NCBI GenBank assembly: GCA_903822075.1
Contig: CAIJNK010000016.1
Location: 1 to 53,921 of the forward strand
Direction: 5' to 3'
DNA length: 53,921 bases
DNA from: an uncultured bacterium
GTDB taxonomy: Bacteria > Patescibacteriota > Minisyncoccia > Phycocordibacterales > GWA1-40-21
Shown here: piece by piece, positions 1 through 53,921 of the stretch
Numbering within the stretch: position 1 is the first letter of the stretch
Layout of the letters: each line of letters begins with the position of its first letter
Program-made: the position numbers and the translations under genes
The notes under the pieces: model-generated
Seen by the model: only the letters and a program-made list of their open reading frames with translations
Told to the model about the DNA's origin: nothing
Databases searched by the model: none

Positions 1-564
1 ATAAATGATAAAAATTCTTCCACTATAAGAGAATATATAACTGTAATAATGTCTGGATATAATCATAGTGAAAACAAAATTGGTTTTAATGGATTTAAAC
101 AAAACAGTATAATAGGAGGTAGTCCAATAGCGTGTGAAGCAAAGCCAAAAAACTTTAATACTGAAGATTTATTAGCTTTTAAGAATGGTAAAAGAAAAAC
201 AAAACCAGCTAAATTAAATGGTGCTGGAAACTTTTCTGACTATACTTTTGCTAGACTTGAAAAAGATAAAAAAGAAAATCCTCATATACTTGTAAGTGGA
301 TTTGCTGACGGTAAGTTATTGTATATATTAGAATTTCCTTTCAATACAAAAACATTTACAGATAGATTAAAGATACAACTTATGAAAAATTTTTCAGATG
401 GAAAAGATAAACCTGGGCATTTTTTACGCTCAGCAAATTTTGATTTCAGAGATTATGTAGATTCAAATAATGTAAAAAAAGTATATATATTACCGAAAGT
501 AGAACTAGAGAATTATAAAGATTTCATCACCAACAAATTTTTTGATAAGTTATTACTTTTCTAA
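1..564 (+). CDS. Putative restriction endonuclease, 3' part (5' end outside window)
   Basis: The reading frame is open from the first base of the window, so the ATG at 49 is probably internal and the gene starts upstream. At least 187 codons are visible, ending with TAA at 562-564. No family motif is recognised with confidence; the sequence is lysine- and asparagine-rich and AT-rich. It ends 3 nt before a DNA methyltransferase on the same strand, the usual arrangement of a type II restriction-modification pair, so a cognate restriction enzyme is the best guess from context. No unambiguous PD-(D/E)XK or HNH signature is visible in this fragment, so the assignment is inference only. Confidence 0.4.
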   Translation: MNDKNSSTIREYITVIMSGYNHSENKIGFNGFKQNSIIGGSPIACEAKPKNFNTEDLLAFKNGKRKTKPAKLNGAGNFSDYTFARLEKDKKENPHILVSGFADGKLLYILEFPFNTKTFTDRLKIQLMKNFSDGKDKPGHFLRSANFDFRDYVDSNNVKKVYILPKVELENYKDFITNKFFDKLLLF

Positions 565-567
565 ATT

Positions 568-1395
568 ATGAATAAAATCCTACAAGGAGATACACTGAAA
601 GTTTTGCAAGGTTTAAAATCAAATAGTGTTGATTTGGGAGTAACATCGCCCCCTTATAATAAACAAGAGAACAAGAAAGGATGGTTAGTAAAAAACGTAA
701 AATACGATAAAGCTTCCGATAAACACAATGAATTGGATTATCAAAATAATCAGGTTCTAGTTTTAAATGAATTATTCAGAATAACTAAACCTGGTGGTTC
801 TTTCTTTTATAATCATAAAACTAGATGGGAAAGAGGCGAAATGATTCATCCAATGGATTGGCTTAAAAAAACAAATTGGGTAATAAGGCAAGAAATAATC
901 TGGGATAGAACTATCGCTGCTAATATAAGAGGATGGCGTTTTTGGCAAGTAGACGAGAGAATTTATTGGTTATATAAGCCTATTGATGAAAATAAAATTG
1001 GAAAGGAACTTCTTTCAAAACACGCTTTAGTAACATCTATATGGAGATTTCCACCAGAAAGAAATAACTCACACCCAGCACCGTTCCCTTTGTTATTACC
1101 AGCAAGGTGTATATATTCTATTCTTGATAATGAAAAAGGCGTGGTCATTGACCCTTATGCAGGGAGTGGAACTACTTTAGTAGCGGCTAAATTGCTCGGT
1201 CACGATTATATAGGAATTGACATATCAGAACAATATATTAAAGAAGCACAATTGAGAATAAAGGAATCTGATAAAGAAAAAGATTTGTTAACTCTAGAAA
1301 AAGAGAAACATATTGTCAGAAAGACTTTTAAACAAAGAAAGGAAAATGGTGAGTATAAACATATGAAAAAGAAAAAAATAACTCTTTTTGAATAA
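568..1395 (+). CDS. Site-specific DNA methyltransferase (beta-class, N4-cytosine/N6-adenine)
   Basis: 275 aa. The catalytic motif IV TSPPYN is at residues 26-31 and the SAM-binding motif DPYAGSGTT at 195-203, followed by GHDYIGIDIS. Motif IV before motif I is the beta-class order, typical of type II enzymes that methylate an exocyclic amino group; SPPY alone does not separate m4C from m6A. The region between the motifs should hold the target-recognition part. The C-terminus is lysine-rich (KKKK near residue 270). The gene starts 3 nt after the putative restriction enzyme gene and ends 5 nt before the recombinase, forming one compact AT-rich operon in the integrated element. Confidence 0.9.
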   Translation: MNKILQGDTLKVLQGLKSNSVDLGVTSPPYNKQENKKGWLVKNVKYDKASDKHNELDYQNNQVLVLNELFRITKPGGSFFYNHKTRWERGEMIHPMDWLKKTNWVIRQEIIWDRTIAANIRGWRFWQVDERIYWLYKPIDENKIGKELLSKHALVTSIWRFPPERNNSHPAPFPLLLPARCIYSILDNEKGVVIDPYAGSGTTLVAAKLLGHDYIGIDISEQYIKEAQLRIKESDKEKDLLTLEKEKHIVRKTFKQRKENGEYKHMKKKKITLFE

Positions 1396-1400
1396 AATTT

Positions 1401-2891
1401 ATGAAAGCAATAATCCTAGCTAGAGTATCAACGGAAGACCAAATGCAAGAAGGATATTCTATTCCTGCACAACTTCAGCGCGCTAGAGAGTATTGCCAAA
1501 AGAAAGGGCTAATCATTCAAAGTGAACACCCTTTTGATGAGTCTTCCACAAAGGACCAAAGAAAGAAATTTGAGCTAGTGGTAGATGAGATAAGAAAGGC
1601 TAAGGAGGTCGTGGCTCTCGTTGTAGAGACCGTGGACAGACTACAGAGAAGCTTTAAGGAGTCTGTAATGCTTGATGAGCTAAGGAAGCAAGGAAAGCTA
1701 GAGATACATTTTCTAAGAGAAAATCTGGTAATACATAAAGACTCAAATAGCTCGGAAATACAAAGATGGGACCTAGCTGTGTTTGTTGCTAAAAGCTATG
1801 TCTTGCAACTTAGTGATAATGTAAAAAGAAGTTTTGATATTAAAAGAAGAAGTGGCGAGATAACCAGTAATCCACCAATCGGTTATCAGGGCGTCTATGA
1901 CACAGCAGGCAAAAGAATAGATGTTATTCCTAATCCCGATACCGCTCACTACATACAGAAAATGTTTGAGCTATACGCCACAGGGCAACATTCAACTCTC
2001 ACTTTAATGAAAGAGATGGTGAAGCTTGGCTTAAGAAGTAAGCTTGGTAAAAAACTTTCATTGAGTATGATAGATAAAATACTAAATGACACTTTTTATT
2101 ATGGTGTAGCTTATTCAAGGACCAAAAAGATTTACTGGGACCATAAATACAAACCAATAATAACTAAGGAACTTTTTGATAGAGGTCAAAAGATAAGACA
2201 GAGCTGGAATAAGAAGCCGTTTAAGTATGCTTCCAAGCCTTATATCTTTAGAGGTTTGGTCCGTTGTAAGAAATGCGGTTGCTCTATGAGTCCCGAAACG
2301 GCTAAAGGAAAGTTTGTCTATTATTCCTGCACAAACGCCAGAAAAGACCTATGCGACACAAAGGTGTATGTGCCAGAAAAAGCCTTCCTAGAGCCAATTT
2401 ACGGCGTTTTAAGGGCATTTCAGGGCATACCACAGGAAAGGATAGATAAGGTAGTGGAAGGGCTTAAACAGTCCACGGAAGCCAAGACTTTGTATAACCG
2501 AAACTCAATAGAGGCTCTAGACAAGGAATACGCTTTGGTCCAAGTGAAAATAGATAAAATTATGGACCTGCTTATTGATAGTAGTATTACTAAGGTTGAC
2601 TATGACAAGAAGTTGAAAGAATTAAAGGAAAAACAGTATGATTTGAACATCCAAAAAGAAGAGCATACCAAAGCAGACGAAAACTACTACATTACGGCTT
2701 CCACTGTGTTTAATCTAGCTAAAAACGCCCTCAAGCTATTTGAGAGTTCTGAGATAGCAGAAAAAAGGTCAATTCTGAATTATCTACTTCAGAACTGTGT
2801 TGCGAACGGGAAAAAGCTTGAATTTTCCTTGCGTTCTCCCTTTAACGAGATACTAAATACCTCGCAAATGATTACTAAGCTCCGTGGGTAG
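1401..2891 (+). CDS. Large serine recombinase (site-specific integrase)
   Basis: 496 aa. The N-terminal resolvase domain begins AIILARVSTEDQ with predicted nucleophile Ser10. A recombinase domain follows (about 155-260), then a zinc ribbon with CKKC at about 288 and two further cysteines near 310-322, and a C-terminal coiled-coil-like lysine/glutamate-rich region (370-450). This is the standard large serine integrase order, and the enzyme should cut and rejoin attachment sites to insert or excise the element carrying the methyltransferase. The last four codons, including the TAG stop, lie inside the antisense copy of tRNA-Asn, which marks the junction with the host chromosome. Confidence 0.93.
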   Translation: MKAIILARVSTEDQMQEGYSIPAQLQRAREYCQKKGLIIQSEHPFDESSTKDQRKKFELVVDEIRKAKEVVALVVETVDRLQRSFKESVMLDELRKQGKLEIHFLRENLVIHKDSNSSEIQRWDLAVFVAKSYVLQLSDNVKRSFDIKRRSGEITSNPPIGYQGVYDTAGKRIDVIPNPDTAHYIQKMFELYATGQHSTLTLMKEMVKLGLRSKLGKKLSLSMIDKILNDTFYYGVAYSRTKKIYWDHKYKPIITKELFDRGQKIRQSWNKKPFKYASKPYIFRGLVRCKKCGCSMSPETAKGKFVYYSCTNARKDLCDTKVYVPEKAFLEPIYGVLRAFQGIPQERIDKVVEGLKQSTEAKTLYNRNSIEALDKEYALVQVKIDKIMDLLIDSSITKVDYDKKLKELKEKQYDLNIQKEEHTKADENYYITASTVFNLAKNALKLFESSEIAEKRSILNYLLQNCVANGKKLEFSLRSPFNEILNTSQMITKLRG

Positions 2892-2951
2892 GGATCGAAC
2901 CTACGACCAATCGCTTAACAGGCGACCGCTCTACCGCTGAGCTACCACGGA
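2880..2951 (-). tRNA. tRNA-Asn (GTT)
   Basis: The complement folds as a 72-nt cloverleaf: 7-bp acceptor TCCGTGG/CCACGGA, D-arm GCTC/GAGC, anticodon loop CTGTTAA with anticodon GTT, T-arm GTAGG-TTCGATC-CCTAC, discriminator G. CCA is not encoded. A -10-like TAGTAT lies just upstream of the 5' end. The 3' end overlaps the recombinase gene by 12 bases, so it is a likely attachment site of the neighbouring element. Confidence 0.96.
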
Positions 2952-3025
2952 ATGTCACTATACTAGCAAGAAACCCAAAAAAAATAAAGGCTGCCTAGCT
3001 CGGCTGGATGTTTTATTTATGTTAC

Positions 3026-3048
3026 AATACCGGTATTATCAGTATAAT
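3026..3048 (+). promoter_or_regulatory. Promoter with palindrome upstream of the 97-aa hypothetical gene
   Basis: A -10 box TATAAT at 3043-3048 lies 11 nt before the ATG at 3060. A perfect 12-bp palindrome AATACCGGTATT (3026-3037) fills the spacer just upstream and could be an operator. Confidence 0.5.
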
Positions 3049-3059
3049 TAATATAAGCC

Positions 3060-3353
3060 ATGGGACTATTTAACGATCTGTTTGGTACCCCCAAACCACG
3101 TGTGACAGAAAAAGAATACAAGAAAGCCAAGTCGGAACTTTATTCGGAAGGCTTTAATCAGAGACAGCGAGCCAAAGTAGACGAAATTTTTGCGCCGGAT
3201 TTTAATATGCCCAGTACGGACTCCCACCCTCGCGGCTTGGAAAAAAACGAAATCGAGGCCAGGATAAAATGGATGCGTGAAAACAAAAGCAAGCACAACT
3301 TGAGTGATAAAGAAATAGACGAGATAGAAAGCTCACCCTTAAAGAGGCTCTGA
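3060..3353 (+). CDS. Conserved small hypothetical protein (97 aa)
   Basis: A soluble, charged 97-aa protein beginning MGLFNDLFG, with no signal peptide or membrane segment. The middle and C-terminal part (about 55-97) is predicted helical and rich in Glu and Lys. No known domain is recognised. TATAAT 11 nt before the start leaves almost no leader and there is no Shine-Dalgarno, like the housekeeping genes of this window. It is the first host gene after tRNA-Asn and converges with the histidine kinase, their stop codons being only 2 nt apart. Confidence 0.75.
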   Translation: MGLFNDLFGTPKPRVTEKEYKKAKSELYSEGFNQRQRAKVDEIFAPDFNMPSTDSHPRGLEKNEIEARIKWMRENKSKHNLSDKEIDEIESSPLKRL

Positions 3354-3355
3354 TT

Positions 3356-4225
3356 CTACCTCTTAATTGGTAGGCGGACAAAAAAAGTGGCGCCTTTATT
3401 ACGCCCGGCCGATTCCGCCCACAACTTGCCTTTATGGTGTTGGACAATTTTTTTTGCAGTGTAAAGACCCAAACCCAACCCTTCCGTATCCATAAGTTTG
3501 GCACTCTTGGAGCGGTAAAAATGCTTAAATATTTTCAAACCATCCCAGAAACCAAAACCAATACCGGTGTCGCTCACTTTCAGGATAATATATTTCTCTT
3601 CAACTTCAAAAGAAACAGAAACAGTACCCTCTTTGGGGGTATATTTTATGGCGTTATCAATAAGCATATCCACCACGAACTGAATCTTAGCCTTATCAAT
3701 TATAACCAAAGGTAATTCCCGGTTTGAATCGATTGAGAGCTTGGTGTTACGATTTCTAATAACGGCCGAATATTTGCTTAAAGAAAAATCAACAATCTCC
3801 CTCAAAGAGACGGCTTCAAAGGCATAACTTAGTCTTTTGTCATACTTGGCAAAGCCCACAAGCAAATCGACAATTTCCATCAGACGGTCATTGGCCTTTT
3901 GCATCTCTACCAATAAATCTTTTTTTTCCAAAAGGGTCAGATCTTTTTGCAGCATATCAATGGTCCAACGGATCCCGGTTAATGGCGTCCGAAATTTATG
4001 GGTGACAATAGTAATAAACTCATCCTGAATCCTATAATTCTCTACTTCACGATAAATAGAGGCTAAAATGATGCAAATAATGATAAAAATGGAAATAGCA
4101 AAAACCGTTCGATCCTCAAAGCTATTCAATATATACAAAGAACCCTTGAGGAAATTAATCAGGCCCAAAAAAATCAGAGAAATGACAAGAAAAGTAAAAA
4201 ATAAAAAGGAGCTGGTTTTTTTCAT
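3356..4225 (-). CDS. Membrane sensor histidine kinase (orphan)
   Basis: 289 aa. Two transmembrane helices (about 7-27 and 40-58) with a very short loop between them, so no real external sensor domain. The dimerisation/phosphoacceptor motif is THKFRTPLTG with His76; the ATPase domain shows the N box DNAIKYTP, G1 DTGIGFGF and G2 GLGLGLYTAKK. It should autophosphorylate on His76 and pass phosphate to a response regulator, but no canonical receiver protein is encoded nearby. TATAAT lies 12 nt before the ATG. It follows ackA on the same strand; together with the second kinase at 8213-9511 it brackets the acetyl-phosphate genes. Confidence 0.9.
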   Translation of the reverse strand: MKKTSSFLFFTFLVISLIFLGLINFLKGSLYILNSFEDRTVFAISIFIIICIILASIYREVENYRIQDEFITIVTHKFRTPLTGIRWTIDMLQKDLTLLEKKDLLVEMQKANDRLMEIVDLLVGFAKYDKRLSYAFEAVSLREIVDFSLSKYSAVIRNRNTKLSIDSNRELPLVIIDKAKIQFVVDMLIDNAIKYTPKEGTVSVSFEVEEKYIILKVSDTGIGFGFWDGLKIFKHFYRSKSAKLMDTEGLGLGLYTAKKIVQHHKGKLWAESAGRNKGATFFVRLPIKR

Positions 4226-4238
4226 AATATACCGAACA

Positions 4239-5423
4239 TTATAACACCGAGATGGTCTCTTTGGCTATCTGTTCCATCTCGTCCGTCTTCATAACCAAGA
4301 CTTTAACTCTGGATTCCTGACTGCTTATTTCCGCTTCCACCCCCTCTGTTTCGTTATTCTTAATCATATCCAAGTTTACGCCCAAGAACTGCAGACCCTC
4401 ACAGATTCGTCCACGCATAACGAAGGATCGCTCACCCACAGTGCCGGCAAAGATAAGCAAATCAATTCCGCCCAAAACCGCAGCGGCCGAACCAATATGT
4501 TTCTTCAGCCGGTTGGCATATATCTTCAAAGCCAGAGCCGAGTCTTGATCCCCTTCTTTTTCATATTTAAGTAAATCACGTACATCAGAGCTCTTACCGG
4601 ACAGGCCAAACAAGCCGCATTTATTATTAAAATATTCTTCCAACTTCCTAGTGCTCAGCCACAGTTTGTCTGCCAAATAAACCACTGCGCCAGGGTCGAT
4701 ATCACCCACCCGCGTCGCCATCACCAAACCATCGAGCGGCGTAAAACCCATGCTCGTTTCCACACTCTTTCCATCCTTGACCGCCGTCACACTGGCTCCG
4801 CCGCCTAAATGACAGATTATCACTTTAGCTGGTAGATGGCCTAATCTTTTTTCCGTTTGAAAAAGCACCGACTTAATGGAAATACCGTGATAACCAAATT
4901 TTTGCAAACCTAGTTTCCTGCTATCATTGATCGGGATAGCATAATACTTGGCTTCTGCCGGCAAACTTTTATGAAAAGTGCTGTCAGACACGCCCACTAT
5001 TTTCTTGGCTGCAAATACCTTTTTAGCCACTTTTATTTCCGCCAAAGCGGGTCCTAAATGCAAAGGTACTTTCTTCAGCGCCTGTTTGGCTTTTTTTAGA
5101 TATTCCTTGTCAATAATCCGATCTTGCAAAAAATATTCCCCCGGCGCCACAATTCGGATACCGATAGCTCCGATATCTTCTTTGGAATTTACTAATTTTT
5201 TATTTACCAATGATTCCAACAGATAGGCTTGTGCCTTCCTAAAAATCTTTTCAGTAATTTCCTTCTTTTCTTTTTGTTCACTCTGATCGGGCAAATTGAA
5301 AGTTTCTGTCACCACATAACCGCCATTCTCGGTTTCAAAATGCGCGCTGTATATTTTATTTTCCCCTTCGTAGATGGCATACTTTTTTGACTCACTCCCA
5401 GTATTAATAATTAATATTTTCAT
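4239..5423 (-). CDS. ackA: Acetate kinase
   Basis: 394 aa from the ATG at 5423 (MKILIINTGSES). An in-frame upstream extension to 5474 is rejected because it contains the -10 box TATAAT (5431-5436, 7 nt before the ATG) and would add a hydrophobic non-family tail. Family features: N-terminal NTGSES phosphate loop, HLGGGASVTAV, the TPLDGLVMATRVGDIDPG segment, and a C-terminal FAGTVGER in place of the usual TGGIGEN. The enzyme converts acetyl phosphate plus ADP to acetate plus ATP in the cytoplasm. Downstream use of phosphoketolase product (xfp, 5816-8194) is the obvious pathway. The divergence of the first loop (NTGSES rather than NxGSSS) is mild. Confidence 0.93.
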   Translation of the reverse strand: MKILIINTGSESKKYAIYEGENKIYSAHFETENGGYVVTETFNLPDQSEQKEKKEITEKIFRKAQAYLLESLVNKKLVNSKEDIGAIGIRIVAPGEYFLQDRIIDKEYLKKAKQALKKVPLHLGPALAEIKVAKKVFAAKKIVGVSDSTFHKSLPAEAKYYAIPINDSRKLGLQKFGYHGISIKSVLFQTEKRLGHLPAKVIICHLGGGASVTAVKDGKSVETSMGFTPLDGLVMATRVGDIDPGAVVYLADKLWLSTRKLEEYFNNKCGLFGLSGKSSDVRDLLKYEKEGDQDSALALKIYANRLKKHIGSAAAVLGGIDLLIFAGTVGERSFVMRGRICEGLQFLGVNLDMIKNNETEGVEAEISSQESRVKVLVMKTDEMEQIAKETISVL

Positions 5424-5454
5424 ACGCTCAATTATATAACAAAATAGAAATATA

Positions 5455-5493
5455 AGAAAACCGCCCCAGAACACGATGGTTCCTCAGGCGGTT
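5455..5493 (-). terminator. Rho-independent terminator of the 64-aa membrane protein gene
   Basis: Arms AACCGCC (5459-5465) and GGCGGTT (5487-5493), with a second inner stem AGAAC/GTTCT; on the minus strand it is followed by TTTTCTTAT. Confidence 0.75.
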
Positions 5494-5508
5494 CATTCCG
5501 AATAGATT

Positions 5509-5703
5509 CTAGGCCCACTTAATCCAATGCATGACGGCTAAGATTCCGGCGCCAACCACCAGCTTTATAGTGTCATGGATGAACCTGACGGACCAAACAT
5601 TTTCACTGACGTAGCCAATCCGCCGGTCGATATAGTTGCTCAACAATACGCACATAGCAACAAACGAAGCGAGAAAGACAAACTTCCGTATAAACTTCCA
5701 CAT
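5509..5703 (-). CDS. Small two-helix membrane protein (64 aa), orphan
   Basis: The start at 5703 is chosen because AAGGAG lies just upstream at good spacing; a longer in-frame start at 5742 would run into the leader. Two hydrophobic helices (about 8-23 and 46-60) flank a positively charged loop (DRR). No family recognised. It is a single-gene unit with its own -35/-10 promoter (5762-5791), leader and terminator, sitting between xfp and ackA on the same strand. Its position suggests, but does not prove, a role linked to acetate metabolism. Confidence 0.7.
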   Translation of the reverse strand: MWKFIRKFVFLASFVAMCVLLSNYIDRRIGYVSENVWSVRFIHDTIKLVVGAGILAVMHWIKWA

Positions 5704-5761
5704 AAAAAGGCTCCTTGTTTTCGACACTAGCCACAACACCACGCTGTGATTTCTGTTTATG

Positions 5762-5791
5762 ATAATACTTCTAGAAATAGAGTTTTGTCAA
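5762..5791 (-). promoter_or_regulatory. Sigma70-type promoter of the 64-aa membrane protein
   Basis: Minus strand TTGACA, 18-nt spacer, TATTAT. The leader to the ATG at 5703 is about 50 nt. Confidence 0.7.
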
Positions 5792-5815
5792 GGATTTTCT
5801 AAGCCGGGGAGCGGT

Positions 5816-8194
5816 TTACTTCCACTGCCAGTTCAAAATCTCCTCCGGATCATCCCCTACCCGCATAATATAGTCCTTATGGTCCTTGATTTTGTTCTGA
5901 TATTTCAGCACCAAGCGATTGGCTTTTTCGGCATCAACGACACCAGCCTTGGCTGTTTTTTCAATGGCTTCAATAAATAAATTATATCTATCTGTCTTGT
6001 TTCTGATATGAAGATCCAACGGAGTGGTGGTAGACCCGCTCTCCATATAACCATGAATGGATATCCGGCCAAGCTCATTAACAAACCGAAACAATGTCTG
6101 CTCCAAAGTATCAGGGTAGCCGTGGAAATTAAAAATGACCGGCTTCTCCTTGGTAAAATACCTTTCAAAATCTATCTCTGATATTTTATTCTCATGACCG
6201 ACAGTGTTCGGAGAAAGCTCCAGAACATTTACAAAACGAGCTTTCACTTCCGATGCTTCTTTTTTCAACAGATCAATAGCGGCTAGGGCTTCCTTAACCA
6301 AATACTGTCCGCAAGCACCAAAAACTACGTCCGGATTATCGTGGCTGGCAAAATTCCAAATGGACAAGCCATCTTCCACTTCACGCTTGGCCTCTTCGGG
6401 TGTCAGCCAGATTGGCTCCAAAGTTTTCTCTACCACAATCACATTGATTTCATTTTTGGAAGCTAGGCATTTTTCCGCAATCAAAACAGATTCATTGGCA
6501 TCCGCCGGAAAATAAATATTGATGAACTCATGACTCTTATTCAAAAGCTCGTCCATAAAGCTAGGGTTTTGGTGTGAAAAACCGTTATGCTCCTGGCGCC
6601 AGCCAGTTGAAGAAAGGATGTAATTAAAGGACGGCACATCCCCGCGCCAATCGGTCTTTCGAGCAATCTTCAAAAACTTGCTGTACTGATCCGCCATACT
6701 GGAAACAATTGGAATAAAGGCCTCATATGAAGCAAAAAAGGAAAAACGACCGGTCAGAGTATAACCTTGAGCCAAGCCCTGGAGTGATTGTTCAGACAGC
6801 ATTTCTATAATCCGTCCATCACGAGACATATCCTTGTCCCATTCTTCTATTTTACCCACAAATGCCCGCGTGGTTTCTTTGAACATATCTTGCAAACGAT
6901 TTGAATATGTTTCATCGGGCGAAAACAGACGGAAGTTTCTCTGGTCTCGGTTTAACTTAACCACTTCAGCTAAATATTCACCGATTCTTTTCATGGCTCC
7001 CGTTGGTACCGTTCCCGCTTCAGCTATCTTTATGCCAAAAGTATTAATATCCGGCAGAACTAAATCTCTGCTATGATCCCCTTTCTTGATGCCAAATGCG
7101 GTTTGATTATCACCCATGCGCAAACCTACTTTCGGCACATTAGCCATGATATCTTGAGAAAAACCAACCTGTGAATCAAATAATTCTTCAAACTCATAGG
7201 AATGCAGCCATTTTTCTACCATCCTGAGCTGAGTCTTGTCTGTCTTGGTTTCCTTACCTACCACTTGGTGGGACAAACAGTTACCCTCTATCTTATCCCC
7301 ACTGCCTTCGATTTTTGGACCAGGCAAATACTTTGGACCAGTCCAACCCTTTGGAGTTTTTAAGATAATCATCGGGAATTTAAAATAATCGTCCAGTTTT
7401 CTCTGTGGATTTTCTCTGGCTTCTTTTTGGATTTTTCGAATTTGAGTGTAAGCCAAATCCAACGCTTTGATCATTTTTTCATAGACTTTGTCCGTATGAC
7501 CCTCCACGATTATCGGTTCATAACCATAACCCTTAAACAGCGATTTCAAATCAGCATTTTTCATGCGCCCAAAAATTGTCGGTCCGGAAATTTTATAGCC
7601 GTTCAAATGCAAAATCGGTAAAACCGTACCGTTTTTTGCTGGGTCCACAAACTTTGACAAATGCCAAGCTGTGGCGGAAGCGCCAGTTTCGTTTTCACCA
7701 TCACCCACAAGACAAGTTACAATTAAGTCTGGATTATCGAGTACCGCACCGTAAGAAGTGGACAAGGAGTAACCCAGTTCCCCGCCCTCCAAAATGACAC
7801 CAGGGGTCATCGGGCTGCTGTGTGAAGGAAAGCCGTAGGGCCAGCTAAAATTTTTGGTAATATAGGCGATGCCCTCAGCGGTCAATTTAGCCTCAGTATA
7901 ATACTTACCAAGTGTTCCTTCCAGAAAGACATTTGATTGAATGGCGGGGAAACCGTGTCCAGGGCCAAGCACAAACATCATTTTAGCGTCAGTCTTAATA
8001 ATTAAATTATTCAAACAAGCGTAAACAAAATTAATACCCGGGCAAGTGCCCCAGTGACCCAAGAGTCTGGACTTGATGTGATCGAAAGTGAGTTTGTCTT
8101 TTAGTAAAAAGTTATCTTGTAAATAGATTTGACCGACTGATAAATAGTTCGTGGCACGCACAAACTTTTTAATTTTTTCTATTTCTTGGTTCAT
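5816..8194 (-). CDS. xfp: Xylulose-5-phosphate/fructose-6-phosphate phosphoketolase
   Basis: 792 aa, the usual full length. GPGHGFPA with His80, PSHSSPMTPG around His125, the thiamine diphosphate motif GDGENETG (164-171) and the long C-terminal domain ending YIMRVGDDPEEILNWQWK are all characteristic. It splits xylulose 5-phosphate or fructose 6-phosphate with phosphate into acetyl phosphate plus glyceraldehyde 3-phosphate or erythrose 4-phosphate. With ackA it gives an ATP-yielding bypass of glycolysis. TATAAT (8202-8207) ends 7 nt before the ATG and there is no Shine-Dalgarno, so the mRNA should be leaderless; this promoter lies in the 18 nt after the upstream kinase gene. Confidence 0.97.
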   Translation of the reverse strand: MNQEIEKIKKFVRATNYLSVGQIYLQDNFLLKDKLTFDHIKSRLLGHWGTCPGINFVYACLNNLIIKTDAKMMFVLGPGHGFPAIQSNVFLEGTLGKYYTEAKLTAEGIAYITKNFSWPYGFPSHSSPMTPGVILEGGELGYSLSTSYGAVLDNPDLIVTCLVGDGENETGASATAWHLSKFVDPAKNGTVLPILHLNGYKISGPTIFGRMKNADLKSLFKGYGYEPIIVEGHTDKVYEKMIKALDLAYTQIRKIQKEARENPQRKLDDYFKFPMIILKTPKGWTGPKYLPGPKIEGSGDKIEGNCLSHQVVGKETKTDKTQLRMVEKWLHSYEFEELFDSQVGFSQDIMANVPKVGLRMGDNQTAFGIKKGDHSRDLVLPDINTFGIKIAEAGTVPTGAMKRIGEYLAEVVKLNRDQRNFRLFSPDETYSNRLQDMFKETTRAFVGKIEEWDKDMSRDGRIIEMLSEQSLQGLAQGYTLTGRFSFFASYEAFIPIVSSMADQYSKFLKIARKTDWRGDVPSFNYILSSTGWRQEHNGFSHQNPSFMDELLNKSHEFINIYFPADANESVLIAEKCLASKNEINVIVVEKTLEPIWLTPEEAKREVEDGLSIWNFASHDNPDVVFGACGQYLVKEALAAIDLLKKEASEVKARFVNVLELSPNTVGHENKISEIDFERYFTKEKPVIFNFHGYPDTLEQTLFRFVNELGRISIHGYMESGSTTTPLDLHIRNKTDRYNLFIEAIEKTAKAGVVDAEKANRLVLKYQNKIKDHKDYIMRVGDDPEEILNWQWK

Positions 8195-8212
8195 GGCGGA
8201 TATTATATCATA

Positions 8213-9511
8213 TTAGTTTTGATTTTCCTTATAGAGTGGCAAGGCGATACTCACCTTGGTACCATGCCCCAAGACAGATGACAGGGCAATCCGGCCATTG
8301 TGGAGCTCGATGATTTTCTTTGTAGTGTAAAGACCGATACCACTTTCATTCGGATCCATTTCTATGGCGTTCTTACCCCGATAGAACTTCTGAAAAATAA
8401 ACTCGAGCTCTGCTGGGTCAATACCAATACCGGTATCTTCTATTGTCAAAATAGCCTGATCACTCGCCGCAAACAAACTGACCATCACTCGTCCATTCGG
8501 CGAATAACGGAAAGCATTGTCAATAATATTGGTAATAGCTAAATCCAGCATTTTGTTATCACCCTCGATTACCACATCGTTGTAATTATCTTTGATCAAA
8601 TCAATCATCTTACTCCGAATCAGATAGTCTAGATTAACAAAAATAGAATCCAGAAGCTCCTTCAAGTCTATCCTTTCTTTTTTTAACTGGATATTTTTCC
8701 GATCAATTTCTAGTTCGGCTGTCTTTAATATTTTAGTAATTATATCCAGAGCTTCCAAAGTCCGGTCATAACCTTCCTTGACCATCTTGGTGTCCATGCA
8801 AAGCATTTCTCCGCTCCGATTTTTGGGACTGTTTAGGATAAATTCAAACGCCCAACGCACACCATTTAAAGGTGTCCTTAACTGGTGAGACATGGCGGAC
8901 AAAAAAACCTGCTTGGTATGCTCCACCTCGGTGAGTTCCAGAAATTTTCTTTTAAACTGATCTTTTTCATTTTTCTCCCTAATAATACCCTGAGTAAAAC
9001 GATATATAGAAAAAGAAGAAACAAAAAAACCAGACAGGTTCAGGAGATGTCTTGTCCAGACAGAAATATTTAACAGATGCGCCGGTTCAAAAAAGATAAC
9101 TGAAAACAATAAGAGGCCGGCAAAAAACGACAGACGGCGGGTGAAATTGGAATCTAGCTGAAAGAGAGAAATGATCGGGGCTAAAAATAACAGGAAGATA
9201 AAACTACTGTTTACCCCACCGGTAATGAGGATTATGACCAGGTAACCGACGGCCCAAAAATAACCAGAATTATTCCATAAAAAATTATTTTTAAAAGCAA
9301 AAGACGTTATCAAAATCAAAATCTGAAACACCAGAGAGACCAGCAGAGAAATGACATAAATCTTGATTGAGGAAACCCAAACTAAATTAACTTTGGGAAT
9401 AAAAGGTAGAATTAATAAAACAATCAGGGCAATAGAAGAAGCGATCTGGATGATCAAAAAAATCGTAATTTTACTTTTTGACGCTTCACCCTCCACAACA
9501 ACTTTGTCCAT
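8213..9511 (-). CDS. Membrane sensor histidine kinase with multi-pass N-terminus
   Basis: 432 aa from the ATG at 9511. Five or six transmembrane helices fill residues 14-175. The phosphoacceptor motif is MSHQLRTPLNG with His209; the ATPase domain shows DNAFRYSPNG, DTGIGIDP and an SGIGLYTTKKI G2 box. The start at 9511 is preferred over 9547 because TATAAT (9519-9524) ends 7 nt before it and would lie inside the longer frame. It should sense a membrane or small-molecule signal through its helical region. No partner response regulator is adjacent. It precedes xfp on the same strand with 18 nt between. Confidence 0.9.
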   Translation of the reverse strand: MDKVVVEGEASKSKITIFLIIQIASSIALIVLLILPFIPKVNLVWVSSIKIYVISLLVSLVFQILILITSFAFKNNFLWNNSGYFWAVGYLVIILITGGVNSSFIFLLFLAPIISLFQLDSNFTRRLSFFAGLLLFSVIFFEPAHLLNISVWTRHLLNLSGFFVSSFSIYRFTQGIIREKNEKDQFKRKFLELTEVEHTKQVFLSAMSHQLRTPLNGVRWAFEFILNSPKNRSGEMLCMDTKMVKEGYDRTLEALDIITKILKTAELEIDRKNIQLKKERIDLKELLDSIFVNLDYLIRSKMIDLIKDNYNDVVIEGDNKMLDLAITNIIDNAFRYSPNGRVMVSLFAASDQAILTIEDTGIGIDPAELEFIFQKFYRGKNAIEMDPNESGIGLYTTKKIIELHNGRIALSSVLGHGTKVSIALPLYKENQN

Positions 9512-9559
9512 GTGAAATATTATATCAGGAATGTCAGATATCACCAATTTTTAGAACAA

Positions 9560-9588
9560 TTGACTTTTTCAATAATGTATGATAATTT
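9560..9588 (+). promoter_or_regulatory. Promoter of the zinc-ribbon/HTH gene
   Basis: TTGACT at 9560-9565; the AT-rich -10 region reads GATAAT (9581-9586) with a 15-nt spacer or TAATTT with 17. The leader is short and carries AAGGAGGAG (9612-9620) 7 nt before the ATG. Confidence 0.6.
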
Positions 9589-9627
9589 CTCCTTAGAAGT
9601 TCTCTAAATCTAAGGAGGAGAAATCGG

Positions 9628-10266
9628 ATGAATATGTGTATGTCTCTTGACCAAGGTCACCGGCAGGAGCTCCGGCAGGAACAGCGATTAACGCAAGAAC
9701 AGAGGCAAGAACTCCGAATGGCGGTTCTTGCTCTGCGCCTGGACTTAATCCAGGAAATTCACGGGCGAAAATACGTGATTGATGCCAACTGTCCGCAGTG
9801 TCGCCGGAAATTAACTCCGGTGGAGGTCATTTCAGGCTTTAACCAGAATCCGGACGATTACACCACCAGGTGTCCACGTTGCGCCCATCGTTTTGAGGCG
9901 CAGTTGGAGCACACGAGTGGCGGAATCAGTGAGTTTCTGATGCTCTACTGCCCCACCCAAACCTTGGCGCAACTGCGAGGGAAAGAGGGGTTGACGCCTG
10001 ATGATCTGATCCGCGATAATCCCTCAGCTTTCCACTCGGCAATTACTCACTTCGGGTCAATCAGTAATGCCTTTAAGGAAGCGGGGGTACAGTACCAACA
10101 CGAAGGTCTGTTGGATTGGAGAATAAAGGTGATACCCTTCCTTGGTCACCTCCCCGACAAAGAAATAGCCAACTGCGTCGGAGTTTCAAGTTTCGTGATA
10201 CGGACTTTGCGTAAGAAGCACCATATCGCGAGATTCGATAAACGCCGAGCACTCGAAGCTATCTGA
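9628..10266 (+). CDS. Zinc-ribbon and helix-turn-helix protein, putative DNA-binding regulator
   Basis: 212 aa. The N-terminus (about 6-45) is an amphipathic Gln/Arg/Glu/Leu-rich helix with repeated EQR/QEQR elements, faintly like region I of sigma-54. A zinc ribbon follows with CPQC (about 55-58) and CPRC (about 82-85). The C-terminus has an HTH-like segment, LPDKEIANCVGVSSFVIRTL, followed by a basic patch. DNA or RNA binding is likely; a regulatory role is inference. It is a single-gene unit with its own promoter, a very strong Shine-Dalgarno and a perfect terminator. No neighbour is clearly its target. Confidence 0.75.
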   Translation: MNMCMSLDQGHRQELRQEQRLTQEQRQELRMAVLALRLDLIQEIHGRKYVIDANCPQCRRKLTPVEVISGFNQNPDDYTTRCPRCAHRFEAQLEHTSGGISEFLMLYCPTQTLAQLRGKEGLTPDDLIRDNPSAFHSAITHFGSISNAFKEAGVQYQHEGLLDWRIKVIPFLGHLPDKEIANCVGVSSFVIRTLRKKHHIARFDKRRALEAI

Positions 10267-10279
10267 GATGTGGGAGTTG

Positions 10280-10318
10280 CAGCCGGTCCAAACTTGGACC
10301 GGCTGTTTTTATTTTTAT
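10280..10318 (+). terminator. Strong rho-independent terminator
   Basis: Arms CAGCCGGTCCAA and TTGGACCGGCTG (10280-10305), a 12-bp perfect stem followed by TTTTTATTTTT. It ends the zinc-ribbon/HTH unit. Confidence 0.92.
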
Positions 10319-10342
10319 ACTTTATTTAAAACAAACGAATAT

Positions 10343-10371
10343 TTGACTTATTACGTCTTGTATGATAGTAT
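10343..10371 (+). promoter_or_regulatory. Sigma70-type promoter of the receiver-like gene
   Basis: TTGACT (10343-10348), 17-nt spacer, TAGTAT (10366-10371). The leader is about 30 nt with AGAAGGAG ahead of the ATG at 10408. Confidence 0.7.
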
Positions 10372-10407
10372 TATTACCAGAATCAAACTCGAGAAGGAGA
10401 ATACGGA

Positions 10408-10785
10408 ATGAAGAAAGTACTGTTCATTGGAATACAGAGAATGTTTCTGGAGATTCTGGTTCGGAATATCCAGAAAAGAAGCCGAAAAAAAATAAGCGAG
10501 GTGTTTTTGGCCAATAACCCAAACGAGGCCATCACCATCGCCAAAGGTCATCCGGATATTTCCGTGGTGTTTTTCATGGGATATCTTGCCACAGCAAGAG
10601 CCGGAGAGGAGTTTCAGGCGTGCATCGGGGTGGCCGAAGAGCTCGGCAAAACCCTAAATAAGGGAGTGACAATGATTGCTGCCACCGGAAATAAGGCTAT
10701 CGATGCCGAATTACTCAAGCATCACTGTCAAATAGCCATCGCCGGGGAGCAGATTATCCCTTGGATCACGGAGAATATCTCCTGA
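10408..10785 (+). CDS. Receiver-like small protein (125 aa), probably non-phosphorylatable
   Basis: The protein begins KKVLFIGIQRMFLEIL and alternates short beta strands (VLFIG, EVFLAN, SVVFFMG, VTMIAATG, CQIAIAG) with helices, the pattern of a CheY-like receiver. The strand-3 position that normally ends in the phospho-acceptor Asp reads VVFFMGYL, so no conserved Asp is visible. It could be a pseudo-receiver or an unrelated Rossmann-like fold; the assignment is weak. The promoter, Shine-Dalgarno (AAGGAG) and terminator are all its own. It follows the zinc-ribbon/HTH gene but is separated by that gene's terminator. Confidence 0.6.
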   Translation: MKKVLFIGIQRMFLEILVRNIQKRSRKKISEVFLANNPNEAITIAKGHPDISVVFFMGYLATARAGEEFQACIGVAEELGKTLNKGVTMIAATGNKAIDAELLKHHCQIAIAGEQIIPWITENIS

Positions 10786-10807
10786 TCTGAATCTCTCGAG
10801 CACCCAG

Positions 10808-10837
10808 CCAGCGCCCACCCGGACGCTGGTTTTTTTA
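10808..10837 (+). terminator. Rho-independent terminator of the receiver-like gene
   Basis: CCAGCG (10808-10813) and CGCTGG (10824-10829), followed by a run of eight T. Confidence 0.88.
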
Positions 10838-10840
10838 TAC

Positions 10841-10891
10841 AGAAAAACCGTTTCGTCTTATCAAAGTTTCCTCTTCTGAAACGAAACGGTT
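10841..10891 (-). terminator. Terminator of the prepilin-like gene
   Basis: 11-bp arms AACCGTTTCGT (10846-10856) and ACGAAACGGTT (10881-10891); on the minus strand followed by TTTCTG. It faces the plus-strand terminator just upstream, insulating two convergent units. Confidence 0.8.
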
Positions 10892-10909
10892 ACACTCGTG
10901 TTTGTGATG

Positions 10910-11362
10910 CTATTCAACGACGCTGGAGTGGCGCTGATAGGTGGTATCACCAACCTGCTCCGTATACCCTCCGCCTTCAATCTCCTTGATTGAGTGAACA
11001 TGAATGGTAGCTATCACCTTTCCCTCTTCGTGGTCAAAAGATACCATTTTTGGACCATCACCGGCATCGTCGCGAACCCGCAATGATTGATAACTGACAG
11101 ACTCGCCGTCTGGTAGTTCCCCGGAGTCATCGGTAAAATTCTTGAATACCAAGTCTTTACCTGAGCGAAAAACCAGAACAAAATTGCCAGCCGTCGTCGC
11201 AAAAACCCTCTCAATCTTCAGGCTCGTCAATTTCGAAATGACTTTCTTATTTGCCATTGTCTGAAAAGACGGGATAGCAATCGCGGCAAGTAAGCCGATA
11301 ATTGCTATCATGATAAAAAGCTCAACCAACGTAAACCCCGACTTCTTGTTCGTCAAGTTCAT
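10910..11362 (-). CDS. Type IV prepilin-like protein
   Basis: 150 aa from the ATG at 11362, with GAGAGG a few nt upstream; the TTG one codon earlier is less likely. The class III signal KKSG|FTLVE is present at residues 7-14 (cleavage after Gly9, Glu5 of the mature protein present), followed by one hydrophobic helix (about 11-32) and a short globular domain without cysteines. It should be processed by a prepilin peptidase and assemble into, or assist, a type IV pilus-like filament. No assembly ATPase, platform protein or peptidase gene is in the window. Unlike the LamG pseudopilin at 19401-20276 it has an SD leader and its own terminator. Confidence 0.88.
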   Translation of the reverse strand: MNLTNKKSGFTLVELFIMIAIIGLLAAIAIPSFQTMANKKVISKLTSLKIERVFATTAGNFVLVFRSGKDLVFKNFTDDSGELPDGESVSYQSLRVRDDAGDGPKMVSFDHEEGKVIATIHVHSIKEIEGGGYTEQVGDTTYQRHSSVVE

Positions 11363-11423
11363 CAATTATCCTCTCTGTTAAATACCAAGACACAGATGAG
11401 ACCACCCCACCTTTCTGCTTTCT

Positions 11424-11451
11424 AATGTACACTTTTATAATTATTTGTCAA
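11424..11451 (-). promoter_or_regulatory. Promoter of the prepilin-like gene
   Basis: Minus strand TTGACA (11446-11451), 16-nt spacer, TACATT (11424-11429). The leader is about 55-60 nt. Confidence 0.65.
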
Positions 11452-11492
11452 GTACATGACTTGAATTAGAAAAAAGTGGTATAATCTTCATT

Positions 11493-12053
11493 ATGTTAAA
11501 AGAAACAAAACCAACCATTCAAACTAACACCCAGAACATCACCGGCCTGCATGCCGGCATTTTTGGTGACTTTTCCAATCTACGAGGTGATGTTTCTAAA
11601 ATCACCGGTAACTTGAACATCCATAAAATTACCGGTGATACCTCAAAAATTTCCGGGCAGATAGATGGCGTCTCTGGCGATGTAAGCAACATTAGCGGGG
11701 ATATAACCGATATCATTGGCGATACTTCAAATCTGCGCGGGCTTATCTCCCCGCTCTCAGGTGATATTAGCGGCGTGGTCGGTGATGTCTCAAACATCTC
11801 CGGTGACGTAACCAATATTCACGGAGACGTTAGCCATATCAGCGGGAACACTTCCAATATTATCGGTGATGTCAGTGACCTGTCAGGTGATGTCAGCCAT
11901 CTTAAAGGTAATGTCACCGATCTTCGAGGTTATGTCAGCAATATTTCCGGCCTGGTGACTAATGTCAAAGGCGACGTGACAAATATTTTTGGCGATGTCA
12001 CCGGTCTCGAAGGTGATGCGTCAGATCTGGAAGGTGATGTCCATAATCGATAA
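11493..12053 (+). CDS. Heptapeptide-repeat protein (GDVSNIS-type repeats)
   Basis: 186 aa. After a 17-residue Thr/Asn/Gln-rich start, residues 18-186 consist of 22 complete 7-residue repeats, one 9-residue variant at 39-47 and a 6-residue end. The consensus is G-[DN]-[VTI]-[ST]-x-[IL]-x: Gly is invariant at position 1, beta-branched or aliphatic residues recur at 3 and 6, Ser/Thr at 4. Such regularity suggests a beta-solenoid or extended fibre. There is no signal peptide, membrane helix or cysteine, so it should be cytoplasmic unless exported by an unrecognised route. TATAAT (11480-11485) ends 7 nt before the ATG, so the mRNA is probably leaderless. Function unknown; antifreeze-like, scaffold and fibre roles are all only possibilities. 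Confidence 0.9.
   Translation: MLKETKPTIQTNTQNITGLHAGIFGDFSNLRGDVSKITGNLNIHKITGDTSKISGQIDGVSGDVSNISGDITDIIGDTSNLRGLISPLSGDISGVVGDVSNISGDVTNIHGDVSHISGNTSNIIGDVSDLSGDVSHLKGNVTDLRGYVSNISGLVTNVKGDVTNIFGDVTGLEGDASDLEGDVHNR
11544..12050 (+). repeat. Degenerate 21-bp tandem coding repeat
   Basis: The heptad repeat appears in DNA as degenerate 21-bp units, commonly starting GGTGATGTC or GGCGATGTC. Third positions differ widely between units, so the array is old or selected for protein sequence rather than a recent slippage product. Confidence 0.9.
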
Positions 12054-12056
12054 ATA

Positions 12057-12079
12057 GAAAAACCCGCACTAGGCGGGTT
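12057..12079 (-). terminator. Terminator at the end of the Nfu_N-like gene
   Basis: AACCCGC (12061-12067) and GCGGGTT (12073-12079); on the minus strand followed by TTTCT. The stop codon of the gene lies inside the hairpin. Confidence 0.75.
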
Positions 12080-12494
12080 TGGTCACACTACTCTCCACTG
12101 GCGGCGCAGTGGCCTTTTTCATTGCTCGCCGACGCAAGCGGTATTTCGGTCTGGCAAGCTGTGGAATAGCCTCGCCTTTATTGAAATCCTGACTTAGGTT
12201 GGCGACAATCTGCGGAACAAGAACTCTCCAAGAAAACATCTCACCCTTATCCACACTGATGCTGTAGATATCATAGTGGACATCTTTGACTCCGTTCACC
12301 TGCAGGATATGTGCCAGAAACTTCGGCACTCTTTTTTCACCGAAATTTTGCCCAATGATAGTGTCCTTATCAGAATCGTCATCATCTTCCCAGGTAGGCG
12401 ACGAATTAGAATAATCGATCGCACACAGCCGAAAATCAACATGGATTATTATGGAATTCGGGTTGCCTGTCCTCTTAACCTTGTAATGAACCAT
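12069..12494 (-). CDS. Stand-alone Nfu/NifU N-terminal-like domain protein
   Basis: 141 aa. The start GNPNSIIIHVDFRL and the later VPKFLAHILQVNGVKDVHYD...ISVDKGEMFSWRVLVPQIVANL match the layout of the Nfu N-terminal domain (PNPNSLKF..., SPLAxxLFxIxGVxxVF, ITVxKxxxxxWxxLxPxI). An acidic insertion (EDDDDSDKD) sits between the two blocks, and the C-terminus is basic and Ala/Pro-rich. The C-terminal NifU domain with its CxxC cluster ligand is absent and no cysteine pair is seen, so direct Fe-S transfer is unlikely. The start at 12494 is set by AAAGGAGG 5 nt upstream. Own promoter (TTGCTT-18-TAATAA) and terminator. Confidence 0.7.
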   Translation of the reverse strand: MVHYKVKRTGNPNSIIIHVDFRLCAIDYSNSSPTWEDDDDSDKDTIIGQNFGEKRVPKFLAHILQVNGVKDVHYDIYSISVDKGEMFSWRVLVPQIVANLSQDFNKGEAIPQLARPKYRLRRRAMKKATAPPVESSVTKPA

Positions 12495-12629
12495 ATTGTC
12501 CTCCTTTCCAAAAGCGACTCTCCTTTTATTATGAACTTTGGTAAGAAAAAAGCAAACCCTTTCTTTTATTTAATATTTATGCTTTAATCATACATATCGC
12601 GCTTCGGCGCTTTTTGATTATAAAACAAT

Positions 12630-14414
12630 ATGGAAATACGAAACATTGCAATTATCGCGCACGTGGACCACGGCAAGACTACCTTGACGGATGCTTTGAT
12701 GAAGCAAGCCGGTGTTGGGGAAGAAGGTGTCTCCATGGACAGTAACAAACTCGAACTTGAGCGTGGTATTACCATCTATTCGAAAAATACTTCCATCTAT
12801 TATAAGGATACCAAGATCAACATCGTGGACACCCCGGGTCACGCCGATTTTGGCTCGGAAGTGGAACGAGTTCTCCGTTCAATTGATACAGTATTACTGG
12901 TGGTAGATGCACAGGAAGGCCCAATGCCTCAGACCAGATTTGTGCTGAAAAAATCCTTAGAGCTTGGCTTGAAACCGATCGTGGTTATCAATAAAATCGA
13001 TAAAAGCGCCGCCAAGCCGGAGTGGGCGCATGAGCAGGTGTTGGAGCTTTTTATGGAACTTGGCGCTAACAACGAGCAATTGGACTTCCCCACTATTTAC
13101 GCCGTGGGCCGAAAAGGCGTGGCGATGAAAAATCCAACCGACGAACAAAAAGATTTGACACCTTTACTTGATTTGATTTTGGAAAAAGTGCCACCAGCCG
13201 CCAAAGCTGGCGATGAGACTCTCCCACTGACCGCTCAGATTTTCAATTTAGCTTATGATAATTTTATGGGCCGTTTAGCTATTTGCCGAATTTATAAAGG
13301 AACCATTAAAAAGGGCGAGCGTATTTTTGCCAAAACCCACGAGGGCGCCTCTCGCCCATTCAAAATTACCAAGCTTTTTACTTTTGAAGGATTAAAGAGG
13401 ATGGAGGTGGAAGAAGCCGTAGCCGGTGATATTGTACTTTTTGCCGGATTGGATGATGCCTATATCGGAGAAACAGTTTGCGAAAATGAAGGCCAGGAGA
13501 CTTTGCCGACCATCAATATTGATGAGCCTACCATTTCCTTGAACTTTCTGGTAAACGACAGTCCTTTTGCCGGCCGCGAAGGAAAGTATGTGACCGGACG
13601 ACAGATCCGTGAACGTTTGGAGCGAGAGCTCGAAATAAACGTCGGCCTGAAAATTGAATTCACCCAAGACACAATGAAAGTCTACGGTCGCGGCGAGCTC
13701 CATGTGGCGATCCTTATTGAAAATATGCGCCGTGAAGGTTATGAACTACAAGTATCCCAACCGCAAGCGATTGTAAAAGATATTGATGGTGTCAAAAGCG
13801 AGCCTTATGAAGAAGTAACGATTGATGTGCCGGAAGAAGCTTCCGGGGTGGTGATCGAAAAACTGGGCAAGCGCCGCGGTATTATGCAAGATATGAAAAC
13901 TAAGGACGGCCAAGTCCGGATGATTTTTGAGGTGCCAACTCGCGGACTACTAGGTTTCAAGGGTCAGTTTATTGTGGACACGCGCGGTAATGGAATTCTC
14001 TGCAGCCGCTTTGTGGGCTTCAAACCTTTTGCTGGTGATATTCAGAAGCAAGATTACGGCGCCATGGTCTCCATGATGTCCGGCAAGGCTTTGGCTTTTG
14101 CTTTATGGAACTTGCAAGAAAGAGGGGTACTTTATATCACCCCCGGAACTGAAGTATATGAAGGTATGATCATCGGTAATGTCACTAAAGGTGATGATAT
14201 GGATGTTAATCCGATCAAGGGTAAAAATCTGACCAACGTTCGTAAAACCAGCTCAGATGAAGCCATCTATCTGACACCAAGCATGCCAATCGATATTGAA
14301 AAAGGTTTGGAGATCATGGGTGACGAAGACTATTTGGAAGTCACACCGGAAAGCACCCGACTACGAAAAAAATACTTGACTAAAATTGACCGGTCGAGAG
14401 TGCTGAGACAGTAA
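12630..14414 (+). CDS. typA: Translational GTPase TypA/BipA
   Basis: 594 aa, normal length. G1 AHVDHGKTT (9-17), switch II DTPGHADFGSE, NKIDK, then domain II, the EF-G-like domains III and V, and the TypA-specific C-terminal domain (KGDDMDVNPIKGKNLTN; ending VLRQ). It binds ribosomes and acts in ribosome assembly and stress adaptation. TATAAA ends 5 nt before the ATG (TTATAA 6 nt), no Shine-Dalgarno: probably leaderless. It is a single gene followed by a hairpin terminator shared with a convergent hypothetical gene. Confidence 0.98.
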   Translation: MEIRNIAIIAHVDHGKTTLTDALMKQAGVGEEGVSMDSNKLELERGITIYSKNTSIYYKDTKINIVDTPGHADFGSEVERVLRSIDTVLLVVDAQEGPMPQTRFVLKKSLELGLKPIVVINKIDKSAAKPEWAHEQVLELFMELGANNEQLDFPTIYAVGRKGVAMKNPTDEQKDLTPLLDLILEKVPPAAKAGDETLPLTAQIFNLAYDNFMGRLAICRIYKGTIKKGERIFAKTHEGASRPFKITKLFTFEGLKRMEVEEAVAGDIVLFAGLDDAYIGETVCENEGQETLPTINIDEPTISLNFLVNDSPFAGREGKYVTGRQIRERLERELEINVGLKIEFTQDTMKVYGRGELHVAILIENMRREGYELQVSQPQAIVKDIDGVKSEPYEEVTIDVPEEASGVVIEKLGKRRGIMQDMKTKDGQVRMIFEVPTRGLLGFKGQFIVDTRGNGILCSRFVGFKPFAGDIQKQDYGAMVSMMSGKALAFALWNLQERGVLYITPGTEVYEGMIIGNVTKGDDMDVNPIKGKNLTNVRKTSSDEAIYLTPSMPIDIEKGLEIMGDEDYLEVTPESTRLRKKYLTKIDRSRVLRQ

Positions 14415-14428
14415 AAAAGATAATATAA

Positions 14429-14462
14429 AAGAGCGTGTGACCATAAAGGTCCACGCTCTTTG
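14429..14462 (+). terminator. Bidirectional terminator between typA and a convergent orphan gene
   Basis: GAGCGTG-t-GACC and GGTC-CACGCTC (14431-14458) around a 5-nt loop, flanked by A- and T-rich runs on both sides. Confidence 0.75.
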
Positions 14463-14520
14463 TCCCTAACTAAATGTCAGAAGGAACACCCATCCCCTCT
14501 AACCGATAGTCATGACTTCC

Positions 14521-15159
14521 TCAGCCGGCCGCTCTTAGGGTGGCCTCACCCAGCTCAGGACAATGTACAACAGGGATCACAGTCAGCGGTGGAATTCTCA
14601 TCTGTTCCAACGCCGTCCTCATCTGAATGTTACGATTTTCTTCTTTCTTACTCACCCCCCTTGCATCCCTCGCGCTATCCACTTCAACATAGGGATGTAA
14701 TTTCACCCCATCTTTCGACACGACAAACGTGCCAGTACCAGCCATCGCAAAGGCCGGTATACCCCTAGGGAACATGGCACGCACCGAATCGAAAGAGTTC
14801 AGCATTACGAGCACGCCATCAAAGTAACTGACGGGCGCTGTTCGGAGTGCCTCCTGCTCAGCCGAGATCACGGGTCGGAAATGAATCTGTTTGATGACAT
14901 TGTATGCCACCCCCCAATCCGTATCCGGCACAAACTTCAGAAAGTCGAAGTGAACATGAGCTTGACCACTGACCGGAAGACATTCGGGAGTATGTACAAC
15001 ATCCCAACTGTCAACCGTACGGTCAAAATAGTTAACCATCCCTTTCGGAATAACCCGCTTCGAATAGTCGACCAGTCTTCTTGTCCCCCTTACCATCTCA
15101 AAGATACTGTGCCTTGGAGCATTCGGATCAAACTTTTTAGGAATCTTACAAACCGTCAT
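14521..15159 (-). CDS. Orphan hypothetical protein (212 aa)
   Basis: The start at 15159 is chosen because GAGGAG lies 7 nt upstream; a longer frame to 15219 has no ribosome-binding site and crosses an inverted repeat in the leader. The protein is soluble, mixed alpha/beta, with no signal peptide, membrane helix or motif that I recognise. A segment near 125-160 (GVLVMLNSFDSVRAMFP, GIPAFAMAGTGTFVV) looks like a buried core. GC is higher than in neighbouring housekeeping genes. Promoter (15256-15283), leader, SD and terminator form an independent unit between typA and the RRM gene. Confidence 0.7.
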   Translation of the reverse strand: MTVCKIPKKFDPNAPRHSIFEMVRGTRRLVDYSKRVIPKGMVNYFDRTVDSWDVVHTPECLPVSGQAHVHFDFLKFVPDTDWGVAYNVIKQIHFRPVISAEQEALRTAPVSYFDGVLVMLNSFDSVRAMFPRGIPAFAMAGTGTFVVSKDGVKLHPYVEVDSARDARGVSKKEENRNIQMRTALEQMRIPPLTVIPVVHCPELGEATLRAAG

Positions 15160-15201
15160 GACGTCACTCCTCACTTTTGTTTCTACTTTCTCTACACATA
15201 C

Positions 15202-15221
15202 GTACACTTCCAAGTGCACGC
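15202..15221 (-). promoter_or_regulatory. Inverted repeat in the leader of the 212-aa orphan gene
   Basis: Imperfect 20-bp dyad CGTACACTTCCAAGTGCACG between the promoter and the SD. It could be an operator or a small RNA hairpin (CACT/AGTG). Confidence 0.4.
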
Positions 15222-15255
15222 AAAATCAAAGACCAAAAAAAATTGTCTGCTGGTT

Positions 15256-15283
15256 ATGCTACCACGATATAACAAAAAAGCAA
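15256..15283 (-). promoter_or_regulatory. Predicted promoter of the 212-aa orphan gene
   Basis: Minus strand TTGCTT (15278-15283), 16-nt spacer, TAGCAT (15256-15261). It overlaps the terminator of the upstream RRM gene. Moderate match only. Confidence 0.45.
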
Positions 15284-15307
15284 GCTATTGAAGCCTGCTT
15301 TTTTGCG
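15272..15307 (-). terminator. Terminator of the RRM protein gene
   Basis: AAAAAGCA-a-GCT and AGC-c-TGCTTTTT around ATTGA, flanked by A and T runs on both strands, so it can work in either direction. Confidence 0.8.
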
Positions 15308-15323
15308 TAAAACTTTTTGGAGA

Positions 15324-15632
15324 CTAGTATCTTGATGAGCCACCAGAACGGTTGCTATCAAAATTTCTCCTTGGAGGCCTCTCGGAAAGAGGCTTGGCCT
15401 CATTCACGGTCAGCTTGCGTCCTTCAACTTCGGCACCATTCATTTTCTCAATAGCGGCGAGAGCTTCGTCGTCATTGGTCATGGTTACAAAGCCGAAACC
15501 GCGGGAACGGCCGGTCATCTTGTCAGTAATAACGTTTGCGGACTCGACGACTCCCATTGGGGAAAAAGCGTCTTTGAGTGATGCATCAGTGGTATTGTAA
15601 GACAAGTTACCAACATATAATTTCTTTGCCAT
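15324..15632 (-). CDS. RNA-binding protein with one RRM domain
   Basis: 102 aa from MAKKLYVGNL at 15632. RNP2 is LYVGNLSY (5-12) and RNP1 is RGFGFVTM (about 44-51); both carry the aromatic residues that stack on RNA. The C-terminus is a short Arg/Ser/Gly tail (PPRRNF...GGSSRY). This is the glycine-rich RNA-binding protein type common in cyanobacteria and CPR bacteria, thought to act as an RNA chaperone. The longer frame to 15683 adds non-family sequence and is rejected. The leader is probably about 90 nt (TATACT near 15735), which would allow post-transcriptional control. Confidence 0.94.
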   Translation of the reverse strand: MAKKLYVGNLSYNTTDASLKDAFSPMGVVESANVITDKMTGRSRGFGFVTMTNDDEALAAIEKMNGAEVEGRKLTVNEAKPLSERPPRRNFDSNRSGGSSRY

Positions 15633-15754
15633 TTGCTTTGAAATATTTTTTATTAAACTTATCGATAGAGCGACCCCCTGCACTGGCTAAGAAACTACTT
15701 AAACCCGCGAGAACATCTACGACAAGGTCGAGTATAGCATAAATAACGAAAAAA

Positions 15755-15805
15755 GAAAGCACCCCAAATGCGGATAAGACATCTGGAGTGCTGGTAACCG
15801 CATTT
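15755..15805 (-). terminator. Terminator region with two interleaved, mutually exclusive stems
   Basis: Directly after the membrane protein stop codon, the minus strand has AAATGCGG, AGCACTCC, CCGCATTT, GGGGTGCT in that order, then TTTCTTTTTT. AAATGCGG pairs perfectly with CCGCATTT; AGCACTCC pairs at 7 of 8 positions with GGGGTGCT. The pairs cross, so only one stem (or a pseudoknot) can form. Confidence 0.65.
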
Positions 15806-15810
15806 TGGCT

Positions 15811-16251
15811 TTAAGAAAAGTAGAAGTGCCTGGCGCAGACCCACAAGGTCCGGAAACTGTAGACGAGACCAAATAGGGCCCCAATCCCGACCATTGGCCA
15901 ACCGGCTTTTGCCAGCGGAGTACCGACATGGTGGGGATTATTTTGGAAAATCAAACCGGCCATTACCAAAATAGAACAGATTGGCAAAAGCAGGAAGATT
16001 TTTGTTTCCGGCGATATAGCAATAAATACATAGGCAAAGATGGCAAGCTGGATCAGTGACACCAGCGCCGCAATAATGATTGGGACGATAAAGAGAACCG
16101 CTATCACCGCAAAGTCAAAGACGTTCTCATTTTTCTTTGCCTTTGGTTGGCAAAAGATGGCCATCAAAATTGCGCCGAGAATGTACCCTGCAAACCCAGC
16201 CCAGCAAACCTTCAAGACCTCATTCAAAAAGCTAGCGAGTTCGAACAACAT
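15811..16251 (-). CDS. Orphan four-helix membrane protein (146 aa)
   Basis: Four hydrophobic segments (about 15-33, 46-70, 72-98 and 112-132) with short loops; the last region contains HHVGTPLAKAGWPMVGIGA. No family recognised and no transporter signature. The start at 16251 has an excellent Shine-Dalgarno, AAGGAGG, a few nt upstream. Promoter at 16295-16322 (TTGCAA-16-TAGTCT). Single-gene unit ending in an unusual double hairpin. Confidence 0.75.
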   Translation of the reverse strand: MLFELASFLNEVLKVCWAGFAGYILGAILMAIFCQPKAKKNENVFDFAVIAVLFIVPIIIAALVSLIQLAIFAYVFIAISPETKIFLLLPICSILVMAGLIFQNNPHHVGTPLAKAGWPMVGIGALFGLVYSFRTLWVCARHFYFS

Positions 16252-16294
16252 ACAGACCTCCTTCTTTTTTTGGGGGAACCACTTTCTAACAAGA

Positions 16295-16322
16295 AGACTA
16301 CAACAAAACAGGATTTTTGCAA
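16295..16322 (-). promoter_or_regulatory. Predicted promoter of the four-helix membrane protein
   Basis: Minus strand TTGCAA (16317-16322), 16-nt spacer, TAGTCT (16295-16300); leader about 40 nt. Confidence 0.5.
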
Positions 16323-16326
16323 GACA

Positions 16327-17091
16327 TTAAAAGCCCCTGATTTTTGTTCTCTTTATTTTTAAAGCCAGAGCCGGGAAGCCGATTTCGGCACCGACAGCCT
16401 GGGCCAAAGCACGCATATAGGTGCCACTGGTACAAGAAACGGTGACAGTAAGGGTAGGCAGATTCTTGTCCGGAAAATCCTCAAGTGTCTTCTCCCATTT
16501 GGCCCAACACATATTTTGGCGGAAATTACCTTTAACGCTGAAGATGGATTCCAACGCAAAATCCCGCAGATATTTTTTCGATACAAAACCAAAAGACCGA
16601 AAACTTATTTTTTTTATCCTTACTTCTTTCACTGGCAAATCTCCATCCTCAATTCCCTCTTCCTTGCTTATCTCAAACAGAGGTCTTCCCCCGACAGTTT
16701 TTGAAGAAAATCTAGGATATTTTTGTTTGAAAGTTTTCTCAAACTTTTTCAACAATTTTTCAAAATCGGCCCTCTTGTAATTCCCCAATGCGTTAAAGGC
16801 GCCCTCTTTTTTTTCCTCAACCATTCCTAGCAAATCCATGCTATCTGTTCCAAAGCCGAATAGAATAATGAGCTCATATTCCTTATCCAAGCCCAGATAT
16901 TTTTCTTTCTGCTTGCATTCTTCCCCCGTCAGCACCAAAAGCACTCCAGTGGCCAGTGGATCTAGCCGCCCGGCATAGGTCATCTTCTCTCCTTCATACT
17001 CCGGATTCTCCGCTTGAAATCTTCTGATACATTCTAAGGGTGTTTCTCCAGGCTTTTTTTCTAGTTTTAGTACCGCTTGTTTCTGACTCAT
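16327..17091 (-). CDS. truB: tRNA pseudouridine(55) synthase
   Basis: 254 aa. The catalytic loop YAGRLDPLATGVLLV (about 40-54) holds the essential Asp of the pseudouridine synthase family; PGETPLECIRRF and a C-terminal SCTSGTYMRALAQAVG (family: SxGTYIRsLaxDlG) are also TruB-like. It converts U55 to pseudouridine in the T-loop of tRNAs. The start is fixed by a -10 box TATTGT 9 nt upstream with TTGTAA at 17-nt spacing. It diverges from hisS with only 22 bp between start codons. No PUA domain extension is present, as in short bacterial forms. Confidence 0.95.
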   Translation of the reverse strand: MSQKQAVLKLEKKPGETPLECIRRFQAENPEYEGEKMTYAGRLDPLATGVLLVLTGEECKQKEKYLGLDKEYELIILFGFGTDSMDLLGMVEEKKEGAFNALGNYKRADFEKLLKKFEKTFKQKYPRFSSKTVGGRPLFEISKEEGIEDGDLPVKEVRIKKISFRSFGFVSKKYLRDFALESIFSVKGNFRQNMCWAKWEKTLEDFPDKNLPTLTVTVSCTSGTYMRALAQAVGAEIGFPALALKIKRTKIRGF

Positions 17092-17129
17092 ATTTTAGAT
17101 ACAATACCTAAGTATGAATAAAATTACAA
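17077..17129. promoter_or_regulatory. Bidirectional promoter with one shared -10 box (truB/hisS)
   Basis: Plus strand (hisS): TTGTTT (17077-17082), 17 nt, TACAAT (17100-17105), 8 nt to ATG. Minus strand (truB): TTGTAA (17124-17129), 17 nt, TATTGT (17101-17106), 9 nt to ATG. The two -10 hexamers overlap by 5 bp, and each -35 lies inside the other gene's first codons. Both mRNAs should be leaderless. Confidence 0.7.
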
Positions 17130-18427
17130 ATAAAACCATCAAATTGAGCACCGAGGCCTACAAAGGCGTACGGGATTTTTACCCGGAAGACATGGCGGTG
17201 CAAAATTACATTTTTAGCATCTTCAAAAAAGTTTGTGAGAGTTATGGTTATAGCGAATATAATGCTTCTGTTTTGGAACCAGCTGACCTTTATCGCGCCA
17301 AGTCTGGGGAAGAAATTGTGAACGACCAAACTTATACTTTTACAGACCGCGGTGACCGCGAAGTAACTTTAAGGCCGGAAATGACTCCGACTGTGGCACG
17401 CATGGTTTCCGCTCGCCGCCAAGAGCTTCCTTTCCCCATACGTTGGTATTCCATTCCAAACCTATTCCGTTACGAGAAACCCCAAAAAGGCCGCCTGCGA
17501 GAACATTGGCAGTTGAACGTGGATTTGTTTGGCGTCAAAGATACTTCAGCCGAAGTAGAAGTCATTTCTCTTGCCTATTCCATCATGAAAGAAATTGGTC
17601 TAAAAGATACGGATTTTCAGATCCGCCTAAACAGCAGAAAGATCATGAATTTCATTCTGCAGGATTTACTGACTTTAGATGAAGAAACCGCTTACAAAAT
17701 TTCTAAACTGATTGATAAAAAAGATAAGCTTAGCTCAGAAGATTTTGATGCTGGCGTCAAAGAATTACTGACTGATAAAAGTGCCGAATTCCTAACCCTG
17801 ATTAACTCTAAGAATTTTGAGGAGTTTATTTCCCGCCTGCCGCAAACTCTGGAGGTATCTACCAAAGTGGATGAAATAAAAAACGTCATGGCCAGCTTAG
17901 AAAAACTGGGAATTACCAATACTATCTTTGATCAGACTTTGATGCGCGGTTTTGATTACTATACCGGTATTGTCTTTGAAGTATATGATAATAATCCCGA
18001 AAATCGTCGGGCGGTCTTTGGCGGTGGCCGGTATGATGATTTGCTCGCGATTTTTGACGGCGAGAAAGTTCCAGCTTTTGGTTTTGGCACCGGTGACGTA
18101 ATTATGAGGGATATTTTGGAAACCTATGACAAACTGCCGGAATATAAATCCAAAACTGCTTTGTATATCTGCACCATGGGTAAGGAATTCCAAGAATACG
18201 CCAATGAACTAGCTCAGAATTTACGTGAAGCCGGCCTAAACGTGGCAATAAATCTGACGGACAAAAAAGTGGGTGAACAAATAAAAAGTGCAGACAAGCA
18301 AAAAATTCCTTACATAATTTGTATTGGGGAGAACGAGATGAAATCAGGAGAATTTAAATTGAAGAATCTAAAATCTGGCGAGGAAAAAACCGTCAAAGAA
18401 ACAGATCTCGCCAATTCGCTGAAATAA
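17114..18427 (+). CDS. hisS: Histidyl-tRNA synthetase
   Basis: 437 aa. Class II motifs: GVRDFYPEDM near the N-terminus, motif 2 FRYEKPQKGRLREHWQ (about 113-128), the histidine-binding MRGFDYYTG (about 278-286), motif 3 GGGRYDDL with GFGTGDVI, and the C-terminal anticodon-binding domain (about 345-437). It charges tRNA-His. It is the first gene of a three-gene run: the next gene starts 4 nt after its stop. Leaderless promoter shared with truB. Confidence 0.98.
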   Translation: MNKITNKTIKLSTEAYKGVRDFYPEDMAVQNYIFSIFKKVCESYGYSEYNASVLEPADLYRAKSGEEIVNDQTYTFTDRGDREVTLRPEMTPTVARMVSARRQELPFPIRWYSIPNLFRYEKPQKGRLREHWQLNVDLFGVKDTSAEVEVISLAYSIMKEIGLKDTDFQIRLNSRKIMNFILQDLLTLDEETAYKISKLIDKKDKLSSEDFDAGVKELLTDKSAEFLTLINSKNFEEFISRLPQTLEVSTKVDEIKNVMASLEKLGITNTIFDQTLMRGFDYYTGIVFEVYDNNPENRRAVFGGGRYDDLLAIFDGEKVPAFGFGTGDVIMRDILETYDKLPEYKSKTALYICTMGKEFQEYANELAQNLREAGLNVAINLTDKKVGEQIKSADKQKIPYIICIGENEMKSGEFKLKNLKSGEEKTVKETDLANSLK

Positions 18428-18431
18428 TATC

Positions 18432-18812
18432 ATGATAGACAACGCCAAACTTTGGGCCGAAGGCCGGTATGTAGATTTATGGACTGTTCCGCATATCTTA
18501 GCGGGTGTAATTTTGGCCGCGGTTTTTAACTGGCTAGGAATTTCCTTCTGGCTGAATCTTCTCTTATCCTCCATTCTAATTATTAGCTGGGAATTTTTTG
18601 AATTACACTTTCTAAACGTTCACGAACACCTTTCAAACAAAGTCATGGATGTAGTGACCGGCTGGTTGGGTTTCTTTGTCATGTATATATTCATCGTTAA
18701 ATTTGGTATAACCGCAATAATTCCCTATCTCGTAGCCCTAACAGTTTTCTATCTGCTTTTGAATGCTTGGGGTTTTCTAGCTTACAAAAGAAGAAGATTA
18801 AATCAATTTTAA
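18432..18812 (+). CDS. Small multi-pass membrane protein
   Basis: 126 aa with four hydrophobic segments (about 20-36, 40-54, 74-90, 93-116) and a basic C-terminal tail KRRRL. Polar residues within the membrane region recur in the order PHILAG, WEFFE, N-KVMDVVTG, reminiscent of VanZ-like or DUF2238-like integral membrane proteins, but this is a loose resemblance. It starts 4 nt after hisS and ends 4 nt before an exonuclease gene, so it is translated from the hisS transcript. Confidence 0.75.
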   Translation: MIDNAKLWAEGRYVDLWTVPHILAGVILAAVFNWLGISFWLNLLLSSILIISWEFFELHFLNVHEHLSNKVMDVVTGWLGFFVMYIFIVKFGITAIIPYLVALTVFYLLLNAWGFLAYKRRRLNQF

Positions 18813-18816
18813 TAAC

Positions 18817-19389
18817 ATGCGTAAAATAATTTTCGATATCGAAACAGATGGAATTATTACTAATGTTGGTTCAAAGCAAGTCTTCCCAACCATGTATATT
18901 GTCTGCATCTATGACTCCTTGACCGATAAATATTCAAGTTACACCAAGGAACAGCTGAAAGATTTGTGGCCTATTTTGGAGAAAGCAGATTTGCTCATCG
19001 GTTATAACAGTGACAGTTTTGATGTTCCGATTTTGAACCGGTATTATTCCGGAGATTTGAGCAAGATTGCCAGTTTGGATTTATTATCTGAAATAAAAAA
19101 ATCCCTGGGTTATCGCATAAAAATGGACAGCGTGGCCGAAGCCACTTTGGGCCGAAAAAAGACCGGGCATGGCCTGGAAGCGATGGAGTGGTGGAAGCAG
19201 GGCCGATATGATGATGTGATTAAATACTGTACGGAAGACGTCCGCATTACTAAAGATATTTACGAATATGCTCTGAAAAACGGCGTCTTGAAATTCAAGG
19301 ACGGCAACACGGTGAAGGACATAAAACTAGACACTTCCAAATGGAATAAGAAAAGTGATTCTGCAATTACCCACACGTTGTTTGGATAG
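18817..19389 (+). CDS. DEDDy-type 3'-5' exonuclease (RNase H-like fold)
   Basis: 190 aa. Exo I FDIETDG gives Asp7 and Glu9; Exo II GYNSDSFDVPIL gives Asn64 and Asp69; Exo III YCTEDV gives Tyr137 and Asp141. These are the metal-binding acidic residues of the DEDDy family. There is no polymerase or helicase domain, so it is a stand-alone single-domain nuclease of the YprB/RNase_H_2 type. Substrate (DNA or RNA) cannot be told from sequence. Last gene of the hisS run; it ends 11 nt before the convergent LamG pseudopilin gene. Confidence 0.85.
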   Translation: MRKIIFDIETDGIITNVGSKQVFPTMYIVCIYDSLTDKYSSYTKEQLKDLWPILEKADLLIGYNSDSFDVPILNRYYSGDLSKIASLDLLSEIKKSLGYRIKMDSVAEATLGRKKTGHGLEAMEWWKQGRYDDVIKYCTEDVRITKDIYEYALKNGVLKFKDGNTVKDIKLDTSKWNKKSDSAITHTLFG

Positions 19390-19400
19390 TTTCTCTTTTC

Positions 19401-20276
19401 CTAGCGACTAGCAAAATTATGCGAGCTTAAAGTTTCAGCGTAGAGCTTGCCTACATCCATCGCCGTAAGGGCTTTTGTATATATAGCCGGATCATCAATA
19501 AGACCGTCAAAGGCTCCTGTTGAACCTAAATCCCAAGGATTGCTGTATGGATACTGTGCACTAATAGATAGAGCAACATTCCAATCTGAATTTACCCAAG
19601 TGCTTATCAGCTGTTTCCCTGAAGCCCTAAGCGCTCCGTCAACATAAATGTTTACGTTTCTTGAATCGTCAAAAGTGACGGTTAAGAATGACCATTTCCC
19701 TTTTGAGAAAACTGCCGGAGTTGCCAATAAGTAAGTACTATCTCCCTGAAGCCAGACTGTAACAGACCCGTTAGGCATATACTTAATATAATAATTATAC
19801 TCTCCGCCACCATTCCAAGGTTTTGAAAAAAGGTAACCGCCGTCATTTTCGGTAGAATTTGGTTTTATCCAAATAGCCAAGGTCATGTTACCGCCTTTAT
19901 ATTTGAAGTCCGGCTTGTCATTAATTCTTAAGTAATTATTTGAACCGTTAAGGGACACCGAGGAACCGGTTGACCAGGGAGAATCTGTTGACCAGTTTGT
20001 GAGACCTTGATAAAACATAAGAGTGGCCGTATTGCCATTTCCACTGGAATCAGTCAAAGAAGAACCTGTCCCCTCATCTAAATGCCACGCGCTTGCTGTC
20101 ATGTCCGCCTCAGCGTGGTAGACATTCGCGGAAAACTGCTTGGCACTACTTAGGCGAGCTTTTTCTTTAGCACTATTTAAGGAAGGAAGGATAATCGATA
20201 ATAATAGCGAAATAATGGAAAGCACCACCAATAATTCAATAAGGGTAAAGCCTCGTTTTAAACCTTTAATACTCAT
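19401..20276 (-). CDS. Prepilin-like protein with a LamG/concanavalin-type domain
   Basis: 291 aa from the ATG at 20276, fixed by TATAAT (20283-20288) 6 nt upstream with TTGGTC at 17-nt spacing. The class III signal KRG|FTLIE has Gly9 and Glu14, and a hydrophobic helix spans about 10-30. From about residue 60 there is a LamG-like jellyroll: AWHLDEGTGSSLTDSSGNGN, LAIWIKPN, WSFLTVTFD, NIYVDGALRAS, FDGLIDDPAIYTKALT. This is the usual CPR minor pilin or surface adhesin design: pilus-anchored carbohydrate or protein binding outside the cell. It converges with the exonuclease gene. Confidence 0.92.
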   Translation of the reverse strand: MSIKGLKRGFTLIELLVVLSIISLLLSIILPSLNSAKEKARLSSAKQFSANVYHAEADMTASAWHLDEGTGSSLTDSSGNGNTATLMFYQGLTNWSTDSPWSTGSSVSLNGSNNYLRINDKPDFKYKGGNMTLAIWIKPNSTENDGGYLFSKPWNGGGEYNYYIKYMPNGSVTVWLQGDSTYLLATPAVFSKGKWSFLTVTFDDSRNVNIYVDGALRASGKQLISTWVNSDWNVALSISAQYPYSNPWDLGSTGAFDGLIDDPAIYTKALTAMDVGKLYAETLSSHNFASR

Positions 20277-20335
20277 ACGTCTATTATACGTCATTGACTA
20301 AAATTGACCAAAAGTTTATGGGGTAAGTAAAACTC

Positions 20336-21199
20336 TTAACTATTGAGAAATAATAGGATAACAATCGCTAGAATAATCCGATAAATCCCAAAATAATTTA
20401 GAGAGTGATTTTTTAGGAATTTAAGGAGAAAGTGGATAGCAAAGAGGCCGGAAAGAAAGGCAAACAGGCTGGCCCAGAGGATGGAGGAACCTTGGGAGGT
20501 GAGACCACCGGATTTTATGATTTCCAAAAGTTTTAAGAGTCCGGAACCTAAGATAACCGGCAATGACAACAGGAAGGAAAAGCGAACCGCCGTTTCCCTG
20601 TTCAAATCAAGAAGCAGTCCGCCAGAAATGGTAGCGCCGGAACGGGAAAAACCGGGGAGTAGAGCCAAACACTGAAAACAACCAATCCAAAAACCTTTTT
20701 TCGGAGAAACGCCATAAGAACTCTCGGAGCGATTAGGTACTTCGTTAAGCAAGGAGAGTTCTTCTGATGTTTCTCTAATAAATTTTCTTTCCGCAAAATA
20801 AAATAGAATACTGCCGGCAATAAGAGAAATAGCAACAATCCAAGTCCCCCGGAAAACAGTGTCCATATATTTTTGTAACAACAAACCAAGAATAACAGCC
20901 GGGATGGAACCGATAATTATCGGTGAGATCAGGTTTTTGTATTTTTCCTCGGCCGGTTTTTTGGACACCCACGCGAATAAGGCAATAAGGATATTCATTA
21001 TGTCTCTCCAAAAATAACAGACTACCGCCAAACCGGCGGCGAGCTGAATAATGGCATCAAAGGACAGCGTGCCGGTAAGTGGCAAACCCATGATCTTTCT
21101 CGCCACTATCAAATGCCCGGATGAAGAAATAGGGATAAATTCGGTCAGACCTTCGACTAAACCTAAGATACTTGAATGTAAAAAATTCATAGTGACCAT
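20336..21199 (-). CDS. uppP: Undecaprenyl-diphosphatase
   Basis: 287 aa, polytopic. EGLTEFIPISSSGHLIVA (about 15-32) and PGFSRSGATISGGLL (about 179-193) carry the catalytic Glu and Arg/Ser residues of the BacA/UppP family. It dephosphorylates undecaprenyl pyrophosphate to recycle the lipid carrier for cell wall and polysaccharide export. Start at 21199 chosen because an AT-rich -10 (TTATAT) ends 6 nt before it; an ATG three codons later is possible. A non-conserved loop (about 140-165) is longer than in E. coli. Confidence 0.95.
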   Translation of the reverse strand: MVTMNFLHSSILGLVEGLTEFIPISSSGHLIVARKIMGLPLTGTLSFDAIIQLAAGLAVVCYFWRDIMNILIALFAWVSKKPAEEKYKNLISPIIIGSIPAVILGLLLQKYMDTVFRGTWIVAISLIAGSILFYFAERKFIRETSEELSLLNEVPNRSESSYGVSPKKGFWIGCFQCLALLPGFSRSGATISGGLLLDLNRETAVRFSFLLSLPVILGSGLLKLLEIIKSGGLTSQGSSILWASLFAFLSGLFAIHFLLKFLKNHSLNYFGIYRIILAIVILLFLNS

Positions 21200-21214
21200 C
21201 TTAACATATAATCT

Positions 21215-21242
21215 AAAGGCCGTCCTTGCGGGGACAGCCTTA
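21215..21242 (-). terminator. Hairpin terminator after the 103-aa orphan gene
   Basis: AAGGC-c-GTCC and GGAC-a-GCCTT around TTGCGGG; only a short T-rich stretch follows on the minus strand. Confidence 0.55.
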
Positions 21243-21250
21243 ACCTTTCC

Positions 21251-21562
21251 TTATTTGAGCACTTGACCATTGATAGTTACTGATCTTTGACTCAGATCGA
21301 TAACCACTTCCAGTCCATCAAGACTAAGAGTCATTGACGATCCAGTCTGACGCTCAAGAAGAGCTTGAATGTTACCAGTAAGCTCTGCCAGAGCAGACTT
21401 ATCGAGCAACAACTGTCCCGAACGGTCAGCAGGGATACCCCTCGGCCTCAATCCGGGCAGAACATCATCCATGATGACGTGAAGCCTCATGTCATAAGAG
21501 CAACTAATCTCTCTCACCATACCGGCATGAGTGATCGGAGGTATATCTTTATCATTCGCCAT
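21251..21562 (-). CDS. Orphan hypothetical protein (103 aa)
   Basis: Start at 21562 (MANDKDIPP) chosen from AAGGAG 8 nt upstream; the frame to 21607 lacks a ribosome-binding site. The protein is soluble. The C-terminal third has a regular beta pattern (SMTLSLDGLEVVIDLSQRSVTINGQVLK) and the middle holds a helix (LDKSALAELTGNIQALLE). No family recognised. Own promoter at 21615-21644 and a terminator hairpin. Confidence 0.7.
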   Translation of the reverse strand: MANDKDIPPITHAGMVREISCSYDMRLHVIMDDVLPGLRPRGIPADRSGQLLLDKSALAELTGNIQALLERQTGSSMTLSLDGLEVVIDLSQRSVTINGQVLK

Positions 21563-21614
21563 AAAATGCTCTCCTTGTAAAAAACTGAGAAATAACAACC
21601 CAAGCAATTATTTC

Positions 21615-21644
21615 ACACTATCCCTTTAAAGCAAAGATTGACAA
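21615..21644 (-). promoter_or_regulatory. Predicted promoter of the 103-aa orphan gene
   Basis: Minus strand TTGTCA (21639-21644), 18-nt spacer, TAGTGT (21615-21620); leader about 45 nt. Confidence 0.5.
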
Positions 21645-21646
21645 AA

Positions 21647-24600
21647 TCAGCTCAACAAATCTTCTTCAAAAGCCTTGATACCCTCCACATTCTTGGAATA
21701 TTTACTGACGTCCGGCAAATCCAAGTTCATGATTTTCTGGTAGACAACACTGATTAGCTTTTTCAATCGGTCCACCTCCTCAGTGGTTATTTCCTTTTGC
21801 AAAGAAATTGTCCGCCCATCTTTAGGCTCAATAAAATCCAGCCGTCCTTTGGTGACTTTTAATTTATCGGCCAGTTGCCGAGAATCCTCCACTAAAATCT
21901 TATAGTAGGTGAGTTGTCTTTGGTAATCAAGACTTTTTTTCTTTTTATACGGATCACCTTCTTCCCAGGATTGCAGTGGCTTACCGGTCTTATAATCCAG
22001 CACTTCACACTGTCCCAGTCCCAAATCAATAATCCGATCAATCTTTCCCGACAAATGTGCTCCATCCACCAAAACTCCCTGTTCTTTGAAATCAAACTCC
22101 ACTATGTCCTTGTTGGTAAAAGTACTTTTACGGGATTCAAAATAGACGGCCAGGTCCGAATAACCCTTACTAATATAAAAATCAAAATCGCGTGGCGCCA
22201 AACGTTCCTTTTTCAAAAAATCTCCAAACCAAGAAAGGAGCTCCTTCGGTTCCGGCAAGCAATTTTCATTTTTTAAATATCGAGAAATTTTTTCTAAGGT
22301 GTGGTGCACGGCTGAACCATAAGAGCTTGGGCCAGTTTTGGCTTGAGGGAAATGTAGAAGGTTTTGTTCTAGCCAATATTGCGGTCCGCCTTTTTCCACA
22401 TCCAAAAAATTATTCAAATGAGTGATTGGCATCTGATAGTCGGTGAGCAAGGATTTTAGTAATTTTTCTTCCGAACCCATAAAAGGTGGAGTGTGGTACG
22501 ACAGCCAAGAAGCCGTCAACACCTCGTGTGCCTCCGGCACTTCCTCGTTTTCTTTTTCAACCGGTCCGAAATATACCTGACGTAAGGCTTCATTTTTCAT
22601 TACCGCTTCCTCACCCTCCTCAGCAATCAAGAAGCGCAGTTTGTCCGAACTCCCACCGTCTTCTTTTTGAAGATATGAAGTTAAATACAGATTCACTTTG
22701 GCACGCGTCAGGGCTACGTAGAACAAGCGGAGTTGGTCATCCTCAGTATCCCCAGCCGGCCGAACAGGCAGATTACTCGGTAAAGTCAATTTATTTGGTA
22801 CTGGCCGTCCAGCCCAAACGTCTTCCTGACAAGACAAAACAAAAACCGTTTCAAATTCCAAACCTTTGGCTTTGTGAGCGGTTAAAAGATTCACCGCTCC
22901 ACCGAGCTTGGCAAAAGGACTTTGATCATTCAGGGCGATATTATTCTTTTCGTGCAAGTCAGTAAATTCTACCAAATCCTTGAGGGATAATATCTCCCCC
23001 ACTTTATATTCCCGCAGAGCATTTACAAAAACACGCAGACTCGATAGAAATGCCAGGTATTCCGCTTGGGCATGCTCAAATTTTTTCTTGTTGAAATAAT
23101 AGTCCTTGAAATTTCCACTGATCATTTTATCCAACACTTGCTCCAACGGTTCAACCTGCGCCACTGTCCCAAGATCAATCAAGAACTTCGCAATTCCGAC
23201 CACTCTTTTATCAGCTGAATCAAGCATAACCTGGAGCCAGGTTTGACCTAACTCTCCCCGTCTTGCCGCCAAAGATATTCGCCAAACCGCTTCCCTATCT
23301 ACTTGCCAAAAAGGGAAACTTAAGATCTGCGGCAAATATTCATCCGCTTCATCCGTATTTTTATCCGCCAAAGTCTTCACAAATTTAGCCAGAATAATCA
23401 ACTGGGCAATGTGCGGCTCTTTGAAAACATTCTGCTCGCGTTCATAGCAGATCGGAACGCCTACCGCCTGCAAATACGGCACGAGCGCCTGAAGCTGCTT
23501 ATGCTTACGGGCAATCACCGCCATGTCCTCCGGTTGTTCACCAGCATCTATTTTCTTCTTGATTTCCCGAGAAATAAAATGATACTCATGGGCTTGGGTA
23601 GGAAACTCTTTCTGCTTAATGTTTCCCTTCTTTAATTTTGGGTTTGAAGATACCAGATTTTTCTCAATTTCCGGCAGTAATTTTTCCAATCTCTCTTCTC
23701 CCTTCTTGATGATATGCGAAGCCACGTCCAGAATATCTTGCGTGGAGCGGTAATTGTCTGTCATGGTTACTATCTCCACGTCCTTGAATAATTTCTTAAA
23801 ATTCAAAATGTTGGACAGCTCCGCCCCTTGGAATTTATACACCGCCTGATCATCATCGCCCACCGCCATGATATTGGGTCGGCCTTCATTGACTGGCGCA
23901 TCCGTAATATAGCGAAGCAGGCGCATCTGGGCGTCATTGGTATCCTGAAATTCATCCACTAAAACATACTGATATTGCTCCTGAATTTCATAACGTAAAC
24001 TCCGATTATTTTTTAAAGCTGTGACCACGTCCAAAATCATGTCATCAAAATCATAGTAACCTTTACCATACATTGTCGTCCGGTATTTAGTGTAAATATC
24101 CGCCACTGCGAGCATTTTCATTATATTCAATGAATCACGGAGCAAGCTTTGGCCATCATTATCTTTACGTAACCACTTTTGCTTCCAGGCGCTTAAGGGA
24201 GTCATCTTTCCCACCTTAATTGCTTCATCTACTGCCAATTTTAACGATTCAGTGATAACAACCGATACCGGTGAGAAAAATTCTGAAACAAAATCTTTCT
24301 TGTCTTCCGCAGCAATCGTAAGCAACCGGTCCACAGCTTCACCGATTTTATTCAAATTATCTTTTGCCAACCGATCAGACAAATGAGCGCTAATAACAGA
24401 ATCTATTTTAGCCAGGGATTTTTGATTATGTTTTAAAATTTTCTCAAACTCTTCCGGGTCCAAACCGGCCTTTTTTAAATAACCAACAACTGCTAGAACA
24501 TCTCTCAGGTAGACAAAACCTTGTTCGGGATGATAAGAGGATAAAGGATGGTCATGCGGCATTTTTTCAAAAATTTCTTCCATGATTTGCACCTGAGCCA

Positions 24601-24949
24601 GCTCATCCGCGGGTGAAAAAAAAGCGCCGCCGTAAAAATACTGCGGATAGCGTTGAATTATCTCCACGCAAAAATTATGAAAGGTGTGGATGGCCACGCG
24701 GTAAGCCTCACCGCCAATGAGTCCAGAGAGCCTTTTCCGCATATTCACAGTGGCCGATTCGGTAAAAGTCAGACACAAGATATTAGACGCCAGAACCTGT
24801 GTTTGCTCCAAAATGTTTCCCACTCGCAAACTCAATATTTCCGTCTTTCCGCTTCCCGGCCCCGCCACCACCAAAAGCGGCCCCTCAATGGTATCCACCG
24901 CCTTTTTCTGCTTCTTATTCAATTGAGCGTAGCGTTCTTTAAAAGTCAT
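21647..24949 (-). CDS. UvrD/PcrA-type helicase with C-terminal RecB-like nuclease
   Basis: 1100 aa. Superfamily 1 helicase motifs: Walker A AGPGSGKTE (about 29-37), LTFTES, motif II VDEFQDTN, motif III GDDDQAVYKFQGA, NYRST, motif V LTAHKAKGLEFE, motif VI RLFYVALTRAK. The C-terminus has a PD-(D/E)XK nuclease: GKIDRIID followed by EVLDYKTGKP at about 975-1000. This is the helicase-nuclease fusion found in many CPR genomes, probably for DNA end processing and repair. TATAAT ends 6 nt before the ATG, so translation is probably leaderless. Diverges from the glucan operon. Confidence 0.95.
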   Translation of the reverse strand: MTFKERYAQLNKKQKKAVDTIEGPLLVVAGPGSGKTEILSLRVGNILEQTQVLASNILCLTFTESATVNMRKRLSGLIGGEAYRVAIHTFHNFCVEIIQRYPQYFYGGAFFSPADELAQVQIMEEIFEKMPHDHPLSSYHPEQGFVYLRDVLAVVGYLKKAGLDPEEFEKILKHNQKSLAKIDSVISAHLSDRLAKDNLNKIGEAVDRLLTIAAEDKKDFVSEFFSPVSVVITESLKLAVDEAIKVGKMTPLSAWKQKWLRKDNDGQSLLRDSLNIMKMLAVADIYTKYRTTMYGKGYYDFDDMILDVVTALKNNRSLRYEIQEQYQYVLVDEFQDTNDAQMRLLRYITDAPVNEGRPNIMAVGDDDQAVYKFQGAELSNILNFKKLFKDVEIVTMTDNYRSTQDILDVASHIIKKGEERLEKLLPEIEKNLVSSNPKLKKGNIKQKEFPTQAHEYHFISREIKKKIDAGEQPEDMAVIARKHKQLQALVPYLQAVGVPICYEREQNVFKEPHIAQLIILAKFVKTLADKNTDEADEYLPQILSFPFWQVDREAVWRISLAARRGELGQTWLQVMLDSADKRVVGIAKFLIDLGTVAQVEPLEQVLDKMISGNFKDYYFNKKKFEHAQAEYLAFLSSLRVFVNALREYKVGEILSLKDLVEFTDLHEKNNIALNDQSPFAKLGGAVNLLTAHKAKGLEFETVFVLSCQEDVWAGRPVPNKLTLPSNLPVRPAGDTEDDQLRLFYVALTRAKVNLYLTSYLQKEDGGSSDKLRFLIAEEGEEAVMKNEALRQVYFGPVEKENEEVPEAHEVLTASWLSYHTPPFMGSEEKLLKSLLTDYQMPITHLNNFLDVEKGGPQYWLEQNLLHFPQAKTGPSSYGSAVHHTLEKISRYLKNENCLPEPKELLSWFGDFLKKERLAPRDFDFYISKGYSDLAVYFESRKSTFTNKDIVEFDFKEQGVLVDGAHLSGKIDRIIDLGLGQCEVLDYKTGKPLQSWEEGDPYKKKKSLDYQRQLTYYKILVEDSRQLADKLKVTKGRLDFIEPKDGRTISLQKEITTEEVDRLKKLISVVYQKIMNLDLPDVSKYSKNVEGIKAFEEDLLS

Positions 24950-24955
24950 GCGATC

Positions 24956-24992
24956 ATTATAGCTTGTTATAAAATAAAAAGGAAAGTATAAT
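24956..24992. promoter_or_regulatory. Divergent leaderless promoters (helicase/cupin isomerase)
   Basis: Minus strand TATAAT at 24956-24961, 6 nt before the helicase ATG; plus strand TATAAT at 24987-24992, 7 nt before the isomerase ATG at 25000. Confidence 0.7.
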
Positions 24993-24999
24993 AAATAAC

Positions 25000-25569
25000 A
25001 TGTTTAAACCATTTGCTGAAAGAAGCAACGACAAAATGAAGGAGGTCTTAATGAGTCCGGGAATAACTGGACCAGAGGTTCATTATTATATGATCCGGGG
25101 CGGTAAAGATAAGACCAATATTACTGTCTGGGAAACCGGAATGGTGGACGGTGAATACATTAAAACTTACGGTCATTACCATGTTGGTAATATTTCCGAG
25201 ACTTATTCTATTATCCAAGGTACCGGTATTTTACTTCTGCAAAAGAGAAAAGTTAGTATTGATGGTTTACCAATAGATGATGAGATTGAAAGTTTCAAAG
25301 CCTTAAAGGTTAAAACAGGTGACAAGATTTTTATAGAGCCAGAAATTGGACATCTGATTGTAAATACCGGCAATATTTGGCTGGTCACTTCCGACGACAG
25401 CCCTGTTTACCCTGATGATGTTGATCCGGCCGGCCTGCCCGGGCACGCAGATTATAAGGCGGTGCAAAAAATGGGCGGCTTTGCCTACTTTGTCGTGGAA
25501 AAAGAGGGTGTCCCCACTCTTGTCATAAATCCCAAATATAAAATAATCCCTAAAGCTATTATCGAATAA
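25000..25569 (+). CDS. Cupin-type glucose-6-phosphate isomerase
   Basis: 189 aa. The cupin motif IKTYGHYH (His59, His61), ETYSIIQGTGILLLQ (Glu67), and a second HxxxN strand (EIGHLIVNTG) match the metal-binding archaeal-type phosphoglucose isomerase family. It should interconvert glucose 6-phosphate and fructose 6-phosphate and is unrelated to the classical PGI. It is the first gene of the glucan operon; glgA follows 20 nt later with its own -10. The usual bacterial Pgi is not in the window. Confidence 0.88.
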   Translation: MFKPFAERSNDKMKEVLMSPGITGPEVHYYMIRGGKDKTNITVWETGMVDGEYIKTYGHYHVGNISETYSIIQGTGILLLQKRKVSIDGLPIDDEIESFKALKVKTGDKIFIEPEIGHLIVNTGNIWLVTSDDSPVYPDDVDPAGLPGHADYKAVQKMGGFAYFVVEKEGVPTLVINPKYKIIPKAIIE

Positions 25570-25589
25570 ATATGTTATAATGTCAGCCT

Positions 25590-27125
25590 ATGGCATTTTT
25601 ATTCAAAAAAACAAAAAAGAAAATCCTATTTGTTGCGCCTGAAGCCGCTCCTTTTGTTAAAGCCGGTGGTCTAGGTGAAGTAGTCTTCGCTTTGCCGCGC
25701 GCCCTTGAGGATATAGGCTACGATGTAAGAGTGATGATCCCCCTTTACGCCAGCGTTGATAAAGATAGATTCAAACTTATAATGGAGTATTCTGGTCTCG
25801 AAGTACCAACCGGAGCCAATGGCGACAATCCGAATGAACCTAGCTACCTGGTATGTAATGTTAAAAAATATATTCCGGATGATACCAAAATCGATCATAT
25901 ACCGGTTACCACATACTTTTTGGAAAACCAGGAATATTATGAGAAACGATCAAACGTTTATGGTTACAGTGATGATGTTATACGTTGGAATCTTTTAAGT
26001 CGCGGTGTCCTGGAGTTTCTTCGTCTGGATAAAGACTGGCTGCCAGATATCATCGTATCTAATGATTGGCAAACTGGGTTTTTGCCAAACTACCTAAAGA
26101 CCGTTTACAAAGACGATCCACTTTTGTCAAAAATATCTACTGTCTTTGTTATTCACAACCTGTATTATCAAGGCATGTTTGACCACCGATACGTGTCAGA
26201 ACTTGACTACGATGATGGTCAATCACTAATTCCTTCTTTTTTTGACCCACGCATCTATAAGATAAACGGCATGCGACGCGGGATTATGTATAGCGACAAA
26301 ATAAACACTGTTTCGCCTACTTATTCCCGAGAGATAATGACCAAAGATTACGGTGAGCTTTTAGACGATCTATTACAGGAAAAGCGAGCTCATGTCTCAG
26401 GTGTGTTAAATGGCATTGATTATGAATCATTAAATCCGGAAACAGATGCTAACCTAGTGTCCAATTATAATTTTGGAAATTTAGAAGAAAGAGAGAAAAA
26501 TAAATTAGAACTACAAGCCCGATTTAACCTTCCTCAAAATAAAAATATTCCTCTCCTCTGCATCGCTTCTCGCTTTGTCGAGCAAAAGGGTTTTGATTTA
26601 TTTTTTCCAGTATTGGAATCAATTATAAAAGAACTTGAAATTCAACTGGTGGTACTCGGTTCAGGAGACAATAAATACATGGGTTACTTCAAAGAGTTAG
26701 CAGAGAAACTGCCGGACCAAGTTGGAGTGCATTTGAGTTTTGATACTACGTTGCCGCGACTCATTTACGGTGGAGCAGACATTATCCTTATACCGTCAAA
26801 ATTTGAACCATGTGGTCTGACCCAGATAGAAGCCATGCGTTATGGCGTAATCCCGATCATCCGTAAGACTGGCGGTTTAGCAGATTCCGTTATGGATTTT
26901 AATCCGACAACCGGTAAAGGCACTGGTTTTAGTTTTAACCATTTTGACTCCCTATCTCTAGCCCTGACTATTGCCCGCGCCGTGGAAAATTATAAGAACA
27001 AACCTCTATGGAAGAAGATTCAGAAACAGGCTATGCAGGAAGATTTTTCTTGGTCCAAATCAGCCTTGGAATATTCGAGGTTATTTAGCAAAGCCCTAGC
27101 TCTGCATAAGAATAATAAAAAATAA
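25590..27125 (+). CDS. glgA: Glycogen synthase (GT5)
   Basis: 511 aa. N-terminal VAPEAAPFVKAGGLGEVVFALP carries the KxGGL nucleotide-sugar motif; the C-terminal half has ASRFVEQKGFDL and KFEPCGLTQIEAMRYG with the catalytic Glu, a GT-B fold. It adds glucose from ADP- or UDP-glucose to the non-reducing end of an alpha-1,4-glucan. The ADP-glucose pyrophosphorylase (GlgC) is not in the window. TATAAT (25576-25581) ends 8 nt before the ATG, giving a second leaderless promoter inside the operon. The GH57 gene follows after 2 nt. Confidence 0.96.
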   Translation: MAFLFKKTKKKILFVAPEAAPFVKAGGLGEVVFALPRALEDIGYDVRVMIPLYASVDKDRFKLIMEYSGLEVPTGANGDNPNEPSYLVCNVKKYIPDDTKIDHIPVTTYFLENQEYYEKRSNVYGYSDDVIRWNLLSRGVLEFLRLDKDWLPDIIVSNDWQTGFLPNYLKTVYKDDPLLSKISTVFVIHNLYYQGMFDHRYVSELDYDDGQSLIPSFFDPRIYKINGMRRGIMYSDKINTVSPTYSREIMTKDYGELLDDLLQEKRAHVSGVLNGIDYESLNPETDANLVSNYNFGNLEEREKNKLELQARFNLPQNKNIPLLCIASRFVEQKGFDLFFPVLESIIKELEIQLVVLGSGDNKYMGYFKELAEKLPDQVGVHLSFDTTLPRLIYGGADIILIPSKFEPCGLTQIEAMRYGVIPIIRKTGGLADSVMDFNPTTGKGTGFSFNHFDSLSLALTIARAVENYKNKPLWKKIQKQAMQEDFSWSKSALEYSRLFSKALALHKNNKK

Positions 27126-27127
27126 AT

Positions 27128-28621
27128 ATGAAATGGGCCAACTTTTTGCATATCTATCAACCATTTGATCAGCAGCCAGATATTCTGGAATCAATCGTCG
27201 CCCAAAGCTATCGACCAATTTTGGAGAACCTCAGAAAAAATAAAGAGGTTCATCTGACTCTCAATATCAACGGTGCCCTTTTGGAACTATTTGATAAGTA
27301 TGGCTATCACGATTTGATAGAAATAATGAAGGAAGTTGGTCTTGAGGGCCGTTTAGAATTTACCGGTTCAGCCAAATACCATGCCTTTTTACCATTTTTA
27401 AACAAGGAAGAGATTATTCGACAGATAAAAATGAATGATGAAACTAACAAGTTTTATTTGGGTGAAGCTTACAAACCACAAGGTTTTTTCCCTCCAGAAA
27501 TGGCTTTTAAAGAGGAACTGGTACCGATTATCGAAGAGTGCGGTTTCAAGTGGATAATATTGGATGAAATTGCTTTGAACGGGAAGACGGACAGTGTTGA
27601 TTATACTAAATTATATAAAATAAAAAATTCCTCGTTGCTAGTCTTTTTTCGTGAGCGCCGCATGAGTAACCTGATCATGAGCGCCGTGGTCCGCTCGCCC
27701 GAAACTCTGAAAGAAGCAATGGCCAAGGATATGGCCAGTTCCCGTTATTTAATTACCGCGATGGACGGAGAAACATTTGGCCACCATCGACCAGGTTTGG
27801 AAAAGCTGCTATTCGATATCTTCTCTACCCCGGAATTCAACTTGATTAAAATTTCTGACTTGCCGACTTTTTATAAAGAAATTATTGAAATCACACCGAT
27901 TAAATCCACTTGGGCCAGCAGTCCGGCTGATATAGAAAAGGGTATTCAGTTTTTGTCTTGGTCCGACCCAGAAAACATTATCCATAAATGGCAGTGGGAG
28001 CTGCTTGATCTGGTATTAAAGGAAGTCTATACCATGAGCAAGGACAGTCCATCTTACGCTATCACGAGGAAAATGATGGATAGCGCCCTAGCTTCAGATC
28101 ATTTTTGGTGGGCTTCAGCCAAACCCTGGTGGAGTATGGAAATGATCGAAGATGGAGCTTATCGACTACTGGAGACACTGGGATCCATCCCAAAAGTTCC
28201 TCCCGACATAACCGAAAAGGCAAGTAAACTTTATCAAAACATTGTCTCCCGCGGTTTTAACTGGCAAAGGACCGGTAAAATCCGAGAAATGATGAGTGAG
28301 CAAAGATCAATAGTTCGGATCCCCTTCGCAGACAGAACCATTGGCCGAGGCGGAGCAGAAGCCGGAGTTTATGATGCTTTTATGGAAATGTTTACTGAGC
28401 TCGAGAAGAAAGCTCGAGAAAATCAGGAATATGAAAAAGCGATTCTTTGGCGTGATGCTATCTATAAATTCAAGAATAAACTCGATATTTACGATTCAAT
28501 AAACGCCATAGACCTGTTACGGATTGAAATACCAAACAAAGAAGTGGAAAAAAAGATCGAAGAATACAAAGAGAAATACCGGTCAATCCGGGGCGGACAG
28601 CCGGAGCAAAGAGGTTCATAA
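27128..28621 (+). CDS. GH57-family glycoside hydrolase/glucanotransferase
   Basis: 497 aa. Motif 1 is IYQPFDQQPD in place of HQPY; motif 3 GFFPPEMAF (about 118-126) carries the nucleophile Glu; motif 4 AMDGETFGHHRPG (about 214-226) carries the acid/base Asp. The C-terminal half is helical (AKPWWSMEMIEDGAY). GH57 members include alpha-amylases, glucanotransferases and branching enzymes; the motifs do not settle which. In this operon a branching or debranching role is plausible. Starts 2 nt after glgA and ends 9 nt before the phosphorylase. Confidence 0.85.
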   Translation: MKWANFLHIYQPFDQQPDILESIVAQSYRPILENLRKNKEVHLTLNINGALLELFDKYGYHDLIEIMKEVGLEGRLEFTGSAKYHAFLPFLNKEEIIRQIKMNDETNKFYLGEAYKPQGFFPPEMAFKEELVPIIEECGFKWIILDEIALNGKTDSVDYTKLYKIKNSSLLVFFRERRMSNLIMSAVVRSPETLKEAMAKDMASSRYLITAMDGETFGHHRPGLEKLLFDIFSTPEFNLIKISDLPTFYKEIIEITPIKSTWASSPADIEKGIQFLSWSDPENIIHKWQWELLDLVLKEVYTMSKDSPSYAITRKMMDSALASDHFWWASAKPWWSMEMIEDGAYRLLETLGSIPKVPPDITEKASKLYQNIVSRGFNWQRTGKIREMMSEQRSIVRIPFADRTIGRGGAEAGVYDAFMEMFTELEKKARENQEYEKAILWRDAIYKFKNKLDIYDSINAIDLLRIEIPNKEVEKKIEEYKEKYRSIRGGQPEQRGS

Positions 28622-28630
28622 ATTTACATA

Positions 28631-30241
28631 ATGGAAATATCCCAAAAAAACCCAGTCGCCTATTTTTGCGCTGAATTTGCCTTGGTGGACAAAATGCCCA
28701 ACTATGCTGGTGGACTTGGTATACTGGCTGGTGACTATATCCTAGAAGCGGATAAGGAGGACTACCCTATCGTAGGCTTCGGTTTGTATTATCAAAAAGG
28801 CCAGAACAGCCGGACTAGGACCGGTGAACCTAACGGTCGTAGATTCGGCTTGAAATTGCTAAAAAATAGTTTCTTTGGAAAAAGAATCTTACTCTCCATC
28901 CCTATCGAAGATCGAGATATTTTAGCCCAGGTCTGGTGCTGGCATGGAAAAAACAACTCCGTCTATTTTCTAGATACGAACATTCCAGAAAATTCTGAAT
29001 TGGACCGATTAATCACTGAACAACTTTACGTCGAAGATCGAGAATTACGTTTAAAACAAGAACTGGTTTTAGGAATCGGTGGAGTCAGACTACTAAACAG
29101 ACTCGGTATTATCCCATCTGTTTTTCACTTAAACGAAGGACATTCAGCCTTTCTAATTATTGAACTTTTAGGTAAGGAAATCAACAAAGGTCTTAAATTT
29201 GTCGAAGTATTCGACCAAGTAAAGAAGAAAGTGGTTTTCACTAATCACACCCTAGTTTTAGAGGGTCAAGAAATGTTTGCTTTTGACTCACTTGTTCGAA
29301 ATACCACCAAGCTTTGTACCGAACTTAATTTGGATATCCAGGAAATACTAGAGAAGGGCAAAAACAAACCGGAGGATAAGCTATTTTCCTTAACGACCTT
29401 TGCTCTAAACGGATCGGTAATTACCAACGCTGTCAGTCGCATACACGGTGAAAAAGCCCGTGAACTCTGGCCCGGTTATCGGATCATCCATATAACAAAT
29501 GGCATTTTTATCCCCCGCTGGGACAAAATTAAAACCGGAGACATTGTAAAAAAGCACCAGAAAAACGAAGACAAATTATTAAAACTGATCCGAGCGGCCC
29601 GCGGCGACAATTGGAAAAAAGAAGCTTTACTTATTGGCTGGTCCCGCCGTTTCGTTCCCTACAAGAGACCCCTAGCGCTACTCGAGGACGTAACAAAGTT
29701 AAAAGAAATACTGGAATATTTCAAGGGTCAGGTCCACATTGTTTATTCAGCTCCACTCGACGTTACTGAGACCGAGAAAAACGCATTCCTAAAGAAATTG
29801 TCTGAGCTAATGGTTGGAGAACTTAAAGGGTATGTCACTTTTATACCCCACTACAAACTGGACATTGCGGAAATTATGGTAGCTGGTTGTGACATTTGGC
29901 TCAATACCCCAATCGTCGGTCAGGAAGCATGTGGCACGAGCGGAATGAAAGCAGCTCTTAACGGTACTCTGGCCTTATCGACGAATGACGGTTGGATAAA
30001 TGAAGTGCCTTTAGCTGATTTTGGGTGGCTCATAGATGATCAAGATATTACCAAAGATTTACTGGAAAAACTGCAAAAAGAAATTGTCCCCGAATTCGAA
30101 AAATTCATCAAAACCAAAGATGGGTCTAACTGGCAGGAATATATGAAAAAATCCAGACAGCTCATACTTAAGAACTTCAGCACAACAAGAATGCTTAAAG
30201 AATACATAGAAAAACTCTATTCTGAAGCCATCTCCAAGTAA
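28631..30241 (+). CDS. Compact alpha-glucan phosphorylase (GT35)
   Basis: 536 aa, against 750-850 in ordinary glycogen phosphorylases. VAYFCAEFALVDKMPNYAGG and LGILAGDY are the conserved N-terminal block, HLNEGHSAF and NHTLVLEGQE the centre, GWSRRFVPYKRP the phosphate region, and GTSGMKAALNG the PLP-lysine motif. It releases glucose 1-phosphate from alpha-glucan ends. The DUF3417-like N-terminal part of the archaeal/Thermus type is missing, so this is a minimal form. It follows the GH57 gene in the operon. Confidence 0.92.
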   Translation: MEISQKNPVAYFCAEFALVDKMPNYAGGLGILAGDYILEADKEDYPIVGFGLYYQKGQNSRTRTGEPNGRRFGLKLLKNSFFGKRILLSIPIEDRDILAQVWCWHGKNNSVYFLDTNIPENSELDRLITEQLYVEDRELRLKQELVLGIGGVRLLNRLGIIPSVFHLNEGHSAFLIIELLGKEINKGLKFVEVFDQVKKKVVFTNHTLVLEGQEMFAFDSLVRNTTKLCTELNLDIQEILEKGKNKPEDKLFSLTTFALNGSVITNAVSRIHGEKARELWPGYRIIHITNGIFIPRWDKIKTGDIVKKHQKNEDKLLKLIRAARGDNWKKEALLIGWSRRFVPYKRPLALLEDVTKLKEILEYFKGQVHIVYSAPLDVTETEKNAFLKKLSELMVGELKGYVTFIPHYKLDIAEIMVAGCDIWLNTPIVGQEACGTSGMKAALNGTLALSTNDGWINEVPLADFGWLIDDQDITKDLLEKLQKEIVPEFEKFIKTKDGSNWQEYMKKSRQLILKNFSTTRMLKEYIEKLYSEAISK

Positions 30242-30276
30242 TTGCGATTTTAGCCCAAAAATGCTATTATTTAAGC

Positions 30277-31524
30277 ATGTTAGAGCTGCCAAACCTAATA
30301 ATCTGTGTCTTTATATTCATTTCACTTTTTTTCGAAGTTTTTTTGCTTTTAACATTTCTTGAAAATCGGATGGTGATGAAAAAAACTGCTGTCATCACAG
30401 CGTCCCTTTTGCCTACGGCCACTATAGTTGTCCCCTGTTTTAATGAGTCTGAAAGTATTTTTGGGACCATCGATTCTCTTCTTGGTCTGGATTATCCGTC
30501 AGACAAATTAAAAATCATGGTAATTGACGATGGTAGCACGGATAATTCCTGGAATTTAATCCAGAAATACAAGTACCACCCACAGATTGAGATGTTTCAA
30601 AAAGAAAATGGTGGAAAACATACGGCCTTGAACTTTGCTATTGCCAGATCCAAATCTGATATCATTGGCTGCCTAGACGCAGATTCCTTTGTAAAATCTG
30701 ATGCTTTAAAAAATATTGCCGCCTATTTTTCTGATCGCGAAACAATGGCTGTCACACCAGCCATAAAAATTTATGAACCAGATAACATCCTGCGGAAAAT
30801 TCAAAAAGTTGAGTATGATTGGGGAATATTCTTAAGGAAAATGCTTTCCTTGATTGATGCCCTATATGTTACACCCGGCCCTTTCTCTATTTTTCGGCGT
30901 GAAGTTTTTGAAAATCTTGGCCCCTATAAAAAAGCCCACAACACCGAGGATATGGAAATGGCCATGCGTTTACAAAAACACAACTATAAGATAAAAAACT
31001 GCCATACGGCTTTTGTCTATACAATCGCCCCCCATAAATTCTCTAAATTGTTCACCCAACGTTTAAGATGGACTTATGGCTTTTTAAAAAATGCCCTAGA
31101 TTATCGTGAACTCTTTTTTAACAAAACACAGGGTAATTTGGGCTTCTTTATCCTACCACTAATGATGATATCCGCCGTCTCCACATTATGGCTAGCTAGC
31201 TCTTTTGTTTTTAAAATTATTTCAAAGATTAAGGAGTGGTTTACAAACTGGCAAGCGGTAAACTTCAATTTTCACCCTTTGAATACTTGGCATTTCAACT
31301 TTGAGTGGTTCTATTTAAACACCAATACCGTTACCTTCATGACTATCGTGAGTTTAGTCTTAATGGTTATTCTTATTCTATTAGGCCGAAAAATTGCTGA
31401 AGGTAAGCTTCGATTCAAAATGGAACTCCTATATTTTTTCTTCATCTACCCCTTTATTTACCCAACCTGGCTAGCAAAATCCGTTTACAACGTATTGGTA
31501 TCAAAGAAAACCTCTTGGCGTTAA
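30277..31524 (+). CDS. Membrane family 2 glycosyltransferase (processive type)
   Basis: 415 aa. One N-terminal helix (5-27), then a GT-A domain with VIDDGSTD, CLDADS, NTEDMEMAM and QRLRWTYG (the QxxRW motif of processive polysaccharide synthases), then two or three C-terminal helices (about 290-312, 350-368 and 383-405). It should polymerise or transfer a sugar at the membrane, as in PgaC/hyaluronan synthase-like enzymes; the substrate is unknown. TATTAT ends 6 nt before the ATG. No polysaccharide-export genes accompany it here. Confidence 0.92.
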   Translation: MLELPNLIICVFIFISLFFEVFLLLTFLENRMVMKKTAVITASLLPTATIVVPCFNESESIFGTIDSLLGLDYPSDKLKIMVIDDGSTDNSWNLIQKYKYHPQIEMFQKENGGKHTALNFAIARSKSDIIGCLDADSFVKSDALKNIAAYFSDRETMAVTPAIKIYEPDNILRKIQKVEYDWGIFLRKMLSLIDALYVTPGPFSIFRREVFENLGPYKKAHNTEDMEMAMRLQKHNYKIKNCHTAFVYTIAPHKFSKLFTQRLRWTYGFLKNALDYRELFFNKTQGNLGFFILPLMMISAVSTLWLASSFVFKIISKIKEWFTNWQAVNFNFHPLNTWHFNFEWFYLNTNTVTFMTIVSLVLMVILILLGRKIAEGKLRFKMELLYFFFIYPFIYPTWLAKSVYNVLVSKKTSWR

Positions 31525-31541
31525 TATCAATATTTACCGGC

Positions 31542-32210
31542 ATGCAAAATTTTAATTGGAAAAAATACCTTTGGACATTCCTAATTACAGTAGCTATTTT
31601 TGTCACAGCCATCAGTCTGAGCAATTACTTTAATAATCGAAAAATAGACAGCTTAAGAGAAATAGAAGATAAGATTTCCACAGATATAATGTCCTCAGAA
31701 ACCGAATATGATTTACTGGCCGAATCTTCTTGCAAAGATCTTTCCGAAGATGTCCTTTCCCAAGAATTAAATGCTTTAGCTCAAAAGCTTACGTACACCG
31801 AAGAGAATTTTGGTAAAAACAGCCCCGATTTGCTTAGGTTAAAAACTTACTATACAATACTCCAAATAAAGGACTATCTTCTGATGAAAAAAATCAGTCT
31901 AAAATGTAATACCAAGCCGGTATTTATCCTTTACTTTTACACAGCCGACTGTCAGGAATGTGGTCAGCAAGGTTATGTCCTCACTTACTTAAGAGAACAA
32001 TATCCAAACTTGCGTATTTATTCTTTTGATTACAAACTTGATAATCCCGCTCTACACACCCTTATTTCCCTATACAAAGTCAAAGAAACCGTCCCAGCGA
32101 TTGTAATCAACGATAAAGTTTACAATGGCTTCCTCGATAAAGACAAACTTGAAAGTTATCTACCGGCCTGGATGATAACCACAGCTACCACAACCGTTAG
32201 CAAAAAATAA
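31542..32210 (+). CDS. Membrane-anchored thioredoxin-fold protein
   Basis: 222 aa from the ATG at 31542; a TTG at 31515 would overlap the glycosyltransferase. One N-terminal helix (about 8-28), then a helical stretch (35-120), then a thioredoxin-like domain: VFILYFYTADCQECGQQG with CxxC at about 136-139, and a cis-Pro-like VPAIVINDKVYNG. The domain should face outside the cytoplasm and act in thiol-disulfide exchange or copper/protein maturation. An AT-rich -10-like box lies about 7 nt before the ATG. Converges with the MFS gene. Confidence 0.8.
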   Translation: MQNFNWKKYLWTFLITVAIFVTAISLSNYFNNRKIDSLREIEDKISTDIMSSETEYDLLAESSCKDLSEDVLSQELNALAQKLTYTEENFGKNSPDLLRLKTYYTILQIKDYLLMKKISLKCNTKPVFILYFYTADCQECGQQGYVLTYLREQYPNLRIYSFDYKLDNPALHTLISLYKVKETVPAIVINDKVYNGFLDKDKLESYLPAWMITTATTTVSKK

Positions 32211-32214
32211 TATT

Positions 32215-33465
32215 CTACTTTTTGTATCTAAAGAAGTGAGGTTTGGTGGGATAGAGTTTAATATTGTCCAAAAAGTTAACACTATCTTTTATTAATAAAT
32301 GATAGATAATCCAAGTTAGAAGAATAGGAGCAGCGGAGATTAAAATCGCCCATGACGCCCCAAAATAATAAAAGGCAAAACCCGCATAAATAGTACCGAT
32401 AGACCAACCAAGATCATCGCATAAGTTAATGACGCCAGAAATTATACCTTCGCCGTCTTGCTCTTTATTGAGTGAGTGTATCCAGGTCCATAATGAAACA
32501 TCAGCCATTTCATTACCAATAGTTGCAAGCATCCCGATTAAGATAAAAATCCAACCAAAATTAAATCCCAGGCTCATCCCTCCTACAGCAAATATCAGTA
32601 ATCCTAAGAAAACAAGTAATCTCTTATCCATAAGGTCAGCCAGCCGACCCAACGTGAACCCTAGTACAACAATAGTTAGGTCGAAAATTCCCAGACCAAC
32701 ACCCAATATTCCACTTTGTGCCTGATGAGCGATTATCAAGGGCACAATAAACCAGACGGTGGCGTAAAAAATCGAGGCCGCAGTTCTAAGTAGCGCCAAA
32801 GTACTGCTGGCGGGATTAAGATTATCAATTGCCCTAATTACTCTCAGTAAAGCGGTACGGCGGATAAAATAATGTTGAGTCTGAACCTTTTTCTCAGCCG
32901 TGGCTTTAATATGGTCCTTTGGACTCAAGATAATAAATATCAAAGAAATAAATAACGACAAGAAGACCAGGATACCCATTAATTGGGGTTTCGCCAGAAT
33001 AATAAAGGGGAAAATAATTGTGGCAATCACGGTCCCCACCGAAGTAAAAATGTCTCTCAACGAAAGAAACCTCCCAGCACTTTCCTTGGGGGCGTGAGAA
33101 AGTGCATATGCGTTTATACCAGGACCAAAAAATAACCAACCAAAAACGCTCAAGAACAAACTAAGGACATACGAGTATGTATTAAAGCTAAAGGTTAGAG
33201 CCAGTGCCGAAAACATAAAACAAACCGTGGTAATCTTGAGTAGTCTCCTATATCCATACCGGTCTAAGATGTAGCCAGCTGGGACATCAAAAATAAGCTG
33301 GAGAACAGATTGTACCCCCATCAAGATGCCCACGACCCAAATGGGCATCAATTTTTCTCCCAATGGAGTCAAAATAAAATAATACAGAGCGCTAGCGCAT
33401 TTAAAAAAAGTTAAATATATCCAGAAAGGGATAAATTTTATTATTAATTTATTTACAATTTTCAT
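32215..33465 (-). CDS. MFS-type transporter
   Basis: 416 aa with 12 predicted helices. The loop 2-3 motif GYILDRYGYRRLL and its second-half counterpart GFTLGRLADLMDKR fit the major facilitator superfamily; substrate unknown. The ATG lies only 6 nt after the 3' end of tRNA-Thr on the same strand, so its mRNA would be created by tRNA 3' processing. No Shine-Dalgarno is present. Last gene of the rpsB-tsf-hypothetical-tRNA-MFS run. Confidence 0.9.
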   Translation of the reverse strand: MKIVNKLIIKFIPFWIYLTFFKCASALYYFILTPLGEKLMPIWVVGILMGVQSVLQLIFDVPAGYILDRYGYRRLLKITTVCFMFSALALTFSFNTYSYVLSLFLSVFGWLFFGPGINAYALSHAPKESAGRFLSLRDIFTSVGTVIATIIFPFIILAKPQLMGILVFLSLFISLIFIILSPKDHIKATAEKKVQTQHYFIRRTALLRVIRAIDNLNPASSTLALLRTAASIFYATVWFIVPLIIAHQAQSGILGVGLGIFDLTIVVLGFTLGRLADLMDKRLLVFLGLLIFAVGGMSLGFNFGWIFILIGMLATIGNEMADVSLWTWIHSLNKEQDGEGIISGVINLCDDLGWSIGTIYAGFAFYYFGASWAILISAAPILLTWIIYHLLIKDSVNFLDNIKLYPTKPHFFRYKK

Positions 33466-33471
33466 TTTCGG

Positions 33472-33544
33472 AGCCGCCTCCCAGGCTTGAACTGGGGACC
33501 TATAGTTTACAAAACTATTGCTCTACCAACTGAGCTAAGGCGGC
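33472..33544 (-). tRNA. tRNA-Thr (TGT)
   Basis: The complement folds as a 73-nt cloverleaf: acceptor GCCGCCT/AGGCGGC, D-arm GCTC/GAGC, anticodon stem ATAGT/ACTAT with loop TTTGTAA (anticodon TGT), T-arm CCCAG-TTCAAGC-CTGGG, discriminator T. CCA is not encoded. Only 5 nt separate its 5' end from the upstream gene and 6 nt its 3' end from the MFS start. Confidence 0.96.
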
Positions 33545-33549
33545 GTTTT

Positions 33550-33930
33550 TTATTGTTTTCCTTGACGTAGGCTCTTCTTGTATTCTGAAACATCCTTAAG
33601 GAAAAAGGAGGCAGAAGTTTTGTTTTTTAGGGCATCATGATCTTTTTTAGCAAAAAAATGGGATTGCTGGTGATCAAAACGCCTTTTGGTGGCGACAAGG
33701 AGACCCCTAATACTAGCGTTAATCCAAAGAAAAAACAACTTGGTGTTTTTAAAATTAACGTGACTCCACCAGTAATATATTTTTAGCAAGACCTTATATA
33801 ACCAATCATCACATTTTGAAAAAAGGTTTTCGAGGAAAATTTTTCGACCATAATAAATTTCCAAGCTCTTCATCACAAACAAAAGGGCAAGCAAAACCAA
33901 GGAAATTATGAAAATGACAAAAGTAACCAT
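33550..33930 (-). CDS. Small membrane-anchored hypothetical protein (126 aa)
   Basis: One N-terminal helix (about 2-20) and then a basic, aromatic-rich cytoplasmic part (YYWWSHVNF, TKRRFDHQQSHFF). No family recognised. It starts 3 nt after tsf and ends 5 nt before tRNA-Thr, so it is read from the same transcript. No Shine-Dalgarno. A housekeeping-type context but unknown function. Confidence 0.75.
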   Translation of the reverse strand: MVTFVIFIISLVLLALLFVMKSLEIYYGRKIFLENLFSKCDDWLYKVLLKIYYWWSHVNFKNTKLFFLWINASIRGLLVATKRRFDHQQSHFFAKKDHDALKNKTSASFFLKDVSEYKKSLRQGKQ

Positions 33931-33933
33931 AGA

Positions 33934-34524
33934 TTATTTTTGGCCGATACCAAAACGGGCAAATCGGCCTATTTCTGTCCGCTCACCAAACTTCTGGATA
34001 AAGGCTTCGATCAGGCCATTTATGGTCACTTCAGGGTTCTTAATATATTCTTGCTCTAATAGCACCTTATCCTTGAAATAAGAATTAAGCTTCCCCTCCA
34101 AAATTTTGGCTTTTATTTCCGCTGGCTTACCTTCCACTTCCTTTACAAAAACATCTTCGGCTTCTTTTCTAGTTGCCTCGGGAATATCTGTCATTTTTAG
34201 ATATGCCGGATTGGTGGCAGCCACCTGCATGGCAATATTATAGGCCAAAGTACCAAACTCCTCGTTCTTGGACACAAAGTCCGTCTCGCACATTAACTCT
34301 ACCATAGCACCAATATTACCATTAGAATGCATATAACCAGCCACTCGGCCAGCACCAAGGGTCCGATCAGCCTTCTTGGCAGCTATGCCTGCGCCCTTTT
34401 TTTGCAAAATAATAGTGGCCTTGCCTATGTCTCCCATAGCCTCTTCCAGGGCCTTTTTGCACTGCATAATGGATAAACCGGTGGCATCTCTTAGTTCCTT
34501 AATTAATTCAGTTGATATTGTCAT
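33934..34524 (-). CDS. tsf: Elongation factor Ts
   Basis: 196 aa. N-terminal UBA-like domain (ELIKELRDATGLSIMQCKKALEEA, residues about 7-30), then the core motif CETDFVSKN, and a shortened dimerisation region as usual in small genomes (E. coli EF-Ts is 283 aa). It is the GDP/GTP exchange factor for EF-Tu. It follows rpsB after 65 nt, the classical bacterial order. A -10-like TACAAT lies in that gap, about 35 nt before the ATG, and no Shine-Dalgarno is seen. Confidence 0.97.
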   Translation of the reverse strand: MTISTELIKELRDATGLSIMQCKKALEEAMGDIGKATIILQKKGAGIAAKKADRTLGAGRVAGYMHSNGNIGAMVELMCETDFVSKNEEFGTLAYNIAMQVAATNPAYLKMTDIPEATRKEAEDVFVKEVEGKPAEIKAKILEGKLNSYFKDKVLLEQEYIKNPEVTINGLIEAFIQKFGERTEIGRFARFGIGQK

Positions 34525-34589
34525 ATATTTTTTAGTTACGAATAAACACCAGCTTATTGTACCACATATCTTAATCTAAAAGTAGAAAA

Positions 34590-35297
34590 CTACGCCTTCA
34601 GAACTTTAGCCTTCTGGTACGATCTGGAAAGTTCGTTAACAAAGAATGTAATGCTGGAAACGGAAGCGTCATTGGCAACAATGGGATAATTAAGACCAGT
34701 AACGTCACAATCAGTTCCACACAAAGCGACGACAGGAATATTCATTTTTTTGGCCTCGGAAACGGCGATGATCTCCTTCTTGGAATCCACGACCACGAGT
34801 GCCTTTGGCAAATCTTTCATGGAGGAGATACCGGAGAAAAATCTTTCTAAATTGGCAATTTCACGATCAATCATCAAACGCTCTTTCTTGGTGTATTTGG
34901 AAAGCTCACCCTTTTCTTTTTGCTTAGTCAAATCCTCGAGCTTCATCAAGCGCTTTTTTATTTCTGGGAAGTTAGTCAGAGTTCCTCCGATCCAACGACC
35001 ATCCACAAAAGGCATGCCGGCGGCTTCAGCGGCTATTTTTAGGGCGCCTCGGGCCTCATTTTTACCACCAACGAAAAGAACCTGCTTGCCGTCTTTAGCC
35101 AGGCTTGCAATGAATTCTAGGGCTTTAGCAAGCAATTCGTCAGTCTTTTCCAGGTCAACTATTTCCACTTTGTTCTTAACGCCAAAAATATAAGGAGAAA
35201 CGCTCGGATGGCGCCTTGTTTTGGAGTAGCCAAAATGGGCTCCGACCGCAAACATCTGCTCAATCCGTTCATTATTTATCTTTTTTTCTTCTGTCAT
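34590..35297 (-). CDS. rpsB: 30S ribosomal protein S2
   Basis: 235 aa from the ATG at 35297 (MTEEKKINNERIEQMF); the in-frame extension to 35336 is not family-like and lies upstream of the likely promoter (TTGCAT-17-TAGGAT). Conserved S2 features: HFGYSKTRRHPSVSPYIFGVKN, FVGGKNEARGALKIAAE, WIGGTLTNFPEI, ALVVVDSKKEIIAVSEAKKM, LNYPIVANDAS. The first gene of the rpsB-tsf run; followed by the tRNA-Thr and MFS genes on the same strand. Confidence 0.98.
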   Translation of the reverse strand: MTEEKKINNERIEQMFAVGAHFGYSKTRRHPSVSPYIFGVKNKVEIVDLEKTDELLAKALEFIASLAKDGKQVLFVGGKNEARGALKIAAEAAGMPFVDGRWIGGTLTNFPEIKKRLMKLEDLTKQKEKGELSKYTKKERLMIDREIANLERFFSGISSMKDLPKALVVVDSKKEIIAVSEAKKMNIPVVALCGTDCDVTGLNYPIVANDASVSSITFFVNELSRSYQKAKVLKA

Positions 35298-35343
35298 ATG
35301 TGGGGCAATCCTATCAAATATAGCTTGAAAATGCAAGCATAAG

Positions 35344-35373
35344 AAAAGGCGAGGAAAGGTATCTCCGCCTTTT
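35344..35373 (-). terminator. Terminator of the 129-aa orphan gene
   Basis: AAAAGGCG-AG and CT-c-CGCCTTTT around a 9-nt loop; on the minus strand the second arm ends in CTTTTCTT. Confidence 0.7.
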
Positions 35374-35396
35374 CCCCGCCAAAATTAACTCCCGTA

Positions 35397-35786
35397 TCAC
35401 CTCTTGTAAGGACGTTCCTTGAGATCATGAACAATCCGCCTGACCACAAAATTCCAAGGCTTCTCGCCGATCATATCCAGACGGAAACAACAAACGTAGA
35501 TCCCAAGTCCTGAATCAGAGAGTTTTGTCAAAATACTCCCGCTTGAGGAACCAGTTGCGCAAGAAGCATCAGGAACCGTACCTTTTTCGCAAAGTTCCAC
35601 CGTGGCTCGTGCGCCTTCTTCTCGGAAGTCAAGGCTCCACATGAGCACCTGGCCATTTTCCAGCTTCACCTTGTTTTCAACGGCTTTGGCAAGGAAAAAA
35701 TACTTCCGGAGGATGGCGGTAACGCTCTCAAGATCCAAAGCTTTCGAGCTGAAAGAAAAAACACAACGCGTCGAATGGCTGAGCAT
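35397..35786 (-). CDS. Orphan hypothetical protein (129 aa)
   Basis: Start at 35786 (MLSHSTRCVF) chosen because GGAG lies 6 nt upstream; a TTG start at 35798 would cover that site. The protein has a hydrophilic mixed alpha/beta composition with several cysteines but no CxxC pair. Segment VLMWSLDFREEGARATVELCEKG is followed by a Ser/Gly-rich linker (CATGSSSGS). No family recognised. Own promoter at 35826-35853 and terminator; inserted between rpsB and prfA. Confidence 0.7.
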   Translation of the reverse strand: MLSHSTRCVFSFSSKALDLESVTAILRKYFFLAKAVENKVKLENGQVLMWSLDFREEGARATVELCEKGTVPDASCATGSSSGSILTKLSDSGLGIYVCCFRLDMIGEKPWNFVVRRIVHDLKERPYKR

Positions 35787-35825
35787 GATATACTCCAATC
35801 TTTTTTACTTTTTGATTCTATTGCC

Positions 35826-35853
35826 ATAGTACCCTTTTCATTCAAAAAGTCAA
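35826..35853 (-). promoter_or_regulatory. Sigma70-type promoter of the 129-aa orphan gene
   Basis: Minus strand TTGACT (35848-35853), 16-nt spacer, TACTAT (35826-35831). Confidence 0.7.
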
Positions 35854-35857
35854 GACC

Positions 35858-35879
35858 ATCACGCCACCCCTGGCGTGAT
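35858..35879. repeat. Perfect inverted repeat upstream of the 129-aa orphan promoter
   Basis: 9-bp arms ATCACGCCA and TGGCGTGAT around CCCC, 4 bp upstream of the -35 box. It lacks a U tract in either direction, so it may be an operator or the terminator of prfA without a T run. Confidence 0.6.
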
Positions 35880-35906
35880 CTAAACGAGCCTATAAATAAG
35901 GGTTAA

Positions 35907-36890
35907 TTAGTCCTCATCACTATCTTTCCCGTCCGTTGGCTTGCCGATGTTTTCACCAACGAATTTAATGAGTTCGCCGACGGTTTCGCCGGAGAGGATT
36001 TTCTCAATATTGTACCAGCTTTGTTTGACGCGGTGATCAGTGATGCGGTCCTGTAAAATGTTATAGGTGCGGATTTTTTCAGAGCGATCCGCGGTGCCGA
36101 TCTGGTCTTTTCTTTCTTTGGCAAATTGAATAGCATCGCTTTCGCTTTTTTGCTGCTCCAACTTAGCCTGCAGAATAGTCATGGCTTTTTCCTTATTGCG
36201 CGACTGACTACGCTCGGCTACACAGCGCACCTCTAGTCCTGACGGCTTGTGGACAATACGCACCGCCGTTTCCACCTTGTTCACATTTTGTCCACCTTTA
36301 CCTCCGGCGCGGGAAAATTCAATCAACAAATCAGACGGCTTTATTTCCACCGAACTTTTCTTGCGAATCGGCAAAACCGCCACCGATGCGGTGCTTGTAT
36401 GCACCCGACCATTTTTCTCCGTTTCCGGCACGCGCTGAATACGGTGCACGCCGGTTTCATAGCGGAGCTCCTTGTAAACGCCCAGACCTTTGATTTCAAA
36501 AGAGGCTTCCTTGTAACCGCCAATATCATTTATAGATTCATCAAGCGGTGTAAAACTCCAGCCTTTTATGCCGGCATAACCGGCGTACATTTTAGCCAAA
36601 GTCTCAGCAAACAAAGCCGCTTCATCTCCACCAACCCCTGCCCGAACCTCCATGATTATTTCATTAGGGAACTCCTCTTCTTGTTTTTCTTCCACTAAAA
36701 TCCCTTCCATCTGCGCCCAAATATTTTCCTTTTGCACAGACAGAGAAGCTAATTCTTCCTTAGCCATCTCAGCCATTCCTGGATCCTTGGCAAGCATCTC
36801 GGTTACGGCCTTATCCTCAGTATCAAGTCGTAGATACTCCTCGGCCAGGTACATTGTTTTTTTATTTTGTTTGAATTCTTCGATTGTCAT
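35907..36890 (-). CDS. prfA: Peptide chain release factor 1
   Basis: 327 aa from the ATG at 36890, where a -10-like TATTAT ends 6 nt upstream; a longer frame to 36920 overlaps that box. Features: acidic coiled N-terminus, HRIQRVPETEKNGRVHTS with the PxT stop-codon anticodon-like motif (PET), the catalytic GGQ in RAGGKGGQNVNKVE, and the RF1-type GTADRSEKIRTYN. It reads UAA and UAG. Length is slightly below E. coli (360). No RF2 gene is in the window, but UGA is used as a stop by several genes, so an RF2 must exist elsewhere. Confidence 0.96.
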   Translation of the reverse strand: MTIEEFKQNKKTMYLAEEYLRLDTEDKAVTEMLAKDPGMAEMAKEELASLSVQKENIWAQMEGILVEEKQEEEFPNEIIMEVRAGVGGDEAALFAETLAKMYAGYAGIKGWSFTPLDESINDIGGYKEASFEIKGLGVYKELRYETGVHRIQRVPETEKNGRVHTSTASVAVLPIRKKSSVEIKPSDLLIEFSRAGGKGGQNVNKVETAVRIVHKPSGLEVRCVAERSQSRNKEKAMTILQAKLEQQKSESDAIQFAKERKDQIGTADRSEKIRTYNILQDRITDHRVKQSWYNIEKILSGETVGELIKFVGENIGKPTDGKDSDED

Positions 36891-36906
36891 AAGATTATAA
36901 TAGCAT

Positions 36907-36940
36907 AAAAGCCCGACCACCCTAAGGTAATCGAGCTTTT
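36907..36940 (-). terminator. Terminator of rpmE
   Basis: AAAAGC-c-CGA and TCG-a-GCTTTT around a 14-nt centre; on the minus strand followed by ATGC, with the T run inside the second arm. Confidence 0.6.
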
Positions 36941-36947
36941 AAATAGG

Positions 36948-37172
36948 TTATTTGGCGCTTTTCTTTTTGGTACCCGCTTCTTTTCGAGCTTTGAATTTCT
37001 CCACACGTCCAGCAGTGTCTAATACCTTGTCATTTCCAGTATAAAAAGGGTGACAAACGGCGCAGATTTCCACGGCAATTGCTTCCTTGGTTGAACCAAT
37101 AGTGTATTTAGCACCACAGGCGCAGGTGGTCTCGGATTTGTCGTAAAATTTCGGGTGTATGTCTTTTTTCAT
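36948..37172 (-). CDS. rpmE: 50S ribosomal protein L31
   Basis: 74 aa beginning MKKDIHPKF. Four zinc-ligand cysteines in CACG and CAVC (the zinc-binding C+ form), and the conserved SCHPFYTG-like CHPFYTG. The tail is Lys-rich. A -10-like TAGAAT lies 9 nt before the ATG, and no Shine-Dalgarno is present. A single gene with its own terminator; prfA lies downstream on the same strand. Confidence 0.97.
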   Translation of the reverse strand: MKKDIHPKFYDKSETTCACGAKYTIGSTKEAIAVEICAVCHPFYTGNDKVLDTAGRVEKFKARKEAGTKKKSAK

Positions 37173-37213
37173 AGTTCTAGGATTCTAGCAGGTTTTATTT
37201 ATAAAAGCAAGAG

Positions 37214-37987
37214 TTAATCTATCAAGTGTTCAGACAAAATCCTGACATTATCTATATCCATCCTGACCCGATTTTCTAAGGGTAATAAACCAGGTGTCTC
37301 CGTGCAAATAGCCAGTTTAGCCATTTTATTAGTAAACAAGTAATCTTCAAAGGAATTATCGTGATCATTAATAATTAAACCATCGACCACTTTATCCCCG
37401 TAAATTTCTTTATCATTTAAGACTCCGTAAAAATCATTTCGCCAACGGTCAATAATTTTTCGGTAAACAGGTTCGGGATTATTTTCAAAAACATAAGCAT
37501 AAAATTCTTTAAGATCCACGTCTTCATGAAGAGAAATAAAGATATCCATTTCCCAATCCTTGATGTCATCGTAGAAGACTTTAACTTCACCGTATTTTCG
37601 ACCATGAAGAGTTTGCGGTGTTAATTCATTTAAGTCCACACCGTCGTCGTCCATCCTTTGTCGCAAGTCGAAAGAGGTAGGATTTATGCAAGGATAAATG
37701 CGATAAGAGACCTGACTACTTAGCATTTCGTGAGGATTAGAGAATATCTCCAACATGCAAAGCGGACCGGCAATTTCATAAGCTTGCACACCAGCCACGA
37801 TACACACTCTTTTGGCAGCCTTAGGGTTTACCGTTATTCTATAGAGTGGGTATTTTTCACCAATCTTTTCAAACTCCTCGTAACCGATTATTTCCATATC
37901 TATTTTATGAATATGACAAAGCTTCTCCAGTTCATAAATATACTTGGCGTATGAATAATTTTCTACTTCTTGATAATTTATTTTCAT
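37214..37987 (-). CDS. M14 carboxypeptidase-like protein with altered zinc site
   Basis: 257 aa. The order of M14/AstE features is clear: YPLYRITVNP, then VAGVQAYEIAGP where HxxE should be, INPTSFDLRQRMDDDGVDLNE, SLHED (His154) and a C-terminal ICTETPG with the catalytic-type Glu. The first zinc ligand is Gln68 instead of His. It could be a succinylglutamate desuccinylase-like hydrolase, a peptidase with changed metal binding, or an inactive homologue. No signal peptide. A -10-like TATTGT lies 11 nt before the ATG. Confidence 0.7.
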   Translation of the reverse strand: MKINYQEVENYSYAKYIYELEKLCHIHKIDMEIIGYEEFEKIGEKYPLYRITVNPKAAKRVCIVAGVQAYEIAGPLCMLEIFSNPHEMLSSQVSYRIYPCINPTSFDLRQRMDDDGVDLNELTPQTLHGRKYGEVKVFYDDIKDWEMDIFISLHEDVDLKEFYAYVFENNPEPVYRKIIDRWRNDFYGVLNDKEIYGDKVVDGLIINDHDNSFEDYLFTNKMAKLAICTETPGLLPLENRVRMDIDNVRILSEHLID

Positions 37988-38004
37988 ATAATGAAATTAC
38001 AATA

Positions 38005-39369
38005 TTAAAGATTCTTTAGGAAATCTATATCACTCTGAAATTTCTCCGCTTTAGCAATCACGGAATCGCCATAAGAAGAATTGTAAGGCTTTACGCTATC
38101 ACAAGCCCGGCCGGAATAATACTTGCAGGCCGCATTTCTCTCTGCTGTATAAGTACCACCCGAAGCTCCTAGATCAGCAATATACATAGCCGTGGCCATT
38201 ATTGCATGCTGTGGATCCCATGGATCAGGCAAAGAGACGCCTAGAGCCGCTTGTAAGCGAGGTGAGAAAATCTGCCAGGTGGAGGGGATAAACTGTGAAG
38301 GCCCCATACCACCACCAAAACCACGACCGACATAATAAGTGGCTCCGAGCGGACATGACACCGGCGTCGTGGTCCAAGTCAAACCTAATTTTTTAGTAAT
38401 TGCTTCAAAAGGGGTGGTGTCACGAGGAGCTTTCATCACCTGTTCAAAGGGTGAACCGGTATTCTTACCCACACCGTTACCAGTACTCAAGTCTGATACA
38501 TAACAAGAGCCAATATTCTTACCCATGTCCGACTCCTGAGATAAAATAGCCAAGATCATAGCCGGCCGGACGCCGGTTTTTCCGGAAGCAAAGGAGGCAT
38601 ACTCCAATGCTTTGGCAAAAGAAATACCGGAAGCATCACGCAAATCGAACAGGGCACTTCGAATAGCTTCCGCTTTTCTTTGACGATCAGCTAACACTTG
38701 CTGATAATTTGACTCCGCCTGGGTCGTAAAAGTCAGTAATTGTTTTTTATCGGTCTGATCCTGACTAATCTGCTTTTTCTTCAATTCCACCTCATACTTG
38801 GCGTCTAATTCTTGATTTTTCTTTGTATCCAGGGCTTCTTTTTCTTTTTCCGTCTCGGTCTTTACGTTGCGTAATTCAGCAAAGAGATCCTGCAAACCCT
38901 TGTTCACCGATTCGATATTATCAGCATCGGCAATCAGACTTGAAATATCATCCGAGGAAAGAAAAAGGTAAAAAATCGGTTCGACTTCATTTTGGTCTTT
39001 TTTCTTCAGGAGATTAGCTAAAAGTTTCTTATCATTATCAATTCTTGCTTCCAAAGAGCTGATATTTTTCACTTTTTGGCCTATTTCCGTAGTTAAAGTT
39101 GTGACAGTAATATTTCGTTGTTTTATTTCACTCTCGGCTTTGGCAATCTGAGCATTTAAGATAGTGACGTCTCCTTGCAGGGTATTTTTCTTAGCCTTGG
39201 TTTCATCCAAGACCTTTTGCCATTGGGCGATCTCCTTTTGTAAGGCATCATATTCCGCCTGCAAACGCACTCGATCCGCCGCCGACAAAGTCTGGGAAAA
39301 GACACTGGAAACTGGTACAAAAAATACCACAAAAGACAACAATAAAATAACGGTGACGAATTTTTTCAT
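38005..39369 (-). CDS. Secreted coiled-coil protein with lytic transglycosylase-like domain
   Basis: 454 aa from the ATG at 39369; TAAAAT (39377-39382) ends 7 nt upstream. The frame continues to 39492 but that part only overlaps rplY with basic non-family sequence. Signal peptide MKKFVTVILLLSFVVFFVP, then a PcsB-like coiled coil (about 30-250), then a transglycosylase-like domain: AILSQESDMGKNIG with the catalytic-type Glu, GGGMGPSQFIPSTW and AIMATAMYIADLGA. It should act on peptidoglycan outside the membrane, in cell wall remodelling or division. Confidence 0.87.
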   Translation of the reverse strand: MKKFVTVILLLSFVVFFVPVSSVFSQTLSAADRVRLQAEYDALQKEIAQWQKVLDETKAKKNTLQGDVTILNAQIAKAESEIKQRNITVTTLTTEIGQKVKNISSLEARIDNDKKLLANLLKKKDQNEVEPIFYLFLSSDDISSLIADADNIESVNKGLQDLFAELRNVKTETEKEKEALDTKKNQELDAKYEVELKKKQISQDQTDKKQLLTFTTQAESNYQQVLADRQRKAEAIRSALFDLRDASGISFAKALEYASFASGKTGVRPAMILAILSQESDMGKNIGSCYVSDLSTGNGVGKNTGSPFEQVMKAPRDTTPFEAITKKLGLTWTTTPVSCPLGATYYVGRGFGGGMGPSQFIPSTWQIFSPRLQAALGVSLPDPWDPQHAIMATAMYIADLGASGGTYTAERNAACKYYSGRACDSVKPYNSSYGDSVIAKAEKFQSDIDFLKNL

Positions 39370-39403
39370 CACCGTTATTTTAACATACTTCTTAAGTTTT
39401 AGC

Positions 39404-40075
39404 TTATTTCTTAGCACCCTTTTCTTCCTTTGCCTCGGCCGCCTCGGCACCCTCACCTTCAGTTTCGACCTTGCCCTTCTTTTCCACTTCAATTGCAGAC
39501 AAATCCACCGGAGCAGCCTCCACTACTTCTTCTTTTGGCTCATAAACGGAAGCGATTACTTCTTCAGGTTTGACTTTTAAGGTCACCCCTTCTGGTAGTT
39601 TTATCTCTTTCGCTGTGATAACACTATCAAAGTTTACTAGAGTTGAAATATCAACTTCGAGTTTGTGCGGTAAATCTTTTGGCAGAGCTTCGATTTCAAC
39701 GTCGTGAAGCACCTTGATTAGAACAGCCCCTAGGTCTTTAACCGCTGACGATACACCGACAAACTCCAGGGGGACATCCACGGCAATTTTCTTGCCTTTC
39801 TCAATCGCGTAGAAGTCTGCATGAATAGGCGCATCAGTGACAGGATCAAGATCTACATCATGAATTAGCACATCAGCATCAATACCGGTACCTTCAAGAG
39901 AAACAACGGTCGATTCACCGGCGGTCTTCCAAGCTTTTTTAAAATCGACGGCCACAATCTTGATTGGGGTGGAAGGATCCTTAGGGCCATAAAAAACGGC
40001 TGGCATTTTACCAGATTTTCTTAGAGTATCCAGACTTTCCTTCAAATCCCTCTTTTCTACTTTTAATTTAAACAT
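39404..40075 (-). CDS. rplY: 50S ribosomal protein L25 (Ctc form)
   Basis: 223 aa. N-terminal 5S rRNA-binding domain (FKLKVEKRDL, GKMPAVFYGP), then the TL5-type C-terminal beta domain (DVPLEFVGVSSAVKDLGAVLI, LPHKLEVDISTL) and a Glu/Ala/Lys-rich tail. TATAAT ends 7 nt before the ATG, so it is leaderless. Its 3' end contains the promoter for the transglycosylase gene. Confidence 0.96.
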   Translation of the reverse strand: MFKLKVEKRDLKESLDTLRKSGKMPAVFYGPKDPSTPIKIVAVDFKKAWKTAGESTVVSLEGTGIDADVLIHDVDLDPVTDAPIHADFYAIEKGKKIAVDVPLEFVGVSSAVKDLGAVLIKVLHDVEIEALPKDLPHKLEVDISTLVNFDSVITAKEIKLPEGVTLKVKPEEVIASVYEPKEEVVEAAPVDLSAIEVEKKGKVETEGEGAEAAEAKEEKGAKK

Positions 40076-40130
40076 GGGGACAATTATACACAGAAAAAAT
40101 CAAAATGCAACCCTTTATTGACCCCTCTTG

Positions 40131-40997
40131 TTATTTATCCGTAAACAGCCTTAATTTCTCTTCCACCACTTTTTCCACGGCCATAACGGCCTCTTTCATG
40201 TACTTATAAGGCGCCACTTCGTCGGGATTATCCTGCAAAGATTTAACCAAGGCCTTTCGGAAAGCAACCCGGATTTCCGTATTAATATGGACCACCGACA
40301 TGCCCGCTACGATGGCTGCTTTGATGTCCTCGGCCGAGTTACCTGAGGCCCCATGAAGGACCATAGGAATTTTTACGGCTTCTTTTATCTCTTTTATTCT
40401 TTGAATATTTAAGGCTGGATCCTTACCCCCTTTGAGCATGCCATGAATATTACCGACAGCTGGGGCTAACATATCTACCCCTGTCTCTATAACAAATTTT
40501 TTAGCTTCTTCCGGCTTGGTCAAAAATTCTTCAGTGATTCTTACCCCTTCTGGAATACCTTCCAAAACTTTTGATGAACTACCAATAAAACCGAGTTCGG
40601 CTTCAACAACAACATCAGGATTCACACTTTTAGCATATTCCACGCACTGCTTGGTCACTTTAATATTATCTTCAAATGAGAGACCTGTGGCATCAAAAAT
40701 CACCGCGTCATAACCAGCATCCACTGCCTCCTTGACCTTATCAAAGGAATAATGGTGATCCGCATTCAGGAAAATTGGGTAGCCGTATTCTTCACGCAGA
40801 CTTTTAACCAAAGCCACCGCCTGCCGGGTGCCAATGAAGTTCTGCTCGCCTTCCGCCGTGCCAATGATCACCGGCACATCCAACCTCTTAGCCGCTTCAA
40901 AAATTCCCTTCAAAGTTTCTAAGTTGGAAATATTAAAATGCCCAATAGCTACCCCCTTTTTCTCCGCTTCCAAGATGTATTGTTTAAGTGTTTTCAT
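40131..40997 (-). CDS. fba: Class II fructose-bisphosphate aldolase
   Basis: 288 aa. Zinc ligands and catalytic residues of class II aldolases are visible: GHFNISNLE, NADHHYSF (catalytic Asp and zinc His in place of LDHG), AELGFIGSS, VGNIHGM, VLHGASG and HINTEIR. It splits fructose 1,6-bisphosphate; a tagatose-bisphosphate specificity cannot be excluded. TAAAAT ends 6 nt before the ATG (leaderless). It lies downstream of the pentose-phosphate genes on the same strand. Confidence 0.93.
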   Translation of the reverse strand: MKTLKQYILEAEKKGVAIGHFNISNLETLKGIFEAAKRLDVPVIIGTAEGEQNFIGTRQAVALVKSLREEYGYPIFLNADHHYSFDKVKEAVDAGYDAVIFDATGLSFEDNIKVTKQCVEYAKSVNPDVVVEAELGFIGSSSKVLEGIPEGVRITEEFLTKPEEAKKFVIETGVDMLAPAVGNIHGMLKGGKDPALNIQRIKEIKEAVKIPMVLHGASGNSAEDIKAAIVAGMSVVHINTEIRVAFRKALVKSLQDNPDEVAPYKYMKEAVMAVEKVVEEKLRLFTDK

Positions 40998-41013
40998 AGC
41001 GGTATTTTAGCAT

Positions 41014-41742
41014 TTATTCCCCGGATTTGGCCAGATCATCAATGGCCTTGGCGATATCATCACTCTCAAAAATAGTCGAACCAGAAATAAGGCGAGTGGC
41101 TCCGGCAGAAATAAGTTCCGAAGCGTTATCAAAAGAGACTCCGCCATCCACACTGATATGGATATTAGGATACATGCCGCGCAAATCACTTATCTTCTCC
41201 AGGACTTGATCATTAAATTCTTGGTGCTGGAAACCGACATTATCAATTCCCATAAACTGCACAAAATCAATGATGGAATCCCCGTCCACATCTATCATGT
41301 CTAAAATACCATAAACTTCATCGTTGGGCGTTTGGATATCCAAGGCCACACCAATTTCCAGGCCAAAAGCCTCGTCCTTGGCCGTACCATATTCATCGCG
41401 CAATTTCTCAATTATTTCCAAAATATTCGGCGCTGATTCAAGATGAAAGACCAATCTCTTGGCCCCAGCCATCACCCAATCATGAGCTATCGATTCAGGA
41501 TTTCTAACCATTAAATCAATTTCAAAATCCAAAGAATCCCAAAAAGGGAAACCTTCCTCCTCGGCTCTTATCCTTTCAAACTCTTCCATTCCTCCTTTTA
41601 CATAAGGCCAGCTTTTGTTTGGTACAAATTTACCGTCGCAAACGTCTATCTGCACCAAAGGAGCTAGGCCGGATATTATGGCCATCTTATCTCTCAAATC
41701 ATCTAAATCGGTTGGTAATATTGCAGGGATTATTTCTACCAT
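41014..41742 (-). CDS. Ribulose-phosphate 3-epimerase family protein with altered metal ligands
   Basis: 242 aa TIM barrel of the Rpe family: IIPAILPTDLDDL at the start, QIDVCDGKFVPN, EIDLMVRNPE, GIDNVGFQHQEF and HISVDGGVSFDNA. In ordinary Rpe the metal is held by His-x-Asp, a His in the vHLMv strand, and the Asp of DGGV. Here they read Gln31/Asp33, Asp76 in place of the second His, and the retained DGGV Asp. It may use a different metal, or catalyse another phosphosugar reaction. It starts 10 nt after rpiB, so a pentose phosphate role is probable. Confidence 0.85.
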   Translation of the reverse strand: MVEIIPAILPTDLDDLRDKMAIISGLAPLVQIDVCDGKFVPNKSWPYVKGGMEEFERIRAEEEGFPFWDSLDFEIDLMVRNPESIAHDWVMAGAKRLVFHLESAPNILEIIEKLRDEYGTAKDEAFGLEIGVALDIQTPNDEVYGILDMIDVDGDSIIDFVQFMGIDNVGFQHQEFNDQVLEKISDLRGMYPNIHISVDGGVSFDNASELISAGATRLISGSTIFESDDIAKAIDDLAKSGE

Positions 41743-41752
41743 ATTTTTATAA

Positions 41753-42307
41753 TTAAAAATTCTTTTTTAAACGAATCTCTCGTAATATTTTCTCCGTTTT
41801 CTTGATTCGCCTGATATATTTGTACTCGCCGGAAAAAGGGGTATTAAGCCATGTTCTAACAGCGTCTTTAGCCTCCCCAATCGTTAAAAATCTGGCTCCC
41901 AAGGAAAGAATATTAGCATCATTGTGTTGTCGAGACAGTTTAATTATATTGGAATTTTGAAAAATTTTGTTACCGTAAAAAACCACCGCCCTGACATTCG
42001 GGAATTGGTTTGCCACCATCGCTTCCCCTTGGCCCGAACCGCCGATGACAATTCCTTTCACCATGTGCGGCCGATCAGACACCGCTTGGCCTACCGGTGC
42101 CACGAAGTCCGGGTAATCATCAAATTCATCGTACACATGAGCGCCATGATCAACCACCTCATAATTTAGCTTTTTCAAATAAGTAACCAACACCTCTTTC
42201 AGCTCAAAGCCGGCATGATCTGCGCCAATATGGATAATACCAGCCGAAGTCTTTTTAACTTTTGGTGCATTTACTCGGAGCTTTATTTTTTCTTTGGGAA
42301 TTAACAC
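41753..42307 (-). CDS. rpiB: Ribose-5-phosphate isomerase B
   Basis: 184 aa from a GTG at 42307. HIGADHAGFELKE, VDHGAH, GGSGQGEAMVANQ and RQHNDANILSLGAR define the RpiB/LacAB family; the GGSGxGE loop with Glu is the actinobacterial-type active site rather than the Cys type. An N-terminal extension of about 25 residues precedes the core. TATACT ends 6 nt before the GTG, supporting this start. It interconverts ribose and ribulose 5-phosphate. Confidence 0.93.
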   Translation of the reverse strand: MLIPKEKIKLRVNAPKVKKTSAGIIHIGADHAGFELKEVLVTYLKKLNYEVVDHGAHVYDEFDDYPDFVAPVGQAVSDRPHMVKGIVIGGSGQGEAMVANQFPNVRAVVFYGNKIFQNSNIIKLSRQHNDANILSLGARFLTIGEAKDAVRTWLNTPFSGEYKYIRRIKKTEKILREIRLKKNF

Positions 42308-42321
42308 CTCTTAAGTATAAC

Positions 42322-43755
42322 TTATTTACCCAGTAACTTCAAAAAAACTTCCTTTAAAACTTGCGGATTAGCCGAGCCTTTGGTGACTTTCATTCCCTGG
42401 CCAACCAAGGACATGAGTGCCATTTCCTTGCCCGCCTTGTAATCAGCGACTACTTTTGGATTATCGACAACAATCTGTTCAGCAATTTTCTGCAGTTCAC
42501 CCAAATCACTTTTCTGAAGCAAACCTTTCTCCTCGGCAATCTTTCCTGGTTCCCCGCCTTGTTCAAACATGATCTTCAAAATATCTTTAGCTCCACGGGA
42601 GGAAATCAGCCCATCAGCAATCATTCTCATGAGTTGAGCAAAGTTTTTATCTTCTACCTTTCCCAAATTTTCATTTCCCTTCATCAAACCAAGCAAATCA
42701 GAGATTATGTAATTTGATACCAATTTTATTAAGTAAGGCTCACCGTTAAAATCCTTGCAAACATTCTCAAAAAAAACACTAATGGTTCCAGGCCGAACAA
42801 ATATTTCCACATCTACCGCTTTGATACCATAATCTTTTTCATATCGCCCTCTTTTTTCCCAAGGTAATTCCGGCAATTCTTTCTTCAGATTTTCCGTGGA
42901 AAATTCTGGGATTTCGGACAGCTTGAATTTTGGCAAATCCGGATCCGGAAAATATCGATAGTCGTGAGAACTTTCCTTGAGCCTTTGAGAAAAGGTCTTC
43001 TGTTTATCCTCATCCCAGCCCCTGGTTTCTTGAATAATTTTCTCTCCCGCTTCCAGTACTTGAATATGCCGGTCAATTTCATACGCCACGGCTTTCTCCA
43101 CCGCTTTGAACGAATTGATATTTTTCACTTCCACTTTTGTACCCAATTTGTCTGTAGTACTGACCGAAATGTTCGCTTCAATCCGCATTTCACCCTTTTC
43201 CATATTGGCATCGCCGACACCTAGATATTGTAAAAGTAGTTGTAATTCGCGCGCAAAATCTGCCGTTTCCTTGCCGCTGTGAATCTCCGGCTCGGTCACA
43301 AGTTCCATCAAAGGCACACCGGCGCGATTAAAATCCACCAAGGAAAAGTCCCCCTGGTCATGGCTCGATTTGGCGGTATCTTCTTCCAAATGAATTCTCG
43401 TGATATTTATACCATTTAGCTTACCACCGATAACCAATGGATATTTATACTGGCTAATTTGATAACCCTTAGGAATGTCCGGATAAAAATAATTTTTCCT
43501 ATCCCACTCGGTAAAATCTGCCAGTTTTGCACCCAGAGCCACACCTACCTTTAATACGTTCTTGACTGCCTGTTTGTTTATGACCGGCAATGTTCCCGGC
43601 TGGCCGGTGCAGACAGAGCAAATATTCACGTCCGGCTTTTCTTCATCGGGATCATTCTGGCAGCCGCAAAACATTTTGCTCTTGGTGGCTAATTCCGCGT
43701 GGATTTCCAAGCCGATCGTGGCGGTATATTTATTTTTAACTTCATTTTCACTCAT
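42322..43755 (-). CDS. gatB: Aspartyl/glutamyl-tRNA amidotransferase subunit B
   Basis: 477 aa. YTATIGLEIHAELATKSKMFCGC at the N-terminus, CxGxPGxLP (CTGQPGTLPVIN), DYRYFPDPDLP and the C-terminal helical YqeY-like domain (about 330-477) are typical. It works with GatA and GatC to amidate misacylated Asp-tRNA-Asn or Glu-tRNA-Gln. A tRNA-Asn is at 2880-2951. GatA and GatC are not in the window. A -10-like TAGTAT lies 9 nt before the ATG. Confidence 0.97.
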   Translation of the reverse strand: MSENEVKNKYTATIGLEIHAELATKSKMFCGCQNDPDEEKPDVNICSVCTGQPGTLPVINKQAVKNVLKVGVALGAKLADFTEWDRKNYFYPDIPKGYQISQYKYPLVIGGKLNGINITRIHLEEDTAKSSHDQGDFSLVDFNRAGVPLMELVTEPEIHSGKETADFARELQLLLQYLGVGDANMEKGEMRIEANISVSTTDKLGTKVEVKNINSFKAVEKAVAYEIDRHIQVLEAGEKIIQETRGWDEDKQKTFSQRLKESSHDYRYFPDPDLPKFKLSEIPEFSTENLKKELPELPWEKRGRYEKDYGIKAVDVEIFVRPGTISVFFENVCKDFNGEPYLIKLVSNYIISDLLGLMKGNENLGKVEDKNFAQLMRMIADGLISSRGAKDILKIMFEQGGEPGKIAEEKGLLQKSDLGELQKIAEQIVVDNPKVVADYKAGKEMALMSLVGQGMKVTKGSANPQVLKEVFLKLLGK

Positions 43756-43788
43756 TATTTACCAATACTAGCATAAAATTTGCCAAAG

Positions 43789-43815
43789 AAAAATGCCGCT
43801 CCTCCCGGTGCGGCA
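43789..43815 (-). terminator. Terminator of the 105-aa orphan gene
   Basis: TGCCGC (43794-43799) and GCGGCA (43810-43815); on the minus strand the second arm is followed by TTTTTCTTT. Confidence 0.8.
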
Positions 43816-43835
43816 CCCTTAAATCCACGTTGTCT

Positions 43836-44153
43836 TCAAGTATACGGAACGAGACAGAAAATATCACGAGCCGACATCTCGTCAATCTTGATCATAGGTC
43901 GAACCAGGGTAGTCGCTGGCTCAAAACAATCGTCAAGTAAGACGAACACCTTTAGGCCAGAAATTAATGTGCCTTCAAGGTAGTTACTGTCCTCCTCGCA
44001 AACACCTTCAATATGACACAGTACCGGTTCTTTCGGCCGATGGACGCGACCGCCAATTTTCAACACATACGATCGTGAGGCTAAGTCAGTCTTATGACCT
44101 TGAGCCCATTGGTAACCAAATTTACCAACTAAGGGGTGTACACGTTGCGGCAT
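43836..44153 (-). CDS. Orphan hypothetical protein (105 aa)
   Basis: Begins MPQRVHPLVGKFGYQW, with AAAGGAG before the ATG at 44153. Probably a small mixed beta protein (SYVLKIGGRVHRPKEPVLCHIEG, ISGLKVFVLLDDCFEPATTLV). Three cysteines, not in a metal motif. No family recognised. It has its own promoter (44197-44224) and terminator, and sits between gatB and obg. Confidence 0.7.
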   Translation of the reverse strand: MPQRVHPLVGKFGYQWAQGHKTDLASRSYVLKIGGRVHRPKEPVLCHIEGVCEEDSNYLEGTLISGLKVFVLLDDCFEPATTLVRPMIKIDEMSARDIFCLVPYT

Positions 44154-44196
44154 ATTCTCTCCTTTATGTTGCTAACAAAAAATCTATTCTGCATTT

Positions 44197-44224
44197 AAAA
44201 TAACACAAAATAGAAAACATGCAA
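44197..44224 (-). promoter_or_regulatory. Predicted promoter of the 105-aa orphan gene
   Basis: Minus strand TTGCAT (44219-44224), 16-nt spacer, TATTTT (44197-44202). It overlaps the last codons of obg. Confidence 0.5.
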
Positions 44225-44229
44225 GTATT

Positions 44230-45201
44230 TTATTCGGAGCGTAAGATTTTGATCAGACTATCTTTTAAATCCTTGACTGACTGGTCATCCAGAATAGTGA
44301 CCGTGAGAATATCGGGGTTTAGCTTGCCCAGCTTTTTCTTGGCCACTTCAACGCTTTTTTTATCCAACATGTCTGTCTTGGTCAGGATGAGTACCTCTCT
44401 TTTCTCGGCTAGTTCCGGATCATAGGCTTTCAATTCCTTTCTGATTGTCTTGTAATCTGTAATCAACTTAGTACTTTCCAAGGAGAGACAGTGGAATAGA
44501 ATCTTAGTCCTCTTTATATGGCGCAAGAATTTATGACCCAGACCCTTACCCTCTGAAGCACCTTCTATAAGTCCTGGCAGGTCGGCCAGAATATACCCAT
44601 ACATATTACCAAGGGCTGGTTCAAGAGTGGTGAACTGGTAGGCACCCACTTTTGATTTGGCATTCGTCAATTCATTGATCAGGCTGGACTTGCCGGCGTT
44701 AGGCAAACCGATGAGTCCGGCATCAGCCACCAGCTCCACTTCAATATAAAAATCAAATTCCTCGCCAGCCTTTCCGGGCGTACTCTGCTCCGGGCGTTGA
44801 TTGGTGGAAGATTTAAAAGTCTCATTACCTTGTCCGCCCCGGCCCCCTTGCGCCAAAAGTTTTACATCTCCTTCCTTATCCAAAAATACCTTTCCTCCAG
44901 TTTGAATATTTGTAATAATCGAACCCACCGGAAAATCAATATACAGATCTTGACCATTGGCACCATGACAACTTTTCTTCCCACCATCCTCGCCTTTGGG
45001 CGCCGCTATTTCCTTGAGGTTCTTATAATTATTCAGAATACCAATATCCCGAATAGCCCGAGCGTAAACATCAGCGCCTTTCCCCCCATTTCCACCAGCC
45101 GGACCCATAAACTCTTTGCCTTTTTCATGCAACCATCTAACCACGCCGTTACCGCCATTACCCGCTTTGATATGTAAATTTAATTCATCAATGAATGCCA
45201 T
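44230..45201 (-). CDS. obg: Obg family GTPase
   Basis: 323 aa from MAFIDELNLHIKAG at 45201; the longer frame to 45312 would overlap the upstream gene with unrelated sequence. The glycine-rich Obg fold (GNGGNGVV, GPAGGNGGKGADVY, GGRGGQGN) is followed by the G domain: GLPNAGKSS, DLPGLIEGA, TKTD. The C-terminal OCT domain is absent, as in many small genomes. It acts in 50S assembly. It starts 1 nt after the MYG1 gene stop, so translation is probably coupled. Confidence 0.96.
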   Translation of the reverse strand: MAFIDELNLHIKAGNGGNGVVRWLHEKGKEFMGPAGGNGGKGADVYARAIRDIGILNNYKNLKEIAAPKGEDGGKKSCHGANGQDLYIDFPVGSIITNIQTGGKVFLDKEGDVKLLAQGGRGGQGNETFKSSTNQRPEQSTPGKAGEEFDFYIEVELVADAGLIGLPNAGKSSLINELTNAKSKVGAYQFTTLEPALGNMYGYILADLPGLIEGASEGKGLGHKFLRHIKRTKILFHCLSLESTKLITDYKTIRKELKAYDPELAEKREVLILTKTDMLDKKSVEVAKKKLGKLNPDILTVTILDDQSVKDLKDSLIKILRSE

Positions 45202-45202
45202 T

Positions 45203-46108
45203 TTATTTTTTATGATTAATTGCCGCTTCGGCCAATTTGATTGCCCCGGCCATAGACTCCGCGCCGGCAAAAATACCTTTATTCCGACAGAAAAAAGCAT
45301 CCGCCACGCCACTTATTTTAATAAACTCTTCATCCTTTTTCCCCCACCAGGCTTCCGGGAAATTCTTTCTTGGCTCATACGTGTCTTCATCTTTTTCGAT
45401 CGTCGTCGCTCGCCACCTCTTGCCATCCTTATCCTTATAAACAATGAAAAGCGGTTCCGGATATTTATAAAGAAGGGTCTTGGGCAGGTATTTTTCAGCA
45501 AAAACAATTATTTTTTTATCCGACGTATTGTGATAAATATCCGCCACCAGACCTTCCGCTTCCATAATATCCTTGGTGATTTTTATTTCCCGCAAAAGCA
45601 CGGCTTTGGCAAACTCCACCGCCTTTAAAAAAATACTGTCTATCTCCGAAAAATCTTCTTTCCAGGTCGGTCTCATGGCATAGATGGCGTCCGTCAGCAT
45701 GAATGGTTTTATTTCTGAATCCGTCTTGCCACACAAATCAACACCGCAATCATCGGCATCTATCGCTGCCACCAGTTTTTTATCAAAAATATCTGCCACT
45801 TTTTTTGAGCTGCAAATTTTCTCGCCATATTCCTTCCAAACGAGTCCAAAAGCGGAATATGTGATTTTATCATTTCTCATGCCGGCACCACCTTCTTGAT
45901 GATGATCAAACCAGCCTTTGCTCGGATTATATTCAAAGCCATAATCAACCACGAAATCCGCCCTTGAATAGACTTTTTCATCCCTGGTTCTGACTACTTT
46001 TATTTTTCCATCATAAAGAATGGATAAAACAGCCACGGAAAAAACGTCATCCGGGTGAAAATTCCCGTCATGGACCGCGACAATTTTTTTATTTTTTAGC
46101 CAATTCAT
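45203..46108 (-). CDS. MYG1 family protein (DHH-like phosphoesterase/exonuclease)
   Basis: 301 aa. VAVHDGNFHPDDVFSVAVL (about 10-28), ADFVVDYGFEYNP, GWFDHHQEGG and IDADDCGVD are the metal-binding blocks of the MYG1/UPF0160 family, related to DHH phosphoesterases; the human protein is a 3'-5' RNA exonuclease. The family is widespread in eukaryotes and scattered in bacteria. The start overlaps the upstream membrane protein gene by 20 nt, and obg follows after 1 nt. Confidence 0.9.
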   Translation of the reverse strand: MNWLKNKKIVAVHDGNFHPDDVFSVAVLSILYDGKIKVVRTRDEKVYSRADFVVDYGFEYNPSKGWFDHHQEGGAGMRNDKITYSAFGLVWKEYGEKICSSKKVADIFDKKLVAAIDADDCGVDLCGKTDSEIKPFMLTDAIYAMRPTWKEDFSEIDSIFLKAVEFAKAVLLREIKITKDIMEAEGLVADIYHNTSDKKIIVFAEKYLPKTLLYKYPEPLFIVYKDKDGKRWRATTIEKDEDTYEPRKNFPEAWWGKKDEEFIKISGVADAFFCRNKGIFAGAESMAGAIKLAEAAINHKK

Positions 46109-46505
46109 CTTTTAGTGTTGAAATCTCTTTCATGATCAAATCCAGCTTGAGATCAAGCTTCTTTATTTTCGCTTCCTCATCTTGAACTTCACCTTCTGTT
46201 TTGTCCGTAATTTTCTTTTCTTTTTTTAAGCCGGAAATCACAATTCGCTCTCCAATAAAACTAGACACAAAAAGTCCGGTTAAAAGCAAGATTATGGATG
46301 TCCAAATTATCGTGATAGGCTCATAGAAAAACCAACCCCAAAAACCGCCTTTTACCATCAAAATATCGGCGCTATGCCAAATACCACGCCAAAAGAGGAT
46401 GACCATTGCTCCACCAATCAAGGCATAAACAATGGATCGGTGGCTCAGTCTGACCCTGACTCGGTCCTCGAGTCTATCAAAAAATTGCACAAGTGAAGTA
46501 AACAT
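46089..46505 (-). CDS. Membrane protein with C-terminal coiled coil (138 aa)
   Basis: Two transmembrane helices (about 27-43 and 66-86) separated by a Trp-rich loop (GGFWGWFFYEP), then a charged coiled coil (about 95-138: KKEKKITDK...EEAKIKKLDLKLDLIMKEISTLKDELAKK). No family recognised. It is the first gene of the membrane protein-MYG1-obg operon; its last codons overlap the MYG1 start. Confidence 0.8.
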   Translation of the reverse strand: MFTSLVQFFDRLEDRVRVRLSHRSIVYALIGGAMVILFWRGIWHSADILMVKGGFWGWFFYEPITIIWTSIILLLTGLFVSSFIGERIVISGLKKEKKITDKTEGEVQDEEAKIKKLDLKLDLIMKEISTLKDELAKK

Positions 46506-46555
46506 TATTTTACTTAAATTAAGGCTTATACAAGGCTATGATAACACAAAAAACC

Positions 46556-48067
46556 TTACTTTAAAAGGGATTTACCGGTCATAGATTTTGGCTGGAAAAG
46601 GCCCAAAGTTTCTAGAATAGTGGGAGTGATATCGGCAAGCGTGCCATTTTTCACTTTCTTAGATTTATCGGTCATGATAAAAGGCACCGGACTCAAAGTA
46701 TGCGCCGTGTGTTTCTTACCGGTCTCGGCATCCACGTTGATTTCCGCATTACCATGATCGGCGGTAATGAAAGCCACGCCGCCTTTTTGTAAAAGAACCT
46801 CAATGACTCTTTTTAATTCCGCATCCACTTTTTCCACCCCAGCAATTATCGCCTCCCTGTTCGCCGTATGCCCCACCATGTCAGCATTGGCAAAGTTAAT
46901 GAAAATAAAATCGGTGCCTTTATTTATTTCCTCAATCGCTTTGTTAGCAATTTCTTCCGCCATCATTTCCGGCGCCAAATCATGAGTCGGCACATCCTTC
47001 CGGCTCGGCACCAAGATATGTTTCTCGCCAGCATACGGTTTTTCTTCCCCGCCATTCAAGAAATAAGTGGCGTGAGCAAACTTCTCCGTCTCAGCCACAT
47101 GCGCCTGGGTCAAACCAGCCTTGGATATTTCCTTGGCCAGAGTGGTTTCAATTACGGTCGGCTCAAAAGCCACCGGACAATCAAAAGTTTTATCATACTG
47201 GGTCATGGTGCCAAACAAAATATTTTTATCTTTCGCAAATTCCATTATTTTCTGTGACAGCATCCTGGCCCGATCCGCCCTGAAATTCCAAAAGAAAACC
47301 GCATCATTCTCTTTTATCAATTCTTTCTGTCCATCTTTATTTAAGAAAACTACTGGCTCAAAAAATTCATCATTTTTATCTTTGGTATAAAGCAACTCTG
47401 CAACAGCCGAAGCTTTTTGATTACCAGCTTGCATACCTTCACCTTTAAAAATAGCCGCCTCCGACAAGGCAATTCTATCCCAATTATTACTTCTATCCAT
47501 CCCGTAATAACGACCAGCCATGGTGGAAATAAAACCGATTCCTATTTCGGAAATATCTTTTTCCAATTTTTCCAAATACTCCGCCGCACTCTGTGGTGAA
47601 GTATCACGTCCATCGGTAAAGGCATGGATCGCCACTCTTCGTAATCCAAATCTTTTAGCCGCTTTCAAAATTTCCAATAAATGACCTCCGTACGCATGCA
47701 CTCCACCAGGACCAATCAATCCAGGTAAATGTAGAGTGGAATTATTTTCTTTAACATGTTGGAAAAGTTTTAAGAAAGTATTATTTGTATCAAACTCTCC
47801 TTTATCAGCAGATTGACTGATTCTTAGCAAATCGGTAAAAATTACTTTTCCGGCCCCTATGGTCGTATGTCCAACCTCGCTTGTGCCCATCTGACCTTCT
47901 GGGAGCCCTACAGCCAGGCCGGAAGCCTCTAGTAGTGAATGTGGATATTCGCGCCATAACTGGTCAAAAAAGGGCGTTTTAGCCTCCGCTATCGCATTAT
48001 CCTTCTTCTCCTCCCGATATCCCCAACCATCAAGGACAATTAAAGCGATTTGTTTTTTATTTTCCAT
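46556..48067 (-). CDS. gpmI: 2,3-bisphosphoglycerate-independent phosphoglycerate mutase
   Basis: 503 aa. Alkaline phosphatase-fold metal motifs: LDGWGYRE with Asp13, GQMGTSEVGH with the nucleophile Ser63 (usually GNSEVGH), HAFTDGRDT, and the C-terminal NADMVGHT and TADHGNAE. It interconverts 3- and 2-phosphoglycerate with two Mn ions. TATAAT ends 8 nt before the ATG (leaderless). Eno lies upstream on the same strand, but an orphan unit (48169-48795) separates the two glycolytic genes. Confidence 0.98.
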   Translation of the reverse strand: MENKKQIALIVLDGWGYREEKKDNAIAEAKTPFFDQLWREYPHSLLEASGLAVGLPEGQMGTSEVGHTTIGAGKVIFTDLLRISQSADKGEFDTNNTFLKLFQHVKENNSTLHLPGLIGPGGVHAYGGHLLEILKAAKRFGLRRVAIHAFTDGRDTSPQSAAEYLEKLEKDISEIGIGFISTMAGRYYGMDRSNNWDRIALSEAAIFKGEGMQAGNQKASAVAELLYTKDKNDEFFEPVVFLNKDGQKELIKENDAVFFWNFRADRARMLSQKIMEFAKDKNILFGTMTQYDKTFDCPVAFEPTVIETTLAKEISKAGLTQAHVAETEKFAHATYFLNGGEEKPYAGEKHILVPSRKDVPTHDLAPEMMAEEIANKAIEEINKGTDFIFINFANADMVGHTANREAIIAGVEKVDAELKRVIEVLLQKGGVAFITADHGNAEINVDAETGKKHTAHTLSPVPFIMTDKSKKVKNGTLADITPTILETLGLFQPKSMTGKSLLK

Positions 48068-48112
48068 AAGCCACCATTATACTTTTTATTTAAATTTTCT
48101 CAATAGAAAACA

Positions 48113-48155
48113 GCTCGTTCATTCTATCTACTGGTTTGTAGAAGAACGAACGAGC
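48113..48155 (-). terminator. Long terminator hairpin of the 208-aa orphan gene
   Basis: GCTCGTTC (48113-48120) and GAACGAGC (48148-48155), extended by inner TTCT/AGAA and CTAC/GTAG pairing; on the minus strand followed by TGTTTTCT. Confidence 0.8.
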
Positions 48156-48168
48156 CGTTATGACCGAT

Positions 48169-48795
48169 TTACATACGAAATGCGTACCAACAATTCTTGT
48201 CACGACAGATGGGAAAAGCCATCAGTTGTGCGTCACGAATCGGGTCGCTCCACCAAACACTGCATGCGTGACGACGCCCTTCGAAACTACAGCCTGTAGT
48301 AGCCACGACGTACACTGGCGAATCGTGCGTCTGAATATTATGTTGCAACTTCGGATACAGTTCACCGAGAGCAAAGACTTCGCGCGGAACCGTGTTCCTC
48401 AGTTTGGCCCAGCGCGCCCAGACCATTGCCTTAACCCAACTTCCATCGTTCGACGGATAATTTAAGAGGACAATATATTCCTCGACGATCCTAGTGGTAC
48501 CAGTTGCTGGATAAAGACCGCCAACTTTCATAATATCGTTCTCTCTGGAAGTGTCTGAGGCACCAGCATTCACCGCCTCTTGCCAGTTACGATTGGACTG
48601 ATATCTGATACGAAACGTGTGAAGCTGTGCGCCTGGTGGTGCTATCGCTTCAATAGCTTCGATTTTGATCCGATCCAGGGTAAGACCAGCATACTTATCC
48701 AGCCACACCTGAAACTCCTCGCGACTGACGCCCTTCGCAATCGCCATCGTTCTTAGTGATTCCACCTGAGCCGAGGTCACAAGCTTTTTGCTCAT
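48169..48795 (-). CDS. Orphan hypothetical protein (208 aa)
   Basis: Start at 48795 (MSKKLVTSAQVES): AAGGAG lies 6 nt upstream, while an ATG two codons earlier would abut it directly. The N-terminus is helical (about 7-50, ending LTLDRIKIEAIEAI), followed by a longer mixed domain with aromatic residues and four to five cysteines near the end. No family recognised. The gene has the best -35/-10 promoter in the window and an unusually long, strongly structured leader, so it is probably regulated. Confidence 0.72.
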   Translation of the reverse strand: MSKKLVTSAQVESLRTMAIAKGVSREEFQVWLDKYAGLTLDRIKIEAIEAIAPPGAQLHTFRIRYQSNRNWQEAVNAGASDTSRENDIMKVGGLYPATGTTRIVEEYIVLLNYPSNDGSWVKAMVWARWAKLRNTVPREVFALGELYPKLQHNIQTHDSPVYVVATTGCSFEGRRHACSVWWSDPIRDAQLMAFPICRDKNCWYAFRM

Positions 48796-48975
48796 GATCA
48801 TCTCCTTATGTTATGTCCCCTTACAGCCCCGAAAAAATCGGCACCATAAGCAGACAGGTTTCATTGAGCTAAACTACCGCTCGGCAGTCATAGCGGAAAA
48901 GTTTCAAACAGATTAAAACCTTTCAGCTATGACCGCCGTTTTCGCAAGTATTTTAAGGTTCTTTATCTACCCCCT
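48796..48975 (-). promoter_or_regulatory. Long structured 5' leader of the 208-aa orphan gene
   Basis: The mRNA should start near 48970, leaving about 175 nt. A long hairpin spans 48883-48937: GGCGGTCATAGC pairs with GCTATGACTGCC (with one G-U), and beyond a 1x1 mismatch GAAAGGTTT pairs with AAACTTTTC (one G-U), loop 11 nt. A second small stem CCGA/TCGG lies near 48827-48841, just ahead of the SD. The rest of 48796-49153 holds the promoter and the eno 3' hairpin; I see no gene there. Confidence 0.6.
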
Positions 48976-49004
48976 ATTATACACCCATCAAATATAGAAG
49001 TCAA
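48976..49004 (-). promoter_or_regulatory. Strong sigma70-type promoter of the 208-aa orphan gene
   Basis: Minus strand TTGACT (48999-49004), 17-nt spacer, TATAAT (48976-48981). Confidence 0.85.
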
Positions 49005-49032
49005 TACTTTTCCCGTTTCGTCAAATACGCCG

Positions 49033-49065
49033 AACGGCTCAACGGTAGGGTCCCGTTGAGCCGTT
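49033..49065 (-). terminator. 13-bp perfect hairpin downstream of eno
   Basis: AACGGCTCAACGG (49033-49045) and CCGTTGAGCCGTT (49053-49065) around a 7-nt loop. No T run follows on either strand, so it may protect the eno 3' end rather than terminate. An 11-nt part of it also occurs in the eno leader. Confidence 0.6.
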
Positions 49066-49153
49066 TAAGTAGTCTTATTTTAAGACATATTTCTTACCCC
49101 GCCTTTCTTAGGAGGGGTCGGCTTCTGAGCCGGGGGTGGTTCGATGAGGTTGA

Positions 49154-50566
<1,413 letters not shown>

Positions 50567-50635
50567 TTATAAAAAGTAAGACGCTATTCTAGCATAAAAA
50601 TTAGGAAAAAATAAACAAATGACAATTCAAAAGAA

Positions 50636-50678
50636 AACAGCGTTTCTTGTCAATCTTTTTCTGACAAGAAACGCTGTT
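50636..50678 (-). terminator. 17-bp perfect terminator of the 150-aa orphan gene
   Basis: Arms at 50636-50652 and 50662-50678 pair perfectly over 17 bp around a 9-nt loop; on the minus strand the stem is followed by TTCTTTT. Confidence 0.93.
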
Positions 50679-50684
50679 ATTTGT

Positions 50685-51137
50685 TCAAGCCAACAAACGT
50701 CTGGCAATTTCGTCTGCCACCCGGTAGTGCTCGTTGTTCAGGAAGTGCCTCCTGGTAAGTAACACATCGGCATTGGTAGGCTTTGACCCACTAATAGTGA
50801 GGTCAACAGTAACCGTAACGCCATTACACACAAAGATGCAGTCATAACCTCGGCAATCAAGGCAGGTACCAACGCAATTCAGAACACGCAAATCATGTTT
50901 CGCTTTGCCGAGTCTCCCCGCCACATGATTAAAGACGGCTTTAATCAGTTTGGTTTTAGGATTCTTAGCATCCCACCCGCCAAGCCTAGACTGGAGCCTC
51001 GACACCCAGCGCACTCCGTCCTCAAACGGTACCTTCCTCCAATTACGACGGTACTTGTGTGGTACTTCTGCAAACGACAAACCCATGGTCTCAACCTCAA
51101 ACGCATCGCCAGTTACAGCTCTAACTATCACGATCAC
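50685..51137 (-). CDS. Orphan hypothetical protein (150 aa)
   Basis: Taken from the GTG at 51137 with GGGG a few nt upstream; an internal ATG at 51086 with GAGG 8 nt upstream is a real alternative. Segments: YRRNWRKVPFEDGVRWVSRLQSRLG (basic helix), VLNCVGTCLDCRGYDCIFVCNG with four cysteines in CxxC...CxxxxC spacing that could bind metal, then VTVTVDLTISG and a helical end. No family recognised. It has a near-consensus promoter (51179-51207) and a very strong terminator. Confidence 0.68.
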   Translation of the reverse strand: MIVIVRAVTGDAFEVETMGLSFAEVPHKYRRNWRKVPFEDGVRWVSRLQSRLGGWDAKNPKTKLIKAVFNHVAGRLGKAKHDLRVLNCVGTCLDCRGYDCIFVCNGVTVTVDLTISGSKPTNADVLLTRRHFLNNEHYRVADEIARRLLA

Positions 51138-51178
51138 CCCATCTGTTGAATGTTTAGAGAACGAAATTATCTGCCTAT

Positions 51179-51207
51179 ATTATATTCTCATCGAAACAGA
51201 CATTCAA
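51179..51207 (-). promoter_or_regulatory. Sigma70-type promoter of the 150-aa orphan gene
   Basis: Minus strand TTGAAT (51202-51207), 17-nt spacer, TATAAT (51179-51184); leader about 35 nt. Confidence 0.82.
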
Positions 51208-51240
51208 AGAAGTTATCCACTTTCTCAAATTTAGAAAACT

Positions 51241-53385
51241 TTATTTACAGACGTCACTCTTTAAGACTCCAATTATTTGTTTACTATTTCCAGTACTATC
51301 CACACACCAACTAAAACCGTCAATATCCGGCAATGGCGCTGACACGGCATAGGAACTCACCTTTCCGGTTGTTCCTTTTGAGACACAAGTAGCTTTAGAC
51401 ATATCGTTACCGGTCGCTGCATTTAGAAGCTTGGTAACACCACTATCACCAAAAAGCGTTCCCGCTGTTTCTTTACAAGGCCCTAAGGTAAACGGGGTTT
51501 TGCCGTAACTACTGTTTGTATCATAGACTAGTTCAGACTGGGCCCTGATTGATGATAATTGAGACTTAAGCGCAGCAGATTTACCTTTAAGTCTTGCCTC
51601 TGATATAGAACCATTGTCAAAATCACTGATCAGTTTTTCGATTGTGATTGAGCCGGCTGGGGCTTTTATATCCAAAGCTTTGTTAATATCACTGATTACC
51701 ATTTTAAACACCACGTTTACCTGCTTATCCTTAAGTTGTAGGGCTGAATCGGGCGGAACAATCCTCATCGTGTTCTCTATAATAGCGGGAAAACCTTGGA
51801 TATCAGTCCAGAGAACGAGAGTATTATTTTTATCAAGATAACTAAAGACTTCATCAAATTCCTGACTCTGAAGATAGTCAACCAGGCCTTGATCCACAAA
51901 ACCCTTGAAATTTGAAAAGTCCGGATCCTTGTCTATCTCCGTCTGCATCTTCTGATAGAAAGGCAAGATCTTTTCTTTCTTTAGGCCTAATTCATATCGG
52001 ACTAACTGCTGACCATTCACTCTTTCAACGTTTGGCGTGTTCTTAAAAGTAATCAACTTCTCCTCATCGGCAACCGACACTAATTTCTTAATGAATTTAA
52101 TGGATTTTTCTCGGTTGTTCTTATAAGCTTTCTCCATTTCCGGAAGACTATTTCTGAGGGAACTTAGCTCGGAATAGTTTTCTTCATCCGTTGACGAAGC
52201 AACCTTGGAAGAAACGCTCACCCACTTACCCTTAATGGTGCCCAAATCACCCATCAAGAACAGGCTTGGAATGTTATTTACTCTGAAGTAATAATTATCG
52301 TCTTTTTTAAGGGCATCAGCGTTTATTTTGTAAGTAAGATCTCCAAAATCTCCTTCCGCATCAATGTTAAAAAGCCAATCAGCCATACCAACAGTTTTTA
52401 GATCGGATGAAACACTGATTGATCCCTTAATATTTAGGTCCGAGGGGAACGTACCCATGGAATCCCCCATTTCAACCAAAAATGGTTTTGGTGGCTCGCT
52501 TGACATATACATATAGTTTGAACTGTCCTTGGTAAAGGAAACTTTTTTACCAGAAATAATCGTGCTGGTGGCTGAATAACCATAACCTCTAATGGCCTTA
52601 ATAGCCGTGTCGGTTTCGAAATTTACGGTTAGAAGAAAATTCTTGCCACCGTCAGTGACCTGATATTCATATTCTTTATTTGTCTCCGGATCAGTGATTG
52701 AACTGCTGCCATAGTAACCGCTTTTATCATATATGTTTTTAACACTAGCCGGATATGACTTCTGAACCGTCCCTTTTGAATTGCCATAAGAATAATAACC
52801 GCTTAAACTGTTCAACCTAGATAAGATGGAAGAAGCGTCCTTTAATCTTTCGGTGTCATAATAATATTGTTGCCTTAATTCAACTGCATTTGACACTTCT
52901 TTTATGGCAAACGGTACAGCGTCCTTGTCTCGTGGAGCGACGCTCAAGGAACCGGACATGGTATAAGTTGAGGAGTCGATCTGTCCAAACTTACCAAGAA
53001 GACCAGAGAAAAAGTTATCCTCGGTATATTTTTGAGGTGAAAAAGGACCGATTTTTTCCAGATAAATATAAGCCAAACCAGCCCCGATTATTATCAGTAT
53101 AATAATACTGAACAATAAAACTTTATGACTTTTATGTGGAGGGATTACCGCTTGGCTCCCACCATCGGGCACAACAGGCATTACTCTAATTTTCTCGAGT
53201 GGTTCCGCGGCGTTTATTGTAGCACTCAAAATCCACCCTTGTGCTTTCAACATATGAAGAGCTTCTTGCTTATCGGCGTCACTATACTGCAACCGGTCTA
53301 AAATATTATTTACCGACTCTAATGTGGAGATATTATCCAAACCATTTATATGCAAAATGTTTAAGAGCTCTTGAGAATTTATCAT
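51241..53385 (-). CDS. Large single-pass membrane protein with C-terminal pilin-type domain
   Basis: 714 aa. A cytoplasmic N-terminus with a small helical, UBA-like stretch (about 5-52) is followed by one membrane helix (about 87-108) and a large external part. Residues about 110-590 are beta-rich without a recognised family. The last 115 residues (about 600-714) look like the globular end of a Parcubacteria pilin: LKSQLSSIRAQSELVYDTNSSYG, paired cysteines, and FSWCVDSTGNSK. The N-terminal prepilin helix is absent, so the pilin fold is displayed from a membrane anchor. TATAAT lies about 41 nt before the ATG. Confidence 0.8.
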   Translation of the reverse strand: MINSQELLNILHINGLDNISTLESVNNILDRLQYSDADKQEALHMLKAQGWILSATINAAEPLEKIRVMPVVPDGGSQAVIPPHKSHKVLLFSIIILIIIGAGLAYIYLEKIGPFSPQKYTEDNFFSGLLGKFGQIDSSTYTMSGSLSVAPRDKDAVPFAIKEVSNAVELRQQYYYDTERLKDASSILSRLNSLSGYYSYGNSKGTVQKSYPASVKNIYDKSGYYGSSSITDPETNKEYEYQVTDGGKNFLLTVNFETDTAIKAIRGYGYSATSTIISGKKVSFTKDSSNYMYMSSEPPKPFLVEMGDSMGTFPSDLNIKGSISVSSDLKTVGMADWLFNIDAEGDFGDLTYKINADALKKDDNYYFRVNNIPSLFLMGDLGTIKGKWVSVSSKVASSTDEENYSELSSLRNSLPEMEKAYKNNREKSIKFIKKLVSVADEEKLITFKNTPNVERVNGQQLVRYELGLKKEKILPFYQKMQTEIDKDPDFSNFKGFVDQGLVDYLQSQEFDEVFSYLDKNNTLVLWTDIQGFPAIIENTMRIVPPDSALQLKDKQVNVVFKMVISDINKALDIKAPAGSITIEKLISDFDNGSISEARLKGKSAALKSQLSSIRAQSELVYDTNSSYGKTPFTLGPCKETAGTLFGDSGVTKLLNAATGNDMSKATCVSKGTTGKVSSYAVSAPLPDIDGFSWCVDSTGNSKQIIGVLKSDVCK

Positions 53386-53450
53386 TTAAATATTTAGTTA
53401 TTAAAATTACTAATATGTCGTAATTATAACACTAATTTTGAGATAAACAA

Positions 53451-53915
53451 TTATGATACCCTCTTTAAAACCTCGTCAAATCCAGGTAGTAATTTTAATT
53501 TTTTAACTTCTTCAGCTTTCAACCATTTATAATCCTGGGCCTCCCAATCTATCTTTATTTTATCAGTCTTTATCTCAACCAAAATAGGATGAACAATCCA
53601 AGTCTTATTATACTTCGGTGCTTCCTGATCAAAAATCTGACCGACGGTTATCTTGGATATTTTACTTTTTGGTATACCAAGTTCCTCATTTAATTCCCCT
53701 CTCACCTTCTCAAAAACGCTCTTATTGTCATCGAGAAATCCAGAAATGCCGTTCCAGTAGCTTGGATAAAAATTTAAGGTTTTACTCCTCTGAACAACTA
53801 AGATCTTGTCTTTATATCTGAGGACACAATTTATTACCGGTGCGTACCGGATATTCGTAAAATCTACCTGTCCCGCTTTGGCTTTAAACTTTTTCATTGA
53901 TTTGCGCCGTGGCAT
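53451..53915 (-). CDS. NUDIX hydrolase
   Basis: 154 aa. VLRYKDKILVVQRSKTLNFYPSYWNGISGFLD precedes the NUDIX box, which reads G-FLDDN-K-SVFEKVR-GELNEELGI: the EExG core is intact but the usual Glu and Arg positions are Lys and Gly. It should hydrolyse a nucleoside diphosphate derivative; substrate unknown. The start at 53915 is only 6 nt from the window edge; an ATG at 53897 (MKKFKAKAG) is also possible, and a longer 5' end cannot be excluded. Confidence 0.82.
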   Translation of the reverse strand: MPRRKSMKKFKAKAGQVDFTNIRYAPVINCVLRYKDKILVVQRSKTLNFYPSYWNGISGFLDDNKSVFEKVRGELNEELGIPKSKISKITVGQIFDQEAPKYNKTWIVHPILVEIKTDKIKIDWEAQDYKWLKAEEVKKLKLLPGFDEVLKRVS

Positions 53916-53921
53916 TTTTTG

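Follow-up and report, generated by a model that had tools for sequence, protein, structure and literature searches.

Proteins built from very short repeat units are known in several forms. Pentapeptide proteins such as Qnr and MfpA consist of a short unit with inward hydrophobic residues next to Asp or Asn, and they form a short rod. The beta-rolls of the YadA head and of grass ice-binding proteins are made of repeats of approximately 14 residues, which would equal two heptads. The Lpp leucine zipper (PF04728) and the coiled coils of phage tail needles have a heptad spacing, and bactofilins (PF04519) are small cytosolic beta-solenoids with irregular windings and short flexible ends, for which the N-terminal consensus MFSKKKK was reported (PMC12448750). 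Here we describe P0001, a protein made almost wholly of heptapeptide units that is encoded in a window of 53,921 nucleotides (the whole stretch of DNA analysed) from an uncultured member of the Patescibacteriota. Neither Pfam nor NCBIfam nor PADLOC contained a family that fits P0001, and PHROGs yielded only cross-matches between heptads, among them those to minor head and tail needle proteins, which we do not take as indication of a function. The first-pass annotation had called the unit distinct from pentapeptide, hexapeptide and LRR repeats, and no curated repeat family survived membership testing. P0001 is similar to Qnr and MfpA in its short unit, its inward hydrophobic positions with adjacent Asp or Asn and its predicted short rod. 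Membership in the pentapeptide family with its A(D/N)LXX unit was rejected on the basis of the period of seven, an identity of 0.01 at a shift of five residues, the invariant Gly and the lack of a Pfam pentapeptide match. A literature search, the coverage of which leaves most subscription journals and preprints outside, did not turn up a heptad solenoid of this kind. The heptad repeat is unusual, deeply conserved and undescribed in the libraries searched, while the beta-solenoid itself is a known class of folds.

Re-translation of the gene reproduced exactly the unit count of the first-pass annotation. By register, residues 18–186 divide into 22 units of seven residues, a nine-residue unit and a six-residue unit (154 + 9 + 6 = 169 residues), and Gly opens all 24 units (Table 1). 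Shifting this region against itself by 7, 14, 21 and 28 residues gave identities of 0.41, 0.41, 0.34 and 0.36, and all other shifts of 29 residues or fewer gave 0.01–0.13. For Gly, the signal at a period of 7 reached 17.1, compared with a maximum of 13.6 after shuffling; for hydrophobic residues, it reached 29.9 at a period of 3.5 (shuffled maximum 16.6). The mean unit, taken from 421 windows in 19 orthologues, reads G (1.00), D/N (0.79), V (0.59) or I/A/T/F, S/T (0.82), N/G/D (0.73), I/L/V (0.96) and a variable last residue. Position 3 was hydrophobic or Thr/Cys in 93% of 419 units and position 6 was hydrophobic in 99.8%. The residues G, N, D, S, T, V and I account for 76% of P0001, which contains no Cys. 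Its 19-residue hydropathy peaks at only 0.91, indicating that it has neither a membrane helix nor a signal peptide, as had been noted before. A hydrophobic leader or membrane helix was absent from all 19 orthologues, in which Cys is almost absent as well. P0001 is acidic with a net charge of –13, but the range of –14 to +3 over the 19 orthologues shows that charge is not conserved.

Conservation along the protein is not uniform. In the start motif, H20, G25, D26 and F27 are invariant across the aligned orthologues, and the same start motif recurs in other parts of the phylum as well as in phage proteins. Nearly all orthologues keep the nine-residue unit in the form G(D/N)xxxHK/RI. In the end motif, E173 and G174 are invariant and T177 is present in at least 90%. 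Internal conserved spots are D91, S93 and the unit GDVTNIR at residue 104. Orthologues extend a few residues past the final unit, often with a terminal Lys (ELLSKK, EELIK).

Table 1. Positions in the window of the heptad-repeat gene, its putative promoter and its parts.
Feature	Position	Strand	Description and basis
Putative promoter	11456..11485	+	–35-like ATGACT (11456), 18-nt spacer, extended –10 TATAAT (11480–11485); consensus match
Heptad-repeat protein gene (P0001)	11493..12053	+	186 aa; 18 orthologues, purifying selection, tree follows taxonomy
N-terminal tail, residues 1–17	11493..11543	+	Consensus MxLxRIxPxxQxNTxN (alignment); predicted disordered, pLDDT ~45
First two units, residues 18–31	11544..11585	+	Start motif (V/I)TGLHxxI(W/F)GDFxxL; probable N-terminal cap
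Nine-residue unit GNLNIHKIT, residues 39–47	11607..11633	+	Two-residue insertion at unit position 5 (alignment columns)
17 regular heptads, residues 48–166	11634..11990	+	Predicted five-residue strands and Gly-Asp turns; unit composition
End motif GDVTGxEGDATGL, residues 167–180	11991..12032	+	Probable C-terminal cap (alignment)
Final partial unit GDVHNR, residues 181–186	12033..12050	+	Orthologue alignment

The 18 orthologues come from four families of the host class, and together with P0001 they form a set of 19 sequences of 186–196 aa that align nearly without gaps over the repeats, with unit positions kept. In a genome search, 6 of the 12 host-family genomes each had a single clear orthologue. 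The 297 genomes of the host order yielded 15 matches, some partial or weak; 10 of the 16 f79 genomes had an orthologue, and a single full-length copy came from another family of the class, f120. Relatives in the rest of the phylum were weak or of different build. Two of the orthologues are in GenBank-type records, CAIKXE010000008.1 and PLOL01000026.1, of which the second bears the label Patescibacteria. The gene is missing from about half of the host family and from 95% of the sampled order, and this patchy presence suggests that its role is dispensable, though useful. Pairs of orthologues had an identity of 0.57 in register versus 0.39–0.43 when shifted by whole units, indicating that the units multiplied long ago and then evolved in place. 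Between copies from the same genus, dN was approximately 0.19–0.22 with saturated synonymous sites (pS 0.74–0.77), and judged from these sequences the gene is under strong purifying selection. The orthologue tree requires 7 label changes for 8 taxonomic groups, which is the minimum possible and fits vertical inheritance with many losses. The P0001 gene is a real and old gene inherited in one group of Patescibacteria.

In the window, genes for a histidine kinase (3356), the acetate kinase AckA (4239), the phosphoketolase Xfp (5816) and a second histidine kinase (8213), all on the minus strand, are followed by ORFs at 9628 and 10408 (both plus), a pilin-like gene (10910, minus), the repeat gene (11493, plus), an ORF at 12069 (minus) and typA (12630, plus). 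A same-genus genome (L004) has the order kinase-ackA-xfp-repeat gene-typA, in which 9628, 10408, the pilin-like gene and 12069 find no match and the second histidine kinase is matched solely by a paralogue of the first. Since this genome has the same flanking genes, xfp and typA, but lacks the orphans, the repeat gene is the old resident around which the orphans were inserted, and the earlier view that it sits in an orphan island did not hold. The gene adjoins xfp again in L006, and in L005, from another genus, xfp and ackA come after it. Neighbours vary by family, with xfp in part of the host family, a P-type ATPase and a membrane-fusion-like protein in f39, and undecaprenyl-diphosphatase or RsmE-like genes in f79 (names in f39 and f79 were read by eye from the sequence). 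No conserved operon partner was found across the families compared, and because the neighbouring genes differ from family to family, none is indicated. In the distant family f79 (L045, 2–1276), the repeat gene adjoins typA/bipA in opposite orientation, which may be chance or old synteny. The orphans of the window (9628–10785, 10910–11365 and 12069–12494) have Shine-Dalgarno starts and are missing from the corresponding interval of L004. The protein encoded at 10910–11365 (minus strand, TTG start) is type IV pilin-like, with an N-methylation motif scoring 21.0 bits, slightly below the cut-off (PF07963). The 141-aa orphan encoded at 12069–12494 (minus strand) scores 28.3 for the NifU/Nfu N-terminal domain at a Pfam cut-off of 27, which may be chance.

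The putative promoter of the repeat gene matches 10 of 12 consensus positions, a TG precedes the –10 element, and TATAAT ends 7 nt upstream of the ATG. This spacing fits leaderless expression, in which transcription would begin at or beside the ATG. Same-genus orthologues likewise have a TATAAT 6 nt before the ATG. A perfect TATAAT ending 3–12 nt before the start was found for 8 of the 43 window ORFs examined, xfp among them; the ORFs at 9628, 10408, 10910 and 12069 carry Shine-Dalgarno sequences instead. The leaderless arrangement put forward in the first-pass annotation is consistent with this TATAAT spacing, and the same applies to the phosphoketolase and other window genes.

AlphaFold2 predicted a regular beta-solenoid with five-residue strands (V3–S7), two-residue turns (G1-D2) and no helix in two runs. 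For P0001 (19 sequences), mean pLDDT was 70 and pTM 0.61, with residue blocks in 71–180 mostly at pLDDT 73–91 and residues 1–50 mostly below 50; the run for an orthologue with 56% identity (L014, 21 sequences) gave the same pattern with a pLDDT of 72. These values refer to one of five models per run with a pLDDT of about 70, the remaining four lying at 48–62. AlphaFold2 is known to over-predict beta-solenoids for repeat sequences, confidently even for random ones (PMC11795689), and for this bias its solenoid must be discounted. Foldseek gave no match at E ≤ 0.001, and its lists contained mostly right-handed beta-helix proteins. P0001 has the worst helix propensity among 39 window proteins, and insertions and Pro sit at unit position 5 or close to the G-D turn. 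A folded core is to be expected because positions 3 (with Thr or Cys allowed) and 6 are kept hydrophobic, and both composition and conservation, as read from the sequences, favour beta structure over a coiled coil. We consider it quite probable that P0001 folds as a beta-solenoid. The first-pass annotation had suggested a narrow beta-solenoid or fibre and had named a prediction of disorder as counter-evidence. The solenoid part is in line with both AlphaFold2 runs, biased as this method is, which predicted a solenoid and not disorder, whereas a fibre is unsupported because the length is fixed at 186–196 aa in 19 sequences. Unit-to-unit similarity, used as a test of the coil period, was weakly positive at lags 1, 2, 3 and 5 and did not decide between two and three heptads per coil. 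Assuming 4.8 Å per coil, the rod would be approximately 6 nm long with two heptads (14 residues) per coil or approximately 4 nm with three (21 residues).

The 3–4 spacing of the hydrophobic positions, equivalent to a period of 3.5, would also be expected of a trimeric coiled coil with V3 at a and I/L6 at d, forming a helical stalk like those of phage tail needles or Lpp, and because of this spacing sequence searches point to coiled coils. The Pfam model LPP gave the sole Pfam score above threshold for P0001 (30.5 bits, cut-off 29.1), weaker matches to helical families occurred in all 19 members, and profile matches in the PDB were mostly to coiled coils, including tail needle gp26 (E 3.6e-10) and a conserved membrane protein (2.8e-9). 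However, the Gly of every heptad would occupy the outermost position f, where a coiled coil needs none, which makes this reading very unlikely. Helix-poor residues would also fill g (Asp/Asn) and c (Asn/Gly/Asp), Pro occurs within units (GLISPLS, GDPSHIR), and the heptad is interrupted where one or two extra residues are inserted. P0001 differs from Lpp and the tail needles in these features and in its beta-type composition. Membership in the Lpp family was rejected given the absence of Cys, lipobox and hydrophobic leader, the Gly in each heptad, the poor helix propensity and the lack of a predicted helix. Alternatively, P0001 could be disordered or fold conditionally, the solenoid being an artefact of AlphaFold2. 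The documented bias of the program (PMC11795689), the wide spread of confidence between models and the low pLDDT at the conserved N-terminus point in this direction. We regard it as unlikely, since the conservation of two hydrophobic positions, the invariant Gly, the fixed length and the strong purifying selection are all unlike what is seen in disordered repeats.

A function as nucleic-acid mimic or gyrase-type inhibitor similar to Qnr and MfpA, with the phage relatives acting as counter-defence morons, would agree with the acidity of P0001, in which Asp at unit position 2 would line up charges, with the presence of pentapeptide proteins low in the Foldseek lists, and with short phage relatives encoded away from the structural module, close to an SSB gene in L055 and between replication and lysis genes (read by eye) in L057. 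Against the background of a charge that varies between orthologues, Foldseek E-values of 0.35–0.5 for Qnr and MfpA and a PADLOC search in which no defence model fitted P0001 and the 19 members gave a few isolated weak matches, this is quite unlikely. Surface beta-rolls are built from repeat units of roughly the size of the heptad unit, and the grass ice-binding beta-roll model PF21300 gave a weak match to P0001 (E 0.036). Its score of 14.6 bits is far below the cut-off of 30, and this assignment was rejected, as was YadA head/Hep_Hag, which was not among the Pfam matches at E ≤ 10. The beta-rolls of both groups are exported and have Gly and hydrophobic spacings unlike P0001, and with no leader or membrane helix in any of the 19 orthologues an adhesin, fibre or ice-binding protein at the surface is extremely improbable. 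Finally, the unit and the start motif shared with phage contigs, together with the orphan genes flanking the window copy, could suggest recent capture of a phage gene by the bacterium. This is highly unlikely in view of a tree that follows host taxonomy, a position between xfp and typA common to the genus and a leaderless promoter of the host type; an ancient exchange between phage and bacterium may have taken place.

Our preferred reading, to which we assign a probability of about 0.5, is that P0001 is a cytosolic, leaderless, fixed-length solenoid rod that acts as a scaffold or docking surface. In this single-copy protein of Patescibacteria, heptads of the form G1-D/N2-V3-S/T4-N5-I/L6-x7 would wind into a short capped beta-solenoid, with G1-D2 as turn, V3 and I6 pointing inward and S/T4, N5 and x7 on the outside. 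The result would be a rigid rod of about 4–6 nm that offers a specific surface. A single rigid rod of set length is suggested by the fixed unit number, unit positions and ends, and a specific surface by the conserved residues at both ends and in particular internal units. The scaffold or docking role taken by itself is tentative. Possibly the rods join end to end, or a short hydrophobic-plus-basic N-terminus tethers them as in bactofilins, but membrane tethering or polymerisation is rather unlikely. Like bactofilins, P0001 is small and cytosolic, with short flexible ends and a predicted beta-solenoid; unlike the irregular windings of bactofilins, its units are exactly seven residues long. The N-terminus in the P0001 family (MLKR, MTLQR, MALQR) is hydrophobic and then often basic, and resembles the bactofilin tether in kind. 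PF04519 matched neither P0001 nor the orthologues in profile searches, and bactofilins were found in none of 12 host-family genomes, while control genomes gave matches. We treat the similar N-terminus and the absence of bactofilins from the family as a lead by analogy. It is rather speculative that P0001 represents an unnamed class of exact-heptad (GDVSNIx) beta-solenoids with defined caps in Patescibacteria and phages, whose bacterial members serve as bactofilin-like cytosolic scaffolds or filaments in cells lacking bactofilins.

If the solenoid is real, the short repeats known from beta-solenoids would gain a class of seven residues. It would have a natural cap at either end, and its members of constant and of variable length could be compared, which would be useful for fold theory and protein design. 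The family is a good natural test of the AlphaFold2 solenoid bias, because the conservation of units in place speaks for folding independently of the prediction. In Patescibacteria, the family provides a conserved cytosolic protein as scaffold candidate in cells where no bactofilin was found (12 family genomes).

Relatives of the repeat, for which the first-pass annotation had suggested a profile search, occur in both Patescibacteria and phages. The P0001-type unit GDVxxIx is encoded on the viral contigs L003, L057, L059, L061, L062 and L065 and in UOF80481.1 of MW202691, and the phage repeat proteins are annotated as hypothetical proteins, i.e. they are unnamed. They share the start motif GDxSxIWGDAxxI or a near variant, and several share the end GDVTGxEGDV(T/E)xL; they differ from P0001 in their variable unit number, in having several repeat domains per protein and in added helical parts. 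Near-identical copies on three contigs (L057, L063, L064) vary in heptad number, indicating that phages readily change the number of units, which is constant in the bacteria. Among the short relatives, the protein of L057 has the start motif LTGIHxxITGDFSNIYGD, and MW202691 encodes GDCSSLx units, with Cys at unit position 3 of UOF80481.1 and an SSB gene nearby. L059, L061 and L066 carry the repeat domain or domains inside larger proteins, with the start xxTGDxSxIWGDA and often the end GDVTGxEGDVTGLEGDVEDL. Large phage proteins with at least one GDVSxI repeat domain joined to partly helical parts were observed in these three and in L067, L069 and L073, and IMGVR_UViG_3300049009_000811 has at least three loci of GDVSxI repeat domains on one contig. 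On a plasmid (NZ_CP077697.1, 15118–15429), a weak match with 39% identity over 67% of the query lies in a gene for an S6 family peptidase autotransporter (Salmonella), so that the heptad unit may be present in an exported passenger domain. In L062, two AGGDIxAGGxI-type repeat proteins (59–424 and 1351–1911) are encoded beside a GDVTDI-repeat gene (2244–2936), so that a single phage has genes for different repeat proteins clustered together.
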